Assembly: GCF_019799905.1 (NCBI RefSeq)
Contig: NZ_JABGCI010000001.1
Coordinates: 62,001-126,000 of the forward strand
DNA length: 64,000 nt
Reading direction: 5' to 3'
Origin: Trujillonella endophytica
GTDB taxonomy: Bacteria; Actinomycetota; Actinomycetes; Mycobacteriales; Geodermatophilaceae
Shown here piece after piece: positions 1 through 64,000 of this stretch. The number at the start of each line of letters is the position of its first letter. Within the stretch, counting starts at the first letter, position 1. The notes beneath the pieces were generated by a model. The model ran no database searches and was not told where the DNA came from. It was given only the letters and a program-made list of their open reading frames with translations. The position numbers and the translations under genes were made by a program.

Positions 1-1496
<1,496 letters not shown>

Positions 1497-1594
1497 TGCC
1501 GGTCACCTCTGGTTTGGGCGCCCCCGTGGCGGCGCATACGCGAGTGTTCGGTCCAGCGGCGCGGCCGGCATCGAGGATGCGAGGTACCACAGGC

Positions 1595-2014
1595 GTGACA
1601 CGGGAGTCGGCCGGGCAGCTCTGGCCCTCGGCGACCCCGCCGTCCGCCACGGACGGGCGCTCGTGGGACCTCTCCGGCATCGCCCAGCTGCCCCGGATGC
1701 GGGGGGACGTCCGTGCACTGCTGGACGACACCGTCGACGAGGAGCTGCGCGACCGGCTGGTGCTGGCCCTCGACGAGATGGCCTCCAACGCGCTGCGGCA
1801 CGGCCGGGGCCGGGTGCGTGCCGCCGTGCGACGTGCCGATTCCGCCTGGCTGCTCGAGGTCTCCGACGCCGCGGCCGACCAGCCGCCGACCCCGGCCGTG
1901 GGGCGCGACCCCAGCCAGGGCGGCCTGGGGCTGTACCTGATCGCGGAGCTGTCCAGCGCACACGGCTGGTACGTGCAGGACGGGACCAAGCACGTCTGGG
2001 CGGTCCTGCCGTAG
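1595..2014 (+). CDS. RsbW-like ATP-binding (HATPase_c_2) regulator
   Basis: A stand-alone 139-residue GHKL ATPase of the anti-sigma-factor (RsbW/SpoIIAB) type. The N-box reads EMASNALRHG and is followed by strands ending in LEVSD and a GGLGLYLI G-box. Such proteins bind or phosphorylate anti-sigma antagonists. The GTG start is preferred because GAGGT lies 9 bases upstream; longer in-frame starts from 1493 would overlap thiE. It lies 13 bp before benE, with which it may be co-transcribed. A close paralogue is at 9259-9756. No STAS-type antagonist is encoded beside it. Confidence 0.8.
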   Translation: MTRESAGQLWPSATPPSATDGRSWDLSGIAQLPRMRGDVRALLDDTVDEELRDRLVLALDEMASNALRHGRGRVRAAVRRADSAWLLEVSDAAADQPPTPAVGRDPSQGGLGLYLIAELSSAHGWYVQDGTKHVWAVLP

Positions 2015-2027
2015 GAGGTCCCGCCCG

Positions 2028-3233
2028 ATGAGCGCCCGTCCCGGAGCTCGTGCCCAGCCGATCTCCGCCGGCGTGGTCTCGGCGCTCGTCGGCTTCACCA
2101 GCGCGTTCGTCGTCGTCCTCAGCGGGCTCGCGGGCGTCGGCGCCGACCCCGGCCAGGCGGCGAGCGGGCTGCTGACGGTGAGCGTCCTCATGGGGCTGTC
2201 CAGCGTCCTGCTCGGGTGGTGGACCCGGATGCCGATCACCGTCGCCTGGTCGACGCCCGGCGCGGCCCTGCTTGCCGCGACCGGCACCGTGGACGGCGGA
2301 TGGCCCGCCGCGGTCGGCGCCTTCCTCGTCACCGGCGTGCTGATCGTGCTCACCGGCCTCGTGCCGCGGCTCGGCGCGCTGATCGCCGCCATCCCGACCT
2401 CGGTCGCCCAGGCGATGCTCGCCGGCGTGCTGTTCCAGCTGTGTCTGGGACCGGTCACCGGTCTGGCGACCGACCCGCTCGCGGTCGCGCCGGTCGTGGT
2501 CGTCTGGCTCCTGGCCCTGCGGTTCCTGCCGCGCTGGGCGGCACCCCTGGCCTTCCTCGCCGCCGCGGTGGTCATCGGCGTCTCCATCGCCGCGTCCGGG
2601 GACGGGATCGACCCCGCGACGCTGGTGCCGCGGGTCGAGTTCACGGCGCCGGCGTTCACCCTCGGCGGGATGCTCGGCATCGCCCTGCCGCTCTACCTCG
2701 TGACGATGGCCTCGCAGAACGTCCCCGGTGTCGCGGTGATGAAGGGGTTCGGGTACGACGTGCCCTGGCGGCGGTCGATGCTCGTGACCGGCGTCGGCAC
2801 GGTGCTCGGCGCACCGTCCGGCGGCCACGCGATCAACCTCGCGGCGATCAGCGCGGCGCTCGCGGCCGGGCCCGAGGCGGGCGAGGACCGCTCCCGGCGC
2901 TGGATCGCCAGCGTCACCTCGGGCTCCGTCCTCGTCCTGCTCGGCATCGCCTCGGCGGGGTTCGCCGCGCTCGTGGCGCTCGCCCCCGACGGGGTCGTCC
3001 CCGCGGTCGCCGGGCTCGCCCTGCTGGCCACGCTCGCCGCGTCGCTGCAGGCGGCGCTCGCGGAGCCCGACGAGCGGCTCCCCGCGGTCGTCGCCTTCGC
3101 CACGGCCGCCTCCGGCACCGCCATCGCGGGGGTGAGCGCCGCGTTCTGGGCGCTCGTCGCCGGGCTCGTCGTCCGCGCCGTCCTCCGGTCGGGACGGCCG
3201 GCGGGCCGGGTGGACGGCCGGGTGGAGGACTAG
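2028..3233 (+). CDS. benE: BenE-family benzoate/H+ symporter
   Basis: A 401-residue membrane protein composed almost wholly of hydrophobic helices (about 12), matching the BenE family of benzoate:proton symporters. The early segment TRMPITVAWSTPGAALLA and the later FGYDVPWRRSMLVTG and GAPSGGHAINLAAISAAL segments are typical of the family. The substrate is inferred from family membership; no benzoate-degradation genes are adjacent. The stop (3231-3233) overlaps the stop of the convergent SpoIIE phosphatase gene by three bases, so there is no room for an intergenic terminator. Confidence 0.88.
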   Translation: MSARPGARAQPISAGVVSALVGFTSAFVVVLSGLAGVGADPGQAASGLLTVSVLMGLSSVLLGWWTRMPITVAWSTPGAALLAATGTVDGGWPAAVGAFLVTGVLIVLTGLVPRLGALIAAIPTSVAQAMLAGVLFQLCLGPVTGLATDPLAVAPVVVVWLLALRFLPRWAAPLAFLAAAVVIGVSIAASGDGIDPATLVPRVEFTAPAFTLGGMLGIALPLYLVTMASQNVPGVAVMKGFGYDVPWRRSMLVTGVGTVLGAPSGGHAINLAAISAALAAGPEAGEDRSRRWIASVTSGSVLVLLGIASAGFAALVALAPDGVVPAVAGLALLATLAASLQAALAEPDERLPAVVAFATAASGTAIAGVSAAFWALVAGLVVRAVLRSGRPAGRVDGRVED

Positions 3234-5347
3234 GCGCCGGGGACCGGGGGGACGTGCGCCGGGCCGGCCTCCGGCGGGCGCGGGCGGTCCTCGGGGTGCA
3301 GCCGGACGGCGACCAGCGCGACGTCGTCGGCCACGCCGTGCGGGCGCAGCCGCGCGAGCAGCCCGTCGCACAGCTCCTCCAGCGGACGGTCGGCGAGGTC
3401 GACCAGCGCCTCGCGCAGCGCCGCGATGCCCTCGTCGAGCAGCTGGTCCCGGGCCTCGACCAGCCCGTCGGTGTAGAGCAGGACGGTCGCCGGCCGCTGC
3501 ACGGTGACCACGGAGTCGGTGCGCCGGGCGTCCGGGTCGACCCCGAGCATGAGCTCGGCCCGCGCGCCGGACAGCTCCTCGACCGTGCCGTCGCCGTGCA
3601 GCAGCAGCGGCGGCGGGTGACCGGCGTTGGACCAGCGCAGCGTCGTCGTCCCCGCGGCGCGCTGCTCGGGGTCCTGCTCGATCCGGGCCACGATCGCGGT
3701 GGCCATCGTGTCCATCTCCAGCCCGTGGACGGCGGTGTCGAGGTCGGACAGCACCGTGGACGGGCTCGCCCCCTCGCGGAAGGCGATCCCCCGCACCAGG
3801 CCGCGCAGCTGGCCCATCGTGGCGGCCGCGGCGATGTCGTGGCCGACGACGTCGCCGATCACGAGCATCGTGGCGCCCCCGGGCTGGAGGAACGCGTCGT
3901 ACCAGTCGCCGCCGACCTGTGCGGCCTCCACCGCGGGGAGGTACCGGACGACGACCTGCGCGTGGTCCGGCCGCGGGGGCGCGGTGAGCATGCTGCGCTG
4001 CAGCTCCTCGGCCAGCCGGCGCTGCTGGTCGTGCAGCCGGGCGTTGTCCAGGGCGAGGGCCACGCGCTCGGCGACCTCGCGGGCCGCCGCGACGTCGTCG
4101 GCGTCCGCAGCCCGGCCGCCCCCGGAGCGGTACAGGCTCAGCGCGCCCATCGTCCGCCCGTGCGCGGTCATGGGCAGGGTCAGCGCCGTGCGGGGGGCCA
4201 GCCGGTCGAACAGCTCGACCACCTCGCCCGGGGGCAGGGTCTGCCGGATGGCGGCCCCGACGTCGTCGACGGTCAGGGCCTGCCCCGACTGCAGGGCCCG
4301 CAGCACCGGGGCGTCGTCCTGCAGCGAGACCAGTCGCAGCTCGGCGTACCTGGCCGTCGTCGCGCGCAGCGCCGGGTCGGCGTGCCAGCTGGCGACGTCG
4401 TGCGTCCGGCCGTCCTCGTCGATGAGCGTGGCGATGGCCCAGTCGGCGAACACCGGGATCACCGCCTCGCAGACGCGCTGCAGCGCGGCCCGCTCGTCCT
4501 GGACACGGCCCAGCTGGTCGACCATGGCCGCGCTGATCTCGGCCAGCGCGCGCAGCCGGGCGGCCCCCTCGCGCGCCATCGTCTCGGCCTGGCGGCGCTC
4601 GGTGACGTCGAGGAAGTACACCGACAGGCCGTCCGGGGTGGGCCAGGCCCGGACCTCGTACCAGGCGTCCAGCGGCTCCGGGTAGTAGGCCTCGAAGACC
4701 CGCTCCTGGCCGGTGGCGACGGCGCCGCGGTAGTGCGTCTCGAAGTCGCTGCCGACGGCGTGCGGGAACAGCTCCCAGACGTTCCCGCCGACCAGCTCCC
4801 CGCGCGGGCGGTCGAGCACCTGCTCGGCCCGGCGGTTGACGTAGGAGAAGCGCCAGTCGCGGTCGAGGGAGAAGAAGGCCTCGTTCATGGCCTCGAGCAC
4901 CCGTGCCACGTGCAGGTCCGCGGCGCGGGCGCTGGTGGTGTCGTAGCCGGCGCCGAGCAGCCGGACGGCGGTGCCGCCCTCGTCGCAGAGGGCCCGCCCG
5001 CGGCCGCGGACCCAGTAGGTCTCGCCCGAGGGCAGGAGGACGCGGAACTCGGCGTCGTACGCGCCGCAGGTGTCGATCGCGTGCTGGAGGGCGGCCATCG
5101 TGGCCTCGACGTCGTCGGGGTGCAGCCGGGCGGTGAACGCCTCGATCCGGCCGCTCCACTCCTCGCGGGTGTAGCCGAAGAGCTCCAGCAGCCGGTCGTC
5201 CCAGTCCAGGGCGCCGGTGACGAGGTCCCAGTCGAAGCTGCCGATGCCCGCGGCCTCGACCGCGAGCTCCAGGCGCAGCCGCTGGGCGGCGTCCGCGGCC
5301 CCCGGCGGGCCCTCCTCGCGGGCGGACCGCGGCGGGAGTGGTCTCAC
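3230..5347 (-). CDS. PAS-PAS-GAF-SpoIIE (PP2C) serine phosphatase
   Basis: A 705-residue soluble sensor phosphatase. Two PAS domains occupy roughly residues 20-250, a GAF domain about 265-410, and a SpoIIE/RsbU-type PP2C domain runs from about 440 to the end. Metal-binding and core motifs of the phosphatase are visible: VGGDWYD, IGDVVGHD, NAGHPPP, LYTDGLVE and the final DDVALVAVRL. Such proteins dephosphorylate STAS anti-anti-sigma factors after sensing a small ligand or redox signal. The start is the GTG at 5347, with AGGAGG 10 bases upstream. An ATG slightly upstream is out of frame. The second PAS resembles the first PAS of the GGDEF-EAL protein at 16633-18720. Confidence 0.9.
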   Translation of the reverse strand: MRPLPPRSAREEGPPGAADAAQRLRLELAVEAAGIGSFDWDLVTGALDWDDRLLELFGYTREEWSGRIEAFTARLHPDDVEATMAALQHAIDTCGAYDAEFRVLLPSGETYWVRGRGRALCDEGGTAVRLLGAGYDTTSARAADLHVARVLEAMNEAFFSLDRDWRFSYVNRRAEQVLDRPRGELVGGNVWELFPHAVGSDFETHYRGAVATGQERVFEAYYPEPLDAWYEVRAWPTPDGLSVYFLDVTERRQAETMAREGAARLRALAEISAAMVDQLGRVQDERAALQRVCEAVIPVFADWAIATLIDEDGRTHDVASWHADPALRATTARYAELRLVSLQDDAPVLRALQSGQALTVDDVGAAIRQTLPPGEVVELFDRLAPRTALTLPMTAHGRTMGALSLYRSGGGRAADADDVAAAREVAERVALALDNARLHDQQRRLAEELQRSMLTAPPRPDHAQVVVRYLPAVEAAQVGGDWYDAFLQPGGATMLVIGDVVGHDIAAAATMGQLRGLVRGIAFREGASPSTVLSDLDTAVHGLEMDTMATAIVARIEQDPEQRAAGTTTLRWSNAGHPPPLLLHGDGTVEELSGARAELMLGVDPDARRTDSVVTVQRPATVLLYTDGLVEARDQLLDEGIAALREALVDLADRPLEELCDGLLARLRPHGVADDVALVAVRLHPEDRPRPPEAGPAHVPPVPGA

Positions 5348-6025
5348 CGCGGCGCGGCCTCCTCGTTCATCCCGTCCTTTCTCCCACACCCCTCTGCCTC
5401 CGGCCAACCGGTGTGCGGGAGGACACCGGCGTGCGGCGCTCGGGGGCGGCGGGCGCCGCCCGGGGGTCCCGATCGCAGGCGGTGCGATCGGGACCCCGGG
5501 CGGACGCCCGCCGGGGGTTGCGGGGTGCGGACGACGGTGCGTCCGCGGGCCGGTGCCCTGGGCCGTGCCCCCTCCCGCTGCCGGCGACCGGGGCGGCGGC
5601 GACCGGTCTGCGGCGACTCGTGCTGTCCCGGGTCCGGACGGTCGGCGCCGGGCGGCCAGGTCGGGCAGCCGGTCAGAGACCCGTCCACGGGTACCGGCTG
5701 GACCTGTCGTCCACCCGCCGGACGGTCCCGCGTCGCCCTCGCCGAGCGCACCGTCGGTCGTCTGCGCCTCCCTGGAGGGTCCGCGCGCCACTGCTCGGGG
5801 CAGGGTCGGCGGGAGGTCGAGGCGCGTACGAACTGCGGTGCGGTCGGAGGGCGGTGCGGGCGTTGCACCGTCGGGGGTGGGCCGGGGGCGCCTGGCGTGC
5901 GGCCAGGGAGAGGAGGAGTCGGCGACGCGGGTCGCCGGTCGCGGTCGCGGGGAGCGACCGGTCGTGGCGGGGCGGTGCCGGGAGGACGGCGGCCGGGTCG
6001 GCCGGGTCGTGCTGTCGGGAGCCGG
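5348..6025 (-). other. Long non-coding stretch upstream of the SpoIIE phosphatase gene
   Basis: These 678 bases separate the phosphatase start from the end of the proline-rich gene. Open frames exist on both strands (for example + strand to 6392), but their translations are low-complexity Arg/Pro/Gly with no domain and no ribosome-binding site, so I call none. The only clear structure is the long hairpin at 5447-5513. The stretch may be a long 5' leader of the phosphatase mRNA or decayed coding DNA. Confidence 0.5.
5447..5513. repeat. Very long imperfect hairpin (31-nt arms)
   Basis: Arms at 5447-5477 and 5483-5513 are reverse complements apart from two single-base bulges, around a 5-base GGCGG loop. 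The innermost 15 bp (GGGGTCCCGATCGCA and its complement) pair perfectly. It lies about 100 bases upstream of the phosphatase start and 510 bases beyond the stop of the upstream gene on the same strand. It has no T-tract. Possible roles are a terminator, an attenuator or a mobile palindromic element. Confidence 0.75.
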
Positions 6026-6991
6026 TCAGGGAGAGGGTCCCCGGATCCGGCACGTCGGCGGGTCGCCGCGCGTCCTGGCGCGGTCGGGGCTCCGGGTACC
6101 GACCCGGAGTCCGCCGGTCTCCCGGACCGGCCAGCCGGACGGCGCTGGCAGTGCGGGGCAGGGCTCCGGTCGGACGGCAGGCCATCCGGTGGGCTCCGAT
6201 GCCCGAGGCTGCGACGCCCGGGGTGGCCGGGCGGTCGCCCGGAGGTGGACACCGGCCGCCCGGAGGCGGGGGGCCGGGACGAGCGCCGCGGCGGGGGAAG
6301 ACGCCGCGGGCTGGATCGTGGGGGTGCTCGGCAGCTCGGTGAGCCGCACGGGCGCCGTGCGAGCGGGCAGGGGCGGCAGCCTGAGGCTGTAGACCCGCGG
6401 CTGGGGCGGGACGTTCCACGCCAGGTGGGCGCCGGTGGGGCCGGCGCCCCAGAGCGCGAGCCGGCGGACGCCGCGCCGCAGTCGGCCGACCAGACCGGCG
6501 CGGGGCGCGGGACCGGCTGCCGCCGGGCCGTCGGGCGGCGGGGTGGTCGGCGGCGGGGTGGTGGCGATCGGCGCAGCGGCGACGGCAACGGGCCGGTTCC
6601 ACGCGAGGTGGGCGCCATCGGGGCCGGCGCCCCACAGCGCCAGCCGGCGGGCGAGGCCGGGCTGCCGCCGGGGTGCGGCCGGCGGCTGGACGACCGGTCG
6701 GCCGGTGGCCGGCCGCCACATCACCGGGGCCGGCGTGGCCGGGCGCGCCGGGACGACGGCGGGGACGACCGCCGGCGCGGACGGGCGGGGCCGGGGCGGG
6801 AGGACCGGTCGCGCCATCGGCAGGACGTGCCGGCCGCGGGCCCGGGGCGACGCGTGCAGCACGGCGCGGCGGGGGCGCGGCCGCCCCGCCGACGGGCGCG
6901 CCTCGGCGCGCTCCAGCACCGCCAGCAGTCCGCTCAGCGTGCCCTCGTCGGGGGACGGCGACGAGGACCCGGGGGTCCGTCCGATCGCCAT
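6026..6991 (-). CDS. Unrecognised proline-rich protein with a duplicated LWGAGPxGAHLAWN motif
   Basis: I do not recognise this 321-residue protein. The ATG at 6991 has a good GGAGG six bases upstream and third codon positions are almost all G or C to the end, so it is very likely real. A short predicted helix near the N-terminus (GTLSGLLAVLERAE) is followed by long Pro/Ala/Arg-rich spacers. An 18-residue motif, RRLALWGAGP followed by D or T and GAHLAWN, occurs twice (residues 115-132 and 176-193). There is no signal peptide or membrane helix. It is monocistronic, with a 450-bp gap upstream. Confidence 0.7.
   Translation of the reverse strand: MAIGRTPGSSSPSPDEGTLSGLLAVLERAEARPSAGRPRPRRAVLHASPRARGRHVLPMARPVLPPRPRPSAPAVVPAVVPARPATPAPVMWRPATGRPVVQPPAAPRRQPGLARRLALWGAGPDGAHLAWNRPVAVAAAPIATTPPPTTPPPDGPAAAGPAPRAGLVGRLRRGVRRLALWGAGPTGAHLAWNVPPQPRVYSLRLPPLPARTAPVRLTELPSTPTIQPAASSPAAALVPAPRLRAAGVHLRATARPPRASQPRASEPTGWPAVRPEPCPALPAPSGWPVRETGGLRVGTRSPDRARTRGDPPTCRIRGPSP
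6413..6649 (-). repeat. Two copies of an 18-codon tryptophan/glycine motif inside the proline-rich gene
   Basis: Copies lie at 6596-6649 and 6413-6466, 183 bp (61 codons) apart. Seventeen of 18 residues agree; only the D/T position differs. The flanking spacers are not similar, so the motif rather than the whole segment is conserved. Confidence 0.85.
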
Positions 6992-7441
6992 GGTGTCCTC
7001 CGTGAAGTAGTGGCCGCAGCAGCGGGGGAAGGTGCTGCGGACAAGGAGAAAGGTAGGCAGTGGAGGGCCGCGGACCGGCTCGTCGCGACACCTCCCCGGG
7101 GCCGCGTGACCGAACCGTTGCGGGCCGTCCCGGAGGGGGCCGGTGACCCCTCCCCCGCGGCGGTCCCTTGTCGACACGCAGCGCCGTCCTGAGCGTGGGA
7201 CGTGCCGATCGGGGCGTCGGTCGTCCCGGGACCCGCCGTGGCGCGCCCGCGTGTCGGGCCCCCGGGGGGGCGCGCTCGTGTCGCCGGCGGCGCTGGTGCG
7301 GGTGCTGCCCGGCCGCCGGCAGACACCGTTGCGGGCAGCCCAGCTGCTCGCCGTCGGTCGGGTGCCGTACCTGGTCAGCCGGGCGGCCACCCGCCGGGAG
7401 GACCGCGCGGGCGCCTGACCGGCGTGGGCCAGGATGGGGGC
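6992..7441. other. Intergenic region between divergent proline-rich gene and nucleoside hydrolase
   Basis: This 450-bp stretch holds the divergent control regions of the genes at 6991 (minus) and 7442 (plus). An 8-bp-arm inverted repeat (CCGCAGCA at 7014-7021, TGCTGCGG at 7033-7040) sits in the leader of the minus-strand gene just above its ribosome-binding site. A possible small reading frame at 7278-7418 is listed separately. I could not assign clear -35/-10 boxes. Confidence 0.5.
7278..7418 (+). CDS. Possible small protein of 46 residues, unrecognised
   Basis: From GTG 7278 the frame reads VSPAALVRVLPGRRQTPLRAAQLLAVGR and continues to a TGA at 7416-7418, 23 bases before the nucleoside hydrolase gene. 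All but three codons end in G or C, and the composition (hydrophobic and Arg residues in alternation) is protein-like. There is no good ribosome-binding site and no recognised family, so this remains tentative. Confidence 0.25.
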   Translation: MSPAALVRVLPGRRQTPLRAAQLLAVGRVPYLVSRAATRREDRAGA

Positions 7442-8392
7442 GTGGAGCAGCCGACCCCCCTGGTGATCGACACCGATCCCGGCATCGACGACGCGGTCGC
7501 GATCCTGCTGGCGCTGGCCAGCCCGGAGGTGGACCTGCGCCTGGTCACCACCGTGCACGGCAACGTGGACCTGGCACGGACCACGGAGAACGCGCTGCGG
7601 GTGCTGCACCTGGCCGGCCGGTCCGACGTGCCGGTGGCCGCCGGGGCGCGCGGCCCGCTCGTGCACCCGATGGCCGAGCGCGCCGGCCACGTGCACGGCG
7701 CGGCGGGGCTGGGCGGCGTCGAGCTGCCGCCCTCCCCCGCCGCCCTGGACCCGCGGCCGGCGGTGGTGGCCCTCGCCGACCTGCTGCTGGCCTCCGAGCA
7801 GCCGGTCACCGTGGTCGCCATCGGCCCGCTGACCAACATCGCCCTGCTGCTGGCCGTCCACCCCGAGGCGGCCGACCGGATCGGCCGGCTGGTCGTCATG
7901 GGCGGGTCCGCAGGGGCCGGTGGCAACGTGACGGCCGCCGCGGAGTTCAACGCGTGGGCCGACCCCGAGGCGGCGCAGGCCGTGTTCTCCTCCCCCGTGC
8001 CGACGGTGCTGGTCGGCCTGGACGTCACGCTGCCCACCGTGCTGGGCGAGGACGGCGTCGCCCGCTTCGCGGCCGCCGGTCCGATCGGCGAGACGGCCGG
8101 GGCGATCCTGCGGCAGTACATGGACCACGCCCGCGAGAACTACGGGGTGGACGGCGTCGTGGTGCACGACGCGCTGGCGGTGACCGAGGCCGTCGTCCCC
8201 GGGACGCTGACGACGGTGCCGCGCGACGTCGTCGTCGACACCGGCCTGGGCGCGTCGCGGGGCCAGACGCTGGTCGACCGCCGCGCGCCGTCGGGCTCGC
8301 CGACCGCCGTGCACGTCGCCGAGCGCGTCGACAGCCCCGCGGCGGTCGAGTTCCTCGTCAGCCGGCTCGTGGACCTCGCCGGCCGGGGCTGA
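7442..8392 (+). CDS. Inosine-uridine preferring nucleoside hydrolase
   Basis: A 316-residue enzyme of the IunH family, which hydrolyses the N-glycosidic bond of ribonucleosides for base salvage. The Ca2+/ribose-binding signature DTDPGIDDAVA is at the N-terminus (residues ~10-20). VVAIGPLTNIA, the VVMGGS segment and the VHDALAV motif near residue 240 complete the active site. The GTG at 7442 is the only sensible start, following a purine-rich AGGATGGGGG. It converges on the GAF-ANTAR gene. Confidence 0.92.
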   Translation: MEQPTPLVIDTDPGIDDAVAILLALASPEVDLRLVTTVHGNVDLARTTENALRVLHLAGRSDVPVAAGARGPLVHPMAERAGHVHGAAGLGGVELPPSPAALDPRPAVVALADLLLASEQPVTVVAIGPLTNIALLLAVHPEAADRIGRLVVMGGSAGAGGNVTAAAEFNAWADPEAAQAVFSSPVPTVLVGLDVTLPTVLGEDGVARFAAAGPIGETAGAILRQYMDHARENYGVDGVVVHDALAVTEAVVPGTLTTVPRDVVVDTGLGASRGQTLVDRRAPSGSPTAVHVAERVDSPAAVEFLVSRLVDLAGRG

Positions 8393-8394
8393 CG

Positions 8395-8416
8395 GCCCGG
8401 GACCGACCGCCCGGGC
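8395..8416. terminator. Small inverted repeat between convergent genes
   Basis: GCCCGGG at 8395-8401 pairs with CCCGGGC at 8410-8416 around an 8-base loop, exactly in the gap between the nucleoside hydrolase stop and the GAF-ANTAR stop. It is short and lacks a T-tract, so termination is an inference from position. Confidence 0.4.
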
Positions 8417-9106
8417 TCAGTCGCCGGGCCGGGTGGAGGCCACGACGCCGGAGGCGACGTCGCGCAGCTTGCGGTTGGCCCGCTGGGAGGCCGCGCGCAG
8501 GATCTCGAACGCCTGCTCGGCGTCGACGCCCTGCTGGGCCATGAGCACGCCCTTGGCCTGCTCGATGACGGCCCGCGACTCCATGGCGATCCGCAGGTGG
8601 CGGGCCTGCTCCCCCAGCTGGTGGTGCGCCTCGGCGTTCGCGACGGCGACGGCGACCACCTCAGCGACGTCGAGGCCGGCCGTCAGCGACTCCGGCGAGG
8701 CGAAGGCCGCCGGCTCCGTCGAGTAGTTGTTCAGCGCCCCGATGGCGCCCCCCTGGTACGGCAGCGGGATCGACAGCGAGCTGCGGACGCCGATCGGGGC
8801 GGTCCGGGCCACGTAGTCGGGCCAGCGCGGCTCGCTGCGCATGTCGTCGATGCGGAGCACGACCCCGCCCCGGCCGGCGTCCAGGCAGGGCCCGTGCCCC
8901 TGCTCGTACTGCAGCTCGTCGGCGTCCATCGCCATCTGGCCGTGGTAGGCGGCGGTGAAGGCCTTGTCGCCGCGCACCAGCGTGATCGACGTGGCCTCGG
9001 CGCCGGGGATGCCGCGCGAGGCGATGGCGGTGATCTCCTCGAGCACCGCGCCGAGCGCCCGGCCGGCCAGGACGACCCGGCTCAGGTCGCGCAGCAGCGA
9101 GTCCAT
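8417..9106 (-). CDS. GAF-ANTAR transcription antitermination regulator
   Basis: The 229-residue protein has an N-terminal GAF domain (about residues 15-155) and a C-terminal ANTAR domain, which contains RAVIEQAKGVLMAQQGVDAEQAFEILR in its expected three-helix form. ANTAR domains bind paired RNA hexaloops to prevent termination; the GAF part would sense the signal. The ATG at 9106 is chosen because MDSLLRDLSRVV begins the conserved region. There is no receiver domain, so input is probably direct ligand binding. It is divergent from the RsbW-like gene at 9259, with a 152-bp shared promoter region. Confidence 0.88.
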   Translation of the reverse strand: MDSLLRDLSRVVLAGRALGAVLEEITAIASRGIPGAEATSITLVRGDKAFTAAYHGQMAMDADELQYEQGHGPCLDAGRGGVVLRIDDMRSEPRWPDYVARTAPIGVRSSLSIPLPYQGGAIGALNNYSTEPAAFASPESLTAGLDVAEVVAVAVANAEAHHQLGEQARHLRIAMESRAVIEQAKGVLMAQQGVDAEQAFEILRAASQRANRKLRDVASGVVASTRPGD

Positions 9107-9258
9107 GCGCGCATCCTGCACCACCCCGGCGCGGGCGGGAACGCGGTGCCGTCGTCGCTCCGGCCGCCCCCTCCGCTGCGAGACCGGGCGGCGTCGGTCA
9201 GGATGGGGGCCGCCGGGGACCGTGCCGGCGCCCGGCGGAGCGGACGCGAGGGGGAGCG

Positions 9259-9756
9259 ATGGGCCAGGTGGCGTGGCCGCAGTCACCCGTGCCCTCCGTG
9301 GCCGGCGACGTCTGGCACTGGCAGCTGGATGCCATGCACGTCGTCTCCCGCGTGCGGTCGGACCTGCGGGCCCGCATCGCCCACCCCTCGGTCTCCACCA
9401 CCTCGACCGAGGACGCCCGCGACGGGCTGCTGCTGGTCTTCGAGGAGCTCGCGTCCAACGCGCTGCGGCACGGCGGGGGCGCCGTCCGGGCGCTGGTGGT
9501 CGCCAACGACGAGGGCTGGTTGCTGGACCTGAGCGACGAGGCCCCCGACCGGCCGCCGGTCCCCGCCGTGGACCGCGACCCCTCGCTGGGCGGCATGGGG
9601 CTGCACCTGGTCGCGCAGCTCTCGGTCGACTACGGCTGGGAGTCCCGGCCCGGCCGCAAGCACGTGTGGTCGCGGCTGCCCTCGGGGCTGCGCTCGGTGC
9701 ACCCCGGCCGCGACCAGGTGCCCGAGCCCCGCACCCCCCAGTTCCCCCGCGACTGA
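9259..9756 (+). CDS. RsbW-like ATP-binding regulator, paralogue of the gene at 1595
   Basis: A 165-residue HATPase_c_2 protein. N-box EELASNALRHGGG, middle strand LLDLSDEAPDRPP, and GGMGLHLVAQLS glycine box align with the protein at 1595-2014, including the shared PAVxRDPS segment, so the two are paralogues. The C-terminal 25 residues are an added polar tail. GGGGGAG lies just before the ATG. Likely role: anti-sigma or serine-kinase partner in a partner-switching pathway with STAS proteins encoded elsewhere. Confidence 0.82.
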   Translation: MGQVAWPQSPVPSVAGDVWHWQLDAMHVVSRVRSDLRARIAHPSVSTTSTEDARDGLLLVFEELASNALRHGGGAVRALVVANDEGWLLDLSDEAPDRPPVPAVDRDPSLGGMGLHLVAQLSVDYGWESRPGRKHVWSRLPSGLRSVHPGRDQVPEPRTPQFPRD

Positions 9757-9826
9757 TCAGCCCCCGGGGGGCCGCGGACGACGAGGGACGGCGCGAGCCC
9801 GGTCATGCCGCCGGCCCCCGCCGAGC

Positions 9827-11443
9827 TCAGCGCGCTCTGGCCAGCGCCGCGGCGAAGCGGTCGTGGTCGGCGCGGACGTCGGCCATCGGCGCCATCAGCT
9901 CCTCCTCGCCGACGGCGGCGACGGCCGCCCGCAGGCGCAGCTCCGCCCGCCGTCGTCGGCGCCGCGCCCGGGCGTGCACCAGCGGTCTGGAGAGCAGCGC
10001 GAGCAGGAGACCGGCCAGCAGCCCGCCGAGCAGCAGCAGCGTCGGCAGGGGGATGCCCTCCACCCGCGGCAGCGGCACGACGTCGTCCAGCTGGAGCAGG
10101 CCGAGGCCGACCAGCGCCAGCAGCCACAGCACCCCGACGAGGGCGACCGCGGCCAGCAGCCACTGCAGGCCGCCGACCGCGCGCTGCCACAGCGGCGTCC
10201 GGTCGGGCCCCAGGTCGGTGCCGGCGACGGCGGCGTCGAGCCGGTCGGCCAGCCGCTCCTCGGAGACCTCGACCTCGCGGCGCAGCGCGTCGGCCCAGGG
10301 CCGCGGCAGGCCCGCGCCCGCGGTCTCCCGGGCGGCGCGCACGGCGGTGGACACCGCCGCCTTCTGCACCGCGCCGGCCGTGGGCAGCGAGGTGCGGGCC
10401 AGGACGCCGTCCGGGGTGCCGGGGCCCTGCCCGGTGCCCAGGTGCAGCCGGCGCAGCGGGTCGGGGCGCAGCTTCTGGGCCCAGCGCACCAGCGGCCAGC
10501 CGGTGCGCGCGGCGCCGTCCCGGCGGACCGACCGCTCCACCGCCGCGCCGACCACGGGGACCCCCGCGGCGCCGGCGAGTGCGTCGGTGAGCCGCTCCCG
10601 GTCCGCGCGGACGGCCTTGCCGGCGCCCGCGCCGTCGCCGGCGCAGCAGCTCCGCAGCTCGGCGACCGCACCGCTGACGTCGGCGCCCAGCCGCTCGGTG
10701 GCCGCCTTGCGGGCGGCGACCCGGCGGGCGAGGTCGGTGCGCAGCTCGCCGAGGCCGGCGCCGGTGCGCGCGGAGACGGCGAGCAGCGGCGTGCCGCTCA
10801 GCCCCTCCCGGTCGAGCAGGCCGCGCAGGTCGGTCAGGCACGCGTGCGCCGCCGCGGGGTCGAGCCGGTCGACCTGGTTGAGGACGACGAGCAGCACGCC
10901 GGCGTGCCCGGCCAGCGGCACCAGGTAGCGCTCGTGCACGGCGGCGTCGGCGTACTTCTCCGGGTCGAGCACCCAGACCAGCACGTCGACCAGGCCGACC
11001 AGCCGGTCGACCTCCAGCCGGTTCTCCAGCCGGATGCTGTCGTGGTCGGGGAGGTCGAGGAGGACCAGTCCGTCCAGCGCCGGGTCCGGCGGGTGCCGGT
11101 GCCGCCGGGGCACCTCCAGCCAGTCCAGCAGCCGGTCCTGCGGCTCGTCGCCCCAGACGGTGGCGTGCGCGACGCCGGTGGTCGGGCGGCGGACGCCCGG
11201 GCTGCTCACCTCGGCCCCGGACAGGGCGTTGAACAGGGTGGACTTGCCGCTGCCCGTCGCGCCGGCCAGCGCGACGACGGTCGCCTCGCCCAGCGCCGTC
11301 CGGGCGCCCGCCTTGGCCAGGAGGGAGCGCGCCCGCCCGACCGCGGCTGCCTCCTCCGGCCCCTCCAGCCGCTCGGCGGCGACGTCGACCGCCTCCCGCA
11401 GGGCCGTCAGGCGGTCGGCCAGCGGGGTCTCGCGAGCCCTCAT
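9827..11443 (-). CDS. Dynamin-like large GTPase with C-terminal membrane hairpin
   Basis: A 538-residue P-loop GTPase. G1 is AGATGSGKST, G3 is DLPDHDS, and the G4-like motif is LNQVDRLD. Around residues 420-490 two long hydrophobic helices (LLAAVALVGVLWLLALVGLG and LLLLGGLLAGLLLALL) are separated by a short polar loop, followed by an Arg-rich segment, so the protein should be membrane-anchored. The ATG overlaps the stop of the upstream GTPase gene as ATGA. Paired bacterial dynamins (DynA/DynB, IniA/IniC) remodel membranes or support septation; that role is inferred. Confidence 0.82.
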   Translation of the reverse strand: MRARETPLADRLTALREAVDVAAERLEGPEEAAAVGRARSLLAKAGARTALGEATVVALAGATGSGKSTLFNALSGAEVSSPGVRRPTTGVAHATVWGDEPQDRLLDWLEVPRRHRHPPDPALDGLVLLDLPDHDSIRLENRLEVDRLVGLVDVLVWVLDPEKYADAAVHERYLVPLAGHAGVLLVVLNQVDRLDPAAAHACLTDLRGLLDREGLSGTPLLAVSARTGAGLGELRTDLARRVAARKAATERLGADVSGAVAELRSCCAGDGAGAGKAVRADRERLTDALAGAAGVPVVGAAVERSVRRDGAARTGWPLVRWAQKLRPDPLRRLHLGTGQGPGTPDGVLARTSLPTAGAVQKAAVSTAVRAARETAGAGLPRPWADALRREVEVSEERLADRLDAAVAGTDLGPDRTPLWQRAVGGLQWLLAAVALVGVLWLLALVGLGLLQLDDVVPLPRVEGIPLPTLLLLGGLLAGLLLALLSRPLVHARARRRRRRAELRLRAAVAAVGEEELMAPMADVRADHDRFAAALARAR

Positions 11444-13140
11444 CGGCCGGTCCGCACCGCGGCGACGAGGCCGGCGGTCGCCTGCCGCAGCCCCTCGGCG
11501 GCGTGTTCCGCGGGCGCGGCGGCCGCGATCCGCTCGTCGAAGCGGTCGCGCTCGGTCTGCAGCAACCGGTCGGCCCGCTCCAGCAGGTCCTCCCGTGCGC
11601 GGTCGGCCAGCGAGCGGACGGCGGAGTCCCCGAGCACCGCCTCGAGGACCCGCTGGCCCACCGCCGTCGTCCCCCCGGCGACGGCGATCTCGCCGCCGGT
11701 GAGGCCCCCGGTCGAGGCGAAGACGGCGACCATCACGACCGCCCCCGCGCCGTTGACCCCCCAGGACATCAGCCGGGCGCGGGTGCGCTTGTCGGCGCCC
11801 AGGTCGCGGACGAGGTCGAGGACGGCGCCCTGCCAGTCGCGGACCTGTGCCGCGGCGGCCTCGGGGAAGTCCGGCGAGACGGTGGACAGCGCGGCGGCCT
11901 CCTCGCCGAGCAGGTCGGACCCGCCGGGCAGGGCCCGCCAGGTGCCGGTGGTGCGCTCGGCGGCGCGGTCGGCCTCGGCGCGCAGCAGCGTGGCCACGCC
12001 CGTCTCCAGGGCGCCGGACAGGTCGTCGGCCGGGGTCGGCCGGCCGGTCAGTGCGGCGGTGAGCCGGTCGCGCAGCCGGCCGACCGAGCTCTGCAGCGAG
12101 CGCATCCACTCGCCCGTGCCGACGAACTCCTGCCAGCGGGCGAGCACCTCCCCGCGCAGCAGGGCGCCGCCCCGGACGCCGTCGTCGATGGTCGAGCAGG
12201 CGTCGGCGTAGGCGGCGTGCGCCGCCGCCCAGAGCTCCCGGGCGGCGCGGTCCTGCTCCTCGACGGCGGCGGCGACGGCCGCGACCCGGCCCTCGAGGCT
12301 GGCCAGCGCGCCGGTGAGGGTCTGGCGGACGACGGCGGCGCGCTGCTCCCGGTCGGCGGCCAGCGCGTGCAGCCAGCCGCGCAGCTGAGCGACCTGCTCA
12401 TCGGGGAGCAGACCGCCGACCAGGGGCCGCTCCTCCACGACGAACAGCCGCGCGGCCGACAGGCCGGCGCGCTCGAGCATCCCGGCGAGGTCCTGGGCGA
12501 CCTCCGCGGTGGCCTCGGGGGGCACGCGGTCGAGCACCACGGCCAGCGCGGTGCCGCGCTCCTGCGCGGTGCGCAGCACGTCCCAGGGGACGGCGTCGGC
12601 GTAGCGGGCGGCGGTGGTCACGAAGACCCACAGGTCGGCGGCGCCCAGCAGCTGGGCGGCGAGGTCGCGGTTGGAGGCGACGACGGAGTCGACGTCGGGC
12701 GCGTCGAGCAGGGCGAGCCCGGCCGGCACCGCCTCGTGCGTCACCAGCTCCAGCGTGCCGGCGCCGCCCGGGCCGCCGGTGACCCGGGACAGGCCGGGGA
12801 GCACGCGGTCACCGGCGAAGGCCGCGGCGTCGCCGGGCGAGCAGACGAGGACGGGCGAGCGCGTGGTCGGGCGGAGCACACCGGAGGCGGTGACCGGGAC
12901 ACCGACCAGGCTGTTCACCAGCGTGGACTTCCCCGCCCCGGTGGAGCCGCCGACGACGGTGAGCAGCGGGGCGTCCAGGTCGCGCAGCCGGGGCAGCAGG
13001 TAGTCGTCGATCTGGTCGACCACCGCGCGGGCGGTGCGGCGGGCCTCGTCGCGGCCGGCCGTGGCCAGGCCCAGCGGCGCCGCGGCCACGCGGTCGCGCA
13101 CGTCTCGGAGCGCGTCGGGCAGCCGTGCGGGGAGCGTCAC
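11440..13140 (-). CDS. Dynamin-like large GTPase, first gene of the pair
   Basis: A 566-residue GTPase. G1 is GGSTGAGKST, the switch-II/G3 region is DAPDVDS, and the G4 position reads VVLDRVPP, which lacks the usual NKxD and is degenerate. A coiled-coil-rich helical stalk follows, then a hydrophobic segment around residues 475-515 (GAGAVVMVAVFASTGG and on) that could insert in the membrane. The GTG at 13140 is chosen because MTLPARLP starts the conserved part; upstream codons belong to an AraC remnant. The SD is weak (GGGG). Stop overlaps the start of the second GTPase, so they form a heteromeric pair in all likelihood. Confidence 0.8.
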   Translation of the reverse strand: MTLPARLPDALRDVRDRVAAAPLGLATAGRDEARRTARAVVDQIDDYLLPRLRDLDAPLLTVVGGSTGAGKSTLVNSLVGVPVTASGVLRPTTRSPVLVCSPGDAAAFAGDRVLPGLSRVTGGPGGAGTLELVTHEAVPAGLALLDAPDVDSVVASNRDLAAQLLGAADLWVFVTTAARYADAVPWDVLRTAQERGTALAVVLDRVPPEATAEVAQDLAGMLERAGLSAARLFVVEERPLVGGLLPDEQVAQLRGWLHALAADREQRAAVVRQTLTGALASLEGRVAAVAAAVEEQDRAARELWAAAHAAYADACSTIDDGVRGGALLRGEVLARWQEFVGTGEWMRSLQSSVGRLRDRLTAALTGRPTPADDLSGALETGVATLLRAEADRAAERTTGTWRALPGGSDLLGEEAAALSTVSPDFPEAAAAQVRDWQGAVLDLVRDLGADKRTRARLMSWGVNGAGAVVMVAVFASTGGLTGGEIAVAGGTTAVGQRVLEAVLGDSAVRSLADRAREDLLERADRLLQTERDRFDERIAAAAPAEHAAEGLRQATAGLVAAVRTGR

Positions 13141-13169
13141 CGCGCAGGAGTGCCCCGATCGGCCGCGGA

Positions 13170-13527
13170 CTACCCCTGGGCGCTGTCGCCCGGGAGACCA
13201 CCGGCGGCGGTCGCCGCACGCTGCCACTCCCAGGGGGTCATCCCGTACGCCTGCCGGAAGCGGCGGGTGAAGTGGCTGGGGTCGGCGAAGCCGCAGGAGC
13301 GGCCGGGTCGAGCCGATCGAGCGGCGCAACCCGGCCGGGGACGTGAGCCGGGCGCGGGCGTCCTCCAGCCGCTGCTCGATCACCCACTGCTCGAGGCTCC
13401 ACCCGGCCGCGGCGCAGGCCTGGTACAGCTGACGCACCGACACGTTGTGCGCGGCCGCGATGGTCCGCGGGGTGAGCGCCGGGTCCGCGAGGTGCTGCCG
13501 GACGTGGGCCCGCACCCGGGGAAGCAC
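13170..13527 (-). pseudogene. Frameshifted and N-terminally truncated AraC-family regulator
   Basis: The C-terminal DNA-binding half of an AraC regulator is recognisable in two frames. Codons from 13527 read VLPRVRAHVRQHLADPALTP, then a first helix-turn-helix (SVRQLYQACAAAG). Around 13310-13330 the frame is lost. The second HTH (CGFADPSHFTRRFRQAYGMT) continues in another frame to a TAG at 13172-13170. One extra base in 13300-13330 accounts for it. No sensing domain is present upstream. The remnant runs directly into the dynamin-like gene. Confidence 0.75.
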
Positions 13528-13638
13528 TTCCGGCAGGGCCGCGCCGCCGTGGAGCGGGAGCTGGCGGCGGCTCCGCCGGAGATCCGCCGGCGGTTCCAGT
13601 GGCTCCCGGCCGGCGTGCCCACGGACCTGCCGCGCTGA
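13519..13638 (+). pseudogene. Possible 3' fragment of an unidentified gene
   Basis: On the plus strand the frame from about 13519 to the TGA at 13636-13638 reads GKHFRQGRAAVERELAAAPP and ends ...PAGVPTDLPR. Nearly every codon ends in G or C and the composition is protein-like, unlike typical antisense shadows. It begins exactly where the AraC similarity on the other strand ends. I cannot name the parent family. It may be the tail of a gene joined here by a deletion. Confidence 0.35.
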
Positions 13639-13681
13639 GCTCGGGTGGGCATCCGGTGGCCCGCGGCGGTCGGCCGGGGAC

Positions 13682-14320
13682 TCAGTCGACGGCGCTGCGA
13701 GCGCGCTCCTCGCGCAGCTCCCGGAAGACGCGGCGGCGCAGCCGGTCCTGGTCGCGCTCGGCGGGGTCGAGGAAGCGCAGGCTCATGAGCCAGTCGGTGC
13801 CCCGGGACTGCACGCGGACGACCTCGCCGCGGTACCAGGAGGCGCCGTCCTCCAGGTGCACCGTCACGCCCAGAGCGGTGCCGGGCTCCGGTGTGTTGCC
13901 GAAGCCCTCGACCAGGACGCTCACGCCGGCCTCGCTGAGGTCGCGGGACTCGCCGGCGAGGTCCACGCCGCGCGTGGTGACCGTCACGGGCACGCTGACG
14001 CGGCAGCGCACCGCGATGCGGCGCTGGCGGTCGACCGCGGGCTCGGTGACCGACAGGTACCAGCGGGGCACCGCGCCGAACTCGACGCGGGTCACGACGG
14101 CGCGCAGGGCCCGGCCACCGGACGGCCCCTGCCAGAACACCTCGACCTCCTCGCCGACCGTGACGACGTCCTGCCCGACGTAGTCCCCGACCGACGGGCG
14201 CACGACGATCGCGGAGGCGTCGGCGGTCTCGACCCGGGCGTTGACCGAGAGCCCGCGACCCACCGACGTCACGTCGGAGGCGGTGTCGGCCACGGGGTGG
14301 TCGACGTCGGGATCGCTCAT
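13682..14320 (-). CDS. PilZ-domain c-di-GMP-binding protein
   Basis: A 212-residue protein with an N-terminal YcgR-like barrel (about residues 25-100) and a C-terminal PilZ domain. The c-di-GMP-binding motifs are present: RQRRIAVR (RxxxR, near residue 98) and DLSEAGVSV (D/NxSxxG, near 127). PilZ proteins change the activity of partner proteins when c-di-GMP binds, for example in motility, polymer secretion or development. AGGAAG stands six bases before the ATG. It lies downstream of a diguanylate cyclase on the same strand, 125 bp away. Confidence 0.9.
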   Translation of the reverse strand: MSDPDVDHPVADTASDVTSVGRGLSVNARVETADASAIVVRPSVGDYVGQDVVTVGEEVEVFWQGPSGGRALRAVVTRVEFGAVPRWYLSVTEPAVDRQRRIAVRCRVSVPVTVTTRGVDLAGESRDLSEAGVSVLVEGFGNTPEPGTALGVTVHLEDGASWYRGEVVRVQSRGTDWLMSLRFLDPAERDQDRLRRRVFRELREERARSAVD

Positions 14321-14445
14321 GGCTGCTTCCTGTGGTTCCAGGCGGTGCTCGGGTCCCGGAGGTCCGGGGAGGCGAAGGTAGCTGTCTCCGGAACTGCCGC
14401 GACCGTCGGGCGGGGGGTGTGTCACCCCGGAGGGTCAGCGGGCGG

Positions 14446-15696
14446 TCAGCGGGACTCGGCGGCGAGTTCGTTCGCCCCGCGGGGCAGCGGCAGCGGCGTG
14501 CCGACGGCGTTCCGGGTGGCCTTGGCGACGTAGAGGCGCTCGTCGGCCCGGCTCATCAGCTCTGCGGGAGTCAGCCCGCTCCCGGCGGCGACGCCCAGCG
14601 AGAGCGTCAGCTCCCCGCGGTCGAAGCCCGGGGGGACCAGGGAGGCGACGGCCTTGCGGAGGGCCTCGGCCAGCTCGGTGGCCCGGTCGGCGTCCGAGCC
14701 CGGCATCAGGACGGCGAGCTCGTCACCGCCCAGGCGGGCCACCAGGTCCCCGGCGCGGACGCGGCGGATCAGCAGGCGGGCGACCTCGCGCAGCGCCATG
14801 TCGCCACCGGCGTGCCCGTGCCGGTCGTTGACCTGCTTGAAGTGGTCGACGTCGATCACGACGACTGCCACGGGGTCGTCGCCGGGGCCGGACCCGGCGC
14901 AGGCCGCGGTGAGCTCGGCGTCCCAGCGGCGGCGGTTGGCCAGGCCGGTGAGCGGGTCCTCGTGGCTGAGCCGTTCCAGGCGGTCGAGCAGCAGCCGGGT
15001 GCGCTCCCGCTCGCGGAGCAGGTTGACGCGGGTGGTCAGCTCGCGGAAGCCGAGCGTGTGGCGGACGGCGTGGGTGACCGTGGCGACCACCGTCGCGGTG
15101 GCGAGCCAGACGACGACCGCCGCGACGTCGACGTCGGGGATCCCCCGGGGGGCGAGCAGGACGGCGGCGCCGAGGGCGCTCCAGGTGAGGGTGACGAGCC
15201 CGACCGTCCAGCGCACCGGGGCGGCCAGGATGCCGCCGACGCCGTAGATCGCCAGCAGCAGGCCCGAGGCGTAGGACTCGGTGTTCTCCACGTGGGCGAC
15301 CATCCAGGCCACCGTGATCTGCACGGGGGCGAGGATCGCCAGCGTGAGGAGCTCCGGCCGGCGCCGGCCGAGCGGGGACCGCCACAGCAGGAACAGGCCG
15401 GCCAGCATCGGCACGTCGGCGAGCAGCCGCACGGCGAGGAACCGCGGGGCCAGGGCCGGCTCCAGGTAGAAGTCCAGCAGCGACCAGGCGGGGAAGACGA
15501 CGACCGCCACCAGGCCGATGACCAGCCCGGAGATCCGCGCGCGCTGCATCATCAGCGCCTCGACCTCCGCCTCGACCTCCGCCTCGGCCGCGGCGTCCCC
15601 GCCGGGCTCGCGGCTCTCGGCGCGCGCACTGTCCTCCGCCGGCGGGTCGCCGGGGAGCAGCGCGCCGACGAGGCGGCGGATGGCGGATGCGGGCAC
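14446..15696 (-). CDS. Membrane-bound diguanylate cyclase (GGDEF domain)
   Basis: The 416-residue protein has an acidic N-terminal tail, about six membrane helices (residues ~50-220), a short coiled coil and a GGDEF domain. The active-site loop reads RLGGDEL, a conservative change from GGDEF, and the RxxD inhibitory I-site (RAGD) is five residues upstream. VVIDVDHFKQVNDRHGHAGGD gives the other conserved elements. It should make c-di-GMP with product inhibition. GTG 15696 is chosen as the first start of the conserved-looking N-terminus; ATG codons at about 15550 would remove the acidic tail. Confidence 0.85.
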   Translation of the reverse strand: MPASAIRRLVGALLPGDPPAEDSARAESREPGGDAAAEAEVEAEVEALMMQRARISGLVIGLVAVVVFPAWSLLDFYLEPALAPRFLAVRLLADVPMLAGLFLLWRSPLGRRRPELLTLAILAPVQITVAWMVAHVENTESYASGLLLAIYGVGGILAAPVRWTVGLVTLTWSALGAAVLLAPRGIPDVDVAAVVVWLATATVVATVTHAVRHTLGFRELTTRVNLLRERERTRLLLDRLERLSHEDPLTGLANRRRWDAELTAACAGSGPGDDPVAVVVIDVDHFKQVNDRHGHAGGDMALREVARLLIRRVRAGDLVARLGGDELAVLMPGSDADRATELAEALRKAVASLVPPGFDRGELTLSLGVAAGSGLTPAELMSRADERLYVAKATRNAVGTPLPLPRGANELAAESR

Positions 15697-15817
15697 ACCC
15701 GTCCATCGGCACCCGCACGCACCCTCCTTGAGGCGCTGGACGCCGCACCCCTCGCGCGGGTGAGCCGCTCGGCGTCCCGGTGACGGACAGCGACGCGCGC
15801 GGAGGAGGACTGCGGGC

Positions 15818-16519
15818 TCAGCCGCTGCGGCGGGCGGTGTAGCTGCTGACGAACTCCCGCAGGCCCTTGGTCGGCCGCAGCCAGGCACCGTCCGGCGGCA
15901 GCGCGTCGAGCCGGACGCGGTCCAGCGGGACGGCGAAGGCTCCCGGCACGTCCTCGATGTCGATGAACTCGAGCAGCTCCGAGCCGATCGCGTACCCGGC
16001 CACCTCGCTGAAGGCGACGACGGTGACCTGCGTGCCCGCCCGGACGAGCTCCTCCAGGGGCTCGGCGAAGTTGCGGCCGTCCCCGGAGAAGACGACCAGC
16101 CGGCGCAGCCGGTGGCTGTGCGCGCGGACGGCGATGTGGTCGAGCATGTCCTGGTCGATGTCGTCGTCCGGCTGCGTCTTGGGCCGGGCGAACACCGCGT
16201 AACCGAACCCGCGCAGGGCCTCCACCCAGCCGCGCATGCTGCCGACGACGGGCGGGATGTTGGCGAACACGCAGGCCTCGACGTCCGGGGCGTCGGGTGC
16301 GGTGTCACCCCCGCCCACCCCACCGGCGCCCTCGACGAACCACGCGGCGATCGCGTCGAAGCGTGGGCGCGAGGCCGCGGTCGGCCGTGCGCCGATCACC
16401 GTCGACAGGGTCATGTCGATGTTCGGCGCGTCCCAGATGAGCAGGTCCAGCGCCGGGCGGGGCCGCCCCTCCGGGGCCTCGACGTCCGCGGCGGTCGCCG
16501 GCTCGAGCAGATCGGTCAC
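15818..16519 (-). CDS. NYN-domain (LabA/DUF88-like) putative RNase
   Basis: A 233-residue PIN-like NYN protein. The conserved acidic residues appear in LLIWDAPNIDMTL, KTQPDDDIDQDM and VVFSGDGRNFAEPLEELV, which match the metal-binding pattern of NYN nucleases. Family members act on RNA; the target here is unknown. The GTG start has a weak ribosome-binding site. It sits between a diguanylate cyclase and a GGDEF-EAL protein on the same strand, with gaps of about 120 bp on each side. Confidence 0.85.
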   Translation of the reverse strand: MTDLLEPATAADVEAPEGRPRPALDLLIWDAPNIDMTLSTVIGARPTAASRPRFDAIAAWFVEGAGGVGGGDTAPDAPDVEACVFANIPPVVGSMRGWVEALRGFGYAVFARPKTQPDDDIDQDMLDHIAVRAHSHRLRRLVVFSGDGRNFAEPLEELVRAGTQVTVVAFSEVAGYAIGSELLEFIDIEDVPGAFAVPLDRVRLDALPPDGAWLRPTKGLREFVSSYTARRSG

Positions 16520-16632
16520 GGAGGCAGTCTGCCCCGTCGGCACGGGAGCCGGTCGCGCAGGCGGTGGGGGGACGACGACGGCCTCCGGCGGGCCCCCCGG
16601 CGACCGGGCCCGCCGCCGTTGCCGCGGCCCGC

Positions 16633-18720
16633 TCAGCGCAGGGAGCCGGCCAGCGCCAGCGCGCACGAGTCCCCACCGGCCGCGCGCACGCGCCCGGCCC
16701 ACTGCCACACCTCGCTGGCCGGCATGGGCCGGGCCAGCAGGTAGCCCTGCGCCAGGTCGCAGCCGGCCTCGCGCACCATCTGCAGGTGCTCGGCGGTCTC
16801 CACGCCCTCGGCGACCGAGCGGATGCCCAGGGTGCGGGTGAGCGCCACGATCGCGGTCAGCACCGCGCCCGTACCGCCCGTGGCCAGCTTCTGGGCGGCG
16901 AACAGCAGGGAGCGGTCGATCTTCAGCGTCCCGATCGGCAGCGCCATCAGCTGGGCCAGCGACGACCAGCCGGTGCCGAAGTCGTCGATGGCGACCCGGA
17001 CGCCGGAGTTGCGCAGCACCGAGAGCTGGTCCTCGGCGCGCGTCGGGTCCTCGGCCACGCTGGTCTCGGTCAGCTCCAGCACCAGCTGGTCGGGCGCGAG
17101 GCCCGAGTCGTGCAGCGCGACGCGGACGTCGCGCACGAGGGTCTCGGCGGAGAAGTGCCGGGCACTGATGTTCACCGACATCCGCAGGTCCAGCCCGTCC
17201 GCGGCCCACGCGGCGGCCTGCCGGGTGGTCTCGCCGAGCAGCCACCGGGTGATCGGGATGAGCTGGCCGGTCTCCTCGGCCACCGCGAGGAAGGCGTCCG
17301 GGGTCAGCAGGCCGCGCTCGGGGTGCTGCCAGCGCAGCAGGGCCTCCACGCCGTCGATGGCGCCGGTGTCGACCCGCACGACCGGCTGGTAGTGGACGAC
17401 GAGCTGGTCCAGGGCGCCGTCGCGCAGGGCGTTGGCCACCTCCAGCCGCCAGCGGGCGGCGTCCCGCAGCCCCGGGGAGAACAGGTGGATGCGGTCGCGG
17501 CCCGACCCCTTCGCGGCATAGGCGGCGGCGTCGGCGTCGCTGAGCAGCTGGTGCGCCTGCCGCTGCCCGGGCTGGCCGACGGCGACGCCGATGCTGGCCG
17601 ACAGCGGCACCGAGATGCCCTCGCCGACGAACGGCTGGGCGAAGGACTGCTGGAGCCGGAAGGCCAGCGCGGCCGCCTCGGAGAGGTCGCACTCCCGGGC
17701 GAGGACGAGGAACTGGTCGCCGCCCAGCCGGCCGACGGCGTCGTCGGGGCGGACCTGCCCGGCGAGCCGGGCGCCGACCTCCTGGAGCAGCTGGTCGCCG
17801 ACCTCGTGGCCCAGCGAGTCGTTGACGGTCTTGAACCCGTCGAGGTCCAGGAACAGCAGGGCGGTGCGGGTGGGGTCCTCGCTCAGCGACTCGCTGGTCA
17901 GCTCCAGCAGTCGGCCGCGGTTGGGCAGCCCGGTGAGGTCGTCGTGGGTGGCCTGCCAGGCCAGCGCCTCGAGGTGACGCACCCGCTCGGTGATGTCGGT
18001 GTGGGTGGCCACCACCTGCGGGCTGTCCTCGACGCGGGCGGCCTGCAGCCGGTACCACTTCCGCTCCTCGCCGAGGGGGAAGACGTAGTCGTGGGCGAAG
18101 GTGGTGGCGGTCCCCTCGCGCAGCTCCCCCATGCCGGCGGAGATCTCGCGCAGGTCGGTGGGCGAGAGGCCCTGGGCCATCACCGTCAGGTAGTCCTTGC
18201 CCACCAGGCCGGGCCGCAGCCCCTTCTCCTGCGCCTGCTCGGCCTGCTGCTCCCAGACCCGGTTGACGGTGAGGATCCGCCCCTCGTCGTCCAGCAGGAC
18301 GGTGGGCGGTGGCAGCGCGTCGAGCACGGAGCTCAGCCGGCGGATCTCCGCGGCCTGCTCGTCGCGGACGCGGCGCTCGCTCTCGACGTCCCGGAAGAAC
18401 ACCGACAGGCCCAGCGGGTCGGCGAAGGCCCGCACCTCGAACCAGCGGTCGACCGGCTCGTAGTGGAACTCGAACCGCCGCGGCTCCCCGTCGGTCAGCA
18501 CCGCCGTCAGCTGGAGCTCCATCTCGGAGCCGCGCAGCGCGGGAAACGCCTCGAAGAGGTCGCGGCCGAGGAGGTCCTCGGCGCGGCGGAGGACGAGCTC
18601 CTCCACGGCGGCGTTCAGGTAGGTGATCTGCCAGTCGCGGTCGAGGTGGTAGACGGCGTCGGGCACCGTCGCCAAGAGGTCGCGCTGCGCAGGCATCGCT
18701 GCGCCGTCGTCTCCGTGCAC
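16633..18720 (-). CDS. PAS-PAS-GGDEF-EAL c-di-GMP phosphodiesterase
   Basis: About 695 residues. Two PAS domains (residues ~10-245) precede a GGDEF domain whose active loop is GGDQF, so cyclase activity is doubtful. The EAL domain is intact: GVEALLRWQHPERG, MSVNISARHF, LELTETSV, IDDFGTGWSSLAQL and AEGVET. The protein most likely hydrolyses c-di-GMP, with the degenerate GGDEF perhaps sensing GTP. The GTG at 18720 has AAGGA nine bases upstream; the ATG at 18696 is an alternative start. No membrane segments are seen, so it is cytosolic. Confidence 0.88.
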   Translation of the reverse strand: MHGDDGAAMPAQRDLLATVPDAVYHLDRDWQITYLNAAVEELVLRRAEDLLGRDLFEAFPALRGSEMELQLTAVLTDGEPRRFEFHYEPVDRWFEVRAFADPLGLSVFFRDVESERRVRDEQAAEIRRLSSVLDALPPPTVLLDDEGRILTVNRVWEQQAEQAQEKGLRPGLVGKDYLTVMAQGLSPTDLREISAGMGELREGTATTFAHDYVFPLGEERKWYRLQAARVEDSPQVVATHTDITERVRHLEALAWQATHDDLTGLPNRGRLLELTSESLSEDPTRTALLFLDLDGFKTVNDSLGHEVGDQLLQEVGARLAGQVRPDDAVGRLGGDQFLVLARECDLSEAAALAFRLQQSFAQPFVGEGISVPLSASIGVAVGQPGQRQAHQLLSDADAAAYAAKGSGRDRIHLFSPGLRDAARWRLEVANALRDGALDQLVVHYQPVVRVDTGAIDGVEALLRWQHPERGLLTPDAFLAVAEETGQLIPITRWLLGETTRQAAAWAADGLDLRMSVNISARHFSAETLVRDVRVALHDSGLAPDQLVLELTETSVAEDPTRAEDQLSVLRNSGVRVAIDDFGTGWSSLAQLMALPIGTLKIDRSLLFAAQKLATGGTGAVLTAIVALTRTLGIRSVAEGVETAEHLQMVREAGCDLAQGYLLARPMPASEVWQWAGRVRAAGGDSCALALAGSLR

Positions 18721-18860
18721 TCGCCCGCTTCCTTCTCCCCCTGCGGAGCCCGGCTCCGTGCTCCGGGCCCGTCGTGCCGGGAGGCAGCGGGCCCACGACG
18801 GCACGGAGTCCGACGCACCTCCGAGAGTAGTGGCACGCCGGGGTCCCGGGCAGTGCTGTG

Positions 18861-20480
18861 TCAGATGGGCGCGACGACCGCGCGCTCCACGATCCGGCCC
18901 ACCGGCGTCCCGGCCGGGAGAGTGCCCAGCACAGCCCCCCAGTCGCCGCCCAGCCGGGTGGCGCAGAAGGTGTCGGAGACCGCGGCCGGGGCGTGTCGCA
19001 GCAGCAGCGAGGCCTGCAGGCACAGCGCCAGCAGGCCGGCCACCCGGCGGGCGCGCAGCTCCAGGCCGTCGGGGTCCCGGAGCTCGGCGTGCAGCCGCCG
19101 GACCGCCGCGTCGAGACGCGCGTCGGCGCCGCGGGCCGCCTCCAGCTCCGCGCCCACCGCGGCCAGGGACTCCGCCGAGCGGCCCAGCGCCCGCAGCACG
19201 TCGAGCGCGATGACGTTCCCCGAGCCCTCCCAGATCGAGTTCAGCGGCGCCTGCCGGTAGAGCCGGGGCATCCCCGACTCCTCCACGTAGCCGTTGCCGC
19301 CGAGCACCTCGAGCGCCTCCGCGACGACGCCCGGCGCGCGCTTGCAGACCCAGAACTTCGCCGCGGCCCCGGCCGGCCGCAGGAACGCCGTCTCCCCCGC
19401 GTCGACCGCGGCGGCCAGCCGGATCGCCAGCGCCGTCGCCGCCTCGCTCTCCACGGCCAGGTCGGCCAGCACGTTCTGCATGAGCGGCTGGTCGACCAGC
19501 AGGGCGCCGAACGCCCACCGGTGCCGCGCGTGGTGCAGCGCCTGGGTGAGCGCCGCCCGGATCGTCGCGGCCGACCCGATCACGCAGTCCAGCCGGGTGG
19601 AGTTCACCATCTCGATGATCGTCGGTACGCCTCGCCCCGGCTCCCCCACCGGCCAGGCCGTCGTCCCGTCGAACTCCACCTCGCCGGAGGCGTTCGCCCG
19701 ATCGCCGAGCTTGTCCTTGAGCCGCTGCAGCCGGAAGACGTTGCGGCTGCCGTCGGGCAGCACCCGCGGCACCAGGAAGCAGGAGACGCCCTCCGGCAGC
19801 CGCGCCAGCACGAGGAACAGGTCGCTCATGGGCGCCGAGGTGAACCACTTGTGGCCGGTCAGCGCGTACGAGCCGTCGCCGTTCGGGACGGCGCGGGTGG
19901 TGTTGGAGCGGACGTCGGAGCCGCCCTGCTTCTCCGTCATGCCCATGCCCGCGACCAGCCCGGGCTTGTCCGCCGGCGGCGTGAGGCCGAATGCGTAGCC
20001 CGTGCCGGTCAGCCCCGGCTCGTACACCGCGGCGAGCTCGGGGGCGGCCCGCAGGGCGGGGACGGCGGCGTAGGTCATCGTCACCGGGCAGCCGTGGCCC
20101 ATCTCCACCTGCGTCCACCCCAGGTACCCGACGGCGCGGCGGACGTGCGCGTGCCGCGAGGGGTCCGCCCACGGCGCGCCGGCCAGGCCGTGGGCGAACG
20201 CCGTCCGCATGAGCTCGTGCCAGGCCGGGTGGAACTCGACCTCGTCGATCCGGTTGCCGTAGCGGTCGTGGGTGCGCAGCACCGGGCGGTTCTCGTCGGC
20301 CAGCCGTCCCCACTCGCGGGCCTGCTCGCTGCCGGCGAGCGCGCCGAGACCGGCGAGGGAGTCGAGGGTCGCGGCGTCGGCGTGCCGCACGCACGCCTCG
20401 GCCAGGGCGGCGTCCCCGGCGATCGGGTCGTGGCCGGTCAGCGGGGGCGCCTGGTTGGTGACCTCGTGGGTGCCGCTCAT
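18861..20480 (-). CDS. AidB-like acyl-CoA dehydrogenase
   Basis: The 539-residue flavoprotein belongs to the AidB branch of acyl-CoA dehydrogenases, longer than the typical 380-residue enzyme. MGMTEKQGGSDVRSNTT is the FAD/substrate segment typical of AidB. A C-terminal helical extension follows the usual IWEGSGNVIALDVLRAL motif. In E. coli AidB protects DNA during alkylation stress, but the natural substrate is unclear. There is no Shine-Dalgarno before the ATG, so a leaderless or poorly translated message is possible. A perfect parS-like palindrome lies 23 bases upstream of the start codon. Confidence 0.9.
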   Translation of the reverse strand: MSGTHEVTNQAPPLTGHDPIAGDAALAEACVRHADAATLDSLAGLGALAGSEQAREWGRLADENRPVLRTHDRYGNRIDEVEFHPAWHELMRTAFAHGLAGAPWADPSRHAHVRRAVGYLGWTQVEMGHGCPVTMTYAAVPALRAAPELAAVYEPGLTGTGYAFGLTPPADKPGLVAGMGMTEKQGGSDVRSNTTRAVPNGDGSYALTGHKWFTSAPMSDLFLVLARLPEGVSCFLVPRVLPDGSRNVFRLQRLKDKLGDRANASGEVEFDGTTAWPVGEPGRGVPTIIEMVNSTRLDCVIGSAATIRAALTQALHHARHRWAFGALLVDQPLMQNVLADLAVESEAATALAIRLAAAVDAGETAFLRPAGAAAKFWVCKRAPGVVAEALEVLGGNGYVEESGMPRLYRQAPLNSIWEGSGNVIALDVLRALGRSAESLAAVGAELEAARGADARLDAAVRRLHAELRDPDGLELRARRVAGLLALCLQASLLLRHAPAAVSDTFCATRLGGDWGAVLGTLPAGTPVGRIVERAVVAPI

Positions 20481-20502
20481 GGGGAGGACGGTAGGAGGGG
20501 CC

Positions 20503-20522
20503 GGGGTTCCACGTGGAACCCC
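20503..20522. promoter_or_regulatory. parS-like ParB-binding palindrome (site 1)
   Basis: A perfect 20-bp palindrome whose core GTTCCACGTGGAAC (20506-20519) differs from the bacterial parS consensus GTTTCACGTGAAAC at only two symmetric positions. It fills the gap between the aidB-like start and the SRPBCC stop. The same 14-mer recurs at 40211-40224. ParB loads at such sites to organise the origin region for segregation. Confidence 0.8.
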
Positions 20523-20909
20523 TCAGCGCACCAGCCGCCGGATCGCCCACTGCTCGAGCGGCGCGTACGCCAGGACGACGGGCGCGGGGCCGGAGGTGCG
20601 CAGGCCGGTGGTGGCGCCGCCGTCGGGGCCCGGGGCCACCCAGTGGTCCAGGTGCACCCGGACGGGTCCGGCCGCCACGGTCCAGGACCACGAGCGGGCC
20701 GCCGGGTCGACCGCCTCGATGGTGAAGGGCAGCCGCACCCCGAGGGGTCCGCGCACCCAGCCGCGGGCGCCGGTGGTCAGGACCCGCTGCGCGCAGTCGA
20801 CGCCGGTGATCTGCGGCGCCCACTCCGACCACCGGTCCAGCAGCTCGTACCGCGCCCACACCTCGTCCGGGGGCAGCGGACCCGTCGCGTGCAGCGTCGT
20901 CGTCGTCAT
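20523..20909 (-). CDS. SRPBCC-superfamily small protein
   Basis: A 128-residue protein with the helix-grip fold pattern of the START/polyketide-cyclase superfamily. WARYELLDRWSEWAPQITGV near the start and a C-terminal amphipathic helix (LAYAPLEQWAIRRLV) are typical. It probably binds a small hydrophobic ligand; no enzymatic residues can be assigned. The ATG overlaps the end of cinA by three bases (cinA ends at 20906), so it is co-transcribed with cinA. The stop directly touches the parS-like palindrome. Confidence 0.75.
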   Translation of the reverse strand: MTTTTLHATGPLPPDEVWARYELLDRWSEWAPQITGVDCAQRVLTTGARGWVRGPLGVRLPFTIEAVDPAARSWSWTVAAGPVRVHLDHWVAPGPDGGATTGLRTSGPAPVVLAYAPLEQWAIRRLVR

Positions 20910-22189
20910 GCCGGGGGCCCGCCGAGGAGCAGCTCGCGGAGCATCTGCATCGCGAGGACGACGGAGCGCTCCCGCACCGCCGACCGCGACCCGGGCAGCC
21001 GCACCGACCGCGCCACCACGCCGTCCGGACCCGCGGCGCACAGGTGCACGGTGCCCACCGGCTTGTCCGCCGTCCCCCCGCCCGGCCCGGCGACGCCGGT
21101 GATGCCGACACCCACGTCCGCGCCGAAGCGTGCCCGGGCGCCGTCGGCCAGGGCGCGGGCCACCTGCGGGCTCACCGCGCCGTGCTCGGCCAGCATCGCC
21201 GCCGGGACGTCGGCCATCGCCTCCTTGGCCGAGTTCGCGTACGCGGTGACCCCGCCCAGCACCCAGGCCGAGGAGCCGGGACGCTCGGTCAGCCGGCCGA
21301 CGAGCAGCCCGCCGGTGCACGACTCGGCGGTGGCGATGGTGCGTCCCTGGGACTCCAGCGCACCGGCGACGAGGTCGTCGAGGGTCGGCCCGGTCGAGAA
21401 CACCGTGTCCCCGTACTCCTCGGCGAGCAGGGCGGCGAGCCGGTCGTAGGCCAGCTGGGCATCCGGGCCGAACCGGGTGACGATCTCCAGCTCGCCGTCG
21501 CGCAGGCAGGTGGTGATCTCCAGGCCGGCCAGCTCCGCGTCGTGGTCGCGCAGGGTGGCGGCGAGCTGGGCCTCCAGGGTCCCCCACAGCCGGACCGTCT
21601 CCTGCCGCAGCTCCGCGCCCGCCGCGAGGACCCCGGCCACCGGTCCGGCGGCCAGCACGGCCGGCCACATGCCCTGCAGCTCCGGTGGCGGACCGGGGAG
21701 GACGACGACCGGCGGGCCGCTGCGCCCCTCCGCCGGGAGGACGACGAGCCCGGGCGCCGTCCCGACCGGCTCCAGCACCGTCGCGCCGTCGGGCACCCGA
21801 GCCTGCTTGGCGACGCCGGCGGCCTGCGCCTCCGGGTCGACCCGCCAGCCGCGCCGGGCGGTCAGCCGCGCGACGATCGCCGCGATCCGCGACTCCAGCT
21901 CCGGGTCGACGGCCGACGGGCGGCCGTGCCAGTCGCCGACCACCTGCGCGGTGAGGTCGTCGGCGGTGGGGCCCAGGCCGCCCGAGGTGATCAGCAGGTC
22001 GGTGCCGGACCCGGCGAGGAAGTCCAGGGCGGCCCGCAGGTCCTCGGGGCGGTCGCCCACGACCACGACCGCGGCCACGTCGACCCCGCGCTGCCGCAGC
22101 TGCTCGGCCAGCCAGGGGCCGTTGCGGTCGGCCACCCGGCCGGTGAGCACCTCGGTGCCCGTGACGACGATGCCCGCGCGTGTACCCAC
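20906..22189 (-). CDS. cinA: CinA-family protein (nicotinamide-nucleotide amidase)
   Basis: The 427-residue protein has both CinA domains. The N-terminal MoCF-like domain shows TGTEVLTGRVADRN and ITSGGLGPTADDLT. The C-terminal NMN-deamidase (PncC) domain shows ATAESCTGGLLVGRLT, YANSAKEAM and GVAGPGGGTADKPVGTVH. Function is expected in the pyridine-nucleotide cycle, hydrolysing NMN to NaMN. The GTG at 22189 is the first start of the conserved sequence and has no clear ribosome-binding site. Two Ser/Thr kinase genes lie directly upstream on the same strand. Confidence 0.92.
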   Translation of the reverse strand: MGTRAGIVVTGTEVLTGRVADRNGPWLAEQLRQRGVDVAAVVVVGDRPEDLRAALDFLAGSGTDLLITSGGLGPTADDLTAQVVGDWHGRPSAVDPELESRIAAIVARLTARRGWRVDPEAQAAGVAKQARVPDGATVLEPVGTAPGLVVLPAEGRSGPPVVVLPGPPPELQGMWPAVLAAGPVAGVLAAGAELRQETVRLWGTLEAQLAATLRDHDAELAGLEITTCLRDGELEIVTRFGPDAQLAYDRLAALLAEEYGDTVFSTGPTLDDLVAGALESQGRTIATAESCTGGLLVGRLTERPGSSAWVLGGVTAYANSAKEAMADVPAAMLAEHGAVSPQVARALADGARARFGADVGVGITGVAGPGGGTADKPVGTVHLCAAGPDGVVARSVRLPGSRSAVRERSVVLAMQMLRELLLGGPPA

Positions 22190-22237
22190 GGGTCGACCAT
22201 AGGAGGACTTGGCCGCACCGGCCCGCCTGCGGAGACG

Positions 22238-23767
22238 TCAGCCCCGGCCGTTCCCGTTCCCGTTGCCGTTGCCGTTCCCGCCGGCGTTCCCGTTCCCGCC
22301 GCCGTTGCCGTTGCCGTTGCCGCCGGCGTTCTGGCTGCCGCCGGCGTTCCCGTCGCCGTCCCCGCCTCCCGCGCCACCGGCCGCGGTCCCGCCGGAGGCC
22401 GGCGCCGGCGGAGCCGGCTCGGGCGCGGGCACGGCCGGTGAGGGGGGCACGGGCGACGCGGCGAGCGTCCCCGGCACGACCGCGGTCCCGGGGGCGGGAG
22501 CCGTCCCCGGAGCCGGAGCCGGAGCGGGGGCGACCGCCACCGTGAGGGTGACCAGCGTGCCCGCGGGGAGCACACCGGCCGGCCCGACCGCCGTCACCGA
22601 CCCGGGGGCGGTGGCCGCGGTCTCCTCCGTCTCCCGCGTCACCAGCAGGCCGCGGCCCACGAGCTCGGCCTCCACCTCGTCGGCCGGGCGCCCGACGAAC
22701 TCCCCTGCCGTCACCTCGACCCCCGGTTCCGCCTCCTCCGGCACGTCGCTGTCGACGGCCGCCGCGGGCGGCAGGACGGTGTCCGCCCCGGTCGTCAGGT
22801 GCAGCAGGCCCACGCCGAGGCCGACACCGACCAGCAGGGTGGTCAGCGGTGCCACGAGCCGGCGCCCGCGGCCGGGCCGGGGGGCCGGCAGCGACAGCAC
22901 CTGCGTCGGGCGCACGGGGACCGGGGCGAGCCGGCGGCCGGCGCGCACGTCGGCGACCGCGTCGCGCACCGCCGCGCCGTCCGGCAGACGGTCGGCGGGG
23001 TCCTTGGCCAGCGTCCGGTCCACCAGCCGGCGCACGTTCGCGGGCACGTCGTCGGGCAACGGGGCGGGGGTCTCGCGGATCTGGCGCAGCGCGATCTGCA
23101 CCGGGTTGTCGCCGTCGAACGCGCGCTGCCCGGCCAGGCACTCGTAGGCCACCATGCCGAGGGAGTAGACGTCGCTGGCCGGGGTCGCGTGGTGCCCCGC
23201 GGCCTGCTCGGGCGACAGGTAGCAGGCCGTGCCGACGACCTGCCCGGTGCGCGTGAGCGGGGCGCTGGTGGCGGTCCACGCGATGCCGAAGTCGGTGATG
23301 CGGACGACGCCGTCGGCGCCGAGGAGGACGTTGCCCGGCTTGACGTCGCGGTGGACCACCCCCGCGGCGTGCGCCGCGGCCAGGGCAGCCGCGGTCTGGT
23401 CGACGACGTCGAGCACCACCTCCAACGGCGGCCTCGGCTCGCGCGCCAGCCGGTCGGCCAGCGACTCGCCCTCGACGAGCTCCATCACCAGGTAGGCCGA
23501 AAGCTCGCCGTCCGGGCCGGGGGCCTCGCCGTAGTCGTGCAGCGCCGCGATGTTGCGGTGCACCAGCCGGGCCGAGACCTGCGCCTCGGCGCGGAACCGG
23601 GCCAGGGAGACGGCGTCGTCGGTGTACTCGCTGCGCAGCAGCTTGACGGCCACCGTGCGGTCCAGCCGCCGGTCGTGGGCCCGCCAGACGCGGCCCATGC
23701 CGCCGGTGGCCAGCAGCTGCTGCAGCTCGTAGCGGTCCCCGAGGACGCGACGGACCGGTCCACCCAC
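22238..23767 (-). CDS. PASTA-type Ser/Thr protein kinase with Gly/Asn-rich tail
   Basis: A 509-residue membrane kinase. Kinase motifs are LATGGMGRVW, VAVKLL (catalytic Lys), VVHRDVKPGN, ITDFGIAW and YLSPEQA. A single transmembrane helix (LVAPLTTLLVGVGLGVGLLHL) follows near residue 320, then one PASTA-like domain (GEFVGRPADEVEAELVGRGL), a Pro/Ala-rich linker and a C-terminus of about 40 mostly Gly and Asn residues. The GTG at 23767 has GGGAG eight bases upstream. It follows a paralogous kinase with a 105-bp gap and precedes cinA. The extracellular Gly/Asn tail is unusual for this family. Confidence 0.88.
   Translation of the reverse strand: MGGPVRRVLGDRYELQQLLATGGMGRVWRAHDRRLDRTVAVKLLRSEYTDDAVSLARFRAEAQVSARLVHRNIAALHDYGEAPGPDGELSAYLVMELVEGESLADRLAREPRPPLEVVLDVVDQTAAALAAAHAAGVVHRDVKPGNVLLGADGVVRITDFGIAWTATSAPLTRTGQVVGTACYLSPEQAAGHHATPASDVYSLGMVAYECLAGQRAFDGDNPVQIALRQIRETPAPLPDDVPANVRRLVDRTLAKDPADRLPDGAAVRDAVADVRAGRRLAPVPVRPTQVLSLPAPRPGRGRRLVAPLTTLLVGVGLGVGLLHLTTGADTVLPPAAAVDSDVPEEAEPGVEVTAGEFVGRPADEVEAELVGRGLLVTRETEETAATAPGSVTAVGPAGVLPAGTLVTLTVAVAPAPAPAPGTAPAPGTAVVPGTLAASPVPPSPAVPAPEPAPPAPASGGTAAGGAGGGDGDGNAGGSQNAGGNGNGNGGGNGNAGGNGNGNGNGNGRG
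22241..22363 (-). repeat. Gly-Asn repeat encoding the kinase tail
   Basis: About 41 codons, mostly alternating GGC/GGG and AAC with a few Ala, Asp, Ser and Gln, seen on the plus strand as a run of CCGTTGCCGTTCCCG-like units. Near-identical six-base units favour slippage, so length is likely to vary between strains. Confidence 0.85.
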
Positions 23768-23872
23768 TCCGCAGACTCCCGTCGTCCGTCCCCGTTCCGG
23801 GCCATGGTGCCCCCGGGAGGGTCGGCGGGAAACGCGGGACCGGCTCGGGCGGCGCGGAACCACCCGACCGGG

Positions 23873-25465
23873 TCAGGGGGTCGCGGTCGCGGTGGTGCCC
23901 GGCGGGGTCTCGGCCGTGGTCGTCGGAGGCGTGGTGGTGACACTGGGCGAGGCGGTGTCCGTGGGCGTCGCCGTGGGCGTGGTCGTCGGCCCCGGGGTGG
24001 TCGGGGCCGACGACCCGGACGCCGTGGGCTCGGCGGTCGCGGGAGGCTCGGCGGACGTCGGCGGTGCCGGGGGGACGACCTCGCCGACCGGCGGCTCGGG
24101 GTCGTCTCCGCCGGCCACGGTCACGCCGCCGGTCCCGGCACCGGTCCCGCCACCGCCGGTGGGACGGTCGTCGTCCTCCTCGGGCGCGACGGCGTACCAG
24201 AGCCTGACGTCGTCCCCCTGCTCGAGTTCCCGGCCGGTGGGCTCCAGCCGGGTCACCGTGCCGGGCTCGACGTCGTCGGTGATCTGGGGGAGGCGGTAGA
24301 CGCTGAGGCCGAGGGCGGAGAGCTCGGCGGCGACGTCCTCGACCGGCCGGCCCACGTAGTTCCCGGCGGACAGGACGAGGGTGCCCGCCTCCTGGGTCTG
24401 CGCGACGGCGACCGGGGTCGACGGGGGCGGCCCGGACAGCGCGAGGAACACCCCCGCAGCGGCGGCCGCGCCGAGCAGCAGCGCGATCAGCGGGACCAGC
24501 AGCGCGGCGGCCCGGCGCCGGGCCGGCGGCGGCGGGGTACGGAGCGCCGGAGCCGGGTCGCCGGGCGCCGGGGGCGGCGGCGCGAGCGGCGCCGCGCGCA
24601 GGCCGGTGTCGCCCACCCCGGCGGCCGGCATCCGCCCGGCCCGGGCGTCCGCGATCGCCGCGCCGAAGGCCGCCCCGTCGGGCATGCGGGCGGCGGGGTC
24701 CTTGGCGAGCGCGCGGCTGACGAGCGCCCGGACCTCGAGCGGGAGCTCGGCGGACAGCGGCTCCGGCTCCTCCCGCAGCTGCTTGAGCGCGATGGTGACG
24801 GCGTTGTCCCCGTCGAACGCCGGGCGGCCGGCCAGGCACTCGTAGCCGACCAGCCCCAGCGCGTAGACGTCGCTGGCGGGGGTGGCCAGCCGCCCCTCGG
24901 CCTGCTCCGGCGAGAGGTACTGCGGGGTCCCGATGACCTGGCCGGTGCGGGTGAGCGGCACGCTGCCGGCCGACCAGGCGATGCCGAAGTCGGTGATCTT
25001 CACGCTGCCGTCGGGGCCGACCAGGATGTTGCCGGGCTTCACGTCGCGGTGGACCAGCCCGACCCGGTGCGCCTCGGCCAGGGCGGCGGCCGTCTGCTGC
25101 AGCACCGACAGGGTGCTCTCGGTGTCCAGCCGGCCCTCGCGGCGCAGCACCGCCGAGAGCGGCTCGCCCTCGACGAGCTCCATGACCAGGTAGGCCAGCG
25201 TCTCGCCGTGCTCCGACTGCGTCTCCCCGTAGTCGAAGACGCCGGCGATGTTGGGGTGCGAGAGGCCGGCGGCGTGCTGCGCCTCGGCGCGGAAGCGCGC
25301 GAGGAAGGTCGGGTCGCCGGTGTACTCGCTGCGCAGCACCTTCACGGCGACCGGCCGGCCCAGCAGCACGTCGGTGCCGCGCCAGACCTGGCCCATGCCA
25401 CCGGAGGCGATCAGCGTGCCGAGCTCGTACCGCTCGCCCACGTCCCGCCGCCCCGGCTCCACCAC
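23873..25465 (-). CDS. PASTA-type Ser/Thr protein kinase
   Basis: A 530-residue receptor-like kinase: N-terminal kinase domain (IASGGMGQVWRG, VAVKVL with Lys about 42, LVHRDVKPGN, ITDFGIAW, YLSPEQA), a transmembrane helix near residue 345 (LLVPLIALLLGAAAAAGVFLAL), one PASTA-like domain (GNYVGRPVEDVAAELSALGL), and a Thr/Pro/Ser-rich extracellular tail. It is closely similar to the kinase immediately downstream and to PknA at 52856, suggesting duplication. Adjacent in-frame GTG codons at 25465 and 25462 are both possible starts; GAGGGG lies in front. The ligand is unknown. Confidence 0.88.
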   Translation of the reverse strand: MVEPGRRDVGERYELGTLIASGGMGQVWRGTDVLLGRPVAVKVLRSEYTGDPTFLARFRAEAQHAAGLSHPNIAGVFDYGETQSEHGETLAYLVMELVEGEPLSAVLRREGRLDTESTLSVLQQTAAALAEAHRVGLVHRDVKPGNILVGPDGSVKITDFGIAWSAGSVPLTRTGQVIGTPQYLSPEQAEGRLATPASDVYALGLVGYECLAGRPAFDGDNAVTIALKQLREEPEPLSAELPLEVRALVSRALAKDPAARMPDGAAFGAAIADARAGRMPAAGVGDTGLRAAPLAPPPPAPGDPAPALRTPPPPARRRAAALLVPLIALLLGAAAAAGVFLALSGPPPSTPVAVAQTQEAGTLVLSAGNYVGRPVEDVAAELSALGLSVYRLPQITDDVEPGTVTRLEPTGRELEQGDDVRLWYAVAPEEDDDRPTGGGGTGAGTGGVTVAGGDDPEPPVGEVVPPAPPTSAEPPATAEPTASGSSAPTTPGPTTTPTATPTDTASPSVTTTPPTTTAETPPGTTATATP

Positions 25466-25868
25466 CGTGGTCCCCCTCGCCAACTGCCTCGTGCACGATC
25501 GGGAGGCGCCGGTGCCCTGTCCACCGGTGTCCACGCCCGCTCGCCCTCACACATCCTCCCAGGCGACGGCAACCCCCCGGTCGGACCCTCCCGCCCCGGG
25601 GGACGACCCCCCGTGCCCGGGGGCGCGCCCCCACCGGGCGGCGTCGTCGCGCACGCCCGGCGGGCAGGCGAACACGGCCGAGGAGGCCTGCGGTCCACCT
25701 CCTGTCGCGCGGTCGATCCAGGCGGTGCCCGCGACCGCCCGGCGGAGAGCGGCGGACGTTGCGGCGACGTTGCAGCGGCCAACCGTCGTCGCCGCAGGCC
25801 CTTGCCCCGGTCCCCGCCGGGCTGTGACCGTGGACACATCCACTGCGCTCGACGACGAGGAGATCGAC
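25466..25868. other. Divergent promoter region between kinase and cyclase operons
   Basis: This 403-bp stretch holds no gene I can support. It contains an 8-bp direct repeat GACGTTGC (25755-25762 and 25766-25773, 11-bp period, one helical turn), which could be a regulator site for the catabolic operon that starts at 25869. An in-frame GTG at about 25827 could extend the cyclase, but the Shine-Dalgarno favours 25869. Confidence 0.45.
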
Positions 25869-26822
25869 GTGCCCGACGTTCCCGACATGACCGAGGTCCT
25901 GGCCGACTCCCCGACCAACTGGGGGAAGTGGGGTGCCGACGACGAGCTCGGCTCGCTGAACTACCTGACCGCCGACGAGGTCATGCGGGGGATCCGCCAC
26001 GTGCGCCAGGGGAAGGTGTTCACCCTGCAGCGGCTGATCGGCGACCCGAAGGGCGACCCGGTGTGGCCCGGCCGCACCCCCGCCGAGCGCACCCAGGTCC
26101 TCGACGAGTCCACGTGGGACTCCCCCGACGCCCCGCAGTTCCCCGGCGGCCTGCACTACGCCGACGACAAGATCAACGCGTTCCTGCAGGGCTCCACGCA
26201 GTACGACGCGCTCGGTCACGTCTGGTACGGCGGCAAGATCTGGAACGGCTTCGACGCCCGCACCACGGTCGGCGGCATGGACAAGGCCAGCGTCGAGCCG
26301 ATCGCGCAGCGCGGCGTGGTGGGCCGCGGCATCCTGCTGGACATGGCCCGCTTCCGCGGGAAGCCGACCCTGGACAAGGGCGAGACGTTCACCCACGAGG
26401 ACCTGCTGGCCTGCGCCGAGGCCCAGGGCGTGACGATCGAGAAGCGCGACGTCCTGGTGATCCGGACCAACTTCCTGCAGCTGTTCCACGAGCAGGGCGA
26501 GGCCTTCTACGAGGGCTTCAACGAGCCGGGCCTCGTCTACAGCCCCGAGCTGGTGCGCTGGTTCCAGGACATGGAGATCCCCAACCTGGCCACCGACACC
26601 ATCGCCAACGAGGTCACCTACGACCCGAACAACGGCACCGCGCTGCCCCTGCACTGCGCCCTGATGCGCAACCTGGGCGTCGCGCTCACCGAGATCTGCG
26701 ACCTCGAGGCGCTGGCCGCCGACTGTGCCGAGGACCGGCAGTACACGTTCCTGTGGGCCGCCGCCCCGCTCAAGGTCCACCTGGCCGCCGGCTCGCCGGC
26801 GAACCCGCTGGCCATCAAGTAG
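25869..26822 (+). CDS. Cyclase-family (kynurenine-formamidase-like) metal hydrolase
   Basis: The 317-residue protein belongs to the cyclase superfamily (PF04199). The metal-site region reads QGSTQYDALGH where the canonical HxGTHxDxxxH would stand, so the first two His are replaced while Asp and the last His remain; this form defines a known subfamily of larger cyclases. NWGKWGADDELGSLNYLT at the N-terminus is typical of that branch. The GTG at 25869 has GAGGAG six bases upstream. It heads an operon with an acyl-CoA ligase eight bases downstream, so ring opening or amide hydrolysis before CoA activation is plausible. Confidence 0.85.
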   Translation: MPDVPDMTEVLADSPTNWGKWGADDELGSLNYLTADEVMRGIRHVRQGKVFTLQRLIGDPKGDPVWPGRTPAERTQVLDESTWDSPDAPQFPGGLHYADDKINAFLQGSTQYDALGHVWYGGKIWNGFDARTTVGGMDKASVEPIAQRGVVGRGILLDMARFRGKPTLDKGETFTHEDLLACAEAQGVTIEKRDVLVIRTNFLQLFHEQGEAFYEGFNEPGLVYSPELVRWFQDMEIPNLATDTIANEVTYDPNNGTALPLHCALMRNLGVALTEICDLEALAADCAEDRQYTFLWAAAPLKVHLAAGSPANPLAIK

Positions 26823-26830
26823 GCGTCGTC

Positions 26831-28486
26831 GTGAGCGCGTACGACGAGCGCCCGTGGCTGGCCCGCTACGGCGACCAGCCCGCCGACTACGAGATCGAGT
26901 TCGGCGACGCCCTGAGCATGTTCCGGGCCGGGGTCGAGCGGGACCCCGACGGCGTGGCCCTGCGCTACTTCGACGGCAGCGTCTCCCGGCGGGAACTCGA
27001 CGAGCTCAGCGACGCGCTGGCCGCCGGGCTGCTGGCGTCGGGCTTCTCCGCCGGCGACCGCCTCGCCGTCTACCTGCAGAACGTGCCGCAGTTCGTCATC
27101 GCGATGGTGGCGACCTGGAAGGCCGGCGGCGTCATGGTGTCGATCAACCCGATGAGCCGGACGCGCGAGCTGTCGTACCTGCTGGCGGACTCGGGCGCGA
27201 CGGTGCTGCTCGCGCTGGAGTCGCTCTTCGGCGACGTGGCCCGCGACGTGGTCCCGGACACCGACGTCCGCCTCGTCCTCACCACCAGCGAGCTGGACTT
27301 CCAGACCCGCGGCGACGAGCGGCTGTTCGCCGGCACCCGGCGGCAGCGGCACGAGGGGACCGAGGACCTGCTGGAGTTCGCCGGGCGGTACCGCGGGCAG
27401 GTGCCGCCCCCGGTCCACCTGGGGCCGGACGACGTCGCGTTCCTGACCTACACGTCGGGGACGACCGGGGTGCCCAAGGGCGCGATGAACACCCACCGGA
27501 ACGTCGTCTTCACCGCGCAGGTCTACCGGGACTGGGTGCACGCGGGGCGGGACGGGGCCATCTTCGGCGTCGCCCCGCTGTTCCACATCACCGGGCTGAT
27601 CGGGCACGTCGCGGTGAGCATGCTCGTGCCGGCGACGCTGGTGCTGGCCTACCGCTTCGAGCCGCAGGTGGTGCTCGACGCCCTGCTGGAGCACCGGCCG
27701 GCGTTCACCATCGGGGCGATCACCGCGCTGAACGCCCTGCTCAACGCCCCCGGCTTCACCCGCGACCACTTCGCCTCGTTCACCTCCGTCTACTCCGGGG
27801 GCGCGGCGATCTCGCCCACGGCGGAGAAGGCGTTCCGGGACGCGACCGGCGTCCAGGTGCACAACGCCTACGGGCTCACCGAGACGACGTCGCCGATGAC
27901 CGTGACGCCCTTCGGCTCGCCCTCGCCGGTCGACCCCACCTCGGGGGCGCTGTCGGTGGGCACGCCGGCGCCGAACACGATCGTCCGCATCCAGGACGAC
28001 GACGGGCGCGACCTGCCGCTGGGCGAGGTCGGCGAGATCGTCGCCGAGGGCCCGCAGGTCGTCGCGGGCTACTGGGGCAAGCCGGAGGAGACCGCCGAGG
28101 GGCTGCCGGGCGGGGCGTTGCGCAGCGGGGACGTCGGCTTCATGGACGCCGACGGGTGGGTGTTCATCGTCGACCGCAAGAAGGACATGATCAACGCCTC
28201 GGGCTACAAGGTCTGGCCGCGCGAGGTCGAGGACGTGCTGGCCGAGCACCCGGCGGTGCGCGAGTCCGCCGTCGTCGGGGTCCCGGACGAGAAGCGCGGG
28301 GAGACCGTCAAGGCGTACGTCAGCCTGCGGGCGGGGGCGCAGGCCACCCCGGAGGAGCTCATCGCGCACTGCCGGGAGCGGATGGCCGCCTACAAGTACC
28401 CGCGGCAGGTGGAGGTGATCGACGAGCTGCCCAAGACCGTCACCGGCAAGATCCTCCGCCGCGAGCTGCGGGATCGGGGGGCCTGA
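26831..28486 (+). CDS. Acyl-CoA/aryl-CoA synthetase (AMP-forming)
   Basis: A 551-residue ANL-superfamily ligase. The P-loop motif YTSGTTGVPKGAM, A5 motif YGLTETTS, GYWGKPEET and the C-terminal IVDRKKDMINASGYKVWPREVEDVL and PKTVTGKILRREL (catalytic Lys) are all intact. It activates a carboxylate as acyl-adenylate and then CoA thioester. The start GTG follows the cyclase stop by eight bases. Substrate cannot be read from sequence; context with a cyclase and a PaaG-like crotonase suggests catabolism of a cyclic or branched acid. Confidence 0.92.
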   Translation: MSAYDERPWLARYGDQPADYEIEFGDALSMFRAGVERDPDGVALRYFDGSVSRRELDELSDALAAGLLASGFSAGDRLAVYLQNVPQFVIAMVATWKAGGVMVSINPMSRTRELSYLLADSGATVLLALESLFGDVARDVVPDTDVRLVLTTSELDFQTRGDERLFAGTRRQRHEGTEDLLEFAGRYRGQVPPPVHLGPDDVAFLTYTSGTTGVPKGAMNTHRNVVFTAQVYRDWVHAGRDGAIFGVAPLFHITGLIGHVAVSMLVPATLVLAYRFEPQVVLDALLEHRPAFTIGAITALNALLNAPGFTRDHFASFTSVYSGGAAISPTAEKAFRDATGVQVHNAYGLTETTSPMTVTPFGSPSPVDPTSGALSVGTPAPNTIVRIQDDDGRDLPLGEVGEIVAEGPQVVAGYWGKPEETAEGLPGGALRSGDVGFMDADGWVFIVDRKKDMINASGYKVWPREVEDVLAEHPAVRESAVVGVPDEKRGETVKAYVSLRAGAQATPEELIAHCRERMAAYKYPRQVEVIDELPKTVTGKILRRELRDRGA

Positions 28487-28567
28487 GGCTCTCCGCCGGC
28501 GCGTGGCAGGGTGTCGCCCGGGTCCGCGGCGGTCGCGGGCCGGGGACGACGCGCGGGAGGACGACGG

Positions 28568-29344
28568 ATGGCGAGCACGGTGTCCCGGGAGGACGCGGAC
28601 GGCGTCGCGACGATCACGCTCCGGCAGCCGGGGCTGACCTCGGCCCTGCGGCGCGAGCTGCTGGCCGTGGTCACCGACGTCGCCGCCGACGAGTCGGTCC
28701 GCGCGGTGCTGCTCACCGGTACCGGCCGGGCCTTCTGCGTCGGCCAGGACCTCGCCGAGCACGTGGAGTCGCTGCGGGGGAACGCCGAGACGTCGCTGTC
28801 GATCGTCGCCGACGAGTACAACCCGCTGGTCCTGGCCCTGTCGGGGCTGCGGGTGCCGGTCGTGGTCGGCATCAACGGCGCATGTGCCGGCGCCGGTCTG
28901 GGGATCGCGCTCGCCGGCGACCTGCGGGTGGCCGCGGCGGGGGCGAAGTTCACCACCGCGTTCACCGGCATCGGCCTGTCCAGCGACTCGGCGCTGGCGT
29001 CGCGGCTGGTGCACTGCGTCGGTGGCTCACGGGCGGCGCAGCTGCTGCTCCTGCCCGAGCCGTTCCCGGCGGAGACCGCCGAGCAGTGGGGGCTGGTGCA
29101 CCGCGTCGTCCCCGCGGACGAGGTGGCCGACGAGGCGCGGGCGCTGGCCGTCCGGCTGGCCGCCGGCCCGACCGCGGCCTACCGGGCGGTGAAGACGGTG
29201 CTGGCCACGGCCGCGACCGACTCGCTGGAGGAGACGCTGGCCCTGGAGGCCCGGCTGCAGACGCCGCTGGGCACCAGCGCCGACCACCGCGAGGCGGTGG
29301 AGGCCTTCCTGGCGAAGCGTCCGGCGGTCTTCACCGGTCGCTGA
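28568..29344 (+). CDS. Enoyl-CoA hydratase/isomerase, PaaG-like
   Basis: A 258-residue crotonase. The oxyanion-hole segments are GRAFCVGQDL and NGACAGAGLGIALAGDLR. The catalytic region reads FTTAFTGIGLSSDSALASRLV. The usual hydratase Glu pair is absent, but an Asp stands where PaaG (ring-1,2-epoxyphenylacetyl-CoA isomerase) has its catalytic Asp, so isomerase rather than hydratase activity is likely. GGGAGGA precedes the ATG at 28568. It closes the operon with the cyclase and the acyl-CoA ligase after an 81-bp gap. Confidence 0.85.
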   Translation: MASTVSREDADGVATITLRQPGLTSALRRELLAVVTDVAADESVRAVLLTGTGRAFCVGQDLAEHVESLRGNAETSLSIVADEYNPLVLALSGLRVPVVVGINGACAGAGLGIALAGDLRVAAAGAKFTTAFTGIGLSSDSALASRLVHCVGGSRAAQLLLLPEPFPAETAEQWGLVHRVVPADEVADEARALAVRLAAGPTAAYRAVKTVLATAATDSLEETLALEARLQTPLGTSADHREAVEAFLAKRPAVFTGR

Positions 29345-29371
29345 GCGAGGCCCGGGGCAGTCCGGGTCCGC

Positions 29372-29599
29372 TCAGGAGGACAGGACGACGCAGGTGACGC
29401 AGACGTCGCGCTCGGCGACCGGCCAGGACTGCTCGACGTCGACCCGGGCGAGAGAGCCGCACAAGGTCAGCTCGCAGGCGCCGTCGACCTCGCTGGGGTG
29501 ACGGTGGACCTCGACGGCGTGCCACAGGGCGGCCGTGGGGCCGTGGGCCCGGCTGCGGGCGGCGACGGAAGTGGTGGCGCGGGCGACGGCGGCGGTCAT
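29372..29599 (-). CDS. Small conserved-looking protein, unrecognised
   Basis: A 75-residue protein with no recognised domain. The N-terminal half is Ala/Arg-rich; the C-terminal half holds three cysteines, two of them as VCVTCVV, after ELTLCGSLARVDVEQSWP. The Cys pattern could bind metal. The ATG at 29599 is preceded by GGGAG only one base away, so the true start may be upstream. It converges on the crotonase gene with a 27-bp gap. Confidence 0.5.
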   Translation of the reverse strand: MTAAVARATTSVAARSRAHGPTAALWHAVEVHRHPSEVDGACELTLCGSLARVDVEQSWPVAERDVCVTCVVLSS

Positions 29600-29748
29600 G
29601 CTCCCAAGGTCGGCTGCACGTGGCGCCGGGCACAGTCGTGGCGCCGGCATCTCACCCCACCGGGTGAGCCCGCCGTCCCCCGGCGGTGGCCCGGCCGCGC
29701 TCCGGCGGTGGCCCGGCGGTGCCCCGGCGGGCGCGGCAGGATGCGGCC

Positions 29749-30387
29749 ATGGAGCTGACCAAGCACGGGCACGCCTGCGTCGTCCTGAGCGAGGGCGACC
29801 GCCGCCTCGTCCTCGACCCGGGGGCCTTCACCGATCCGGAGGCCCTGCGGGGCGCGAGCGCGGTGCTCATCACCCACGAGCACGTCGACCACTTCGCGCC
29901 GGAGCCGCTGCGGGCGGCGCTGGACGCCGACCCGGCGCTGGAGGTGTGGACCAACGGCTCGGTCGCCCGTCAGCTGGAGGGCCTGGGGAGCCGGGTGCAC
30001 GTGGTGGGCGACGGTGACGCGGTCACGGTCGCGGGCTTCGACGTCACGGTGCACGGCGAGCTGCACGCGGAGATCCACCCGGAGATCCCGCGGGTGGGCA
30101 ACGTCGGGTTCCTGGTGGGCGGGCTGGTCTTCCATCCGGGGGACGCGCTGACGGTCCCGGGCGAACCGGTGAGCACGCTGCTCCTGCCGGTCCATGCGCC
30201 CTGGTCGAAGACGTCCGAGGTGATCGACTACGTGCGTGCGGTGGACGCCGACCAGGCGTACGCGGTGCACGACGGGTTGCTCAACGACACCGGGCTGGGA
30301 GTGGTCGGTGGCCTGCTCGGCGAGCGGGGGCCCGGCACCCCGACGCCGTACGGCCGGCTGGCGCCGGGGGACTCGATCGACCTCTGA
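29749..30387 (+). CDS. Metallo-beta-lactamase-fold hydrolase (UlaG/YtkL-like)
   Basis: The 212-residue protein has the MBL-fold metal motif ITHEHVDHFAPE (HxHxDH), preceded by LDPGAF, with a further GELHAEIHPEIP and a late VHDGLL. It starts with MELTKHGHACVVL, typical of the small UPF0173/UlaG-like hydrolases of unknown substrate. The ATG at 29749 is taken as start. The gene end overlaps the left arm of a terminator hairpin. Confidence 0.88.
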   Translation: MELTKHGHACVVLSEGDRRLVLDPGAFTDPEALRGASAVLITHEHVDHFAPEPLRAALDADPALEVWTNGSVARQLEGLGSRVHVVGDGDAVTVAGFDVTVHGELHAEIHPEIPRVGNVGFLVGGLVFHPGDALTVPGEPVSTLLLPVHAPWSKTSEVIDYVRAVDADQAYAVHDGLLNDTGLGVVGGLLGERGPGTPTPYGRLAPGDSIDL

Positions 30388-30408
30388 GTCGAGCGTCGAG
30401 TCCCCCGG
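30364..30408 (+). terminator. Terminator-like hairpin after the MBL hydrolase gene
   Basis: CCGGGGGACTCGA (30364-30376) and TCGAGTCCCCCGG (30396-30408) are perfect 13-bp complements around a 19-base loop that contains the hydrolase stop codon. The position between convergent genes suggests termination, with the left arm inside coding sequence. Confidence 0.6.
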
Positions 30409-30420
30409 CGGCCGGCTGGG

Positions 30421-30696
30421 TCAGCGGACGGCGCGGTTGCGGCCCCGACCGGCGACACCCGTGTACAGGCCGACCAGCAGGAGGGCGGCGAGGACGGCGA
30501 GGATGAAGCCACCGACGTTCAGCTCGGTGATCTCACCCCAGCCGAGCGCGTGGGCGATGAGCCCACCGATGATGGCGCCGACCACGCCGAGGGCGACGGT
30601 CGCGATCATGCTGATGTGCTGCTTGCCCGGGAGGAGCAGACGGGCGAGGACACCGATGATGGCGCCGATGACGATGACGCCGAGGATCTGGAACAC
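30421..30696 (-). CDS. GlsB/YeaQ/YmgE-family stress-response membrane protein
   Basis: A 91-residue membrane protein with three hydrophobic helices and the transglycosylase-associated-protein motif GAIIGVLARLLLPGKQ, then ALGVVGAIIGGLIAHALG and a final helix LAVLAALLLVGLYTG. Members are small stress-induced inner membrane proteins of unknown mechanism. The GTG start has AAGGAGA six bases upstream. It is monocistronic with about 175 bp of non-coding DNA upstream. Confidence 0.88.
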   Translation of the reverse strand: MFQILGVIVIGAIIGVLARLLLPGKQHISMIATVALGVVGAIIGGLIAHALGWGEITELNVGGFILAVLAALLLVGLYTGVAGRGRNRAVR

Positions 30697-30870
30697 GCTG
30701 TCTCCTTCAGTCCGTCCGGCCCGGACGGTCCGGCGGGGTCGCCGGGTGCCTGTGGCCGGAGCACCGGAGGCGCCGTCACCCCCGATCAGGCGCCTGGTGC
30801 GAGCCCTCATACCCGTGCCGGGTGCCGGTGATGCACGGACGTCACCCGACCGGGGGGAGCCGGATCCTCG

Positions 30871-31338
30871 TCAGCCCCCCGCGAGCCGCGCCACGTGGTC
30901 GGGCACCTTGGCCAGCTCGTCGTCGACGGTGGACTGCACGAGTCGCCTCATGCTGCTCCGCTGCAGCCGGTTGACCAGGCGGTTCCCGCCCCGTGGCTCG
31001 TGCTCGACGGTGATCGTGACCCGGGTGCCCCCGCCCTCGGCGTCGTCGAGCTCGATGCGCGTCGTCCAGGTCTCGGGCGTGAGCTCCAGCCGGGTCGTCA
31101 CCGCCCGGCGGGGCCGCCAGTCGACGATCTCCCCCTCGGGGGCGCCGGCCCGCGGCTCCTCGCCCTCGGCCAGCGCACCGGGCACGCAGACGAAGCGGGT
31201 GCCCCGCCCGGGCGCGGCGCTGCCGGCCACGACGTAGGAGACGTCGCAGACCGGGCAGTAGGGCGCGAGGACGGCGAGCGCCCGCCACACGACGTCCCGC
31301 GACTCGGGCACGTCGCGGCTGCCGGTCGCCGTCGTCAC
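30871..31338 (-). CDS. SRPBCC-family protein
   Basis: A 155-residue protein with the alpha/beta helix-grip pattern: SRDVVWRALAVLAPY as first helix, alternating strands including TTRLELTPETWTTRIELDD and TRVTITVEHEPRG, and a long C-terminal helix (RLVQSTVDDELAKVPDHVARLAG). It resembles polyketide cyclase/START-like proteins; the ligand is unknown. A CPVC motif near residue 28-31 is unusual for the family. The GTG at 31338 is the only start giving the complete fold. Confidence 0.72.
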   Translation of the reverse strand: MTTATGSRDVPESRDVVWRALAVLAPYCPVCDVSYVVAGSAAPGRGTRFVCVPGALAEGEEPRAGAPEGEIVDWRPRRAVTTRLELTPETWTTRIELDDAEGGGTRVTITVEHEPRGGNRLVNRLQRSSMRRLVQSTVDDELAKVPDHVARLAGG

Positions 31339-31386
31339 CGGTCCAGCCTCGCACGGGGCCCGCGACCGGGTCCGGGGGCGGGGCGC

Positions 31387-32127
31387 TCACCGGCCGGTGA
31401 CGGAGACCTCGAACTCCACCCGGCTGACGTCGGGGCGCAGCCGCGAGTAGCTGTGCACCAGCGGGCTCCCGCCGCTGTTGCGCACGGTGGTGCGCACGAC
31501 CAGCAGGGGTGAGCCCGCGACGATGCGCAGCAGCTCCGCCTCCTCCGGGGTGGCGGTGCCGACGTCGACGACGATGCGTGCGTGCGCCAGGTCGGCGTCG
31601 TACTCCCGCCGGAGGAAGTCGTACAGCGAGCCGTCGTCCAGGTCGGCCTCGGCGGCGCGGGGGAAACGGGCGGCCGGCAGGAAGCTGTGCGCGACGTGGT
31701 TGGGCGCGCCGTCGACGCTGCGCAGCCGCACCAGCTCCACGACGTCGGCGGCGACCGGCAGGTCGAGCTCCGGGGCGATCGGGACCGGGACGGGCACGAC
31801 GCGTTGGGTGAGCACGGTGGTGCCCACCTGCGCACCCTGCTCGGCCATCACCGAGCTCCAGCCCGCGATGCGGTGCACGAAGCTCTCCCGGTACTCGTGC
31901 CGGATGGCCGGCCGCGTCACGAACGTGCCCCGGCCCTGCTCGCGCACCAGGTGCCCGTCGGCCACCAGGCCGTCGACGGCGCGGCGCAGCGTGATCCGGC
32001 TGACCCCGTACTCCGCGCACAGCACGGGCTCGGGAGGCAGCAGCGTGTGCTCGGGCAGCGCCGACGCCCGGCGGCGCAGGTGCTCCCGGACCGACAGGTA
32101 CTTCGGTCCCGACTCGGCGCTCGCCAC
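31387..32127 (-). CDS. GntR-family regulator (HutC/UTRA type)
   Basis: A 246-residue regulator with an N-terminal winged helix (residues ~10-72; LLPPEPVLCAEYGVSRITLRRAVDGLVADGHLVREQGRGTFV) and a C-terminal UTRA ligand-binding domain. It should repress target genes until a small metabolite binds. Divergent to a TetR gene with a 154-bp gap. In that gap an AGACAT...ATGTCGTCT imperfect dyad and GACGT repeats (about 32144-32180) are candidate operators. No obvious metabolic target adjoins it. Confidence 0.88.
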   Translation of the reverse strand: MASAESGPKYLSVREHLRRRASALPEHTLLPPEPVLCAEYGVSRITLRRAVDGLVADGHLVREQGRGTFVTRPAIRHEYRESFVHRIAGWSSVMAEQGAQVGTTVLTQRVVPVPVPIAPELDLPVAADVVELVRLRSVDGAPNHVAHSFLPAARFPRAAEADLDDGSLYDFLRREYDADLAHARIVVDVGTATPEEAELLRIVAGSPLLVVRTTVRNSGGSPLVHSYSRLRPDVSRVEFEVSVTGR

Positions 32128-32281
32128 CAGCCGACGGTACGTGAGGCAGACATCCGGACGTCATGTCGTCTGGGACGTCTCGTGGGTTCCTGGACCACCG
32201 CTCCGGACGTGAGCGGCAGGACGAGTCCGCCCGGGGCAACATGTGCACCGCGAGGACCCCCGCCGTGAGAGGTTGCCCGTC

Positions 32282-32869
32282 GTGAGCCAGGACCCGCGCA
32301 GTCGGCGGCGCGCCGAGACGCGCCGGCGCATCTACGAGGTCGGCATGCGGTTGTTCGAGGAACAGGGGTTCGACCCCGTCAGCGTGGGGGTCATCGCGGC
32401 CACCGCGCAGGTCTCGGTCCCCACCTTCTACGCCCACTTCCCCAGCAAGGACCGCATCGTCCTGCAGCCCGCCGAGCTGGACGACATCGTCCCGCTGCTG
32501 GATCCGCGGACGGCCGGCGCGAGCATCACCGAGCGGGTGGAGGGCGCGATCCGTGCGTGGCTGACCGCCTTCGACGGGGAGGCCGAGGCCGAGCTGCTCC
32601 GCCAGTGGCGGATCGTCTGCCGGACGCGCTCCCTCCAGCTCCGGGCCGCGGAGATCGAGCGGGCTGCGGGCGCCGAGGTCATCGAGTATCTCGACCACGC
32701 ACGCTGCGACGAGACGTCTCTGGCCATCCAGCTCACCGTCTTCTCGCTGTTCACGGCGAGCACCCAGATGCTCATGCGCTGGGCCGCGGCCGGCGGCCGG
32801 CGTCCGCTGGGCGACGTCTGTGACGACGTCCTGCGGACGGTCAGAGCCCTGCGCGAGCGTCCGGTCTGA
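32282..32869 (+). CDS. TetR-family regulator
   Basis: A 195-residue regulator with the TetR helix-turn-helix near the N-terminus (VGVIAATAQVSVPTFYAHFPSKDRIV). The long C-terminal domain is all-helical and would bind an inducer. GTG 32282 is preferred because AGAGG lies nine bases upstream; an upstream in-frame GTG at 32243 is an alternative. It converges on the metallophosphoesterase gene with only six bases between stops. Its target could be the divergent GntR gene or itself. Confidence 0.85.
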   Translation: MSQDPRSRRRAETRRRIYEVGMRLFEEQGFDPVSVGVIAATAQVSVPTFYAHFPSKDRIVLQPAELDDIVPLLDPRTAGASITERVEGAIRAWLTAFDGEAEAELLRQWRIVCRTRSLQLRAAEIERAAGAEVIEYLDHARCDETSLAIQLTVFSLFTASTQMLMRWAAAGGRRPLGDVCDDVLRTVRALRERPV

Positions 32870-32875
32870 CCCGCC

Positions 32876-34135
32876 CTACCGGCCCGGGGCGCGCAGCTCC
32901 ACCACGGTGACCTCCGGCCGCGCGCCGATCCGCATCGGCGGCCCCCAGTACCCGGCGCCGGAGGTCACGTACAGCTGGGTGTCCCCGTGCCGGGACAGCC
33001 CCTCGACCGACGGCTGGTCCAGCCGGATCGCGTAGTCGAAGGGCCACAGCTGCCCGCCGTGGGTGTGTCCGGACAGCTGCAGGTCCACGCCGGCCGCGCG
33101 CGCCTGCTCGACCTGGACGGGCTGGTGGGCCATCAGCACGACCGGGACGGCCTCGTCGCGGCCGTCCAGCGCGGCGTCGAGGTCCGCGCCGTGCCCGGCC
33201 AGGCCCGAGCGCGCCGCCGTCCGGTCGTCGATGCCGGCGAGGTCGAAGGACGCCGCACCCCGGCGGATCGGCACCCGCTCGTTGCGCAGCACCTCGACGC
33301 CGAGGGTGGGCAGGTGCCGCAGCCAGGCCCGGGTGTCGACGAAGTACTCGTGGTTGCCGGTCACGAAGAAGACGCCCTGCTCGCTGACCAGGTCGGCCAG
33401 CGGTGCCGCCTCCCCGGCCAGCTCGTCGACGTCGCCGTCGACCAGGTCGCCGACGATGGCGACGACGTCCGGGCGCTGCTCGTTGACGATCTCGACCAGA
33501 CGCTCGAAGCGCCGGCCGCCGTAGGTCGCCGACAGGTGGCCGTCGGAGAAGGTGACGATCCGCAGGCCGTCCAGCGCCGGGTCGAGCCGGGGCAGCGTGA
33601 TCGGCACCCGCCGGACCACCGGCGCCGAGTTGGCCAGGTACAGCCCGGTGCCGGCGGTGGCGAGCGCCGCCACGCCGGCGGTCGCGGCCAGTCCCCGTGC
33701 GAGGAAGAGCCGGCGCGAGGGATCCGGCGCCGTCTCCTGCCCATCCCGGTCCTCCTCGGCCGGGGACGGCCCGGCCGCAGCCCCCGCGACCGATGCGACG
33801 GGCACCGGGGTCGGCGCCGGCCGGCGCGTCCGGCCGCGCAGGGCGAGACGCACGGGCTCCAGGACCAGCAGGGCCAGGAACAGGTAGAACGCCGTGCCGA
33901 GCCAGGTGTAGGCCACCCAGTCCAGTGGCGCGGCCACGTCGAGCGGCAGGGTCCGGCGCAGCAGCAGCGCGGCGACCGGGAGCACCGCCACGACGACCAG
34001 CACCCAGGTCAGCCGGCGACGGGTGCGGCCCGGCCGGGTCGTGCTCCGCACGAGGCGGGACCACAGGTAGGCGTGCAGGAGCGCCATGGCCAGCAGCACC
34101 ACGGTGCCGAAGCCGAGCAGACCGATCAGGGACAC
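32876..34135 (-). CDS. Membrane-anchored metallophosphoesterase
   Basis: The 419-residue protein starts with about four membrane helices (residues ~1-105), a Pro-rich linker with a twin-arginine-like RRLFLARGL before another hydrophobic stretch, and then a calcineurin-type phosphoesterase. Metal motifs are FSDGHL, IVGDLVDGD, VTGNHEYF, MAHQP and LSGHTHGGQ. It resembles YkuE/YaeI-like phosphoesterases that act outside the cytoplasmic membrane. Substrate unknown. The GTG at 34135 begins the first helix directly. Confidence 0.88.
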   Translation of the reverse strand: MSLIGLLGFGTVVLLAMALLHAYLWSRLVRSTTRPGRTRRRLTWVLVVVAVLPVAALLLRRTLPLDVAAPLDWVAYTWLGTAFYLFLALLVLEPVRLALRGRTRRPAPTPVPVASVAGAAAGPSPAEEDRDGQETAPDPSRRLFLARGLAATAGVAALATAGTGLYLANSAPVVRRVPITLPRLDPALDGLRIVTFSDGHLSATYGGRRFERLVEIVNEQRPDVVAIVGDLVDGDVDELAGEAAPLADLVSEQGVFFVTGNHEYFVDTRAWLRHLPTLGVEVLRNERVPIRRGAASFDLAGIDDRTAARSGLAGHGADLDAALDGRDEAVPVVLMAHQPVQVEQARAAGVDLQLSGHTHGGQLWPFDYAIRLDQPSVEGLSRHGDTQLYVTSGAGYWGPPMRIGARPEVTVVELRAPGR

Positions 34136-34219
34136 ACGGCCCCCGGGCAGGGGCCCGTCGCGAGCCCGCGAGTGGTGGGGGGCACGGGGGTCCTTCTCCT
34201 CGTTCCGGGGATCTCGCCG

Positions 34220-35854
34220 CTACTTCGCGGCGGCGCGCAGCACCGGACGCAGCCCCGGCTCCTGCCGCCAGAACGCCGCGGCGCGGGCGGCAGCCCGGAA
34301 CTCCTCCAGGGCGTGGAGCCGGCCCCACGTCCAGGTGGTCTCCCCCGCCGCGTCGGCCGCGCGTCCCAGCCGCAGGCACCAGTCCCGGGTGGCCACGGTG
34401 TCCTGGGCCGCGCCGAGGTCCTCCTGGACCTCCTTCATGCAGGCCACCAGGGCCTCGGCGGGTTCCCCGAGCAACGGGACGGCGACCTCGGCCGTGTACC
34501 GCACCCGCTTGGCCGCCTTGCGCACGTCGTGCAGCGGGGAGTCCTCGTGCGGGGTCCCGCCGGTGTCGGCGCGGGCGACCTCGATCCGCTCGGCCAGCCG
34601 CCGGCCGGTCCGCCGGATCGCCCGGGCGAGCGCCGGCCCGGCCGGGTCACCCGCGCCCTCGGCCAGCGGCGGCGCGGTCAGCAGGGCGTCGAGGGAGTCC
34701 AGGACGGTGAGGTAGCGGCGGTCGGCGAGCGTGCGCAGCGCCTTGCGGCGGCCCGCCTCGGCGTCCTGCACGGCGGCGGTCTGCAGCCGGGCCACGACCG
34801 GTCCGCGCACCTGCTCCACCGGCTGGGCGTCGACGAGCTCCCGCAGGTGGGCCAGGGCGACCTCGCCGTCCCGGGCCGCGGAGAGGGTGCTGCCGACCCA
34901 GCGGAGCTCCTCGCGCAGCGGGTCGGTGCTGGTGCGCTCCAGCACCGACCGGAACGCGGCCAGGGTGCTGCGCAGCCGCCGGCAGGCGACCCGGAGGTCG
35001 TGGATGCCGTCCGGGTGTCCGGTCCGCACCAGGAGGTCGGCGGCCTGCAGGGCCTCGACCTGCGTCCGCAGCGCGCCCAGCACCACGTCCGCAGCGGTCG
35101 GCTCCGGCCGCGACGCGGGGGCCCGCTTCCCCTTGCCGCCCTTCTTCGCCTTGCCGTCCTTGCTCTTGCCGTCCCCGCCCTTGCCGCCCCCGCCCTTGCC
35201 GCCCTTCTCCGCCCTGCCCCCGTCGGACGCGGCCTCCGGCGCCAGGCGGCCCTCGAGCACACGGGCCAGCTTCGACGGCGAGTCGGACGGCGCGGCGCCG
35301 GCGGCCACGAGGGCGTCGACGAGCGCGTCGAGCAGCGACTCGTCGCCGTCGACCAGCTCGACCTCGAGCTCCCGCCAGCGGGTCACCGTGGCGGCGGCGC
35401 CGGGGCCGGCCGCGTGCGCGGTGCCGGTCACCGTGTCGTCGGCGACCTCGGCCAGCACCCGGCCGTCGTGGGCGAGGACCGTCGTCACCACGCGGGTGGT
35501 GGCCAGCGTCGCCACCGCGGTCACCGGGGCGGTGCGGACGATGCCCACCACCGGCTCCAGGACCGCCTTGGGTGGCACGGCGCGGCGCGGCCCCAGCGGG
35601 TGGTGGCGCTCCTCGCGCGCGGCGCCCGCCGCGGGGAGCTTGAGGTGCCAGCCGGCGTCGGTGCCCCCGGTGCGCCGGCGCAGCGTGACGCGGGCCCGGG
35701 CCAGCCGCAGGTCGGCGGTGTCGAAGTAGGTGGCGTCCAGGCGGTGCTCGACCGGCTGCCCGACGGCCGCCACGCCCTCGACCGCGGTGAGGTCGGGGAG
35801 GACGAAGTCCGGGCCCGGCTCGACCTTGCGCTCGACCTCGACGTGCCCGCCCAC
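34220..35854 (-). CDS. CYTH and CHAD domain protein
   Basis: A 544-residue fusion. The N-terminal CYTH (triphosphate tunnel) domain carries the ExExK signature as VEVERKVE. The C-terminal CHAD domain has conserved His and basic residues (HPDGIHDLRVACRRLRSTLAAFR, LHDVRKAAKRVRYTAEV). CHAD domains bind inorganic polyphosphate; CYTH domains hydrolyse or bind triphosphates. The two are joined by a striking Gly/Lys-rich linker of about 30 residues near position 225-255. The GTG at 35854 has GAGGAGG nine bases upstream. A polyphosphate-related role is inferred. Confidence 0.9.
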   Translation of the reverse strand: MGGHVEVERKVEPGPDFVLPDLTAVEGVAAVGQPVEHRLDATYFDTADLRLARARVTLRRRTGGTDAGWHLKLPAAGAAREERHHPLGPRRAVPPKAVLEPVVGIVRTAPVTAVATLATTRVVTTVLAHDGRVLAEVADDTVTGTAHAAGPGAAATVTRWRELEVELVDGDESLLDALVDALVAAGAAPSDSPSKLARVLEGRLAPEAASDGGRAEKGGKGGGGKGGDGKSKDGKAKKGGKGKRAPASRPEPTAADVVLGALRTQVEALQAADLLVRTGHPDGIHDLRVACRRLRSTLAAFRSVLERTSTDPLREELRWVGSTLSAARDGEVALAHLRELVDAQPVEQVRGPVVARLQTAAVQDAEAGRRKALRTLADRRYLTVLDSLDALLTAPPLAEGAGDPAGPALARAIRRTGRRLAERIEVARADTGGTPHEDSPLHDVRKAAKRVRYTAEVAVPLLGEPAEALVACMKEVQEDLGAAQDTVATRDWCLRLGRAADAAGETTWTWGRLHALEEFRAAARAAAFWRQEPGLRPVLRAAAK

Positions 35855-36023
35855 TGCGTCGTCCTCCTCGCTGGCCCCGGGTCCTCCGGCCGCCGGTCCC
35901 CGCGACGGTAGGCCACCGGAGTGAACGGCGCCCGCTGCCCGATGTTCAGGCGACCCTGCTGGTGGGCACGCTGGTGGGGAGCACCGTCCGACGTCGGACG
36001 GTCCGCGCGAGGGGAGCAAACCC

Positions 36024-36899
36024 ATGCTGAGCGAGCGCGAGGTATCGGCCGCCATCGGCAGCCCGGCCTACGGTCCCGACGGCGAGAAGATCGGCACCGT
36101 CGAGCAGTTCTACGTCGACGACCGCACCGGAGCGCCCACCTGGGCGGCGGTGACGACGGGGTTGTTCGGCACGAAGCACTCGATCGTCCCGGCGGTGGAC
36201 GCCGCGTACGTCGACGGCGGACTGCGCCTGCACGTGAACAAGGACGCGGTGAAGACCGCCCCCCACCTGACGGGCGAGCACCTCGACCCCTCCGACGAGG
36301 CCGAGCTGCGGCGCCACTACGGCCTGGACACCGCCCTGCCGGCGACCCCGGAGGTCGCGCCGCGCACGTCCCCGGGCATGCCGGTGGCCACGACGTCCTC
36401 GGAGCCGGCCACCGCGGAGACGCCCATCCCGGCGGCGGCCGTGCCCCCGCCGCCTCCCGTGGCCCCGGCGCATGACGGCGGGATGGTGCGCAGCGAGGAG
36501 CGCCTGCTCGTCTCCACCGAGCGCGTGGCCGCCACCCGCGCACGGCTGGTCAAGTACGTGGTCACCGAGGAGGTCCAGATCACCGTGCCGATCCGGCGCG
36601 AGGAGATCCGGATCGAGGAGGTGCCGATCGACGCACCCGACCCGGGGCCCGGCGAGTCCCTGGTCGCTCCCGGGGACGCCTCGGGCACCGCACCCACGAC
36701 CTCGCCGATCCCTGCCGTGGGCGGCGCGCTGCCCGAGGAGATCGTGCTGCACGCCGAGCGGCCGGTCGTCTCCGTCGAGGTGGTCCCCGTGGAGCGGGTA
36801 CGGCTGCGCACCGAGGTCGTCACCGGCACCGAGCAGGTCACCGACCAGGTGCAGCGCGAGCAGATCGTCGTCGACCAGAGCGGCTCCCCCGCCCGCTGA
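36024..36899 (+). CDS. PRC-barrel and DUF2382 stress protein
   Basis: The 291-residue protein has an N-terminal PRC-barrel (residues ~1-95; GSPAYGPDGEKIGTVEQFYVDDRTG), a Pro/Ala linker, and a C-terminal DUF2382 (YsnF/AvaK) domain with paired segments such as EERLLVSTERV and LVKYVVTEEVQITVPIRREEIRIEEVPI. Related proteins are induced by desiccation and general stress. GGGGAG precedes the ATG. A strong hairpin follows the stop. Confidence 0.88.
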   Translation: MLSEREVSAAIGSPAYGPDGEKIGTVEQFYVDDRTGAPTWAAVTTGLFGTKHSIVPAVDAAYVDGGLRLHVNKDAVKTAPHLTGEHLDPSDEAELRRHYGLDTALPATPEVAPRTSPGMPVATTSSEPATAETPIPAAAVPPPPPVAPAHDGGMVRSEERLLVSTERVAATRARLVKYVVTEEVQITVPIRREEIRIEEVPIDAPDPGPGESLVAPGDASGTAPTTSPIPAVGGALPEEIVLHAERPVVSVEVVPVERVRLRTEVVTGTEQVTDQVQREQIVVDQSGSPAR

Positions 36900-36912
36900 G
36901 GCCGGCCCGTCC

Positions 36913-36944
36913 CGCGCCCCCGCCCGTCATCGGGCGGGGGCGCG
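36913..36944. terminator. Bidirectional terminator, 14-bp GC stem
   Basis: CGCGCCCCCGCCCG (36913-36926) and its perfect complement (36931-36944) enclose the tetraloop TCAT. The loop contains the stop codon of the convergent tetR gene, so the hairpin serves both the PRC-barrel gene and tetR. Confidence 0.75.
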
Positions 36945-37559
36945 GAGGCGGCGGCGCACCACCCGGCGGGCGACCTCGAGCGCGTGCGGGTCGTCGTGCA
37001 GGACGAAGTTCGCGTCGGCGGCCAGGATCACGCCGTTGAGCTCGAAGGCCAGCTGCTCGGGGTCCTCGTCGGCCGCGAGCTCACCGCGGGCGACGGCATC
37101 GGCGGCGACCTCGCGCAGCAGCTGGACGAACCCCCGCTGGAACGCGGCCACGCGCTCCTTGACCGGACCCGGCCGGGTGCCCATCTCGAGGGCCGCACCG
37201 GCGAAGAAGCAGCCGCCGGGGAAGGTCCGCCGCTCCAGGTGGACGAAGAAGGCCTCGCAGACGGCGACCAGCCGCGCGACACCCGGGGGCGCAGCCAGCG
37301 CCGGCCCCACGACCTCGGCGGAGAAGACCCGGCCGGCCTCCTCGACGGTGGCCAGCTGCAGCGCCTCCTTGGACCCGAAGTGGGCGTAGAGGCCGCTCTT
37401 GCTCATCCCGAGCGCGCCGGCGAGGTCCCCGATGGACAGGCCCTCCAGGCCCGACACGGTCGCGAGCGAGACCGCCTCGCGCAGGATCGCGCCGCGTGTC
37501 CGCTCCCCGTCGGCCCGTGTGCGGCGCGCAGGGGGGGTCGTCCCGCCGTCGTCCACCAC
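36927..37559 (-). CDS. TetR-family regulator
   Basis: A 210-residue regulator with the HTH LSIGDLAGALGMSKSGLYAHFGSKEAL at residues ~40-66 and a C-terminal TetR_C-type ligand domain. The start is one of two adjacent GTG codons at 37559/37556. It is divergent from a DsrE-family gene across 78 bp that contain the palindrome ACGATCGT, so it probably represses itself and the DsrE gene. Confidence 0.88.
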   Translation of the reverse strand: MVDDGGTTPPARRTRADGERTRGAILREAVSLATVSGLEGLSIGDLAGALGMSKSGLYAHFGSKEALQLATVEEAGRVFSAEVVGPALAAPPGVARLVAVCEAFFVHLERRTFPGGCFFAGAALEMGTRPGPVKERVAAFQRGFVQLLREVAADAVARGELAADEDPEQLAFELNGVILAADANFVLHDDPHALEVARRVVRRRLRAPAR

Positions 37560-37568
37560 GCAGACAAA

Positions 37569-37586
37569 TTAGCACGATCGTTCGTA
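37569..37586. promoter_or_regulatory. Candidate TetR operator in the tetR/dsrE divergon
   Basis: The perfect 8-bp palindrome ACGATCGT (37574-37581) sits in a locally AT-rich patch (AAATTAGC...TTCGTACT) between the divergent starts, with partly matching flanks. The placement over both promoters fits a repressor site. The assignment to the adjacent TetR is inference. Confidence 0.5.
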
Positions 37587-37637
37587 CTCTCTCGGACCAG
37601 CACGAGCAGTCGTGCTGCCCATCGAGGGGAGCCGGTC

Positions 37638-38000
37638 ATGGACAAGGCAGTCATCAGCCTCACCACGGGTCTGGAGGACCCGGAGAAGGTCACCGTCGCC
37701 TTCCTGGTCTCGGTCGGTGCGGCCGAGCAGGGACGGGAGACGCTGATGTTCCTGACCAAGGAGGCGGTCCGGCTGGCCACCGACGGCTTCGCCATCGGCA
37801 CCGCGTGCGAGGGCTGTCCCCCGCTGCGCTCGCTGCTGGAGCGCTACGCCGCTGCCGGCGGCCGGTACCTGGTGTGCCCCACCTGTTTCGACGCCCGTGC
37901 CCTCGACAAGGGCGTGCTGCTGCCGAACGCGGAGCTCGGCGGCACCGTGCCGATGTGGCAGTGGATCGGCGAGGACCACGCCGTCACGTTCTCCTACTGA
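37638..38000 (+). CDS. DsrE-family sulfur-relay-like protein
   Basis: A 120-residue DsrE-fold protein. It has the motif ISLTTGLEDPEKVTVAFLVSVGAAEQG at the N-terminus and two Cys pairs, CEGC (about 55-58) and CPTC (about 76-79). DsrE proteins carry persulfide in sulfur-relay reactions; the paired cysteines could do this or bind metal. GAGGGGAG precedes the ATG. Regulation by the divergent TetR is likely. Confidence 0.82.
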   Translation: MDKAVISLTTGLEDPEKVTVAFLVSVGAAEQGRETLMFLTKEAVRLATDGFAIGTACEGCPPLRSLLERYAAAGGRYLVCPTCFDARALDKGVLLPNAELGGTVPMWQWIGEDHAVTFSY

Positions 38001-38012
38001 GGGAGGACCCCG

Positions 38013-38774
38013 TCAGCCGCGGCGGTCGGGCAAGAAGCGGAGCCGGTCGCGGGTGGCGGCCACCTCGGCGGCGTCGACGTCGGCCAGCACGACGGTCTCC
38101 ACCCCGGCCGCGGTGGCCAGCAGCTCCCCCATCGGGCTGACGATCCGGCTGTCACCGGCGTGCCCGGTGCCGTCCCCGGCCGCCCCGACCCGGTTGCAGC
38201 CGACGACGTAGGCCTGGTTCTCGATCGCGCGCGCCTGCAGCAGCGTCTGCCAGTGCAGGCGGCGCGCGGCGGGCCAGTTCGCCGTCACGAGGTAGACGTC
38301 GGTGTCGGGCGCCGCCCGCCAGAAGACGTCGGCGAAGCGCAGGTCGTAGCAGATGAACGGCGTGATCCGCAGGCCGCCGATCTCGACGGTCAGGGGGCCC
38401 TCCCCGGCCCGGAACCGCTCGTGCTCGCCGCCGTGGGTGAACGGGTGCAGCTTGCGGTAGCGGTGGACCGTTCCGTCCGGTCCCGCCAGCACGAGCGAGT
38501 TGAACGGCAGGGAGCCGTCCGGGGCGATCTCCGGGCAGCTGCCGGCCACCCAGACGCCGTGCTCGGCGGCCTGCTCACCCAGGAAGCGGGACGACGGCCC
38601 GCCCTCGGGCTCGCCGATGCCCGGCGTCATGGAGAAGCCGGTGGAGAACGTCTCGCTCAGCAGCACCAGCTCGGCGCCGGCGGCCGCCGCGCGGGCCACC
38701 TGGGGCGCCAGGCGCGCGAAGTTGGCCTCCCGGTCCTCCCAGACGATGTCGTGCTGGACGGCGGCGATCCTCAT
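38013..38774 (-). CDS. Carbon-nitrogen hydrolase (omega-amidase/YafV type)
   Basis: A 253-residue nitrilase-superfamily enzyme with the catalytic triad visible: Glu in LLSETFSTGFSM, Lys in YRKLHPF and Cys in FICYDLRF. Motif NWPAARRLHWQTLLQARAIENQAYVVGCNR is typical of the Nit2/YafV branch that hydrolyses 2-oxoglutaramate or 2-oxosuccinamate. The ATG overlaps the stop of the RNB nuclease gene, so they are coupled. It ends near the convergent DsrE gene. Confidence 0.9.
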   Translation of the reverse strand: MRIAAVQHDIVWEDREANFARLAPQVARAAAAGAELVLLSETFSTGFSMTPGIGEPEGGPSSRFLGEQAAEHGVWVAGSCPEIAPDGSLPFNSLVLAGPDGTVHRYRKLHPFTHGGEHERFRAGEGPLTVEIGGLRITPFICYDLRFADVFWRAAPDTDVYLVTANWPAARRLHWQTLLQARAIENQAYVVGCNRVGAAGDGTGHAGDSRIVSPMGELLATAAGVETVVLADVDAAEVAATRDRLRFLPDRRG

Positions 38775-40240
38775 GCGCTCATCCTCCCCGCCGCCTCGAA
38801 CCGCACCGACCGCCGCTCGACGTCGGCCTCCACCAGCCGCACCTGCACGCGGGTCCCCGGGGTGAGCTCCCCGGCGCAGCGCGCCCGGATCGCCGGATCG
38901 GTGAGGACGACGGTGCCGCGCGACCCCTCGGCGTCCACCACGACGGCGTCGAACAGCTCGCCGACCCGGTCCCGCAGCAGCTGCGCCTCCGTGGCGTCGA
39001 CGACCGCCCGCTCGACCGCGCGGGTCCGCCGGTCGGAGGCGGCCATCAGCGCGGGGAGCTCCGGCAGGGCGGCCCGCACCGCCGGGTCGGGTTCCCGGCC
39101 GGCCGCGAGCGCCAGGCACACCTCGGTGCCGAACCGGTCGACCAGCCGGCGCAGCGGAGCGGTGACGTGCGCGTACGGCGCCCCCACGCCGCCGTGCCCC
39201 GCCTGTTCGGGGGGCGCCCCGTCGAACGGCGTGTAGGCGGCACCGCGCAGCAACCCCGCGGCCTCCTCGAGGAACGCGGCGTGCCCGGGGCGGGCGGGGT
39301 CGAGCGCGGCGACCACCGCGCCGGGAGCCGCGCCCGCGGGCCAGTCGACGCCGAGGGCCGGGGCGATGCGGCGCAGCGCGGTGACCGCCTCCGGTGCGGG
39401 CGGCGGGAGGGTGCGGAGCAGGCCGACGCCGCCGTCGAGCATGAGCGCCGCGGCGCACCGGCCGGTGAGCAGCGAGATCGTCGCGTTCCAGCCCTCGACC
39501 GGGAGGTCCCCGCGGGTGGTGAGCGTCCAGCTCCCGCCGGGCGTGCGTTCCACCTGCTGCTCGGGCGTGCCGAGCTCCACCGCGCCCCGCGCGAGCGCCT
39601 GCTCCTGCAGCAGCCGGCCCAGCTCCGGGAGCAGGGCGATCGCGTCGGGCAGCTCGCCGGCGTCGGCCCGGCGCTGCACGTCCGGGTAGGCCAGCTGGGC
39701 GCGGCTGCGGACGCGGGCGCGGCGGACGTCGGCGTCGAGCACCTCGCCGTCGCCGTCCAGCCGGATCGTCCAGAGCGCGGCCGCGCGCTCCTGTCCGGGC
39801 AGCAGGCTCGCGGCGCCCTCGGAGAGCACCGGCGGGTGCAGGGGGACGCGGCGGTCGGGCGTGTAGAGCGTCTGGCCCCGCCGTCGCGCCTCGGCGTCGA
39901 GGGCGCTCCCGGGGCGGACGACGGCGCCGACGTCGGCGATCGCGTAGCCGACCAGGTAGCCGTCGCCCTCCCGGCGCAGGTGGACGGCCTGGTCGAGGTC
40001 CTGGCTGCCCGCCGGGTCCACCGTGACCAGGGGCAGGTCGGTGGCGTCGAGGTCGGGCAGCGGCGGGGCGGCGGCCACCGCGTCGGCCTCGGCCAGCACC
40101 TCCGCCGGGAACTCCTCGGGGACGTCGAACTCCGCGCGGACGGCGGCGAAGTCGGGCCCGGGCAGCTCCGCCGGCCAGCGCGGCGCCCGCCACGCCGCCG
40201 TCCCGGCCCGGTTCCACGTGGAACCCGTCGGGGCCGTCAC
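38771..40240 (-). CDS. RNB-domain ribonuclease (RNase II/R family)
   Basis: A 489-residue exoribonuclease-like protein without cold-shock domains, typical of the short actinobacterial RNB family. The catalytic stretch reads VDPAGSQDLDQAVHLRR, where one of the four conserved Asp of RNase II is replaced by Gln, as is common in this branch. GVGAPYAHVTAPLRRLVDRF is the second signature. A C-terminal barrel (LTPGTRVQVRLVEADVERRSVRFE) follows. The GTG overlaps the S4 gene stop (GTGA). Codons 6-11 contain a perfect parS-like palindrome. Confidence 0.88.
   Translation of the reverse strand: MTAPTGSTWNRAGTAAWRAPRWPAELPGPDFAAVRAEFDVPEEFPAEVLAEADAVAAAPPLPDLDATDLPLVTVDPAGSQDLDQAVHLRREGDGYLVGYAIADVGAVVRPGSALDAEARRRGQTLYTPDRRVPLHPPVLSEGAASLLPGQERAAALWTIRLDGDGEVLDADVRRARVRSRAQLAYPDVQRRADAGELPDAIALLPELGRLLQEQALARGAVELGTPEQQVERTPGGSWTLTTRGDLPVEGWNATISLLTGRCAAALMLDGGVGLLRTLPPPAPEAVTALRRIAPALGVDWPAGAAPGAVVAALDPARPGHAAFLEEAAGLLRGAAYTPFDGAPPEQAGHGGVGAPYAHVTAPLRRLVDRFGTEVCLALAAGREPDPAVRAALPELPALMAASDRRTRAVERAVVDATEAQLLRDRVGELFDAVVVDAEGSRGTVVLTDPAIRARCAGELTPGTRVQVRLVEADVERRSVRFEAAGRMSA
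40210..40225. promoter_or_regulatory. parS-like ParB-binding palindrome (site 2)
   Basis: GGTTCCACGTGGAACC is a perfect 16-bp palindrome with the same 14-bp core as the site at 20506-20519, here inside the 5' coding part of the RNB nuclease gene (Gly-Ser-Thr-Trp-Asn-Arg codons). Finding the identical core twice near the origin-linked pknB cluster supports a parS function. Confidence 0.75.
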
Positions 40241-40461
40241 CCGACGGTCACGTCGTCGACGCCCTCGATCGAGACGACGTCGCCCTTGCGCACCTGCCGG
40301 CCGCGCCGGTCCTCGGGCTCCCCGTTGACCCGGACGGCGCCGGTCACGAGCACGTCCTTGACCTGCGCACCGGTCGGGACGGCGTCGACGAGCTTGAGCA
40401 GCTGACCGAGCCGGATGGAGTCCTCGCCGGGACGGAGGGAGACGGTGCGCACGCCGGTCAT
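40237..40461 (-). CDS. S4-domain RNA-binding protein (YbcJ/RqcP-like)
   Basis: A 74-residue stand-alone S4 domain: SIRLGQLLKLVDAVPTGAQVKDVLVTGAVRVNGEPEDRRGRQVRKGDVV. Such proteins bind rRNA or stalled ribosomes. The ATG overlaps the MOSC gene stop as ATGA and its own stop overlaps the RNB start, so MOSC-S4-RNB-amidase form a tightly coupled operon read on the minus strand. Confidence 0.88.
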   Translation of the reverse strand: MTGVRTVSLRPGEDSIRLGQLLKLVDAVPTGAQVKDVLVTGAVRVNGEPEDRRGRQVRKGDVVSIEGVDDVTVG

Positions 40462-41183
40462 CCTCCCCCGAGCGGCGTCAGCTCGTCGCCGACGGCCACG
40501 ACGCCCGGGCGGGGGACCAGGGCAGCGACGGCCAGCATCCCGCCGCGCTCGCGGTGCACCGTCTTGAGCACCGAGGTGTCCCGGCCGATGCCGCCCGGCT
40601 GCGGCCGCGTCACCATGACGCAGCGGGCCACCGGCTGCACGACGTCCAGCTCGGCGCCGCCCAGCCGCACGCGGGAACCGACCAGCTCGTCCTCGCCCGC
40701 CCCGTCGAGGACGAGGTTGGCGCGGAACCGCCGCCGGTCCCAGTCGCGCAGCGTGGCGGTCGAGACCAGCGAGACCCGGGTGCGGTTGCTGTCGTGGAAG
40801 GCGCCGCGCGCGCCGTCGAAGGTGTCCCAGTCGTACTCGCCCCCGTCGCGCACGTCGAACGGGTTCTCGTAGCGGCGCAGCCCGGTCACCTGGCCCGCCG
40901 CACGCAGGGTCACCGGCCGCCCGAGCCAGGCGGAGAGGACGGCGTCGTCGGTGGCGACCGTGCCGTCGGGCAGCACCACCTGGACGCCGCCGTCCGGGGT
41001 CAGCCGCGCGGAGGCGAACAGCAGCTCGGGCACCCGGCGGGCGGTGAGTCCCAGCCCCGTCGAGGTGTCGAACAGCGCCCACTGGCGGTCCCCGGCCAGC
41101 CCCTCGGGGCCGACGTCGACGACATCGACCCGCTCGCCCTGCAGCGACTTCACCGGGTAGCGCCAGAGCTCGGCGACGCGCAC
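40458..41183 (-). CDS. MOSC-domain protein
   Basis: The 241-residue protein has the MOSC N-terminal beta-barrel (MRVAELWRYPVKSLQGERVD...GDRQWALFD) and the MOSC domain with RRFRANLVLDG, GAELDVVQPVARCVMVTRPQPG, where the conserved Cys would bind sulfur or the molybdenum cofactor. MOSC proteins relate to Moco sulfuration or Mo-dependent N-reduction (mARC/YiiM-like). The GTG at 41183 lies one base beyond the aldose epimerase stop region, so both are in one operon. Confidence 0.88.
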   Translation of the reverse strand: MRVAELWRYPVKSLQGERVDVVDVGPEGLAGDRQWALFDTSTGLGLTARRVPELLFASARLTPDGGVQVVLPDGTVATDDAVLSAWLGRPVTLRAAGQVTGLRRYENPFDVRDGGEYDWDTFDGARGAFHDSNRTRVSLVSTATLRDWDRRRFRANLVLDGAGEDELVGSRVRLGGAELDVVQPVARCVMVTRPQPGGIGRDTSVLKTVHRERGGMLAVAALVPRPGVVAVGDELTPLGGG

Positions 41184-41184
41184 G

Positions 41185-42114
41185 TCAGCTCCCCGGCGTC
41201 CAGGACAGCGTCCAGGTGCCCGACCAGGTCCCGGCCGGCTCGAGCACGACGAGGTCGACCCCGTCGGCCAGAGCGTTCGGCGGGCAGGTCATCGGCTCGA
41301 CGGCCACGCTGCGGCGGCGCTGACCCGGCGGCAGCGTGTCGCCGGTGTAGACCTGCAGCCACGGCCAGGACCGGTCGACGGCGAGCTCCACCGCGCCCGC
41401 CGCGCCGCTCAGCCTCACCCGTGCCCAGCCCTCCTCGTCGCGGTCCAGGTCGGTGAGCGGGGTGTCGATCGCCCGCTCGCCGATGCGGCCCACCGCGCCG
41501 TCGAACGGCGTCCGCTCGCCGGCGGGCAGGCCACCGTCGACGGTCAGCGCCGTCCGCGCCGGCACGTGCAGCTCCGCGTCGCCGATCGCGCCGTCGTCCG
41601 CCCCGCCGACGGCCAGGTAGGGGTGCATGCCGGCTCCGAACGGGGCGGGCTCCGCCGAGGCGTTGCGCACCCGCACGCTGACCGCCAGCCGCTGCGGCGC
41701 GAGCGCGTAGTCCAGCGCCACCAGCAGCCGGAAGGGATAGCCGGGGCGCGGCTCGACCGTGGTGCCGACGGTGACCGTGTCGGAGAAGCGGCTGAGCACG
41801 CCGAACGGCTGCCAGGAGAGCAGCCCGTGCGCGGCGTTGGGCGAGTCCGGCGAGGCGACGTCGAGCTGCAGGTCGCGGCCGGCCCAGCTCCAGCGGCCGT
41901 TCCGCAGCCGGTTGGGCCACGGCAGCAGCACCCCGCCGCGGCGCCCGGCCGGGATCGTCCCCGACGCATAGCCGTCGACGACGTCCCAGCCGCCGGAGGT
42001 CAGCGCCCGGATCCCGCCGCCGCGCAGGTCGACGGCCAGCCGGGCGTCGCCGCTGACCAGTTCTACGTCGACCGGCTCGACCGGGGGCCAGGGAGTGTGG
42101 GGGGGCACGCTCAT
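41185..42114 (-). CDS. Aldose 1-epimerase (mutarotase)
   Basis: A 309-residue galactose-mutarotase-fold protein. LLPWPNRLRNGRWSWAG and HGLLSWQPF carry substrate-binding Arg and His, the catalytic-His motif FGAGMHPYLAVGG is clear, and VAVEPMTCPPNAL supplies the catalytic Glu. It interconverts alpha and beta anomers of a hexose. The ATG at 42114 begins the conserved N-terminus. It overlaps closely with the MOSC gene downstream. Confidence 0.9.
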   Translation of the reverse strand: MSVPPHTPWPPVEPVDVELVSGDARLAVDLRGGGIRALTSGGWDVVDGYASGTIPAGRRGGVLLPWPNRLRNGRWSWAGRDLQLDVASPDSPNAAHGLLSWQPFGVLSRFSDTVTVGTTVEPRPGYPFRLLVALDYALAPQRLAVSVRVRNASAEPAPFGAGMHPYLAVGGADDGAIGDAELHVPARTALTVDGGLPAGERTPFDGAVGRIGERAIDTPLTDLDRDEEGWARVRLSGAAGAVELAVDRSWPWLQVYTGDTLPPGQRRRSVAVEPMTCPPNALADGVDLVVLEPAGTWSGTWTLSWTPGS

Positions 42115-42143
42115 GCGCCCCAGCCCACCACACCCCGGGGCGG

Positions 42144-42542
42144 TCAGCCGATCTCGTGGTCGAGGGTCAGCACCGCACCCGACTCGTCGTGGGTCAGCTC
42201 GACGGTGCCGCGCAGGCCGGCGAGCTCCCCGGTGCCGGTGCCGGGGAGCACGACGCCGGTCGCCCGCTGGTCGGCGCCGTCGACCACGCCCGAGTGCTGG
42301 AGGACGAACGTGCCGGTACGCCCCCGGAGACTGCCGGTGACCAGCTCGAGCGCGACGTACCCGGCCGGCGTCTCCCCCACGGTCGCCGACGTCATGGCGA
42401 CCACGCTCGTCCCGGTCAGCGGCCCGGAGAACGTCTTGCGCAGCGTGACCCGGCCGAAGGCGACGGGGCCGGACTCCCCCAGCGACAGGGGCTCGGGCTC
42501 CCAGCCGGTGACCTCGAACGGGATGCGGACCACGGTGCCCAC
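42144..42542 (-). CDS. DUF3224 family protein
   Basis: About 132 residues in a beta-barrel-like pattern typical of DUF3224: FEVTGWEPEP, RVTLRKTFSGPLTGTSVVAM, AGYVALELVTGSLRGRTGTFVLQHSGV and GTGTGELAGLRGTVELTHDESG. Function unknown; the fold resembles allene-oxide-cyclase-like barrels. The start is uncertain: GTG at 42542 is three bases after GGAGGAG, GTG at 42533 is twelve bases after. It ends 29 bp before the aldose epimerase. Confidence 0.75.
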   Translation of the reverse strand: MGTVVRIPFEVTGWEPEPLSLGESGPVAFGRVTLRKTFSGPLTGTSVVAMTSATVGETPAGYVALELVTGSLRGRTGTFVLQHSGVVDGADQRATGVVLPGTGTGELAGLRGTVELTHDESGAVLTLDHEIG

Positions 42543-42600
42543 GGGCTCCTCCAGGTGTCGGACGACGGGAGCCGCAGCCTGCCGCACCCCACCGACGGAC

Positions 42601-42663
42601 CGACGAGATCTGCACAGTCGCCACCATCAGCCCGCGATGGCGACCACTGTGCAGATCTCGTCG
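42601..42663. repeat. 63-bp palindromic element with 18-bp perfect arms
   Basis: CGACGAGATCTGCACAGT (42601-42618) is repeated in perfect inverse at 42646-42663. Inside, after a mismatched segment, a further CCATC/GATGG pair closes a short AGCCCGC loop. It lies six bases beyond the stop of the broken ECF/other-gene fusion. The size and structure resemble dispersed palindromic (REP-like) elements, but only one copy is present in this window. Confidence 0.75.
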
Positions 42664-42668
42664 AGGGG

Positions 42669-42978
42669 TCAGGGGGTGTAGGTCACCTGCTCGACGGTCT
42701 GCAGGACCTGCTCCCGGCTGAGGGTGCCAGGGGCCTCGACGACGAACGGCGTGGCCGAGGTAGCGGTGGACGGCGGTGGCGTGCCGGTGGAACAGGGGCG
42801 CGAACTGCTCCGGGTCGTCGACCGAGAGCCGCATGAGCTCGGTGTCGGTCGGCAGCGCGTCGGCGCACGCGCGGAGCGGGACGGCGTCCGAGGGTGGGTC
42901 CGGAGGCCCGGCCGCGCGGTACATCGGCGACGCGGTGACGGACGGTGATGCTCCGGCAGCGAGGGGTGGGCTGGTCAC
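42669..42978 (-). pseudogene. Decayed ECF sigma factor fused out of frame to another gene's tail
   Basis: From GTG 42978 the frame encodes an ECF sigma N-terminus, including TDTELMRLSVDDPEQFAPLF and HRHATAVHRYL, which is the start of region 2. After about 75 residues similarity stops. In the next frame the bases down to TGA 42671-42669 encode TPFVVEAPGTLSREQVLQTV and end EQVTYTP, a plausible C-terminus of a different protein. Regions 2.3-4 of the sigma factor are missing. An internal deletion that joined the two genes explains this best. Confidence 0.7.
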
Positions 42979-43021
42979 ACCCCCTCATGTCCGCACGGCC
43001 ACGACCGGTTCACGCGCCGCG

Positions 43022-43501
43022 TCAGGTCCGGTCGAGCACCCGCTCGTAGTAGAGGCTGCAGCCGGCGTCGGGCTCGTCGACGTAGCCGCCGAACGCCCCG
43101 ATCGGTCGGTAGCCGGCGCTCTCGTACAACCCGATGGCCTCCGGCTGGCGTGGCCCCGTCTCCAGGCGCAGCGTCGTCCACCCCCGCTCGGCGCCCGCCG
43201 CCTCGAGCGCCGTCAGCACGGCCCGCGAGATCCCCCGGCCCCGCGCCTCCGGGACGACGTACATCCGCTTGATCTCGGCGACGCCGGGCGCCAGCTCGCG
43301 CAGCGCTCCGCAGCCGACCGGCGTCCCCTCGGCGTCCCGGGCGACGAGCAACACGGCGACGTCGGCGGCGGACGGCGGCGTGCCCGGCTCGGTGTCGCCG
43401 TCGTACCGGGCGCGCAGCTCGGCCTGCTGGGCGGCGGTGAGGGCCTGCACCTCCGGGTCGTCCCAGGCGGCGGGGCCGACGAGGCAGGTGGAGGAGGTCA
43501 C
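43022..43501 (-). CDS. GNAT-family N-acetyltransferase
   Basis: A 159-residue acetyltransferase. The acetyl-CoA-binding motif A is MYVVPEARGRGISRAVLTALE, and LYESAGYRPIGAFGGY is motif B. The substrate is unknown; the layout resembles PanZ/YjgM-like small-molecule acetyltransferases. The GTG at 43501 starts the gene after GAGGAT. It follows a TetR gene by 10 bp on the same strand, so both may share a transcript. Confidence 0.88.
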   Translation of the reverse strand: MTSSTCLVGPAAWDDPEVQALTAAQQAELRARYDGDTEPGTPPSAADVAVLLVARDAEGTPVGCGALRELAPGVAEIKRMYVVPEARGRGISRAVLTALEAAGAERGWTTLRLETGPRQPEAIGLYESAGYRPIGAFGGYVDEPDAGCSLYYERVLDRT

Positions 43502-43511
43502 GGCCGCATCC

Positions 43512-44108
43512 TCACAGGCTGATCCCGTGCAGCAGCAGGGCGGCCAGTTCGCGGTACGCCGCGGCGTCGGACAGCCCGGTGGCCCGGCCGGTCTCCCCGC
43601 GGCCGATGCGGAACATGAGCGTGGTGACGGTGTCGGCGACCAGCGCGGGGTGCACCTGCCGGAAGCGCCCGGCCGCCACGCCCTCGTCGACCAGCTCGCG
43701 GACCCGGTCGGCGGCCAGCGCGGTGTGCCGCTCGTAGACCGCCCGTGCCGGCTCGAAGCGCTCCAGGTCGCGGCGGAACGCGGGCCCGGCCGGGGCCAGC
43801 GCCTGCGCGACGGCGGTCAGGTAGGCCGTCACCCGCAGCGCCGGGTCGTCCTCGTCGACCGCCTGCGCCTCCACGGCCGCCGCGGCCCGGCGGAAGAAGT
43901 GCCGCACCACCCGCGCGGCGAGCTGTTCCTTGCTCCCGGCCAGCGCGTAGAGGGTGCTCTTGGAGCAGTGCAGCCGCTCCGCCAGGTCGTCCAGCGTGAC
44001 GGAGGCGAACCCCTCGGCGAGGAAGAGCTCCTCCAGCTGGTCGAGCAGCTGGGCCTGGCGGGCGGTGAGCACCCGCTCGCCCGACGTCGTCCACACCTCC
44101 GCGGACAT
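43512..44108 (-). CDS. TetR-family regulator of the adjacent acyl-CoA dehydrogenase
   Basis: A 198-residue TetR protein. The helix-turn-helix reads VTLDDLAERLHCSKSTLYALAGSKEQLAARVV near residues 38-70. The C-terminal part resembles TetR proteins that respond to acyl-CoA-like ligands, but this is not diagnostic. It is divergent from an acyl-CoA dehydrogenase across 93 bp containing a perfect 10-bp-arm inverted repeat, a strong sign that it represses both genes. Confidence 0.87.
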   Translation of the reverse strand: MSAEVWTTSGERVLTARQAQLLDQLEELFLAEGFASVTLDDLAERLHCSKSTLYALAGSKEQLAARVVRHFFRRAAAAVEAQAVDEDDPALRVTAYLTAVAQALAPAGPAFRRDLERFEPARAVYERHTALAADRVRELVDEGVAAGRFRQVHPALVADTVTTLMFRIGRGETGRATGLSDAAAYRELAALLLHGISL

Positions 44109-44150
44109 GCCACCTCCCGGGTTCGGCGCGACAGCATCCTCCAGGACGAC

Positions 44151-44184
44151 GAACAGTACTGGCGTACCGTCGTGAGTACTGTTC
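44151..44184. promoter_or_regulatory. Candidate TetR operator with 10-bp perfect arms
   Basis: GAACAGTACT (44151-44160) and AGTACTGTTC (44175-44184) are perfect reverse complements separated by 14 bp, so half-site centres are 24 bp apart. The arms themselves contain AGTACT palindromes. It lies between divergent tetR and acyl-CoA dehydrogenase genes, 17 bp before the latter's start. Confidence 0.7.
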
Positions 44185-44201
44185 CCCCGCTTGGAGGCCC
44201 C

Positions 44202-45365
44202 GTGCCCGTCGACCGCGAGCTGCCCACCACGGAGGCGGCCGACCTCATCGCGCTGACCCGGGAGATCGCCGACGCCGAGCTGGCGCCGCGGGCCGCGGCG
44301 TACGAACGCGAGGAGCGGTTCCCCCGCGAGGTCTTCACCCTGCTCGGCGAGGCCGGCCTGCTCGGCCTGCCCTTCGGCGAGGACGTCGGTGGCGGCGGCC
44401 AGAGCTACGAGGTCTACCTGCAGGTGGTCGAGGAGCTCGCCGCGCGATGGGCCAGCGTGGCCCTCGGCATCAGCGTGCACACCCTCGCGTGTTTCCCGGT
44501 CGACCGCTTCGGCACCGAGCAGCAACGGCGCGAGTGGCTGCCCGAGATGGTGGGCGGCGGGCTGCTCGGCGCCTACTGCCTCTCCGAGGCGCACGCCGGC
44601 TCCGACCCCGCGGCGATGCGGGCGTCCGCGAAGGCCTCGGCCGACGGCTGGACCGCCTCCGGGGAGAAGGCCTGGGTCACCCACGGCGGGCACGCGGACT
44701 TCTACTCGACGTTCCTCCGGACGCCGGACGACGGGGACCCGGCGATCTCCTGCTTCCACCTCACCCCCGAACTCGCCGGGTTCTCCGCCGCGAAGCCGGA
44801 GGAGAAGATGGGGCTGACCGCCTCCACGACGGCCGCGATCCGGCTGGACGACGTCGCCGTGCCCGCCGACCGGCTGGTGGGCGGGCCCGGGCGCGGCCTG
44901 GGGATGGCCCTCGCTGCCCTCGACTCCGGGCGGCTCGGCGTCAGCGCGGTCGCCGTGGGCCTGGCCCAGTCCGCCCTCGACCTCGCCGTCGCCTACGCCT
45001 GCGAGCGGGAGGCGTTCGGCAGGCGGATCGTCGACCACCAGGGCCTGGCGTTCCTGCTCGCCGACATGGCCGCCGCGGTCGAGTCCTCCCGTGCCACCTA
45101 CCTCGCCGCCGCCCGGCGCAAGGACGCCGGCAAGCCCTACGCCCGGCAGGCCAGCGTCGCCAAGCTCGTCGCCACCGACGCCGCCATGAAGGTGACGACC
45201 GACGCCGTCCAGGTGCTCGGCGGAGCCGGCTACACGCGCGACCACCCGGCCGAGCGGTACATGCGCGAGGCCAAGGTCATGCAGATCTTCGAGGGCACCA
45301 ACCAGATCCAGCGGATGGTGATCGGCCGGCACCTCGCCCGCGAGGCCGTGCCCGCCGCCGGCTGA
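44202..45365 (+). CDS. Acyl-CoA dehydrogenase
   Basis: A 387-residue standard-length flavin dehydrogenase. The FAD region shows AYCLSEAHAGSDPAAM and GEKAWVTHGG; VQVLGGAGYTRDHPAERYMREAKVMQIFEGTNQIQR is the C-terminal signature and includes the catalytic-base Glu (IFEGTN). It oxidises an acyl-CoA, passing electrons to ETF. GGAGG lies five bases before the GTG at 44202. Probably regulated by the divergent TetR. Confidence 0.92.
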   Translation: MPVDRELPTTEAADLIALTREIADAELAPRAAAYEREERFPREVFTLLGEAGLLGLPFGEDVGGGGQSYEVYLQVVEELAARWASVALGISVHTLACFPVDRFGTEQQRREWLPEMVGGGLLGAYCLSEAHAGSDPAAMRASAKASADGWTASGEKAWVTHGGHADFYSTFLRTPDDGDPAISCFHLTPELAGFSAAKPEEKMGLTASTTAAIRLDDVAVPADRLVGGPGRGLGMALAALDSGRLGVSAVAVGLAQSALDLAVAYACEREAFGRRIVDHQGLAFLLADMAAAVESSRATYLAAARRKDAGKPYARQASVAKLVATDAAMKVTTDAVQVLGGAGYTRDHPAERYMREAKVMQIFEGTNQIQRMVIGRHLAREAVPAAG

Positions 45366-45453
45366 GCCGGGCAGGCGGATCCGCGGATGTGCACGCCGGA
45401 GTGGTGACGTCCGTCAGTGGTGGGACGGCGATCGCGGCGGCCAGACTGGGTCC

Positions 45454-45951
45454 ATGCCCGAGCCCCACCTGCGCGCCGCCGACACCGACCGCTCCGCCGT
45501 GGCCGGCCTCCTGGGCGAACACATGGCTGCGGGCCGGCTCACGGTCGCCGAGTACGAGGACCGGCTGGCCCGCGCCTACGCCTCCCGCACCTACGGCGAG
45601 CTGGACGCGCTCACCACCGACCTCCCCCCGCTGCAGCCGGCCCGCGCCTCCGAGCTCGCGCCCACGACACCGGCCGGCGCCACCGTCGCCGGCTCCTTCG
45701 GCCCGGGGCACTGGGCGACCGGCGGCTGGGGCTGGGCGGCCTGGGGCGGCACCCGGGCGGCGGCCTGGACGAGCTGGCTGACCACCGCCGTCGTCGTCAC
45801 CAGCATCTGGCTGATCACCTCGCTGGCCTCCGGCGAGTGGCACTACCCGTGGCCGATCTGGGTGGTCGGCCCGTGGGGCGCGGTCCTGCTCGCGCAGACG
45901 CTGAGCGAGGGACGCGGCGGCACGGGCGGCCGGCGGGAGCTGCCGTCCTGA
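45454..45951 (+). CDS. DUF1707 (SHOCT-like) domain membrane protein
   Basis: A 165-residue protein with an N-terminal DUF1707 domain (LRAADTDRSAVAGLLGEHMAAGRLTVAEYEDRLARAYASRTYGELDALTTDLP) followed by a linker and two hydrophobic segments (TAVVVTSIWLITSLA and PIWVVGPWGAVLLA). Such proteins are common in actinobacteria near membrane-stress genes; function unknown. ATG 45454 is unambiguous. Confidence 0.87.
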   Translation: MPEPHLRAADTDRSAVAGLLGEHMAAGRLTVAEYEDRLARAYASRTYGELDALTTDLPPLQPARASELAPTTPAGATVAGSFGPGHWATGGWGWAAWGGTRAAAWTSWLTTAVVVTSIWLITSLASGEWHYPWPIWVVGPWGAVLLAQTLSEGRGGTGGRRELPS

Positions 45952-46003
45952 GCTCCCGCCGCCGCCCCGTGCGGGCACCCCGTCAGCTCCCTAGGCTCCG
46001 CCC

Positions 46004-46399
46004 ATGACGGTGGTCGTCGGGTACGTGCCGGGCCCGGTCGGGGAGGCCGCACTCGAGGCGGCCCTGGCCGAGGCCGACCGGCGCCGGGAGTCCCTGCTGG
46101 TGGTGAACGTCGGCCTGCCCGACGCGGCCAACGACCCCCGCTTCCTCGACGAGGGCGAGCGGATGCGGCTGGCCGACCGGCTGCTGTTCGCCGGAGCGGC
46201 CTTCGAGATCGAGCAGCTGGTGCGCGGCCGGGACGCCGCCGAGGAGCTGGTGGACGCGGCCGGGCGGGTGGGGGCCAGCGTGGTCGTGATCGGCATGCGG
46301 CGCCGGAGCCCGACCGGGAAGCTGCTGTTCGGCAGCCAGGCCCAGCGGGTCCTGCTGGACGCCGACTGCCCGGTGCTGGCGGTGAAGGTGTCCCGCTGA
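46004..46399 (+). CDS. Universal stress protein (UspA family), copy 1
   Basis: A 131-residue single-domain Usp. The ATP-binding pattern G-2x-G-9x-G(S/T) is present at VVIGMRRRSPTGKLLFGSQAQRVLLDADCPVLAVK. The N-terminus MTVVVGYVPGPVGEAAL is typical. It probably binds ATP and helps in dormancy or stress survival. The next gene is a close tandem duplicate with a nearly identical C-terminal half. Confidence 0.92.
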   Translation: MTVVVGYVPGPVGEAALEAALAEADRRRESLLVVNVGLPDAANDPRFLDEGERMRLADRLLFAGAAFEIEQLVRGRDAAEELVDAAGRVGASVVVIGMRRRSPTGKLLFGSQAQRVLLDADCPVLAVKVSR

Positions 46400-46450
46400 C
46401 GCCGCCTCGCGGGCGACCCGGGGAGCCGCGTCCTCCCTATGCTGCGCCGC

Positions 46451-46846
46451 ATGACCGTCGTCGTCGGCTACACGCCGAGTGCTGAAGGACAGGCCGCGCT
46501 GGACACGGCCCTCGAGGAAGCCGACCGCAGGGGCGAGCCCCTCCACCTGGTCAACGTCGGTGACAGCGACGCCAGCAGGGACCCCAAGTTCCTCGACGAG
46601 GGCGAGGTCGAGCGGCTGCGGGCGCGGCTGCGGGCCGCCGGCGTCGAGTTCCAGATCGAGCAGCTGGTGCGCGGCCGCGACGCCGCCGAGGAGGTCGTGG
46701 ACGCCGCCGAGCGCGTCGGGGCCAGCCTCGTCGTGATCGGCATGCGCCGCCGGAGCCCGACCGGGAAGCTGCTGTTCGGCAGCCAGGCCCAGCGGATCCT
46801 GCTCGACGCCGACTGCCCCGTGCTGGCGGTCAAGGCCACGCGCTGA
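46451..46846 (+). CDS. Universal stress protein (UspA family), copy 2
   Basis: A 131-residue Usp, tandem duplicate of the preceding gene. IEQLVRGRDAAEE and GMRRRSPTGKLLFGSQAQR are identical in both; the N-terminal halves differ more, which suggests separate partners. The ATG at 46451 is chosen to match copy 1; an ATG at 46439 would add four residues. A strong hairpin terminator follows, shared with the convergent tRNA gene. Confidence 0.92.
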   Translation: MTVVVGYTPSAEGQAALDTALEEADRRGEPLHLVNVGDSDASRDPKFLDEGEVERLRARLRAAGVEFQIEQLVRGRDAAEEVVDAAERVGASLVVIGMRRRSPTGKLLFGSQAQRILLDADCPVLAVKATR

Positions 46847-46870
46847 TCCCTGCCGACGACCCCCGGAACG

Positions 46871-46906
46871 ACGACGAGCCGGCCCCTGAGGGGGCCGGCT
46901 CGTCGT
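46871..46906. terminator. Bidirectional terminator, 16-bp perfect stem
   Basis: ACGACGAGCCGGCCCC (46871-46886) pairs perfectly with 46891-46906 around a TGAG loop, between the convergent usp gene and tRNA-Leu. It is among the strongest simple terminators in the window. Confidence 0.85.
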
Positions 46907-46911
46907 GCTGG

Positions 46912-46994
46912 TGGGCAAGGGGGGACTTGAACCCCCACGTCCTCACGGACACACGGACCTGAACCGTGCGCGTCTGCCATTCCGCCACTTGCCC
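46912..46994 (-). tRNA. tRNA-Leu (anticodon CAG)
   Basis: The minus strand folds as a class II tRNA: acceptor GGGCAAG/CTTGCCC with discriminator A, D-arm GCGGAATGGCAGACGC, anticodon stem CACGG/CCGTG with loop TTCAGGT (anticodon CAG, reading CUG), a long variable arm GTCC-GTGA-GGAC, and T-arm GGGGG-TTCAAGT-CCCCC. CCA is not encoded. A leucine tRNA at this place next to fhaA is also seen in mycobacteria. Confidence 0.95.
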
Positions 46995-47159
46995 GGACGC
47001 ACGAGAACACTAGCAGTCGCGGCCGGAGCTCCCGGCCGGGGGTGAGCCGGCGATCCGCCCCCGGGGAGTCGCGCCTTCCTGACCGGTCCGTCGCCGCGTC
47101 CCCGGCTACGATCACCGGTGGACCGGACGTCCGCGTCGAACGAGCCTGGAGGAGCGACT

Positions 47160-47981
47160 GTGGGTGTGCTGCAGCGCTTCGAGCGGCGGCTCGAGGGGAT
47201 GGTCGGGCTGGCCTTCGCCCGCCTGTTCAAGGGCAAGGTCCACCCCGCCGAGATCGCCAAGGCGCTGACCCGCGAGGCCGACGAGCAGCGCTCCGTCATG
47301 GGCGAGGGGCGGGTGCTCGCGCCGAACGTCTTCGACGTCCGGCTGGGGCGCGCGGACTTCGACAACCTGGCCGAGTGGTCCGAGCAGCTGGCCGCGGAGC
47401 TCGCCGACATGGTCGCCGAGCACGTCGCCACCGAGGGCTACCAGCTGTTCGGCGAGGTGCAGGTGCGCCTCGAGCTCGACGAGTCGCTGCCCACCGGCGT
47501 CTTCGAGGTCGGCTCGCACGTGGCCGACCCGGCCCGGCCCGGCTCGCGCGCCGACGCCGTCAGCATCCCCGCCGCTCCCCCGCTGGCCGGCGAGGGCGTG
47601 CCCCCGCTGCCGCCCCTGCGCGGGCGGATGGCGACCGACACCGGCCGCCAGCACCCGTCGTCCGTCGTCGGACGGGCGGGCTCCAAGCCCGGCGTCACGC
47701 ACGTCCTGCTCGTCGACGGGCCGGGCACCCGCCACGAGCTGACCACGGGCCGCAACGTGATCGGCCGCGGCACCGACGCCGACATCCGGCTGCCCGACAC
47801 CGGCGTGAGCCGCAAGCACGTCGACGTGGTGCTCGACGGCGGCACGGCGTTCGTCGAGGACCTCGGCTCCACGAACGGCACGCTGGTCAACGGCCGGCGG
47901 GTCACCCGGCAGGCCCTGGCCGACGGCGACGTCATCCGCATCGGCCACTCCGTGCTCGTCTACCGCCAGGACGGCGCATGA
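47160..47981 (+). CDS. fhaA: FhaA: DUF3662 and FHA domain protein
   Basis: A 273-residue protein with the N-terminal DUF3662 domain (VLQRFERRLEGMVGLAFARLFKGKVHPAEIAKALTREAD) and a C-terminal FHA domain (NVIGRGTDADIRLPDTGVSRKHVDVV, DLGSTNGTLVNGRRV). In mycobacteria FhaA binds phosphorylated MviN and other PknB targets in peptidoglycan synthesis. The linker between domains is shorter than in mycobacterial FhaA. GTG 47160 has GGAGGAG six bases upstream. It starts the fhaA-fhaB-pstP-rodA-pbpA-pknA-pknB cluster. Confidence 0.95.
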   Translation: MGVLQRFERRLEGMVGLAFARLFKGKVHPAEIAKALTREADEQRSVMGEGRVLAPNVFDVRLGRADFDNLAEWSEQLAAELADMVAEHVATEGYQLFGEVQVRLELDESLPTGVFEVGSHVADPARPGSRADAVSIPAAPPLAGEGVPPLPPLRGRMATDTGRQHPSSVVGRAGSKPGVTHVLLVDGPGTRHELTTGRNVIGRGTDADIRLPDTGVSRKHVDVVLDGGTAFVEDLGSTNGTLVNGRRVTRQALADGDVIRIGHSVLVYRQDGA

Positions 47982-48021
47982 GGGGCGAGCCCCGCCCGCG
48001 CGCCGGCGGGGTGGCGACGCC

Positions 48022-48483
48022 GTGACGGCCGAGATCGTCCTGCAGATCTTCCGGTTCGGCTTCCTGCTGCTGCTCTGGTTGTTCATCTTCGCCGCGTTCC
48101 GCGTCGTGCGGGCCGACCTGTTCGGGGGCCGGACGGGCCGGGTGGCGGCCGTTCCGCCGCGGGCCGCCGCTCCCGGCCGGCGCAAGCAGAAGGGACCCAA
48201 GACGCTCGTGGTGACCGCAGGCCCGCTCGCCGGCACCCGGATCACCCTCGGTGACCAGCCCATCCTCATCGGGCGCGCCGACGACTCCACGCTCGTGCTC
48301 ACCGACGACTTCGCCAGCTCCCGGCACGCCCGGCTGACCAACAGGGGCGGCCAGTGGTACGTCGAGGACCTGGGTTCCACCAACGGCACCTTCCTGGACC
48401 AGCAGCGGGTGCAGGGGCCGCTGCTGGTGGCCAACGGCCAGCCGATCCGCATCGGCCAGACGGCGCTGGAGCTGCGCTCGTGA
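48022..48483 (+). CDS. fhaB: FhaB/FipA: membrane-anchored FHA protein
   Basis: A 153-residue protein with an N-terminal transmembrane helix (IFRFGFLLLLWLFIFAAFRVV) and a C-terminal FHA domain (ILIGRADDSTLVLTDDFASSRHARLTNRGGQWYVEDLGSTNGTFLD). FhaB links FtsZ and septal proteins to the PknA/PknB circuit in mycobacteria. The GTG at 48022 lies 40 bases after fhaA. Arg and Ser in the SSRH motif and the Asn of TNGT are the phosphothreonine-binding residues. Confidence 0.95.
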   Translation: MTAEIVLQIFRFGFLLLLWLFIFAAFRVVRADLFGGRTGRVAAVPPRAAAPGRRKQKGPKTLVVTAGPLAGTRITLGDQPILIGRADDSTLVLTDDFASSRHARLTNRGGQWYVEDLGSTNGTFLDQQRVQGPLLVANGQPIRIGQTALELRS

Positions 48484-48559
48484 GCGGCTCCCTGACCGAA
48501 CCGGCTCTGCCGGGCGGGAGCGGACCCACGGGCTCCGACGCCGAGGGGGGCCGGCTCCG

Positions 48560-49981
48560 ATGACCCTCGTACTGCGCTACGCGGCCCGCTCCGACCGCGG
48601 CCTGGTCCGCGGCAACAACCAGGACTCCGTCTACGCCGGCCCCCGCCTGCTCGCCGTCGCCGACGGCATGGGCGGGCACGCCGCCGGCGACGTGGCCAGC
48701 AAGGTCGTCATCGCGGCCCTGGAGCACCTCGACGAGGACGCCCCGCCCAGCGACATGCTGCAGGCCCTGCGTGCCGCCGTCTTCGACGGCAGCGAGCACC
48801 TGCGCGAGGTGATCCGCGAGTCGCCGCAGCTGGAGGGCATGGGCACCACGCTCACCGCCGTCCTGTTCGCCGGCGGCCGGCTCGCGCTGTGCCACGTGGG
48901 CGACTCGCGCGCCTACCTGCTGCGCGACGGCGGGCTGACCCAGATCACCCACGACGACACGTTCGTGCAGACGCTCATCGACGACGGCCGCATCACGCAG
49001 GAGGAGGCCAACCACCACCCGCAGCGCTCGCTGCTGCTGCGGGCGCTGAACGGCCAGGACGTCGACCCCGACCTCTCCATGCGCGAGGCGCGCGCCGGCG
49101 ACCGCTACCTGCTGTGCTCCGACGGCCTGTCCGGCGTGGTGAGCGAGGAGACGATCGCCAACACCCTCCTGGACCCCGACCCGCAGACCTGCGCGGACCG
49201 GCTGATCGAGCTGGCGCTGCGCAGCGGCGGCCCCGACAACATCACGGTCATCGTCGCCGACGTGGTCGAGGACGACGGTTCCGGCGTGCTCTTCGAGCCG
49301 GTCGTGGACGGCGCCGCCGGGGCGAACGTCGGGCAGCGCGCGGTCGATCCCGGCTCCGCGGCGGGCCGGGCAGCCCTCGCCGACCCCCCGCCGACCCCGC
49401 CCCCGACCGCCCCCATGGCCGCCGCCCCGCCGCGGGACCGGCGGCGCGGCCGCCGCCGCTGGTGGTTCGCGCTCGCGGCGCTCGTCGTGCTCGCCGGTGC
49501 CGGGGTCGGTGCCTACGCGTGGGTCCTCGACCACTGGTTCGTCGGCGTGGACGAGGACTCGGAGACCGTCGCCGTGTTCCGCGGCATCAACGCCTCGGTG
49601 CTGGGCGTGGACCTGTACCGCGAGGAGACCGACAGCGGGATCGCCGTCGCCGACCTCAGCCAGTACCTGCGCGGCAAGGTCACCGAGGGGATCACCGTCG
49701 ACGACCGGCAGGCGGCCGACGACCGCGTGGAGATGCTGCGCGAGGAGTCGCTCCCCCAGTGCGCGGAGGAGCGGGAGGAGCCCGCGCCCAGCACCAGCGA
49801 GGCGCCGGCGACGCCGTCCCCGCTCGCCCCGGACGCGCCCCTGGGCGCGCCGAACGGGTCCCCGGACCCGTTCGGCACGAGCACGCCCACGACCTCCGCC
49901 GCCCCCACGACCTCCGCGTCCACGACCTCCGCGTCCTCCTCGTCGTCCGGCACGGGACAGGACTGCCGGGAGGCGGAGTGA
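48560..49981 (+). CDS. pstP: PstP: PP2C-type Ser/Thr phosphatase
   Basis: A 473-residue membrane phosphatase that reverses PknA/PknB phosphorylation. PP2C motifs are RSDRGLVRGNNQDS, VADGMGGHAAGDVAS, GTTLTAV, HVGDSRAYLLRDG, LLCSDGLSGVV and GGPDNITVIVADVV, including the metal-binding Asp residues. One transmembrane helix near residues 296-318 (WWFALAALVVLAGAGVGAYAW) precedes an extracellular part and a Ser/Thr/Pro-rich tail. The stop TGA overlaps the rodA ATG. Confidence 0.95.
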   Translation: MTLVLRYAARSDRGLVRGNNQDSVYAGPRLLAVADGMGGHAAGDVASKVVIAALEHLDEDAPPSDMLQALRAAVFDGSEHLREVIRESPQLEGMGTTLTAVLFAGGRLALCHVGDSRAYLLRDGGLTQITHDDTFVQTLIDDGRITQEEANHHPQRSLLLRALNGQDVDPDLSMREARAGDRYLLCSDGLSGVVSEETIANTLLDPDPQTCADRLIELALRSGGPDNITVIVADVVEDDGSGVLFEPVVDGAAGANVGQRAVDPGSAAGRAALADPPPTPPPTAPMAAAPPRDRRRGRRRWWFALAALVVLAGAGVGAYAWVLDHWFVGVDEDSETVAVFRGINASVLGVDLYREETDSGIAVADLSQYLRGKVTEGITVDDRQAADDRVEMLREESLPQCAEEREEPAPSTSEAPATPSPLAPDAPLGAPNGSPDPFGTSTPTTSAAPTTSASTTSASSSSSGTGQDCREAE

Positions 49982-51417
49982 TGGCCGGCCCGTCCACCGA
50001 CCCGCGGTCGGCCGGAGCGGGCGGTTCGCCGGACCCGGTCCCGACCAGGCGCGGGACCGAGCTGGTCATGCTCGCCTTCGCCGTCGTCATCACGCTCGCG
50101 GCCCAGTCCGTCGTCGACATCACGCTGACCGGGTCGCTGCGCCCGGAACTGGCCACCTTCGGGGGCTGGTTCACGGCCCTGTGGGCCGTGATGCACCTCG
50201 TCGTGCGGAAGTTCGCCCCGTACGCCGACCCGCTGCTGCTGCCGGCGGTGGCGCTGCTCAGCGGCCTCGGGCTGACGATGATCCACCGGCTGGACCTCGC
50301 CGGTGACCAGGTCGGGGCCACCGCGACCCGGGAGGACGCGCCCGTCCAGCTGGTCTGGGCGACGCTCGGGGTGGCGCTGTTCGTCGCGGTCCTGCTCGTC
50401 GTCCGCGACCACCGGCTGCTGTCCCGGTTCGCCTACACCCTGGCCCTCATCGGCCTCCTGCTGCTGGCCCTCCCGGCCGTGCTGCCGGCGTCGATCTCGT
50501 CGGTCAACGGCGCCAAGATCTGGATCCGCCTCGCCGGCTTCAGCATCCAGCCCGGTGAGTTCGCCAAGATCTGCCTGATCATCTTCTTCGCCGCGTACCT
50601 GGTGGACAAACGCGACGTCCTCGCCCTGGCCAGCCGGCGGGTGATGGGGCTCGAGGTCCCCCGCGCGCGCGACCTCGGCCCGGTGCTCGTCGCCTGGATG
50701 CTGTCGATCCTCGTCCTGGTCTTCGAGCGCGACCTGGGCAGCTCCCTGTTGCTGTTCGGGATCTTCGTCGTGATGCTCTACATCGCCACGGAGCGCTCCA
50801 GCTGGCTGGTGATCGGCGTCGGGCTCTTCGGCGCGGGCGCGTTCCTCGCCTACCAGCTGTTCGGGCACGTGCAGGTCCGCGTCGACACCTGGCTGGACCC
50901 CTTCGCCTACCGCGACACCGGCGGCTTCCAGCTGGTCCAGTCGCTGTTCGGGCTCGGCACCGGCGGCCTGTTCGGGGCGGGCCTCGGCGGCGGGCGCCCC
51001 GACGAGGTGCCGGTGGCCAAGAGCGACTTCATCGCCGCCGCGATCGGCGAGGAGCTCGGGCTGTTCGGCCTGGTCGCGGTGATCGTCGTCTACCTCGTCC
51101 TGGTCGAGCGCGGCCTGCGCAGCTCGCTGATCGTCCGCGACGCCTTCGGCAAGCTGCTCGCCGCCGGGCTGGCGTTCGCCATCGCCTGGCAGGTGTTCGT
51201 CGTCCTCGGCGGGGTCACCGGGCTGCTCCCGCTGACCGGCCTGACGACGCCGTTCGTCGCCTACGGCGGCTCGTCGCTGGTGGCGAACTTCGCCCTCCTG
51301 GCCATCCTCGTGCGGATCAGCGACGCCGCCCGCCGGCCCGCCACCCCGGCCGTCCCGCCGGGCACCCCGCCGCGCGCGACCTTCGTCGACGCGCCCACGG
51401 AGGTGGTCAACCCGTGA
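49981..51417 (+). CDS. rodA: RodA: SEDS peptidoglycan glycosyltransferase
   Basis: A 478-residue SEDS protein with about ten to twelve transmembrane helices. It polymerises lipid II into glycan strands with its partner PbpA. Signature stretches are NGAKIWIRLAGFSIQPGEFAKICLIIF (with the functional Asp/Glu region nearby), FERDLGSSLLLFG, KSDFIAAAIGEELGLFG and TPFVAYGGSSL. ATG 49981 overlaps the pstP stop; the adjacent in-frame GTG at 49978 is an alternative. The end overlaps pbpA (GTGA). Confidence 0.95.
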   Translation: MAGPSTDPRSAGAGGSPDPVPTRRGTELVMLAFAVVITLAAQSVVDITLTGSLRPELATFGGWFTALWAVMHLVVRKFAPYADPLLLPAVALLSGLGLTMIHRLDLAGDQVGATATREDAPVQLVWATLGVALFVAVLLVVRDHRLLSRFAYTLALIGLLLLALPAVLPASISSVNGAKIWIRLAGFSIQPGEFAKICLIIFFAAYLVDKRDVLALASRRVMGLEVPRARDLGPVLVAWMLSILVLVFERDLGSSLLLFGIFVVMLYIATERSSWLVIGVGLFGAGAFLAYQLFGHVQVRVDTWLDPFAYRDTGGFQLVQSLFGLGTGGLFGAGLGGGRPDEVPVAKSDFIAAAIGEELGLFGLVAVIVVYLVLVERGLRSSLIVRDAFGKLLAAGLAFAIAWQVFVVLGGVTGLLPLTGLTTPFVAYGGSSLVANFALLAILVRISDAARRPATPAVPPGTPPRATFVDAPTEVVNP

Positions 51418-52856
51418 ACGCCCCGCTGCGCCGCGTGGCGATCAGCGTGCTCGTCCTGTTCACGCTGCTGATCGTCAACGTCAACTACATCCAGGTGGTC
51501 CGCTCGGAGGAGCTGCGCGCCGACCCGGGCAACCGGCGCGTCATCGTCGAGGAGTACGACCGCGAGCGCGGCTCGATCGTCGTCGACGGCACCGAGATCG
51601 CCACGTCGGTGGCCACCGACGACGACCTCACCTACCTGCGGCAGTACCCCCAGGGGCCGCTCTACGCGGGGGTCACCGGCTACTACTCCTACCTCTACGG
51701 CGCCCGCGGGATCGAGCGCGCCGAGAACGAGGTGCTGACCGGCGACGACGCCCGGCTGTTCACCCAGCGGCTGAGCGACATCTTCACCGGGCGCAACCCC
51801 TCCGGCGGCGACGTCGTCCTCACCGTCGACCCGGCCGTGCAGGAGGCAGCCCTCGCCGGGCTGGAGGGCGTCACCGGCGCCGTCGTGGCGCTCGACCCCT
51901 CGTCCGGGGCGGTCCTGGGGATGGTCAGCACGCCGACGTTCGACCCGAACCTGCTGTCCAGCCACGACGGCGCCGCGATCCGCGACTACGCCGAACAGCT
52001 GGAGGCCGCCGACCCCGACCCCCGGCTCAACCGGGCGATCAACGACAACTACCCGCCCGGCTCGGTGTTCAAGGTGGTCGTCTCGGCGGCGGCGCTGTCC
52101 AGCGGCGAGTACACGCCCGACACCGTGATCCCCGCCCCGGACGTGCTCACCCTGCCGGGCACCTCCACGACCCTGGAGAACTTCGGCGGCTCCCGGTGCA
52201 GCAGCAGCGGGGAGCAGCCGCTGATCGACGCGCTCACCATCTCCTGCAACACCGCCTTCGCCCTCCTCGGCATCGAGCTGGGCGAGGACCGCATCCGGGA
52301 GATGGCCGAGGCGTTCGGCATGGACGGCGAGGGCCTGGAGATCCCGCTGGAGACGGCGGGCAGCGGCGTCGGCGAGATCGAGAACGACGCCCAGCTGGGG
52401 GTGAGCTCGATCGGCCAGCAGGACGTCGTCATGACCCCGCTGCAGGCGGCGATGGTGGCCGCCGCGATCGCCAACGACGGCACGCTCATGACGCCGTACC
52501 TGGTCGACCAGCTGCGCGCGCCCGACTCCACGGTCATCGAGCAGACCGATCCCGACGAGCTCTCCGAGCCCGTCTCGCCCGAGGTCGCAGCAGGGCTCAC
52601 CGAGATGATGGTGAGCGTCGTCGCGAACGGCAGCGGCCGGGCGGCCCGCATCCCGGGCACCGAGGTGGCCGGCAAGACCGGGACGGCGGAGAACGCCGGC
52701 CCCGACCACAACTGGTTCATCGGCTTCGCCCCCGCCGACGACCCGCAGATCGCCGTGGCGGTCTTCGTGGCCAACGGTGGGGGTACGGGTGGCGACGTGT
52801 CCGCACCGATCGCCCGTCAGGTGATGCAGGCCTACCTCGAGGGTCAGGGCGGCTGA
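51414..52856 (+). CDS. pbpA: PbpA: class B penicillin-binding protein (transpeptidase)
   Basis: A 480-residue monofunctional transpeptidase. One N-terminal transmembrane helix (residues ~8-27), dimerisation region, then the catalytic domain with S217-V-F-K (SxxK), S277-C-N (SxN) and K421-T-G. It crosslinks the glycan made by RodA. The start GTG overlaps the rodA stop and the stop overlaps the pknA start, so the whole cluster is coupled. There are no PASTA domains, as expected for PbpA. Confidence 0.95.
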   Translation: MNAPLRRVAISVLVLFTLLIVNVNYIQVVRSEELRADPGNRRVIVEEYDRERGSIVVDGTEIATSVATDDDLTYLRQYPQGPLYAGVTGYYSYLYGARGIERAENEVLTGDDARLFTQRLSDIFTGRNPSGGDVVLTVDPAVQEAALAGLEGVTGAVVALDPSSGAVLGMVSTPTFDPNLLSSHDGAAIRDYAEQLEAADPDPRLNRAINDNYPPGSVFKVVVSAAALSSGEYTPDTVIPAPDVLTLPGTSTTLENFGGSRCSSSGEQPLIDALTISCNTAFALLGIELGEDRIREMAEAFGMDGEGLEIPLETAGSGVGEIENDAQLGVSSIGQQDVVMTPLQAAMVAAAIANDGTLMTPYLVDQLRAPDSTVIEQTDPDELSEPVSPEVAAGLTEMMVSVVANGSGRAARIPGTEVAGKTGTAENAGPDHNWFIGFAPADDPQIAVAVFVANGGGTGGDVSAPIARQVMQAYLEGQGG

Positions 52857-54640
52857 TGGCACTGTCGACCGGGACCGTCCTCGCCGGGCGGTACGAGATC
52901 ACCTCCCCCATCGCGACCGGCGGCATGGGCGAGGTGTGGCGGGCCCGGGACCGGGTGCTGGACCGGGTGGTCGCGGCGAAGGTGCTGCGCTCGGAGTTCA
53001 CCGGCGACCCGAGCTTCGTGGCCCGGTTCCGCAACGAGGCCCGGCACACCGCCGCCCTGACGCACCCGAACATCGCGTCGGTCTACGACTACGGCGAGAC
53101 CGAGGACGAGCGGAACCCCGGCCAGCGCCTGGCGTTCCTCGTGATGGAGCTGGTCGAGGGCCAGCCCCTGGTGACGATCCTGCACGAGGAGGGCCGCCTC
53201 CCCGTCGACTGGACGCTGCACGTGCTCGGCCAGTCCGCCGACGGGCTCTCCGCCGCCCACGCCGGTGGGGTCGTGCACCGCGACATCAAGCCCGGCAACC
53301 TCATCGTCCGGCCCGACGGCGTCGTGAAGCTGACCGACTTCGGGATCGCCCGCGCGCGCGACGCGACGCCGCTCACCCGCACCGGCATGGTCGTCGGCAC
53401 CGCGCAGTACCTGTCCCCCGAGCAGGCCCAGGGCTTCGAGGTCACCTCCGCCTCGGACGTCTACTCCCTCGGCGTCGTGGGCTACGAGTGCCTCACCGGG
53501 TCACGGCCCTTCGACGGCACCTCCCAGGTGGCCATCGCGCTGGCCCACATCAACCGGCCACCGCCGCCGCTGCCCGCCGACGTGCCGCTCGCCGTCCGGC
53601 AGCTCCTGGAGCGCGCGCTGGAGAAGCACCCCGAGGACCGCTTCGAGGACGGTGCGGCCTTCGCCGCGGCCATCCGGGCGGTGGCCGCCGCCGTGGGCAG
53701 CCGGGCACCCGCCGGCACGGGCATGGCCGTGGCCGCAGCCGCCGCCACCCAGGTCGTGACCATGCCCGCGGAGGCCCAGCCGGAGGAGGAGCCGAGCACC
53801 CAGGTGCTCGACGCCGCACCGCTGGCCGCCGCCGGGGCGGTCACCGGGACGCACACCTCCGCCCGGCCCATGCCGCCGCTGCAGGGCCCGCCGGCCGGCG
53901 GCGACCCGTGGGACGACGCCGAGCCCGTCCGGCCCACCCGCCGGGACCGCCGCTGGGTGTGGCTGGTCGCCGCGCTCGTCGGCCTCGCGCTGCTCGCCGG
54001 GCTGCTCTGGATCGTCTTCAGCGGCGGCGGCGAGGGCGACGGCGACGGCACCGCGGCCAGCCGCAGCAGCAGCGCCCCGTCGTCGTCGGCGGCCGCCACG
54101 TCGGGCCCCGCGGCGACGCTGCCGCTGGACGTCGCGGCCCTCCTCGGGGAGGACGTGGACGAGGCGGCCGCGACGCTCGCGGAACAGGGCTTCGCCGACG
54201 TCACCCGGCAGGAGGCCTCCGAGCAGCAGCTGGTCGAGTACGGGCAGGAGCTGGGCCCGGACGAGGTCGCCGCGGTCACGCCCGCCGGCGGCCAGGTCCC
54301 CGTCGACGCGCCGATCGTCCTCTACTTCGCGCCCGAGGGCTGGTCGCCGCCGGAGACCGACACCGGCGAGGACGACGGCGACGACGACGACGGGGGCGTT
54401 CCGGCGCCCACCGCCCCCACGCAGTCCAGCTCCGCCAGCAGCAGCTCGTCGGCGTCCTCGTCGTCCTCGAGCTCGTCGTCGTCCTCGTCGGCCTCCTCGT
54501 CGTCCGTGAGCTCGTCCCCGCCGGTCTCGCCGCCCCCGACCCCGCAGGGCAGCACGCTGCCCCCGGCGCCGTCCACGGAGCCGGCGCCGGACGACCCCGG
54601 GGCTGCCGGGCCCGCTGGGGCGGAGGGTACGAGCGGGTGA
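52856..54640 (+). CDS. pknA: PknA: Ser/Thr protein kinase with one PASTA-like domain
   Basis: A 594-residue receptor kinase. Catalytic residues are K42 (VAAK), H141-R-D143 and D161-F-G, all intact; YLSPEQA marks the P+1 loop. A transmembrane helix spans about 367-388, then a Ser-rich stretch, one PASTA-like domain (LLGEDVDEAAATLAEQGF) and a long Ser tract near residues 520-560. Mycobacterial PknA lacks a PASTA domain, so this form is longer than that relative. The ATG overlaps the pbpA stop. Confidence 0.92.
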   Translation: MALSTGTVLAGRYEITSPIATGGMGEVWRARDRVLDRVVAAKVLRSEFTGDPSFVARFRNEARHTAALTHPNIASVYDYGETEDERNPGQRLAFLVMELVEGQPLVTILHEEGRLPVDWTLHVLGQSADGLSAAHAGGVVHRDIKPGNLIVRPDGVVKLTDFGIARARDATPLTRTGMVVGTAQYLSPEQAQGFEVTSASDVYSLGVVGYECLTGSRPFDGTSQVAIALAHINRPPPPLPADVPLAVRQLLERALEKHPEDRFEDGAAFAAAIRAVAAAVGSRAPAGTGMAVAAAAATQVVTMPAEAQPEEEPSTQVLDAAPLAAAGAVTGTHTSARPMPPLQGPPAGGDPWDDAEPVRPTRRDRRWVWLVAALVGLALLAGLLWIVFSGGGEGDGDGTAASRSSSAPSSSAAATSGPAATLPLDVAALLGEDVDEAAATLAEQGFADVTRQEASEQQLVEYGQELGPDEVAAVTPAGGQVPVDAPIVLYFAPEGWSPPETDTGEDDGDDDDGGVPAPTAPTQSSSASSSSSASSSSSSSSSSSSASSSSVSSSPPVSPPPTPQGSTLPPAPSTEPAPDDPGAAGPAGAEGTSG

Positions 54641-54746
54641 TCGAGCCCCCACGCGCCGTGACCGGCGGCTCCCGGCCGGTGGATACGCTGGCGGACGGCC
54701 CCGCTCGCGGCGGCCGGACTCCCCCCACGGCCCGAGAGGACCTGCG

Positions 54747-56669
54747 ATGACCACCCCATCGGTGCTCGGTGAGCGCTACGAGATCGGCGGGGTGCTGGGC
54801 CGCGGCGGCATGGCGGAGGTCCACCGCGGCCGGGACACGCGGCTGGGCCGTGAGGTCGCCGTCAAGGTGCTGCGCAGCGACCTGGCCCGTGACCCCTCCT
54901 TCCAGGTGCGGTTCCGCCGCGAGGCGCAGGCCGCCGCGTCGCTGAACCACCCGGCCATCGTCGCCGTGTACGACACCGGCGAGGACCGCGGCCCCACCGG
55001 CAACACCCCCTACATCGTCATGGAGTACGTCGAGGGCGACACCCTGCGCGACGTGCTGCGCCGGGAGGGCGTGCTGCCCCCGGAGCGGGCGATGAGCCTG
55101 GCGGCCGACATCTGCGGCGCCCTGGACTTCAGCCACCGCAACGGCATCGTGCACCGCGACGTGAAGCCCGGGAACGTGATGATCACGCCGGCCGGCTCGG
55201 TCAAGGTCATGGACTTCGGCATCGCCCGTGCGGTCTCCGACTCGGCCGCCACGATGACCTCGACGGCGGCCGTCATCGGCACGGCGCAGTACCTCTCCCC
55301 CGAGCAGGCCCGCGGAGAGGGCGTCGACGCCCGCTCCGACGTGTACTCGCTCGGCTGCCTGCTGTACGAGCTGGTCACCGGGGCGCCGCCGTTCACCGGC
55401 GACTCGCCCGTGTCGGTGGCCTACCAGCACGTCCGCGAGGACCCGCGCCTGCCGTCGTCGATCAACCACGACATCCCGCCGGAGCTGGACTCGATCCTGC
55501 TCAAGGCGATGAGCAAGAACCCGGCCAACCGGTACCAGTCGGCCGCCGAGATGCGCAACGACCTCCTCCGGGCACTGGCCGGCCAGCGGGTCGAGGCCAC
55601 GCCGGTCCTGGGCGAGGCCGAGCGGACCGCCGTGATCGGCGCGGTCCCCCCGGGCCACAGCGCCAGTCGCTGGGACGGCGACGACGAGGCCGCCCGGAAG
55701 CGCAAGCGCAACCGGATCATCGCCGCGGTCGTCGGCGCGCTCGTGCTCATCGGCGCCGTCGTCGGCATCGCCCTGCTGCTCGGTGGTGGCGACGAGGAGG
55801 AGCCTGCGGCCGGGCCCACGCAGGTCACCGTGCCGGCCGGCCTCATCGGAGCGCCCCAGGCCGAAGCCGTGACAGCGCTCGAGGGTGCCGGCCTCGTCGG
55901 CGGCGCCATCACCCCGCAGGAGGTCTCCGACGAGTCCCAGGTCGGGACCGTCCTGACCACCGACCCGGCCAGCGGCGCCGAGGTCCCGGAGGGCACCGAG
56001 GTCGACCTGACCGTCGGCACCGCCCCCGACACCGCAGTGGTCCCCGCGTTGGTCGGTCAGACCCTGGAGGACGCCCGCGCGGCGATCGACACCGCCGGTT
56101 TCACGGGCAACGTCGACACCGATCAGGTCGACTCGCTCGAGCCCGAGGGCATCGTGATCGCCAGCGACCCCCAGCGCGGCGCCGTCGTCGCCCTCGACAC
56201 GGCGATCCTGCTCTCGGTGTCCGACGGTGACGCCCCGATCCCGCCCGTGAGCGGCACGGAGGCCGCAGCCACCCAGGCGCTCCGCGCCGCCGGCTTCACG
56301 AACATCACCGTCCAGCAGGTGGAGGACGACGCCGCGGCCGGCACCGCCCTCGGCACGAACCCCGCCGCCAACACGCAGGCCACCGCCGAGAGCGCGATCG
56401 TGCTGCGCGTCTCCAGCGGCCCGGCAGCGCCCGAGACCGTGACCGTGCCCGACGTCGAGGACCAGCCGGAGGCAGCCGCGACGGCGGCACTGCAGCGCGA
56501 GGGGTTCGTGGTCGACGTCCGGGATGTCCCGGCAACCGACCCCGGCGACGTCGGCATCGTGGTCTCGCAGAGCCCGTCGGCCAACGGTGAGGTCGAACCC
56601 GGCTCGACGGTCACCATCACCGTCGGCCGTACCCCGACCACCGCCACCACGAGTCCACCGACGGGCTGA
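54747..56669 (+). CDS. pknB: PknB: Ser/Thr protein kinase with four PASTA domains
   Basis: The 640-residue master kinase of cell-wall growth. K40, H136-R-D138 and D156-F-G form the active site. The activation loop holds T171 and T173, at the same numbers as the regulatory threonines in M. tuberculosis PknB. A transmembrane helix (about 324-345) leads to four extracellular PASTA repeats (about 356-630) that bind muropeptides or lipid II. The ATG is preceded by GAGAGGA. It ends the cluster and is followed by a perfect terminator palindrome. Confidence 0.96.
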   Translation: MTTPSVLGERYEIGGVLGRGGMAEVHRGRDTRLGREVAVKVLRSDLARDPSFQVRFRREAQAAASLNHPAIVAVYDTGEDRGPTGNTPYIVMEYVEGDTLRDVLRREGVLPPERAMSLAADICGALDFSHRNGIVHRDVKPGNVMITPAGSVKVMDFGIARAVSDSAATMTSTAAVIGTAQYLSPEQARGEGVDARSDVYSLGCLLYELVTGAPPFTGDSPVSVAYQHVREDPRLPSSINHDIPPELDSILLKAMSKNPANRYQSAAEMRNDLLRALAGQRVEATPVLGEAERTAVIGAVPPGHSASRWDGDDEAARKRKRNRIIAAVVGALVLIGAVVGIALLLGGGDEEEPAAGPTQVTVPAGLIGAPQAEAVTALEGAGLVGGAITPQEVSDESQVGTVLTTDPASGAEVPEGTEVDLTVGTAPDTAVVPALVGQTLEDARAAIDTAGFTGNVDTDQVDSLEPEGIVIASDPQRGAVVALDTAILLSVSDGDAPIPPVSGTEAAATQALRAAGFTNITVQQVEDDAAAGTALGTNPAANTQATAESAIVLRVSSGPAAPETVTVPDVEDQPEAAATAALQREGFVVDVRDVPATDPGDVGIVVSQSPSANGEVEPGSTVTITVGRTPTTATTSPPTG

Positions 56670-56689
56670 CCACCTGCCACGACGCACAG

Positions 56690-56723
56690 AGAGGGGCTCC
56701 ACCCGGCCGGGTGGAGCCCCTCT
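56690..56723. terminator. Bidirectional terminator between pknB and trpG
   Basis: A perfect 34-bp palindrome: AGAGGGGCTCCACCCGG followed directly by its reverse complement, then TCTTCC. It lies between the convergent pknB and trpG stops. Confidence 0.85.
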
Positions 56724-56739
56724 TCCGCTTCTCGGGGCG

Positions 56740-57390
56740 CTAGGCGCTGACAGTGGACAGCCGACGCGCGCCGGCGGCCGCGGCCTCCAGCAGGGCCGGG
56801 TCGGGCGCCTGACCGCAGGCGGCCAGCCAGGTGGCGAGCATCTGGTGCCCGCCCTCGGTGAGCACCGACTCGGGGTGGAACTGGACGCCCTCGACGGGCA
56901 GCGCCCGATGGCGGAGCGCCATGACGATCCCCGAGGGCGTGTGCCCGGTGACCTCGAGCTCGTCGGGCACCGTGGCGAGATCGACGGCCAGCGAGTGGTA
57001 CCGGGTGGCGGTGAACGGCGAGGGCAGGCCCTCGAGGACGCCGACGCCGTCGTGGACCACCTGGCTGGTCTTGCCGTGCAGCAGCTCCGGCGCCCGCACG
57101 ACCTCCGCGCCGAAGGCCTCCGCGATGGCCTGGTGGCCCAGGCACACGCCCAGCACCGGCGTGCCCGCCTCGGCGGCGGCCCGGACCATCGGCACGGTGA
57201 CACCGGCGTCGGCGGGGGTGCCGGGGCCCGGGGACAGCAGCACACCGGCCACGTCGAGATCGGCCAGCTCGTCGACGGTCACCGCGTCGTTGCGCCGCAC
57301 GATGCAGCGCACCCCGAGCTGACCGAGGTACTGGACGAGGTTGTAGACGAAGCTGTCGAAGTTGTCGACGACGAGGACGGGCCTGCTCAC
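56740..57390 (-). CDS. trpG: Glutamine amidotransferase TrpG/PabA
   Basis: A 216-residue class I amidotransferase. The triad is in GVCLGHQAIAEAFG (Cys nucleophile) and GVQFHPESV (His, Glu). It supplies ammonia for anthranilate or aminodeoxychorismate synthesis; in actinobacteria the single enzyme in this synteny is annotated as TrpG and probably serves as PabA too. The GTG at 57390 has AGGGG in front; a GTG at 57405 is possible. A DUF881 gene lies upstream on the same strand. Confidence 0.93.
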   Translation of the reverse strand: MSRPVLVVDNFDSFVYNLVQYLGQLGVRCIVRRNDAVTVDELADLDVAGVLLSPGPGTPADAGVTVPMVRAAAEAGTPVLGVCLGHQAIAEAFGAEVVRAPELLHGKTSQVVHDGVGVLEGLPSPFTATRYHSLAVDLATVPDELEVTGHTPSGIVMALRHRALPVEGVQFHPESVLTEGGHQMLATWLAACGQAPDPALLEAAAAGARRLSTVSA

Positions 57391-57430
57391 GACCCCTGTG
57401 TACACCAGCCGGGGCCCCGTCCCCCACCTG

Positions 57431-58213
57431 TCACCGGACGGGGGTGGCGTGCTGCATGTCCGGGATGCCGCTGTGCGCCGGCAGTTCCACGGACTCGGCC
57501 CGCCGCACCGAGAACGTCAGCCCGAAGGCGGCGACGGCCTCCCGGAACACGGCAACCTGCGGGGAGGCCGACAGCTGCTCCTCGAAGGCCTCGACGTCCC
57601 CGATCGCGTCGATCCGGAACGGCGGGGAGTAGGTCCGTCCCTCCAGCAGCAGCACGGGGCCGACGCAGACGACGGCGCTCGTGGAGATCAGCCGCTGGTC
57701 CATGATGGCCACGCCGTCGGCCCCCGCGGCCCACAGCGCGTTGACCACCGCCTGGACGTCGGACTGGTGGATGACGACGTCGTCCGGCCGGGCGCCGCGG
57801 GGGAGCGAGCCGTCCGGCCGCCGCGGGGCGTCGTCCAGGGTGATGCGCACCCCCGCGCCGCTGAGCGGGACCATCCCCGCCGAGAGCGTCAGCCCCTCCG
57901 CCTCGATGCGCACGGCGTCCACCGCACCGTCCTGCGTCGCGACCTGGTCGGTGACCCGCGAGATCTGCGCCTGGAGCTCCTGGGCCTCCGCGGACTGCTG
58001 GGTCAGCGCCGCGCGCCGCTGGCTGATCAGCCCCGAGAGCTCGATGACCTCCCCGCCGCGCAGGTCGGTTCCGCGCGCGGTCTGGCCGGACGTGGCGAAC
58101 AGCAGGCCCGCCGCCAGCGCGACGACCGGCACCAGCGCCGCCCAGGCCGCGCGACGGCCCCGCAGCCGACCCCGCGACAGCCTCAGCGCGCCGCGCAGGC
58201 GGTCAGCGATCAT
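57431..58213 (-). CDS. DUF881 membrane protein (YlxW-like)
   Basis: A 260-residue protein with an N-terminal transmembrane helix (WAALVPVVALAAGLLFATSG), a coiled coil (RAALTQQSAEAQELQAQISRVTDQV) and the DUF881 core (GVRITLDDAPR...VVIHQSDVQAVVNALWAAGADGVAIMDQRL). It matches Rv0012 of the same synteny. The function is unknown but is linked by position to cell division. ATG 58213 is unambiguous. It is divergent from crgA. Confidence 0.92.
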   Translation of the reverse strand: MIADRLRGALRLSRGRLRGRRAAWAALVPVVALAAGLLFATSGQTARGTDLRGGEVIELSGLISQRRAALTQQSAEAQELQAQISRVTDQVATQDGAVDAVRIEAEGLTLSAGMVPLSGAGVRITLDDAPRRPDGSLPRGARPDDVVIHQSDVQAVVNALWAAGADGVAIMDQRLISTSAVVCVGPVLLLEGRTYSPPFRIDAIGDVEAFEEQLSASPQVAVFREAVAAFGLTFSVRRAESVELPAHSGIPDMQHATPVR

Positions 58214-58358
58214 GAGGCACCTCCTCGCCGGTGGCGGCGGACTCCCCCACCGGGGGCGGTCGACCGGCGTCGGTGACCCACCGCCTGCTCCCCGCAGCTT
58301 AGGCTGGGGACAGAGCCGGCCGGCGGAGGCCGCCCGGCGTCCGGAGGGAGCAGCAGCG

Positions 58359-58625
58359 GTGCCGAAGTCGAAGGTGCGCAAGAAGTCGGCCTACACGCCT
58401 CCCCCGAGCACCCTGCAGCCCGGCGCTGCCCGCGCCGTGGCGCCCAGCCCGCGCTGGTACGCCCCCGTGATGGTGGGGCTGATGCTGCTCGGCCTGCTGT
58501 GGATCGTCGTGTACTACGTGGCCGGCGACGAGATCCCGTTCATGGTCGACCTCTCCGCGTGGAACTTCGCGATCGGGTTCGGCGCGATGGTCGCCGGCCT
58601 GGTCATGTCGATGCGCTGGCGGTAG
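58359..58625 (+). CDS. crgA: CrgA: cell-division protein
   Basis: An 88-residue protein with two transmembrane helices (YAPVMVGLMLLGLLWIVVYYV and FAIGFGAMVAGLVMSM) after a basic N-terminus MPKSKVRKKSAYTPPP. CrgA interacts with FtsZ, FtsI and FtsQ at the septum and influences sporulation septation in Streptomyces. The GTG at 58359 has GGAGGGAG in front. A GC-rich hairpin follows the stop. Confidence 0.95.
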   Translation: MPKSKVRKKSAYTPPPSTLQPGAARAVAPSPRWYAPVMVGLMLLGLLWIVVYYVAGDEIPFMVDLSAWNFAIGFGAMVAGLVMSMRWR

Positions 58626-58642
58626 CCGGGAGGAACCCGCGC

Positions 58643-58676
58643 CGAGGCCCTCGTCCCCCTGGGGACGGGGGCCTCG
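58643..58676 (+). terminator. crgA terminator hairpin
   Basis: CGAGGCCCTCGTCCCC (58643-58658) pairs with 58661-58676 with one A-to-G (wobble) exception, and is followed by TCCGTTTCTCC. It starts 17 bases after the crgA stop. Confidence 0.75.
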
Positions 58677-58703
58677 TCCGTTTCTCCCCAGCCGGGCCTG
58701 GGG

Positions 58704-58905
58704 ATGTGCACAGCGTCCGCGGCTGTCCACAGGTCGACTCGGCGCTGAATACCCAGGGTTGTCCACCGGATGTGGAGTACGCATGTTCGACTGCGCTCCG
58801 CTGACCTGCGCTTTCGTAGGACGTGAGGCGGGTGTGACGGGGAGGATGCCCGAGTAACTACAGCCCTGTGCTTCTGTCCCCAGCTGTGTACCCAGCTGTG
58901 GAGAA
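58704..58905. promoter_or_regulatory. Cluster of DnaA-box-like repeats in a non-coding gap
   Basis: The 404-bp gap between crgA and the PH-domain gene has no plausible gene. It contains CTGTCCACA (58723-58731), TTGTCCACC (58759-58767) and TTCTCCACA on the minus strand (58905-58897), each one base from the DnaA box TTGTCCACA or TTATCCACA, and weaker copies at 58704, 58771 and 58873. A 12-bp tandem repeat CCCAGCTGTG(T/G)A lies at 58879-58902. GC content is locally lower. This could be a DnaA-binding or origin-associated region. Confidence 0.45.
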
Positions 58906-59029
58906 GTCGACAAGGCGGCTGCGGACCGGCCGCTGACGGGCCGCTGACCTGCGACGGAGCGTCACCCAACGGTTCCGCTGCGGACACCCGCCGGTGCGGG
59001 GAGGTGCGGGGGTCGTCCAGGCTGGGGAC

Positions 59030-59437
59030 GTGGAGTGGTCGGCACGTCCGGGGATCGTCGTGGCGCTGGCGGCAGGCGGCGCCGTGCTGGGGACGGGCGC
59101 ACTGCTGCTCGAGCCCGTCGGCCGCGTGCTCGTGGGGGCGGCCGGCGTCCTCCTGCTGGCACTGGCCGCCCGCTCGGCGTTCCTGCGGCCACGGCTGGCG
59201 GCCGTGCCGGAGGGAGTGGTGGTCCGCACGCTCACCGGCCGGGTGGAGCTGCCCTGGTCGCTGCTGCGCGTGCAGGTCCGGGAGGCCCGGCGACGAGGAC
59301 TGCGCTCGAGGCTCCTCGAGCTGGACACCGCGGCCGGGGTGGACGACGCCGGCGTGCTGGTGCTGCTCGGGCGCTGGGAGCTCGGCAGCGACCCGGCAGA
59401 CGTCGCCCGTGCGCTCGAGGCGTCCCGCCCGGCCTGA
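59030..59437 (+). CDS. PH-domain (CFP-6-like) membrane protein
   Basis: A 135-residue protein with two hydrophobic N-terminal segments (IVVALAAGGAVLGTGALLL and VLVGAAGVLLLALAA) and a PH-like domain (GVVVRTLTGRVELPWSLLRVQVREARRRGLRSRLLELD). It is homologous in position and layout to Rv0010c (CFP-6) of mycobacteria. Function unknown. The start GTG at 59030 has GGGG in front. It converges on the rhomboid gene. Confidence 0.88.
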   Translation: MEWSARPGIVVALAAGGAVLGTGALLLEPVGRVLVGAAGVLLLALAARSAFLRPRLAAVPEGVVVRTLTGRVELPWSLLRVQVREARRRGLRSRLLELDTAAGVDDAGVLVLLGRWELGSDPADVARALEASRPA

Positions 59438-59475
59438 GCGGGACGCCGTCCTCGCCGCCCGTCTCCGACCCTTGC

Positions 59476-60333
59476 TCAGAAGTCGAGGACGCCCAGCGTC
59501 GACGCGGTGAGCGCGGTGATGACCAGGGCGGCGGCCAGCAGCATGAGGCCCAGCACCTGGAGCTCGGTGCGCCGCCGGGCCAGGACGACGATGCCGGCGG
59601 CGACGAAGCCGGCCACCAGGCCGCCCAGGTGGCCCAGCAGCGAGATGCCCGGGATCACGATGCTGAGGCCGAGGTTGATGGCCAGGAGGGTGACGATGCC
59701 GCGGACGTCGCCGCGGCTGGTGAACGCCAGGACACCGAAGGCGCCCATGAGACCCCAGATGGCGCCGGAGGCCCCCGCCACCGACTGGAACGGCTCCCCG
59801 AACAGCTGGATCGCGACCGAGCCGCCGAGGGCCGACACGAGGTAGACGGCCAGGTAGCGCCAGCGGCCGAGCGCTCGCTCCAGCTCGGAGCCGAACAGCA
59901 GCAGGGCCAGCATGTTGAACGCCAGGTGCACCGGTCCGACGTGCAGGAAGGCCGACGTGATGATCCGCCAGTCCTCGCCGAAGGCCTGGACGAGGACCGG
60001 TGCCAGCTGGAGGTCGGCGAAGAGCTCCGACCGCTGGTTGTCGAACGGGCTGAACCCGTCGACCGCGGCGGCGACGGCCGTGGCGACGAACACCGCGACG
60101 TTGAGCGCGATCAGCGTCAGGGTGACGACGCCCCACCGTCGTCCGGCCGCGCGCGCCGGCGGCGTCCGGCGGGGCGTGCGCACGGATGCCTGGCCCTCGC
60201 GGATGCACTCCGGGCACTGGAACCCGACCGAGGCCGAGGTCATGCACTCCGGGCAGATGGGTCGGCCGCAGTGGCCGCACGAGACCCCGGTGGTCCGGTC
60301 GGGGTGCCGGTAGCAGGTGGCCGGCGGGGGCAC
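59476..60333 (-). CDS. Rhomboid intramembrane serine protease with zinc-binding N-terminus
   Basis: A 285-residue protein. The N-terminus is a B-box-like zinc finger (CYRHPDRTTGVSCGHCGRPICPECM...CPEC), common in actinobacterial rhomboids. A six-helix rhomboid core follows with the catalytic Ser in GASGAIWG and His in LGHLGGLVAG. WRIITSAFLHVGPVHLAFNM is loop L1-TM2. The GTG at 60333 has GAGGAG nine bases upstream. It is co-directional with and 51 bp after the cyclophilin gene. Confidence 0.93.
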   Translation of the reverse strand: MPPPATCYRHPDRTTGVSCGHCGRPICPECMTSASVGFQCPECIREGQASVRTPRRTPPARAAGRRWGVVTLTLIALNVAVFVATAVAAAVDGFSPFDNQRSELFADLQLAPVLVQAFGEDWRIITSAFLHVGPVHLAFNMLALLLFGSELERALGRWRYLAVYLVSALGGSVAIQLFGEPFQSVAGASGAIWGLMGAFGVLAFTSRGDVRGIVTLLAINLGLSIVIPGISLLGHLGGLVAGFVAAGIVVLARRRTELQVLGLMLLAAALVITALTASTLGVLDF

Positions 60334-60383
60334 GGGCCGGGACTCCTCGCCCCAGCCCGTGCCCCCGGCGACGGGCGGCTGGG

Positions 60384-60920
60384 TCAGCTGCGCTGCACCT
60401 CGACCGACTCGATGACGACGTCCTCCACCGGACGGTCCCCGCGCGCGGTCTTCGTCGTGGCGATCTTGTCGACCACGTCGCGGCTGGCCTGGTCGGCCAC
60501 CTCGCCGAAGATCGTGTGCTTGCGGTTCAGGTGCGGCGTCGGGCCGACGGTGATGAAGAACTGCGAGCCGTTGGTGCCGGGCCCGGCGTTCGCCATGGCC
60601 AGCAGGTAGGGCTTGTCGAACGCCAGCTCGGGGTGGAACTCGTCGCCGAACTGGTAGCCGGGGCCGCCGATGCCCTGACCGAGCGGGTCGCCGCCCTGGA
60701 TCATGAAGCCGGAGATCACCCGGTGGAAGACCGTGCCGTCGTAGAGGCGGTCGGTGGTCTTCTGGCGGGTGGCCGGGTGGGTCCACTCGCGGCGGCCCTC
60801 GGCCAGGTCGGCGAAGTTGGCCACGGTCTTGGGCGCGTGGTCGGGGAACAGGTCGACGGTGATGTCCCCGTGGTTCGTGTGGAGGACGGCACGCCGGGCG
60901 GGAGAGGTCGCTTCGGTCAC
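60384..60920 (-). CDS. ppiA: PpiA: peptidyl-prolyl cis-trans isomerase (cyclophilin)
   Basis: A 178-residue cytosolic cyclophilin. Catalytic and binding residues are in [16 protein letters not shown] (Arg, Phe, Gln), [14 protein letters not shown] and HTIFGEV. It matches PpiA/Rv0009 of the origin-proximal synteny. It catalyses proline isomerisation during folding. The GTG at 60920 has GGAGGTC two bases in front. No signal peptide. Confidence 0.95.
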
Positions 60921-61043
60921 GACCTCCACTCTCCCACCGCCGAGCAGGTCGCGGGGCACCCGGGAGGTCTTCCGGCCCGCGGCTGCGGCCGAGGCCCGGC
61001 CCACGGGCGGACACGCGGGCCCTGCGGTCCTATCGTCGTGCTG

Positions 61044-62372
61044 ATGCGGACCGAGCCGGCGGTGGAGGTCGAGGGACCGGTCGCGGGTGCGCGGCCGCCG
61101 TACGGTGCGCCCCCCGCCGACGTCCTCGCGGCGCACGCCTACGTGTGCGAGGAGTTCGTCCTCGCCGGCGAGGCCACGGCCTACGCGCACCCGGACGACG
61201 CGCCGCCCAGCGCGGACGGGCGGTGGCAGGCCCTGCCCGTGGCGACCGCGCCGTACCGGACGCGCGTGCTCGTCGTCCGCCCGGCCGACCCCGCGGCCTT
61301 CACCGGGACCGTCTTCCTCGAGTGGCAGAACGTCTCGGCGGGCGTCGAGCAGCCCGCCCCCACCGCGGGCGAGGTCTACCGCGGCCACGCCTGGGTGGGG
61401 GTGAGCGCGCAGATCGCCGGCCTGTACGGCTCGCCGAGCCGGCGGAGCCGCGCGGCCCGGCGGGCGCCGCTGCTCGACGCCGACCCGGAGCGGTACGGCC
61501 GGCTGCTGCACCCCGGGGAGCCGGCGTGCTTCGACATCTTCTCCGCGGCGGCGGCGGCCGTGGGCCCCCGGCGGTCTGGCGCGGTGGACCCGCTGGGCGG
61601 ACTGGAGGTCGCCCGGGTGATCGCCCTGGGCGGCTCGCAGTCGGCCATGCGGCTGTGCGCCTACGCCAACGCGGTGCACCCGCGGCACCGGGTGGTCGAT
61701 GCCTTCCTGCTGTCGGTCTGGGAGGGGCGGGCGCCGCAGCTGGACGCCGACGCCGATCCCCTCTACCGCCGCACGACCGTGCGCGAGGACCTCGACGTGC
61801 CCGTCCTGGTGGTCAACAGCGAGTTCGAGGTGACGGCGACGGCGGAGCTGGCGCTGCACGACACCCCGCTGCGGCGGGTGTGGGAGGTGACCGGCGCGCC
61901 TCACGGCGTCGGGCACACGGTCGCGCCGCCTCCCGACGGCGGCTGGGGGCCGAACCCGGTGAGCTGGCGGCCGGTGCACGAGGCGGCCCTGCGCGCCGTC
62001 CACCGGTGGGTCGGCGACGGGGAGCCGCCCGCCGAGCAGCCGCGGATCACGCTCGCGGGCCGGCCCACCACGCGCATCGTGCGTGGCGAGGGCGGCAACG
62101 CCTGGGGCGGCATCCGGCTGCCGGAGCTGGCCGTGCCGGTGGCGGAGCACCGCGGCCGGAAGGGGGGCACCGGGAGCGCCCCGGTCCTCGGCGGCCGGCG
62201 GGCGTACCCGGACGCGCTCGTCACCCAGCTCTACCGCTCGCGCGCGGAGTACGTGGCGCGGTGGGAGCAGGCGGTGGCCGAGCTGGTGGCCGCGGGCGTC
62301 GTCCTCCCGGAGGACGCCCCGGCGATGGACGCCCGGGGCGCCGAGGTGGCGGCGGCCCTCCCCCTGCCCTGA
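61044..62372 (+). CDS. Alpha/beta-hydrolase domain protein (PF20091-like)
   Basis: A 442-residue hydrolase. The nucleophile elbow is [20 protein letters not shown] (GxSxS), a conserved acid region is [16 protein letters not shown], and the His is in [11 protein letters not shown]. The family is known from PHB-depolymerase-like and esterase-like proteins of unknown substrate. ATG 61044 has no good Shine-Dalgarno; a GTG six bases upstream is possible. It is divergent from ppiA with 123 bp between. There is no signal peptide. Confidence 0.8.
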
Positions 62373-62472
62373 GTCGTACGGGGCGGGACCGCGGATCGGG
62401 CGGGAGAGCCGGGGGTCTCCGCGGACGACTGCGTGTGCCGACTCGATCGCCGACGTGCGTACCGTGCTTCGC

Positions 62473-62799
62473 ATGACCGCACCGACATCGGGTGGGTGGA
62501 CCTTCCTGTCCAACCACGGTCACGTCCTGGTCGGGCTGGCCGCCGACCCTGACGCGCGCATGCGCGACATCGCCGCCCGGGTCGGCATCACCGAACGCGC
62601 GGTGCAGGCGATCGTCCGCGACCTGGAGCAGGCAGGGTACGTCGTCCGGCGTCGCATCGGCCGGCGCAACAGCTACACCATCGCCGGTGAGGCCCGCTTC
62701 CGGCACTCGCTCGAACAGCACGTCCGCGTCGGCGACTTCCTCGCGCTGGTCAGCGGGGACCCGACCACCGACGCCCCCGGCGCTGCCGGTTCCGGCTGA
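62473..62799 (+). CDS. Winged-helix transcriptional regulator
   Basis: A 108-residue DNA-binding protein: [60 protein letters not shown] gives a MarR/ArsR-like winged helix-turn-helix at residues ~10-70. The short C-terminus is likely a dimer helix. Metal or ligand residues are not evident. It follows the hydrolase by 100 bp and precedes the riboswitch; it could regulate either neighbour. Confidence 0.82.
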
Positions 62800-62941
62800 G
62801 GTCGACCCTCCTCGTCCGGCGCGGTGCTCCCGCCCCGGTGGGGCCGGCCGGACGTGACCGGCAGGCGCCATGGCCGCCTGCGGACCTCGTCCCGCGCCAA
62901 CAGGTGGTGGTGAATACGCGAATCGTGCTTCACTGTTCTCG

Positions 62942-63041
62942 CGGAGGGGAGTACCCCTGAACGCCTCGTCGTCACCACGGCGCCTCATCGGCGCCCGGCG
63001 GGGCGGACCGGCTCACCACGGCCGGTCGGGAGAGACCTCCG
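62942..63041 (+). promoter_or_regulatory. yybP-ykoY-type manganese riboswitch
   Basis: The leader of the terC-like gene has the yybP-ykoY features: P1 strand CGGAGG (62942-62947), GGGGAGTA (62946-62953), GTCGTCA near 62969, a GC-rich middle hairpin, and the closing GAGACC with CCTCCG (63036-63041) that re-forms P1. The 3' strand CCTCCGGT (63036-63043) is also perfectly complementary to ACCGGAGG (63056-63063), which contains the Shine-Dalgarno, so metal binding should free translation. TerC proteins are typical targets of this riboswitch. Confidence 0.85.
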
Positions 63042-63070
63042 GTTGACGCACATCGACCGGAGGAGTGCTC

Positions 63071-64000
63071 GTGGACGTCCCGTTCTGGCTGTGGCTCGCC
63101 GTGCTCGGCGGCATCGTCGCCATGTTGGCCATCGACCTCGTCGCCCACCGGCGCGCACACGTGATCGGCGTGCGCGAGGCCGCCGGGTGGTCGGCGGTGT
63201 GGGTGGCGATCGGTGTGGCCTTCGGCGGGTGGATCTGGGCGGCGTACGGCGCCGAGCTCGGCCAGCAGTACTTCGCCGGATACCTCATCGAGAAGTCGCT
63301 GGCCGTGGACAACGTCTTCGTGTGGGCGATCATCTTCAGCTACTTCGCGGTGCCCCGGGAGTACCAGCACCGGGTGCTCTTCCTCGGCGTCCTCGGCGCG
63401 CTGGTGTTCCGCGGGCTGTTCATCGCCGGCGGATCGGTGCTCATCGCCAGCTTCGGCTGGGTGCTCTACCTGTTCGCCGCGTTCCTCCTCTTCACCGGCT
63501 ACCGGATGATCCGCCAGCGCGACGAGCACCTGGACCCCGAGCGGTCGAAGGCGCTGCGGCTGTTCCGCCGCTGGGTGCCGATGACCGACGCCTACCACGG
63601 CCAGCGCTTGCTCATCCGTCGCGGCGGCGCGCTCCTGGCCACGCCGCTGCTGGCCGTGCTGGTGCTCGTCGAGGTCACCGACATCATCTTCGCCGTCGAC
63701 TCGATCCCGGCGATCTTCGCCGTCACCGACGAGCCGTTCCTCGTCTTCACCGCCAACGCCTTCGCGATCCTGGGCCTGCGAGCCATGTACTTCCTGCTCG
63801 CCGACCTCATCCACCGCTTCGTCCACCTCAAGACCGGGCTCGCCCTCGTCCTGATCTGGGTCGGCATCAAGATGCTGCTCAAGGTCGACGTCTACTACGT
63901 CCCGACCACGGTCTCCCTCGCCGTCATCGCGACCATCATCGGCGGGTCCGTCTGGCTCAGCCTCCGGGCCACCCGCGGGCAGGACCGCCGCGCCCTGCCC
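63071..64000 (+). CDS. TerC-family membrane protein (partial, runs off the window)
   Basis: At least 310 residues of a TerC/Alx-like transporter with about eight or nine helices. Signatures are EKSLAVDNVFVWAIIFSYF and EVTDIIFAVDSIPAIFAVT, which contain the conserved Asp and Glu that line the putative metal path. Recent work links the family to manganese export, matching the upstream riboswitch. The GTG at 63071 follows GGAGGAG. The C-terminus lies beyond the window. Confidence 0.92.
   Translation, partial: MDVPFWLWLAVLGGIVAMLAIDLVAHRRAHVIGVREAAGWSAVWVAIGVAFGGWIWAAYGAELGQQYFAGYLIEKSLAVDNVFVWAIIFSYFAVPREYQHRVLFLGVLGALVFRGLFIAGGSVLIASFGWVLYLFAAFLLFTGYRMIRQRDEHLDPERSKALRLFRRWVPMTDAYHGQRLLIRRGGALLATPLLAVLVLVEVTDIIFAVDSIPAIFAVTDEPFLVFTANAFAILGLRAMYFLLADLIHRFVHLKTGLALVLIWVGIKMLLKVDVYYVPTTVSLAVIATIIGGSVWLSLRATRGQDRRALP

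Follow-up and report, generated by a model that had tools for sequence, protein, structure and literature searches.

The leader of a terC gene near the 3′ end of the DNA analysed here (64,000 nt in all, hereafter the window) raises the question of whether it is a manganese riboswitch of the yybP-ykoY class when the Rfam model of that class does not match it. On its 5′ side the leader is bordered by a MarR-like winged-helix ORF that ends at 62799, and on its 3′ side by the gene itself, whose product was confirmed as TerC (Pfam PF03741, 185.8 bits), as a preliminary description of this DNA had proposed. That description also named three consensus blocks in order, GGGGAGTA, GTCGTCA (62968-62974) and GAGACC, each of which was located at its given position, exact to the base, and the P1 strands CGGAGG (62942-62947) and CCTCCG (63036-63041), which are present in the sequence. 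Its assignment of the leader to the Mn2+-sensing class holds with two corrections, namely that the aptamer has no P2 and that the RF00080 check it proposed is insensitive to this form. The leader is a genuine member of the known class, in a P2-less form that is common among actinobacteria but missed by current annotation, as supported by its homology to the Escherichia coli alx leader and to a locus that RF00080 itself detects, its invariant L1/L3 core, the covariation of its helices and the cation-export genes downstream of its relatives. For the full reading, in which this RNA is a translational ON switch whose P1, stabilised by Mn2+, would free the Shine-Dalgarno (SD) sequence, we estimate a probability of about 85%.

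RF00080 (Rfam release 15) gave no match in the window at the gathering threshold, none in the leader alone at E 10 and none in the whole 5.35-Mb genome. The preliminary description had offered this search as the check, with a score below threshold speaking against its proposal, and below threshold is what was obtained. The cut-off of 45 bits, however, sets what the search reports and does not define the class biologically. In the E. coli control, where the alx and mntP leaders are both reported Mn2+ riboswitches (PMC9603457), RF00080 missed the alx leader entirely and gave the mntP leader 41.6 bits, under its own gathering threshold. Since the same model misses alx, which has been studied experimentally, the negative result at the window is a failure of model sensitivity toward the P2-less form, and an Mn2+ riboswitch can be present even where RF00080 finds nothing. 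At 40 loci found with model R1 (see below), RF00080 gave a score at only two, and this was 22.9 bits or less. An older Rfam version scored the yybP-ykoY leader of Corynebacterium glutamicum terC (cg2157), also seen in RNA-seq, at 49.1 bits (PMC3890552), and the present RF00080 found no match in the C. glutamicum control genome. In the printed consensus line of RF00080 the P1 strands are unpaired; the E. coli loci checked were L195:1876-2000 (+) and L196:3962-4058 (+). Sub-threshold matches of other Rfam families in the leader (Hammerhead_II at 19.7 bits, C4 antisense target and others) were rejected, being far under gathering and mostly on the opposite strand.

Leaders were collected from TerC relatives and BLASTN neighbours; most of 80 relatives, spread over Actinomycetia, have the same ordered blocks 5′ of terC. 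Model R1 was made from 35 leaders not more than 86% alike (alignment A1). The window site is in its training set, which inflates the R1 E-values for the window, and for this reason a second model, R2, was built from 16 leaders with no Geodermatophilaceae and used as a held-out test; the E-values of both models are rough, as the calibration was shortened. In addition to the window site, R2 detected the alx leader of E. coli (E 3e-7) and, at E 1.5e-5, L111, a locus that RF00080 also matches. R1 matched the alx leader as well (40.9 bits, E 7e-10) and did not match the E. coli mntP leader. Both models thus connect the leader, in sequence and structure, with an experimentally studied member of the class, and this cross-phylum match is the strongest evidence for membership.

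The shared structure was also supported by compensatory variation. In A1, 89.5% of cells were paired compared with 77.5% in shuffles, 20 pairs were changed on both sides, and the covariation score was 0.371 against 0.160 in shuffles, with slid controls all far lower. Because MAFFT does not align the variable arms correctly, a second count of covariation was made on A2, an alignment of 74 distinct sequences that is fitted to the model and leans to it, and there the score was 0.588 against 0.191. Helices P1.1, P1.2, P3.1 and P3.2 covary, as expected for the class. The features of the locus are as follows.

62942-63041, + strand: P2-less yybP-ykoY Mn2+ riboswitch aptamer, a three-way junction (R1 82.5 bits, E 6e-21, with the site in the training set; held-out R2 76.5 bits, E 1e-15; covariation).
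62942-62947, + strand: P1 (P1.1) 5′ strand CGGAGG, partner CCTCCG at 63036-63041 (covarying; GC, AU, GU and UA types in relatives).
62946-62953, + strand: GGGGAGTA, which holds the 5′ strand of L1; the alignment puts its conserved extruded A at 62950, and the block is near-invariant among the 76 sequences compared.
62954-62957, + strand: P1.2 5′ strand CCCC, partner GGGA at 63028-63031, with an outer C.A mismatch at the window site (helix 2, covarying as UA, CG, AU, GC).
62962-62971, + strand: P3.1 5′ strand CGCCTCGTCG, partner CGGCGGGGCG at 62995-63004 (model alignment; helix 3 in the covariation count).
62972-62978, + strand: L3 internal loop TCACCAC, whose A62974 corresponds to the adenosine that contacts Mn2+ (conserved as A in 75 of 76 sequences, a gap in one).
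62979-62994, + strand: P3.2 hairpin (helix 4, covarying).
63005-63027, + strand: variable hairpin (P4), 5′ of the P1.2 3′ strand (helix 5, two-sided changes in 5 of 6 pairs).
63032-63037, + strand: GAGACC, the L1 3′ strand continuing into P1 (near-invariant; identical in L1/P1.1 of the Xanthomonas oryzae riboswitch).
63036-63063, + strand: expression platform, hairpin CCTCCGGTTGA/TCGACCGGAGG, which competes with P1 and sequesters the SD (MFE in 35 of 35 relatives; compensatory changes).
63059-63063, + strand: SD sequence GGAGG, 7 nt 5′ of the GTG start (from the sequence).
63071-64000, + strand: TerC family membrane protein, starting with GTG at 63071 and running beyond the window end; full length 353 aa (locus L118; PF03741).

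The start of terC is 29 nt 3′ of the aptamer end, which places the aptamer in the 5′ leader of a gene of an Mn2+-exporter family, the usual setting of this class, and the 135-nt leader folds with z = -4.8. This fold, the recurrence of the arrangement in relatives, the held-out R2 score and the small number of R2 sites in the genome show that it exceeds chance. By alignment, the metal core formed by the L3 adenosine and L1 is complete at the window site. The L1 motif GGGGAGUA and GAGACC face each other across P1 and are near-invariant in the 76 relatives, and the CGUCA of L3, with its invariant adenosine, is framed by GUCG/CGGC of P3.1; both arrangements are characteristic of yybP-ykoY RNAs. 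The role of L1 in the Mn2+ riboswitch has been described, and N7 of the L3 adenosine, A41 in Lactococcus lactis and A48 in X. oryzae, contacts Mn2+ (PMC6754395). P2 and the four-way junction, which are seen in the two crystallised members, were not found at the window site, where P1.2 and P3.1 are joined only by a short linker. Among the aligned relatives this linker has a median length of 7 nt, which cannot accommodate the P2 hairpin seen in those members. The alx leader, in our own reading of the alignment and sequence, likewise has a short P1.2-P3.1 linker that leaves no room for P2, and P2 and the four-way junction are not class-defining. P2-like hairpins are present at loci L112, L115, L116, L117/L183 and L193, four of which are RF00080 matches. 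In the literature searched, which mostly excluded subscription journals, we found neither a P2-less form nor an actinobacterial survey. P2 appears dispensable, and this bears on the customary view of Mn2+ sensing by a four-way junction.

The 3′ strand of P1 has a second partner. The preliminary description had given an alternative pairing of 8 bp between CCTCCGGT (63036-63043) and ACCGGAGG (63056-63063); the complementarity exists, but the helix is longer, because folding gave 11 bp, 63036-63046 with 63053-63063, around a loop at 63047-63052. The P1 3′ strand is common to both helices, and the two pairings are therefore mutually exclusive. In all 35 leaders the MFE fold joined this strand to the downstream SD region and not to P1, and the P1 state lay above the SD-hairpin state by a median of 9.2 kcal/mol (8.4 kcal/mol in the window). 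In 31 of the 35 the SD hairpin outperformed at least 95% of linker shuffles, and compensatory changes among GC, AU and CG were found in relatives at hairpin positions 6-8. As the P1 5′ strand resembles an SD sequence, the pairing of CCUCC with the GGAGG of the SD comes partly free. Nevertheless, the conserved extension past this core, together with the compensatory changes, indicates that the hairpin is more than a free by-product of an SD-like P1. We conclude that the alternative helix sequestering the RBS is real and conserved. Neither an intrinsic terminator consensus nor a sigma-70 promoter consensus was seen in the leader.

R2 found only three sites in the 5.35-Mb genome, and SD-sequestering hairpins were recognised by inspection at all of them. 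The sites precede the terC gene of the window, a second TerC gene (L119, PF03741, 173 bits) and a GDT1/UPF0016 cation antiporter gene (L155, PF01169, 132 bits). A third TerC-like ORF, with a Pfam match in two pieces, lies just 3′ of the second riboswitch-preceded TerC (L197:2576-3496; G000 contig C9:83575-84495), and a search with filters off found no riboswitch site 5′ of it. When 198 actinobacterial genomes were searched, R1 matched 51 at E 1e-4, whereas RF00080 matched 7 at E 0.01, only one of them above its cut-off. This difference and the missed alx leader indicate that actinobacterial annotation probably lacks a large set of Mn2+-controlled genes. In Geodermatophilaceae, 55 of 60 genomes were matched by R1, usually in two or three copies. 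The 70 genes downstream of the actinobacterial matches, chosen by a codon-bias rule that may have picked a few wrongly, were mostly those of cation transporters (64 of 70: 37 TerC, 15 GDT1, 10 P-type cation ATPase and 2 CAX-type), and the rest comprised three M48, one M50, one SAICAR synthetase and one PGPGW. That a single RNA accompanies four unrelated families of cation transporters speaks for a metal as the ligand.

Several copies precede genes of other kinds. In three Geodermatophilaceae genomes the motif, scored at 72 to 75 bits, stands some 25 nt 5′ of the ORF for an ECF-type sigma factor (L028:1498-1594, − strand; L029:1501-1597, + strand; L219:1501-1599, − strand), and the ORF at L029 has the Pfam domains Sigma70_r2/r4. 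The position of these copies suggests a sigma factor controlled by Mn2+ at the three loci; no sigma-factor-linked copy was found in the window genome. In one actinobacterial family, copies of 41 to 49 bits stand before M48 (HtpX-like) membrane proteases (L177:1615-1704, − strand; L179:1619-1708, − strand; L189:180-275, + strand). HtpX co-purifies with the TerC proteins MeeF and MeeY of Bacillus subtilis (PMC10246235), and the link between the motif and HtpX may be functional. Another copy (L139:1501-1587, + strand, 62.7 bits) precedes a CBS-domain-containing M50 protease of the site-2 type, in a genome that also has HtpX and CAX copies. At L178:211-304 (+ strand, 48.8 bits), a copy from a low-G+C actinobacterium has an expression platform that resembles a terminator (CCTTTACC...GGTAAAGGTTTTTT), and a SAICAR synthetase ORF lies 125 nt downstream.

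For the terC locus of this G+C-rich actinobacterium, these results lead us to propose a concrete and testable ON switch. At low Mn2+ the nascent leader would take its most stable fold, the 11-bp hairpin between the P1 3′ strand and the RBS, and TerC would stay untranslated. At high Mn2+ an ion would be held between L1 and L3 and would lock P1 (CGGAGG/CCTCCG), stabilisation of P1.1 by Mn2+ being an established effect in the class (PMC6754395, PMC11087558). The locked P1 would withdraw the anti-SD strand, so that GGAGG would be exposed and TerC made, and the product presumably exports or redistributes Mn2+. Homology is what points to Mn2+ as the probable ligand and to the ON direction, and control would probably be at translation. 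Given the gap of 8.4 kcal/mol in favour of the SD hairpin, Mn2+ and co-transcriptional folding would have to win before that hairpin forms; alternatively, the switch may leak or be OFF most of the time. The absence of P2, unlike in the two crystallised members, and the negative RF00080 search even at E 10 count against the proposal, as do this energy gap and the SD-like P1 5′ strand.

The same aptamer and ligand might instead act mainly on transcription, by Rho-dependent termination of the untranslated leader or by RNA decay, with the SD hairpin being secondary. There is a precedent in E. coli mntP, on which Rho and the riboswitch are reported to act jointly (PMC11647493), but the leader here is without an intrinsic terminator, and an SD-burying hairpin conserved with compensatory changes would be unneeded for termination alone; we regard this reading as unlikely, although it is the most serious of the alternatives. 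It is still less probable that the leader, though related to the Mn2+ riboswitch, has drifted towards a different signal, such as some other divalent metal or a combination of Mn2+ and alkaline pH. The missing P2, the response of alx to alkaline pH as well (PMC9603457) and the broad cation specificity of some downstream families would fit such a drift, whereas neither the adenosine that contacts Mn2+ nor the L1 core varies, and the set of TerC, GDT1 and P-type ATPase matches genes that Mn2+ riboswitches are known to control.

That the RBS hairpin is simply constitutive, with a chance likeness to the aptamer and no ligand sensing, would agree with the negative RF00080 search and with the predicted folding, which is dominated by the SD hairpin. 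However, the aptamer part covaries across the phylum, the motif recurs before unrelated cation-transport families, and R1 and R2 find the alx leader of E. coli, which makes this explanation highly improbable. An Mn2+-responsive translational switch thus remains our preferred reading. The locus itself is ordinary in kind, and the point of interest is the under-detected clade. We consider the chances evenly balanced that the P2-less (alx-like) subtype, which the current Rfam model largely fails to see, is one of the main controls on Mn2+ efflux in Actinomycetota, with several copies per genome over TerC, GDT1, P-type ATPases and CAX; certain lineages would also have copies over an ECF sigma factor or over M48/HtpX and M50 membrane metalloproteases. 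If true, this would imply a trans-acting Mn2+ regulon that goes beyond exporter control.

We finally compared the window site with known systems. The C. glutamicum terC (cg2157) leader, compared here by its published description, is likewise an actinobacterial terC leader (PMC3890552). The crystallised L. lactis yybP-ykoY and X. oryzae yebN RNAs share the L1/L3 metal core, and their switch helix, which Mn2+ stabilises, is again P1.1 (PMC6754395), but they have a four-way junction with P2, and the rival of P1.1 is a terminator instead of an SD hairpin. The E. coli mntP leader is an Mn2+-dependent ON switch at translation initiation (PMC9603457), the direction we infer for the window site, although it governs MntP, is scored by RF00080 and is not matched by R1. 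The closest counterpart in layout is the E. coli alx leader, which also lacks P2, carries GGGGAGUA, UCGUCA, CCGG and GAGACC in this order, lies 5′ of a TerC-family gene and is matched by models built from actinobacterial leaders. It differs in phylum, in its low G+C content, in a long hairpin within the variable arm, in a different, larger expression platform and in being pH-responsive as well. Translational fusions of the alx 5′UTR to lacZ were induced 3- to 6.5-fold by Mn (PMC9603457).
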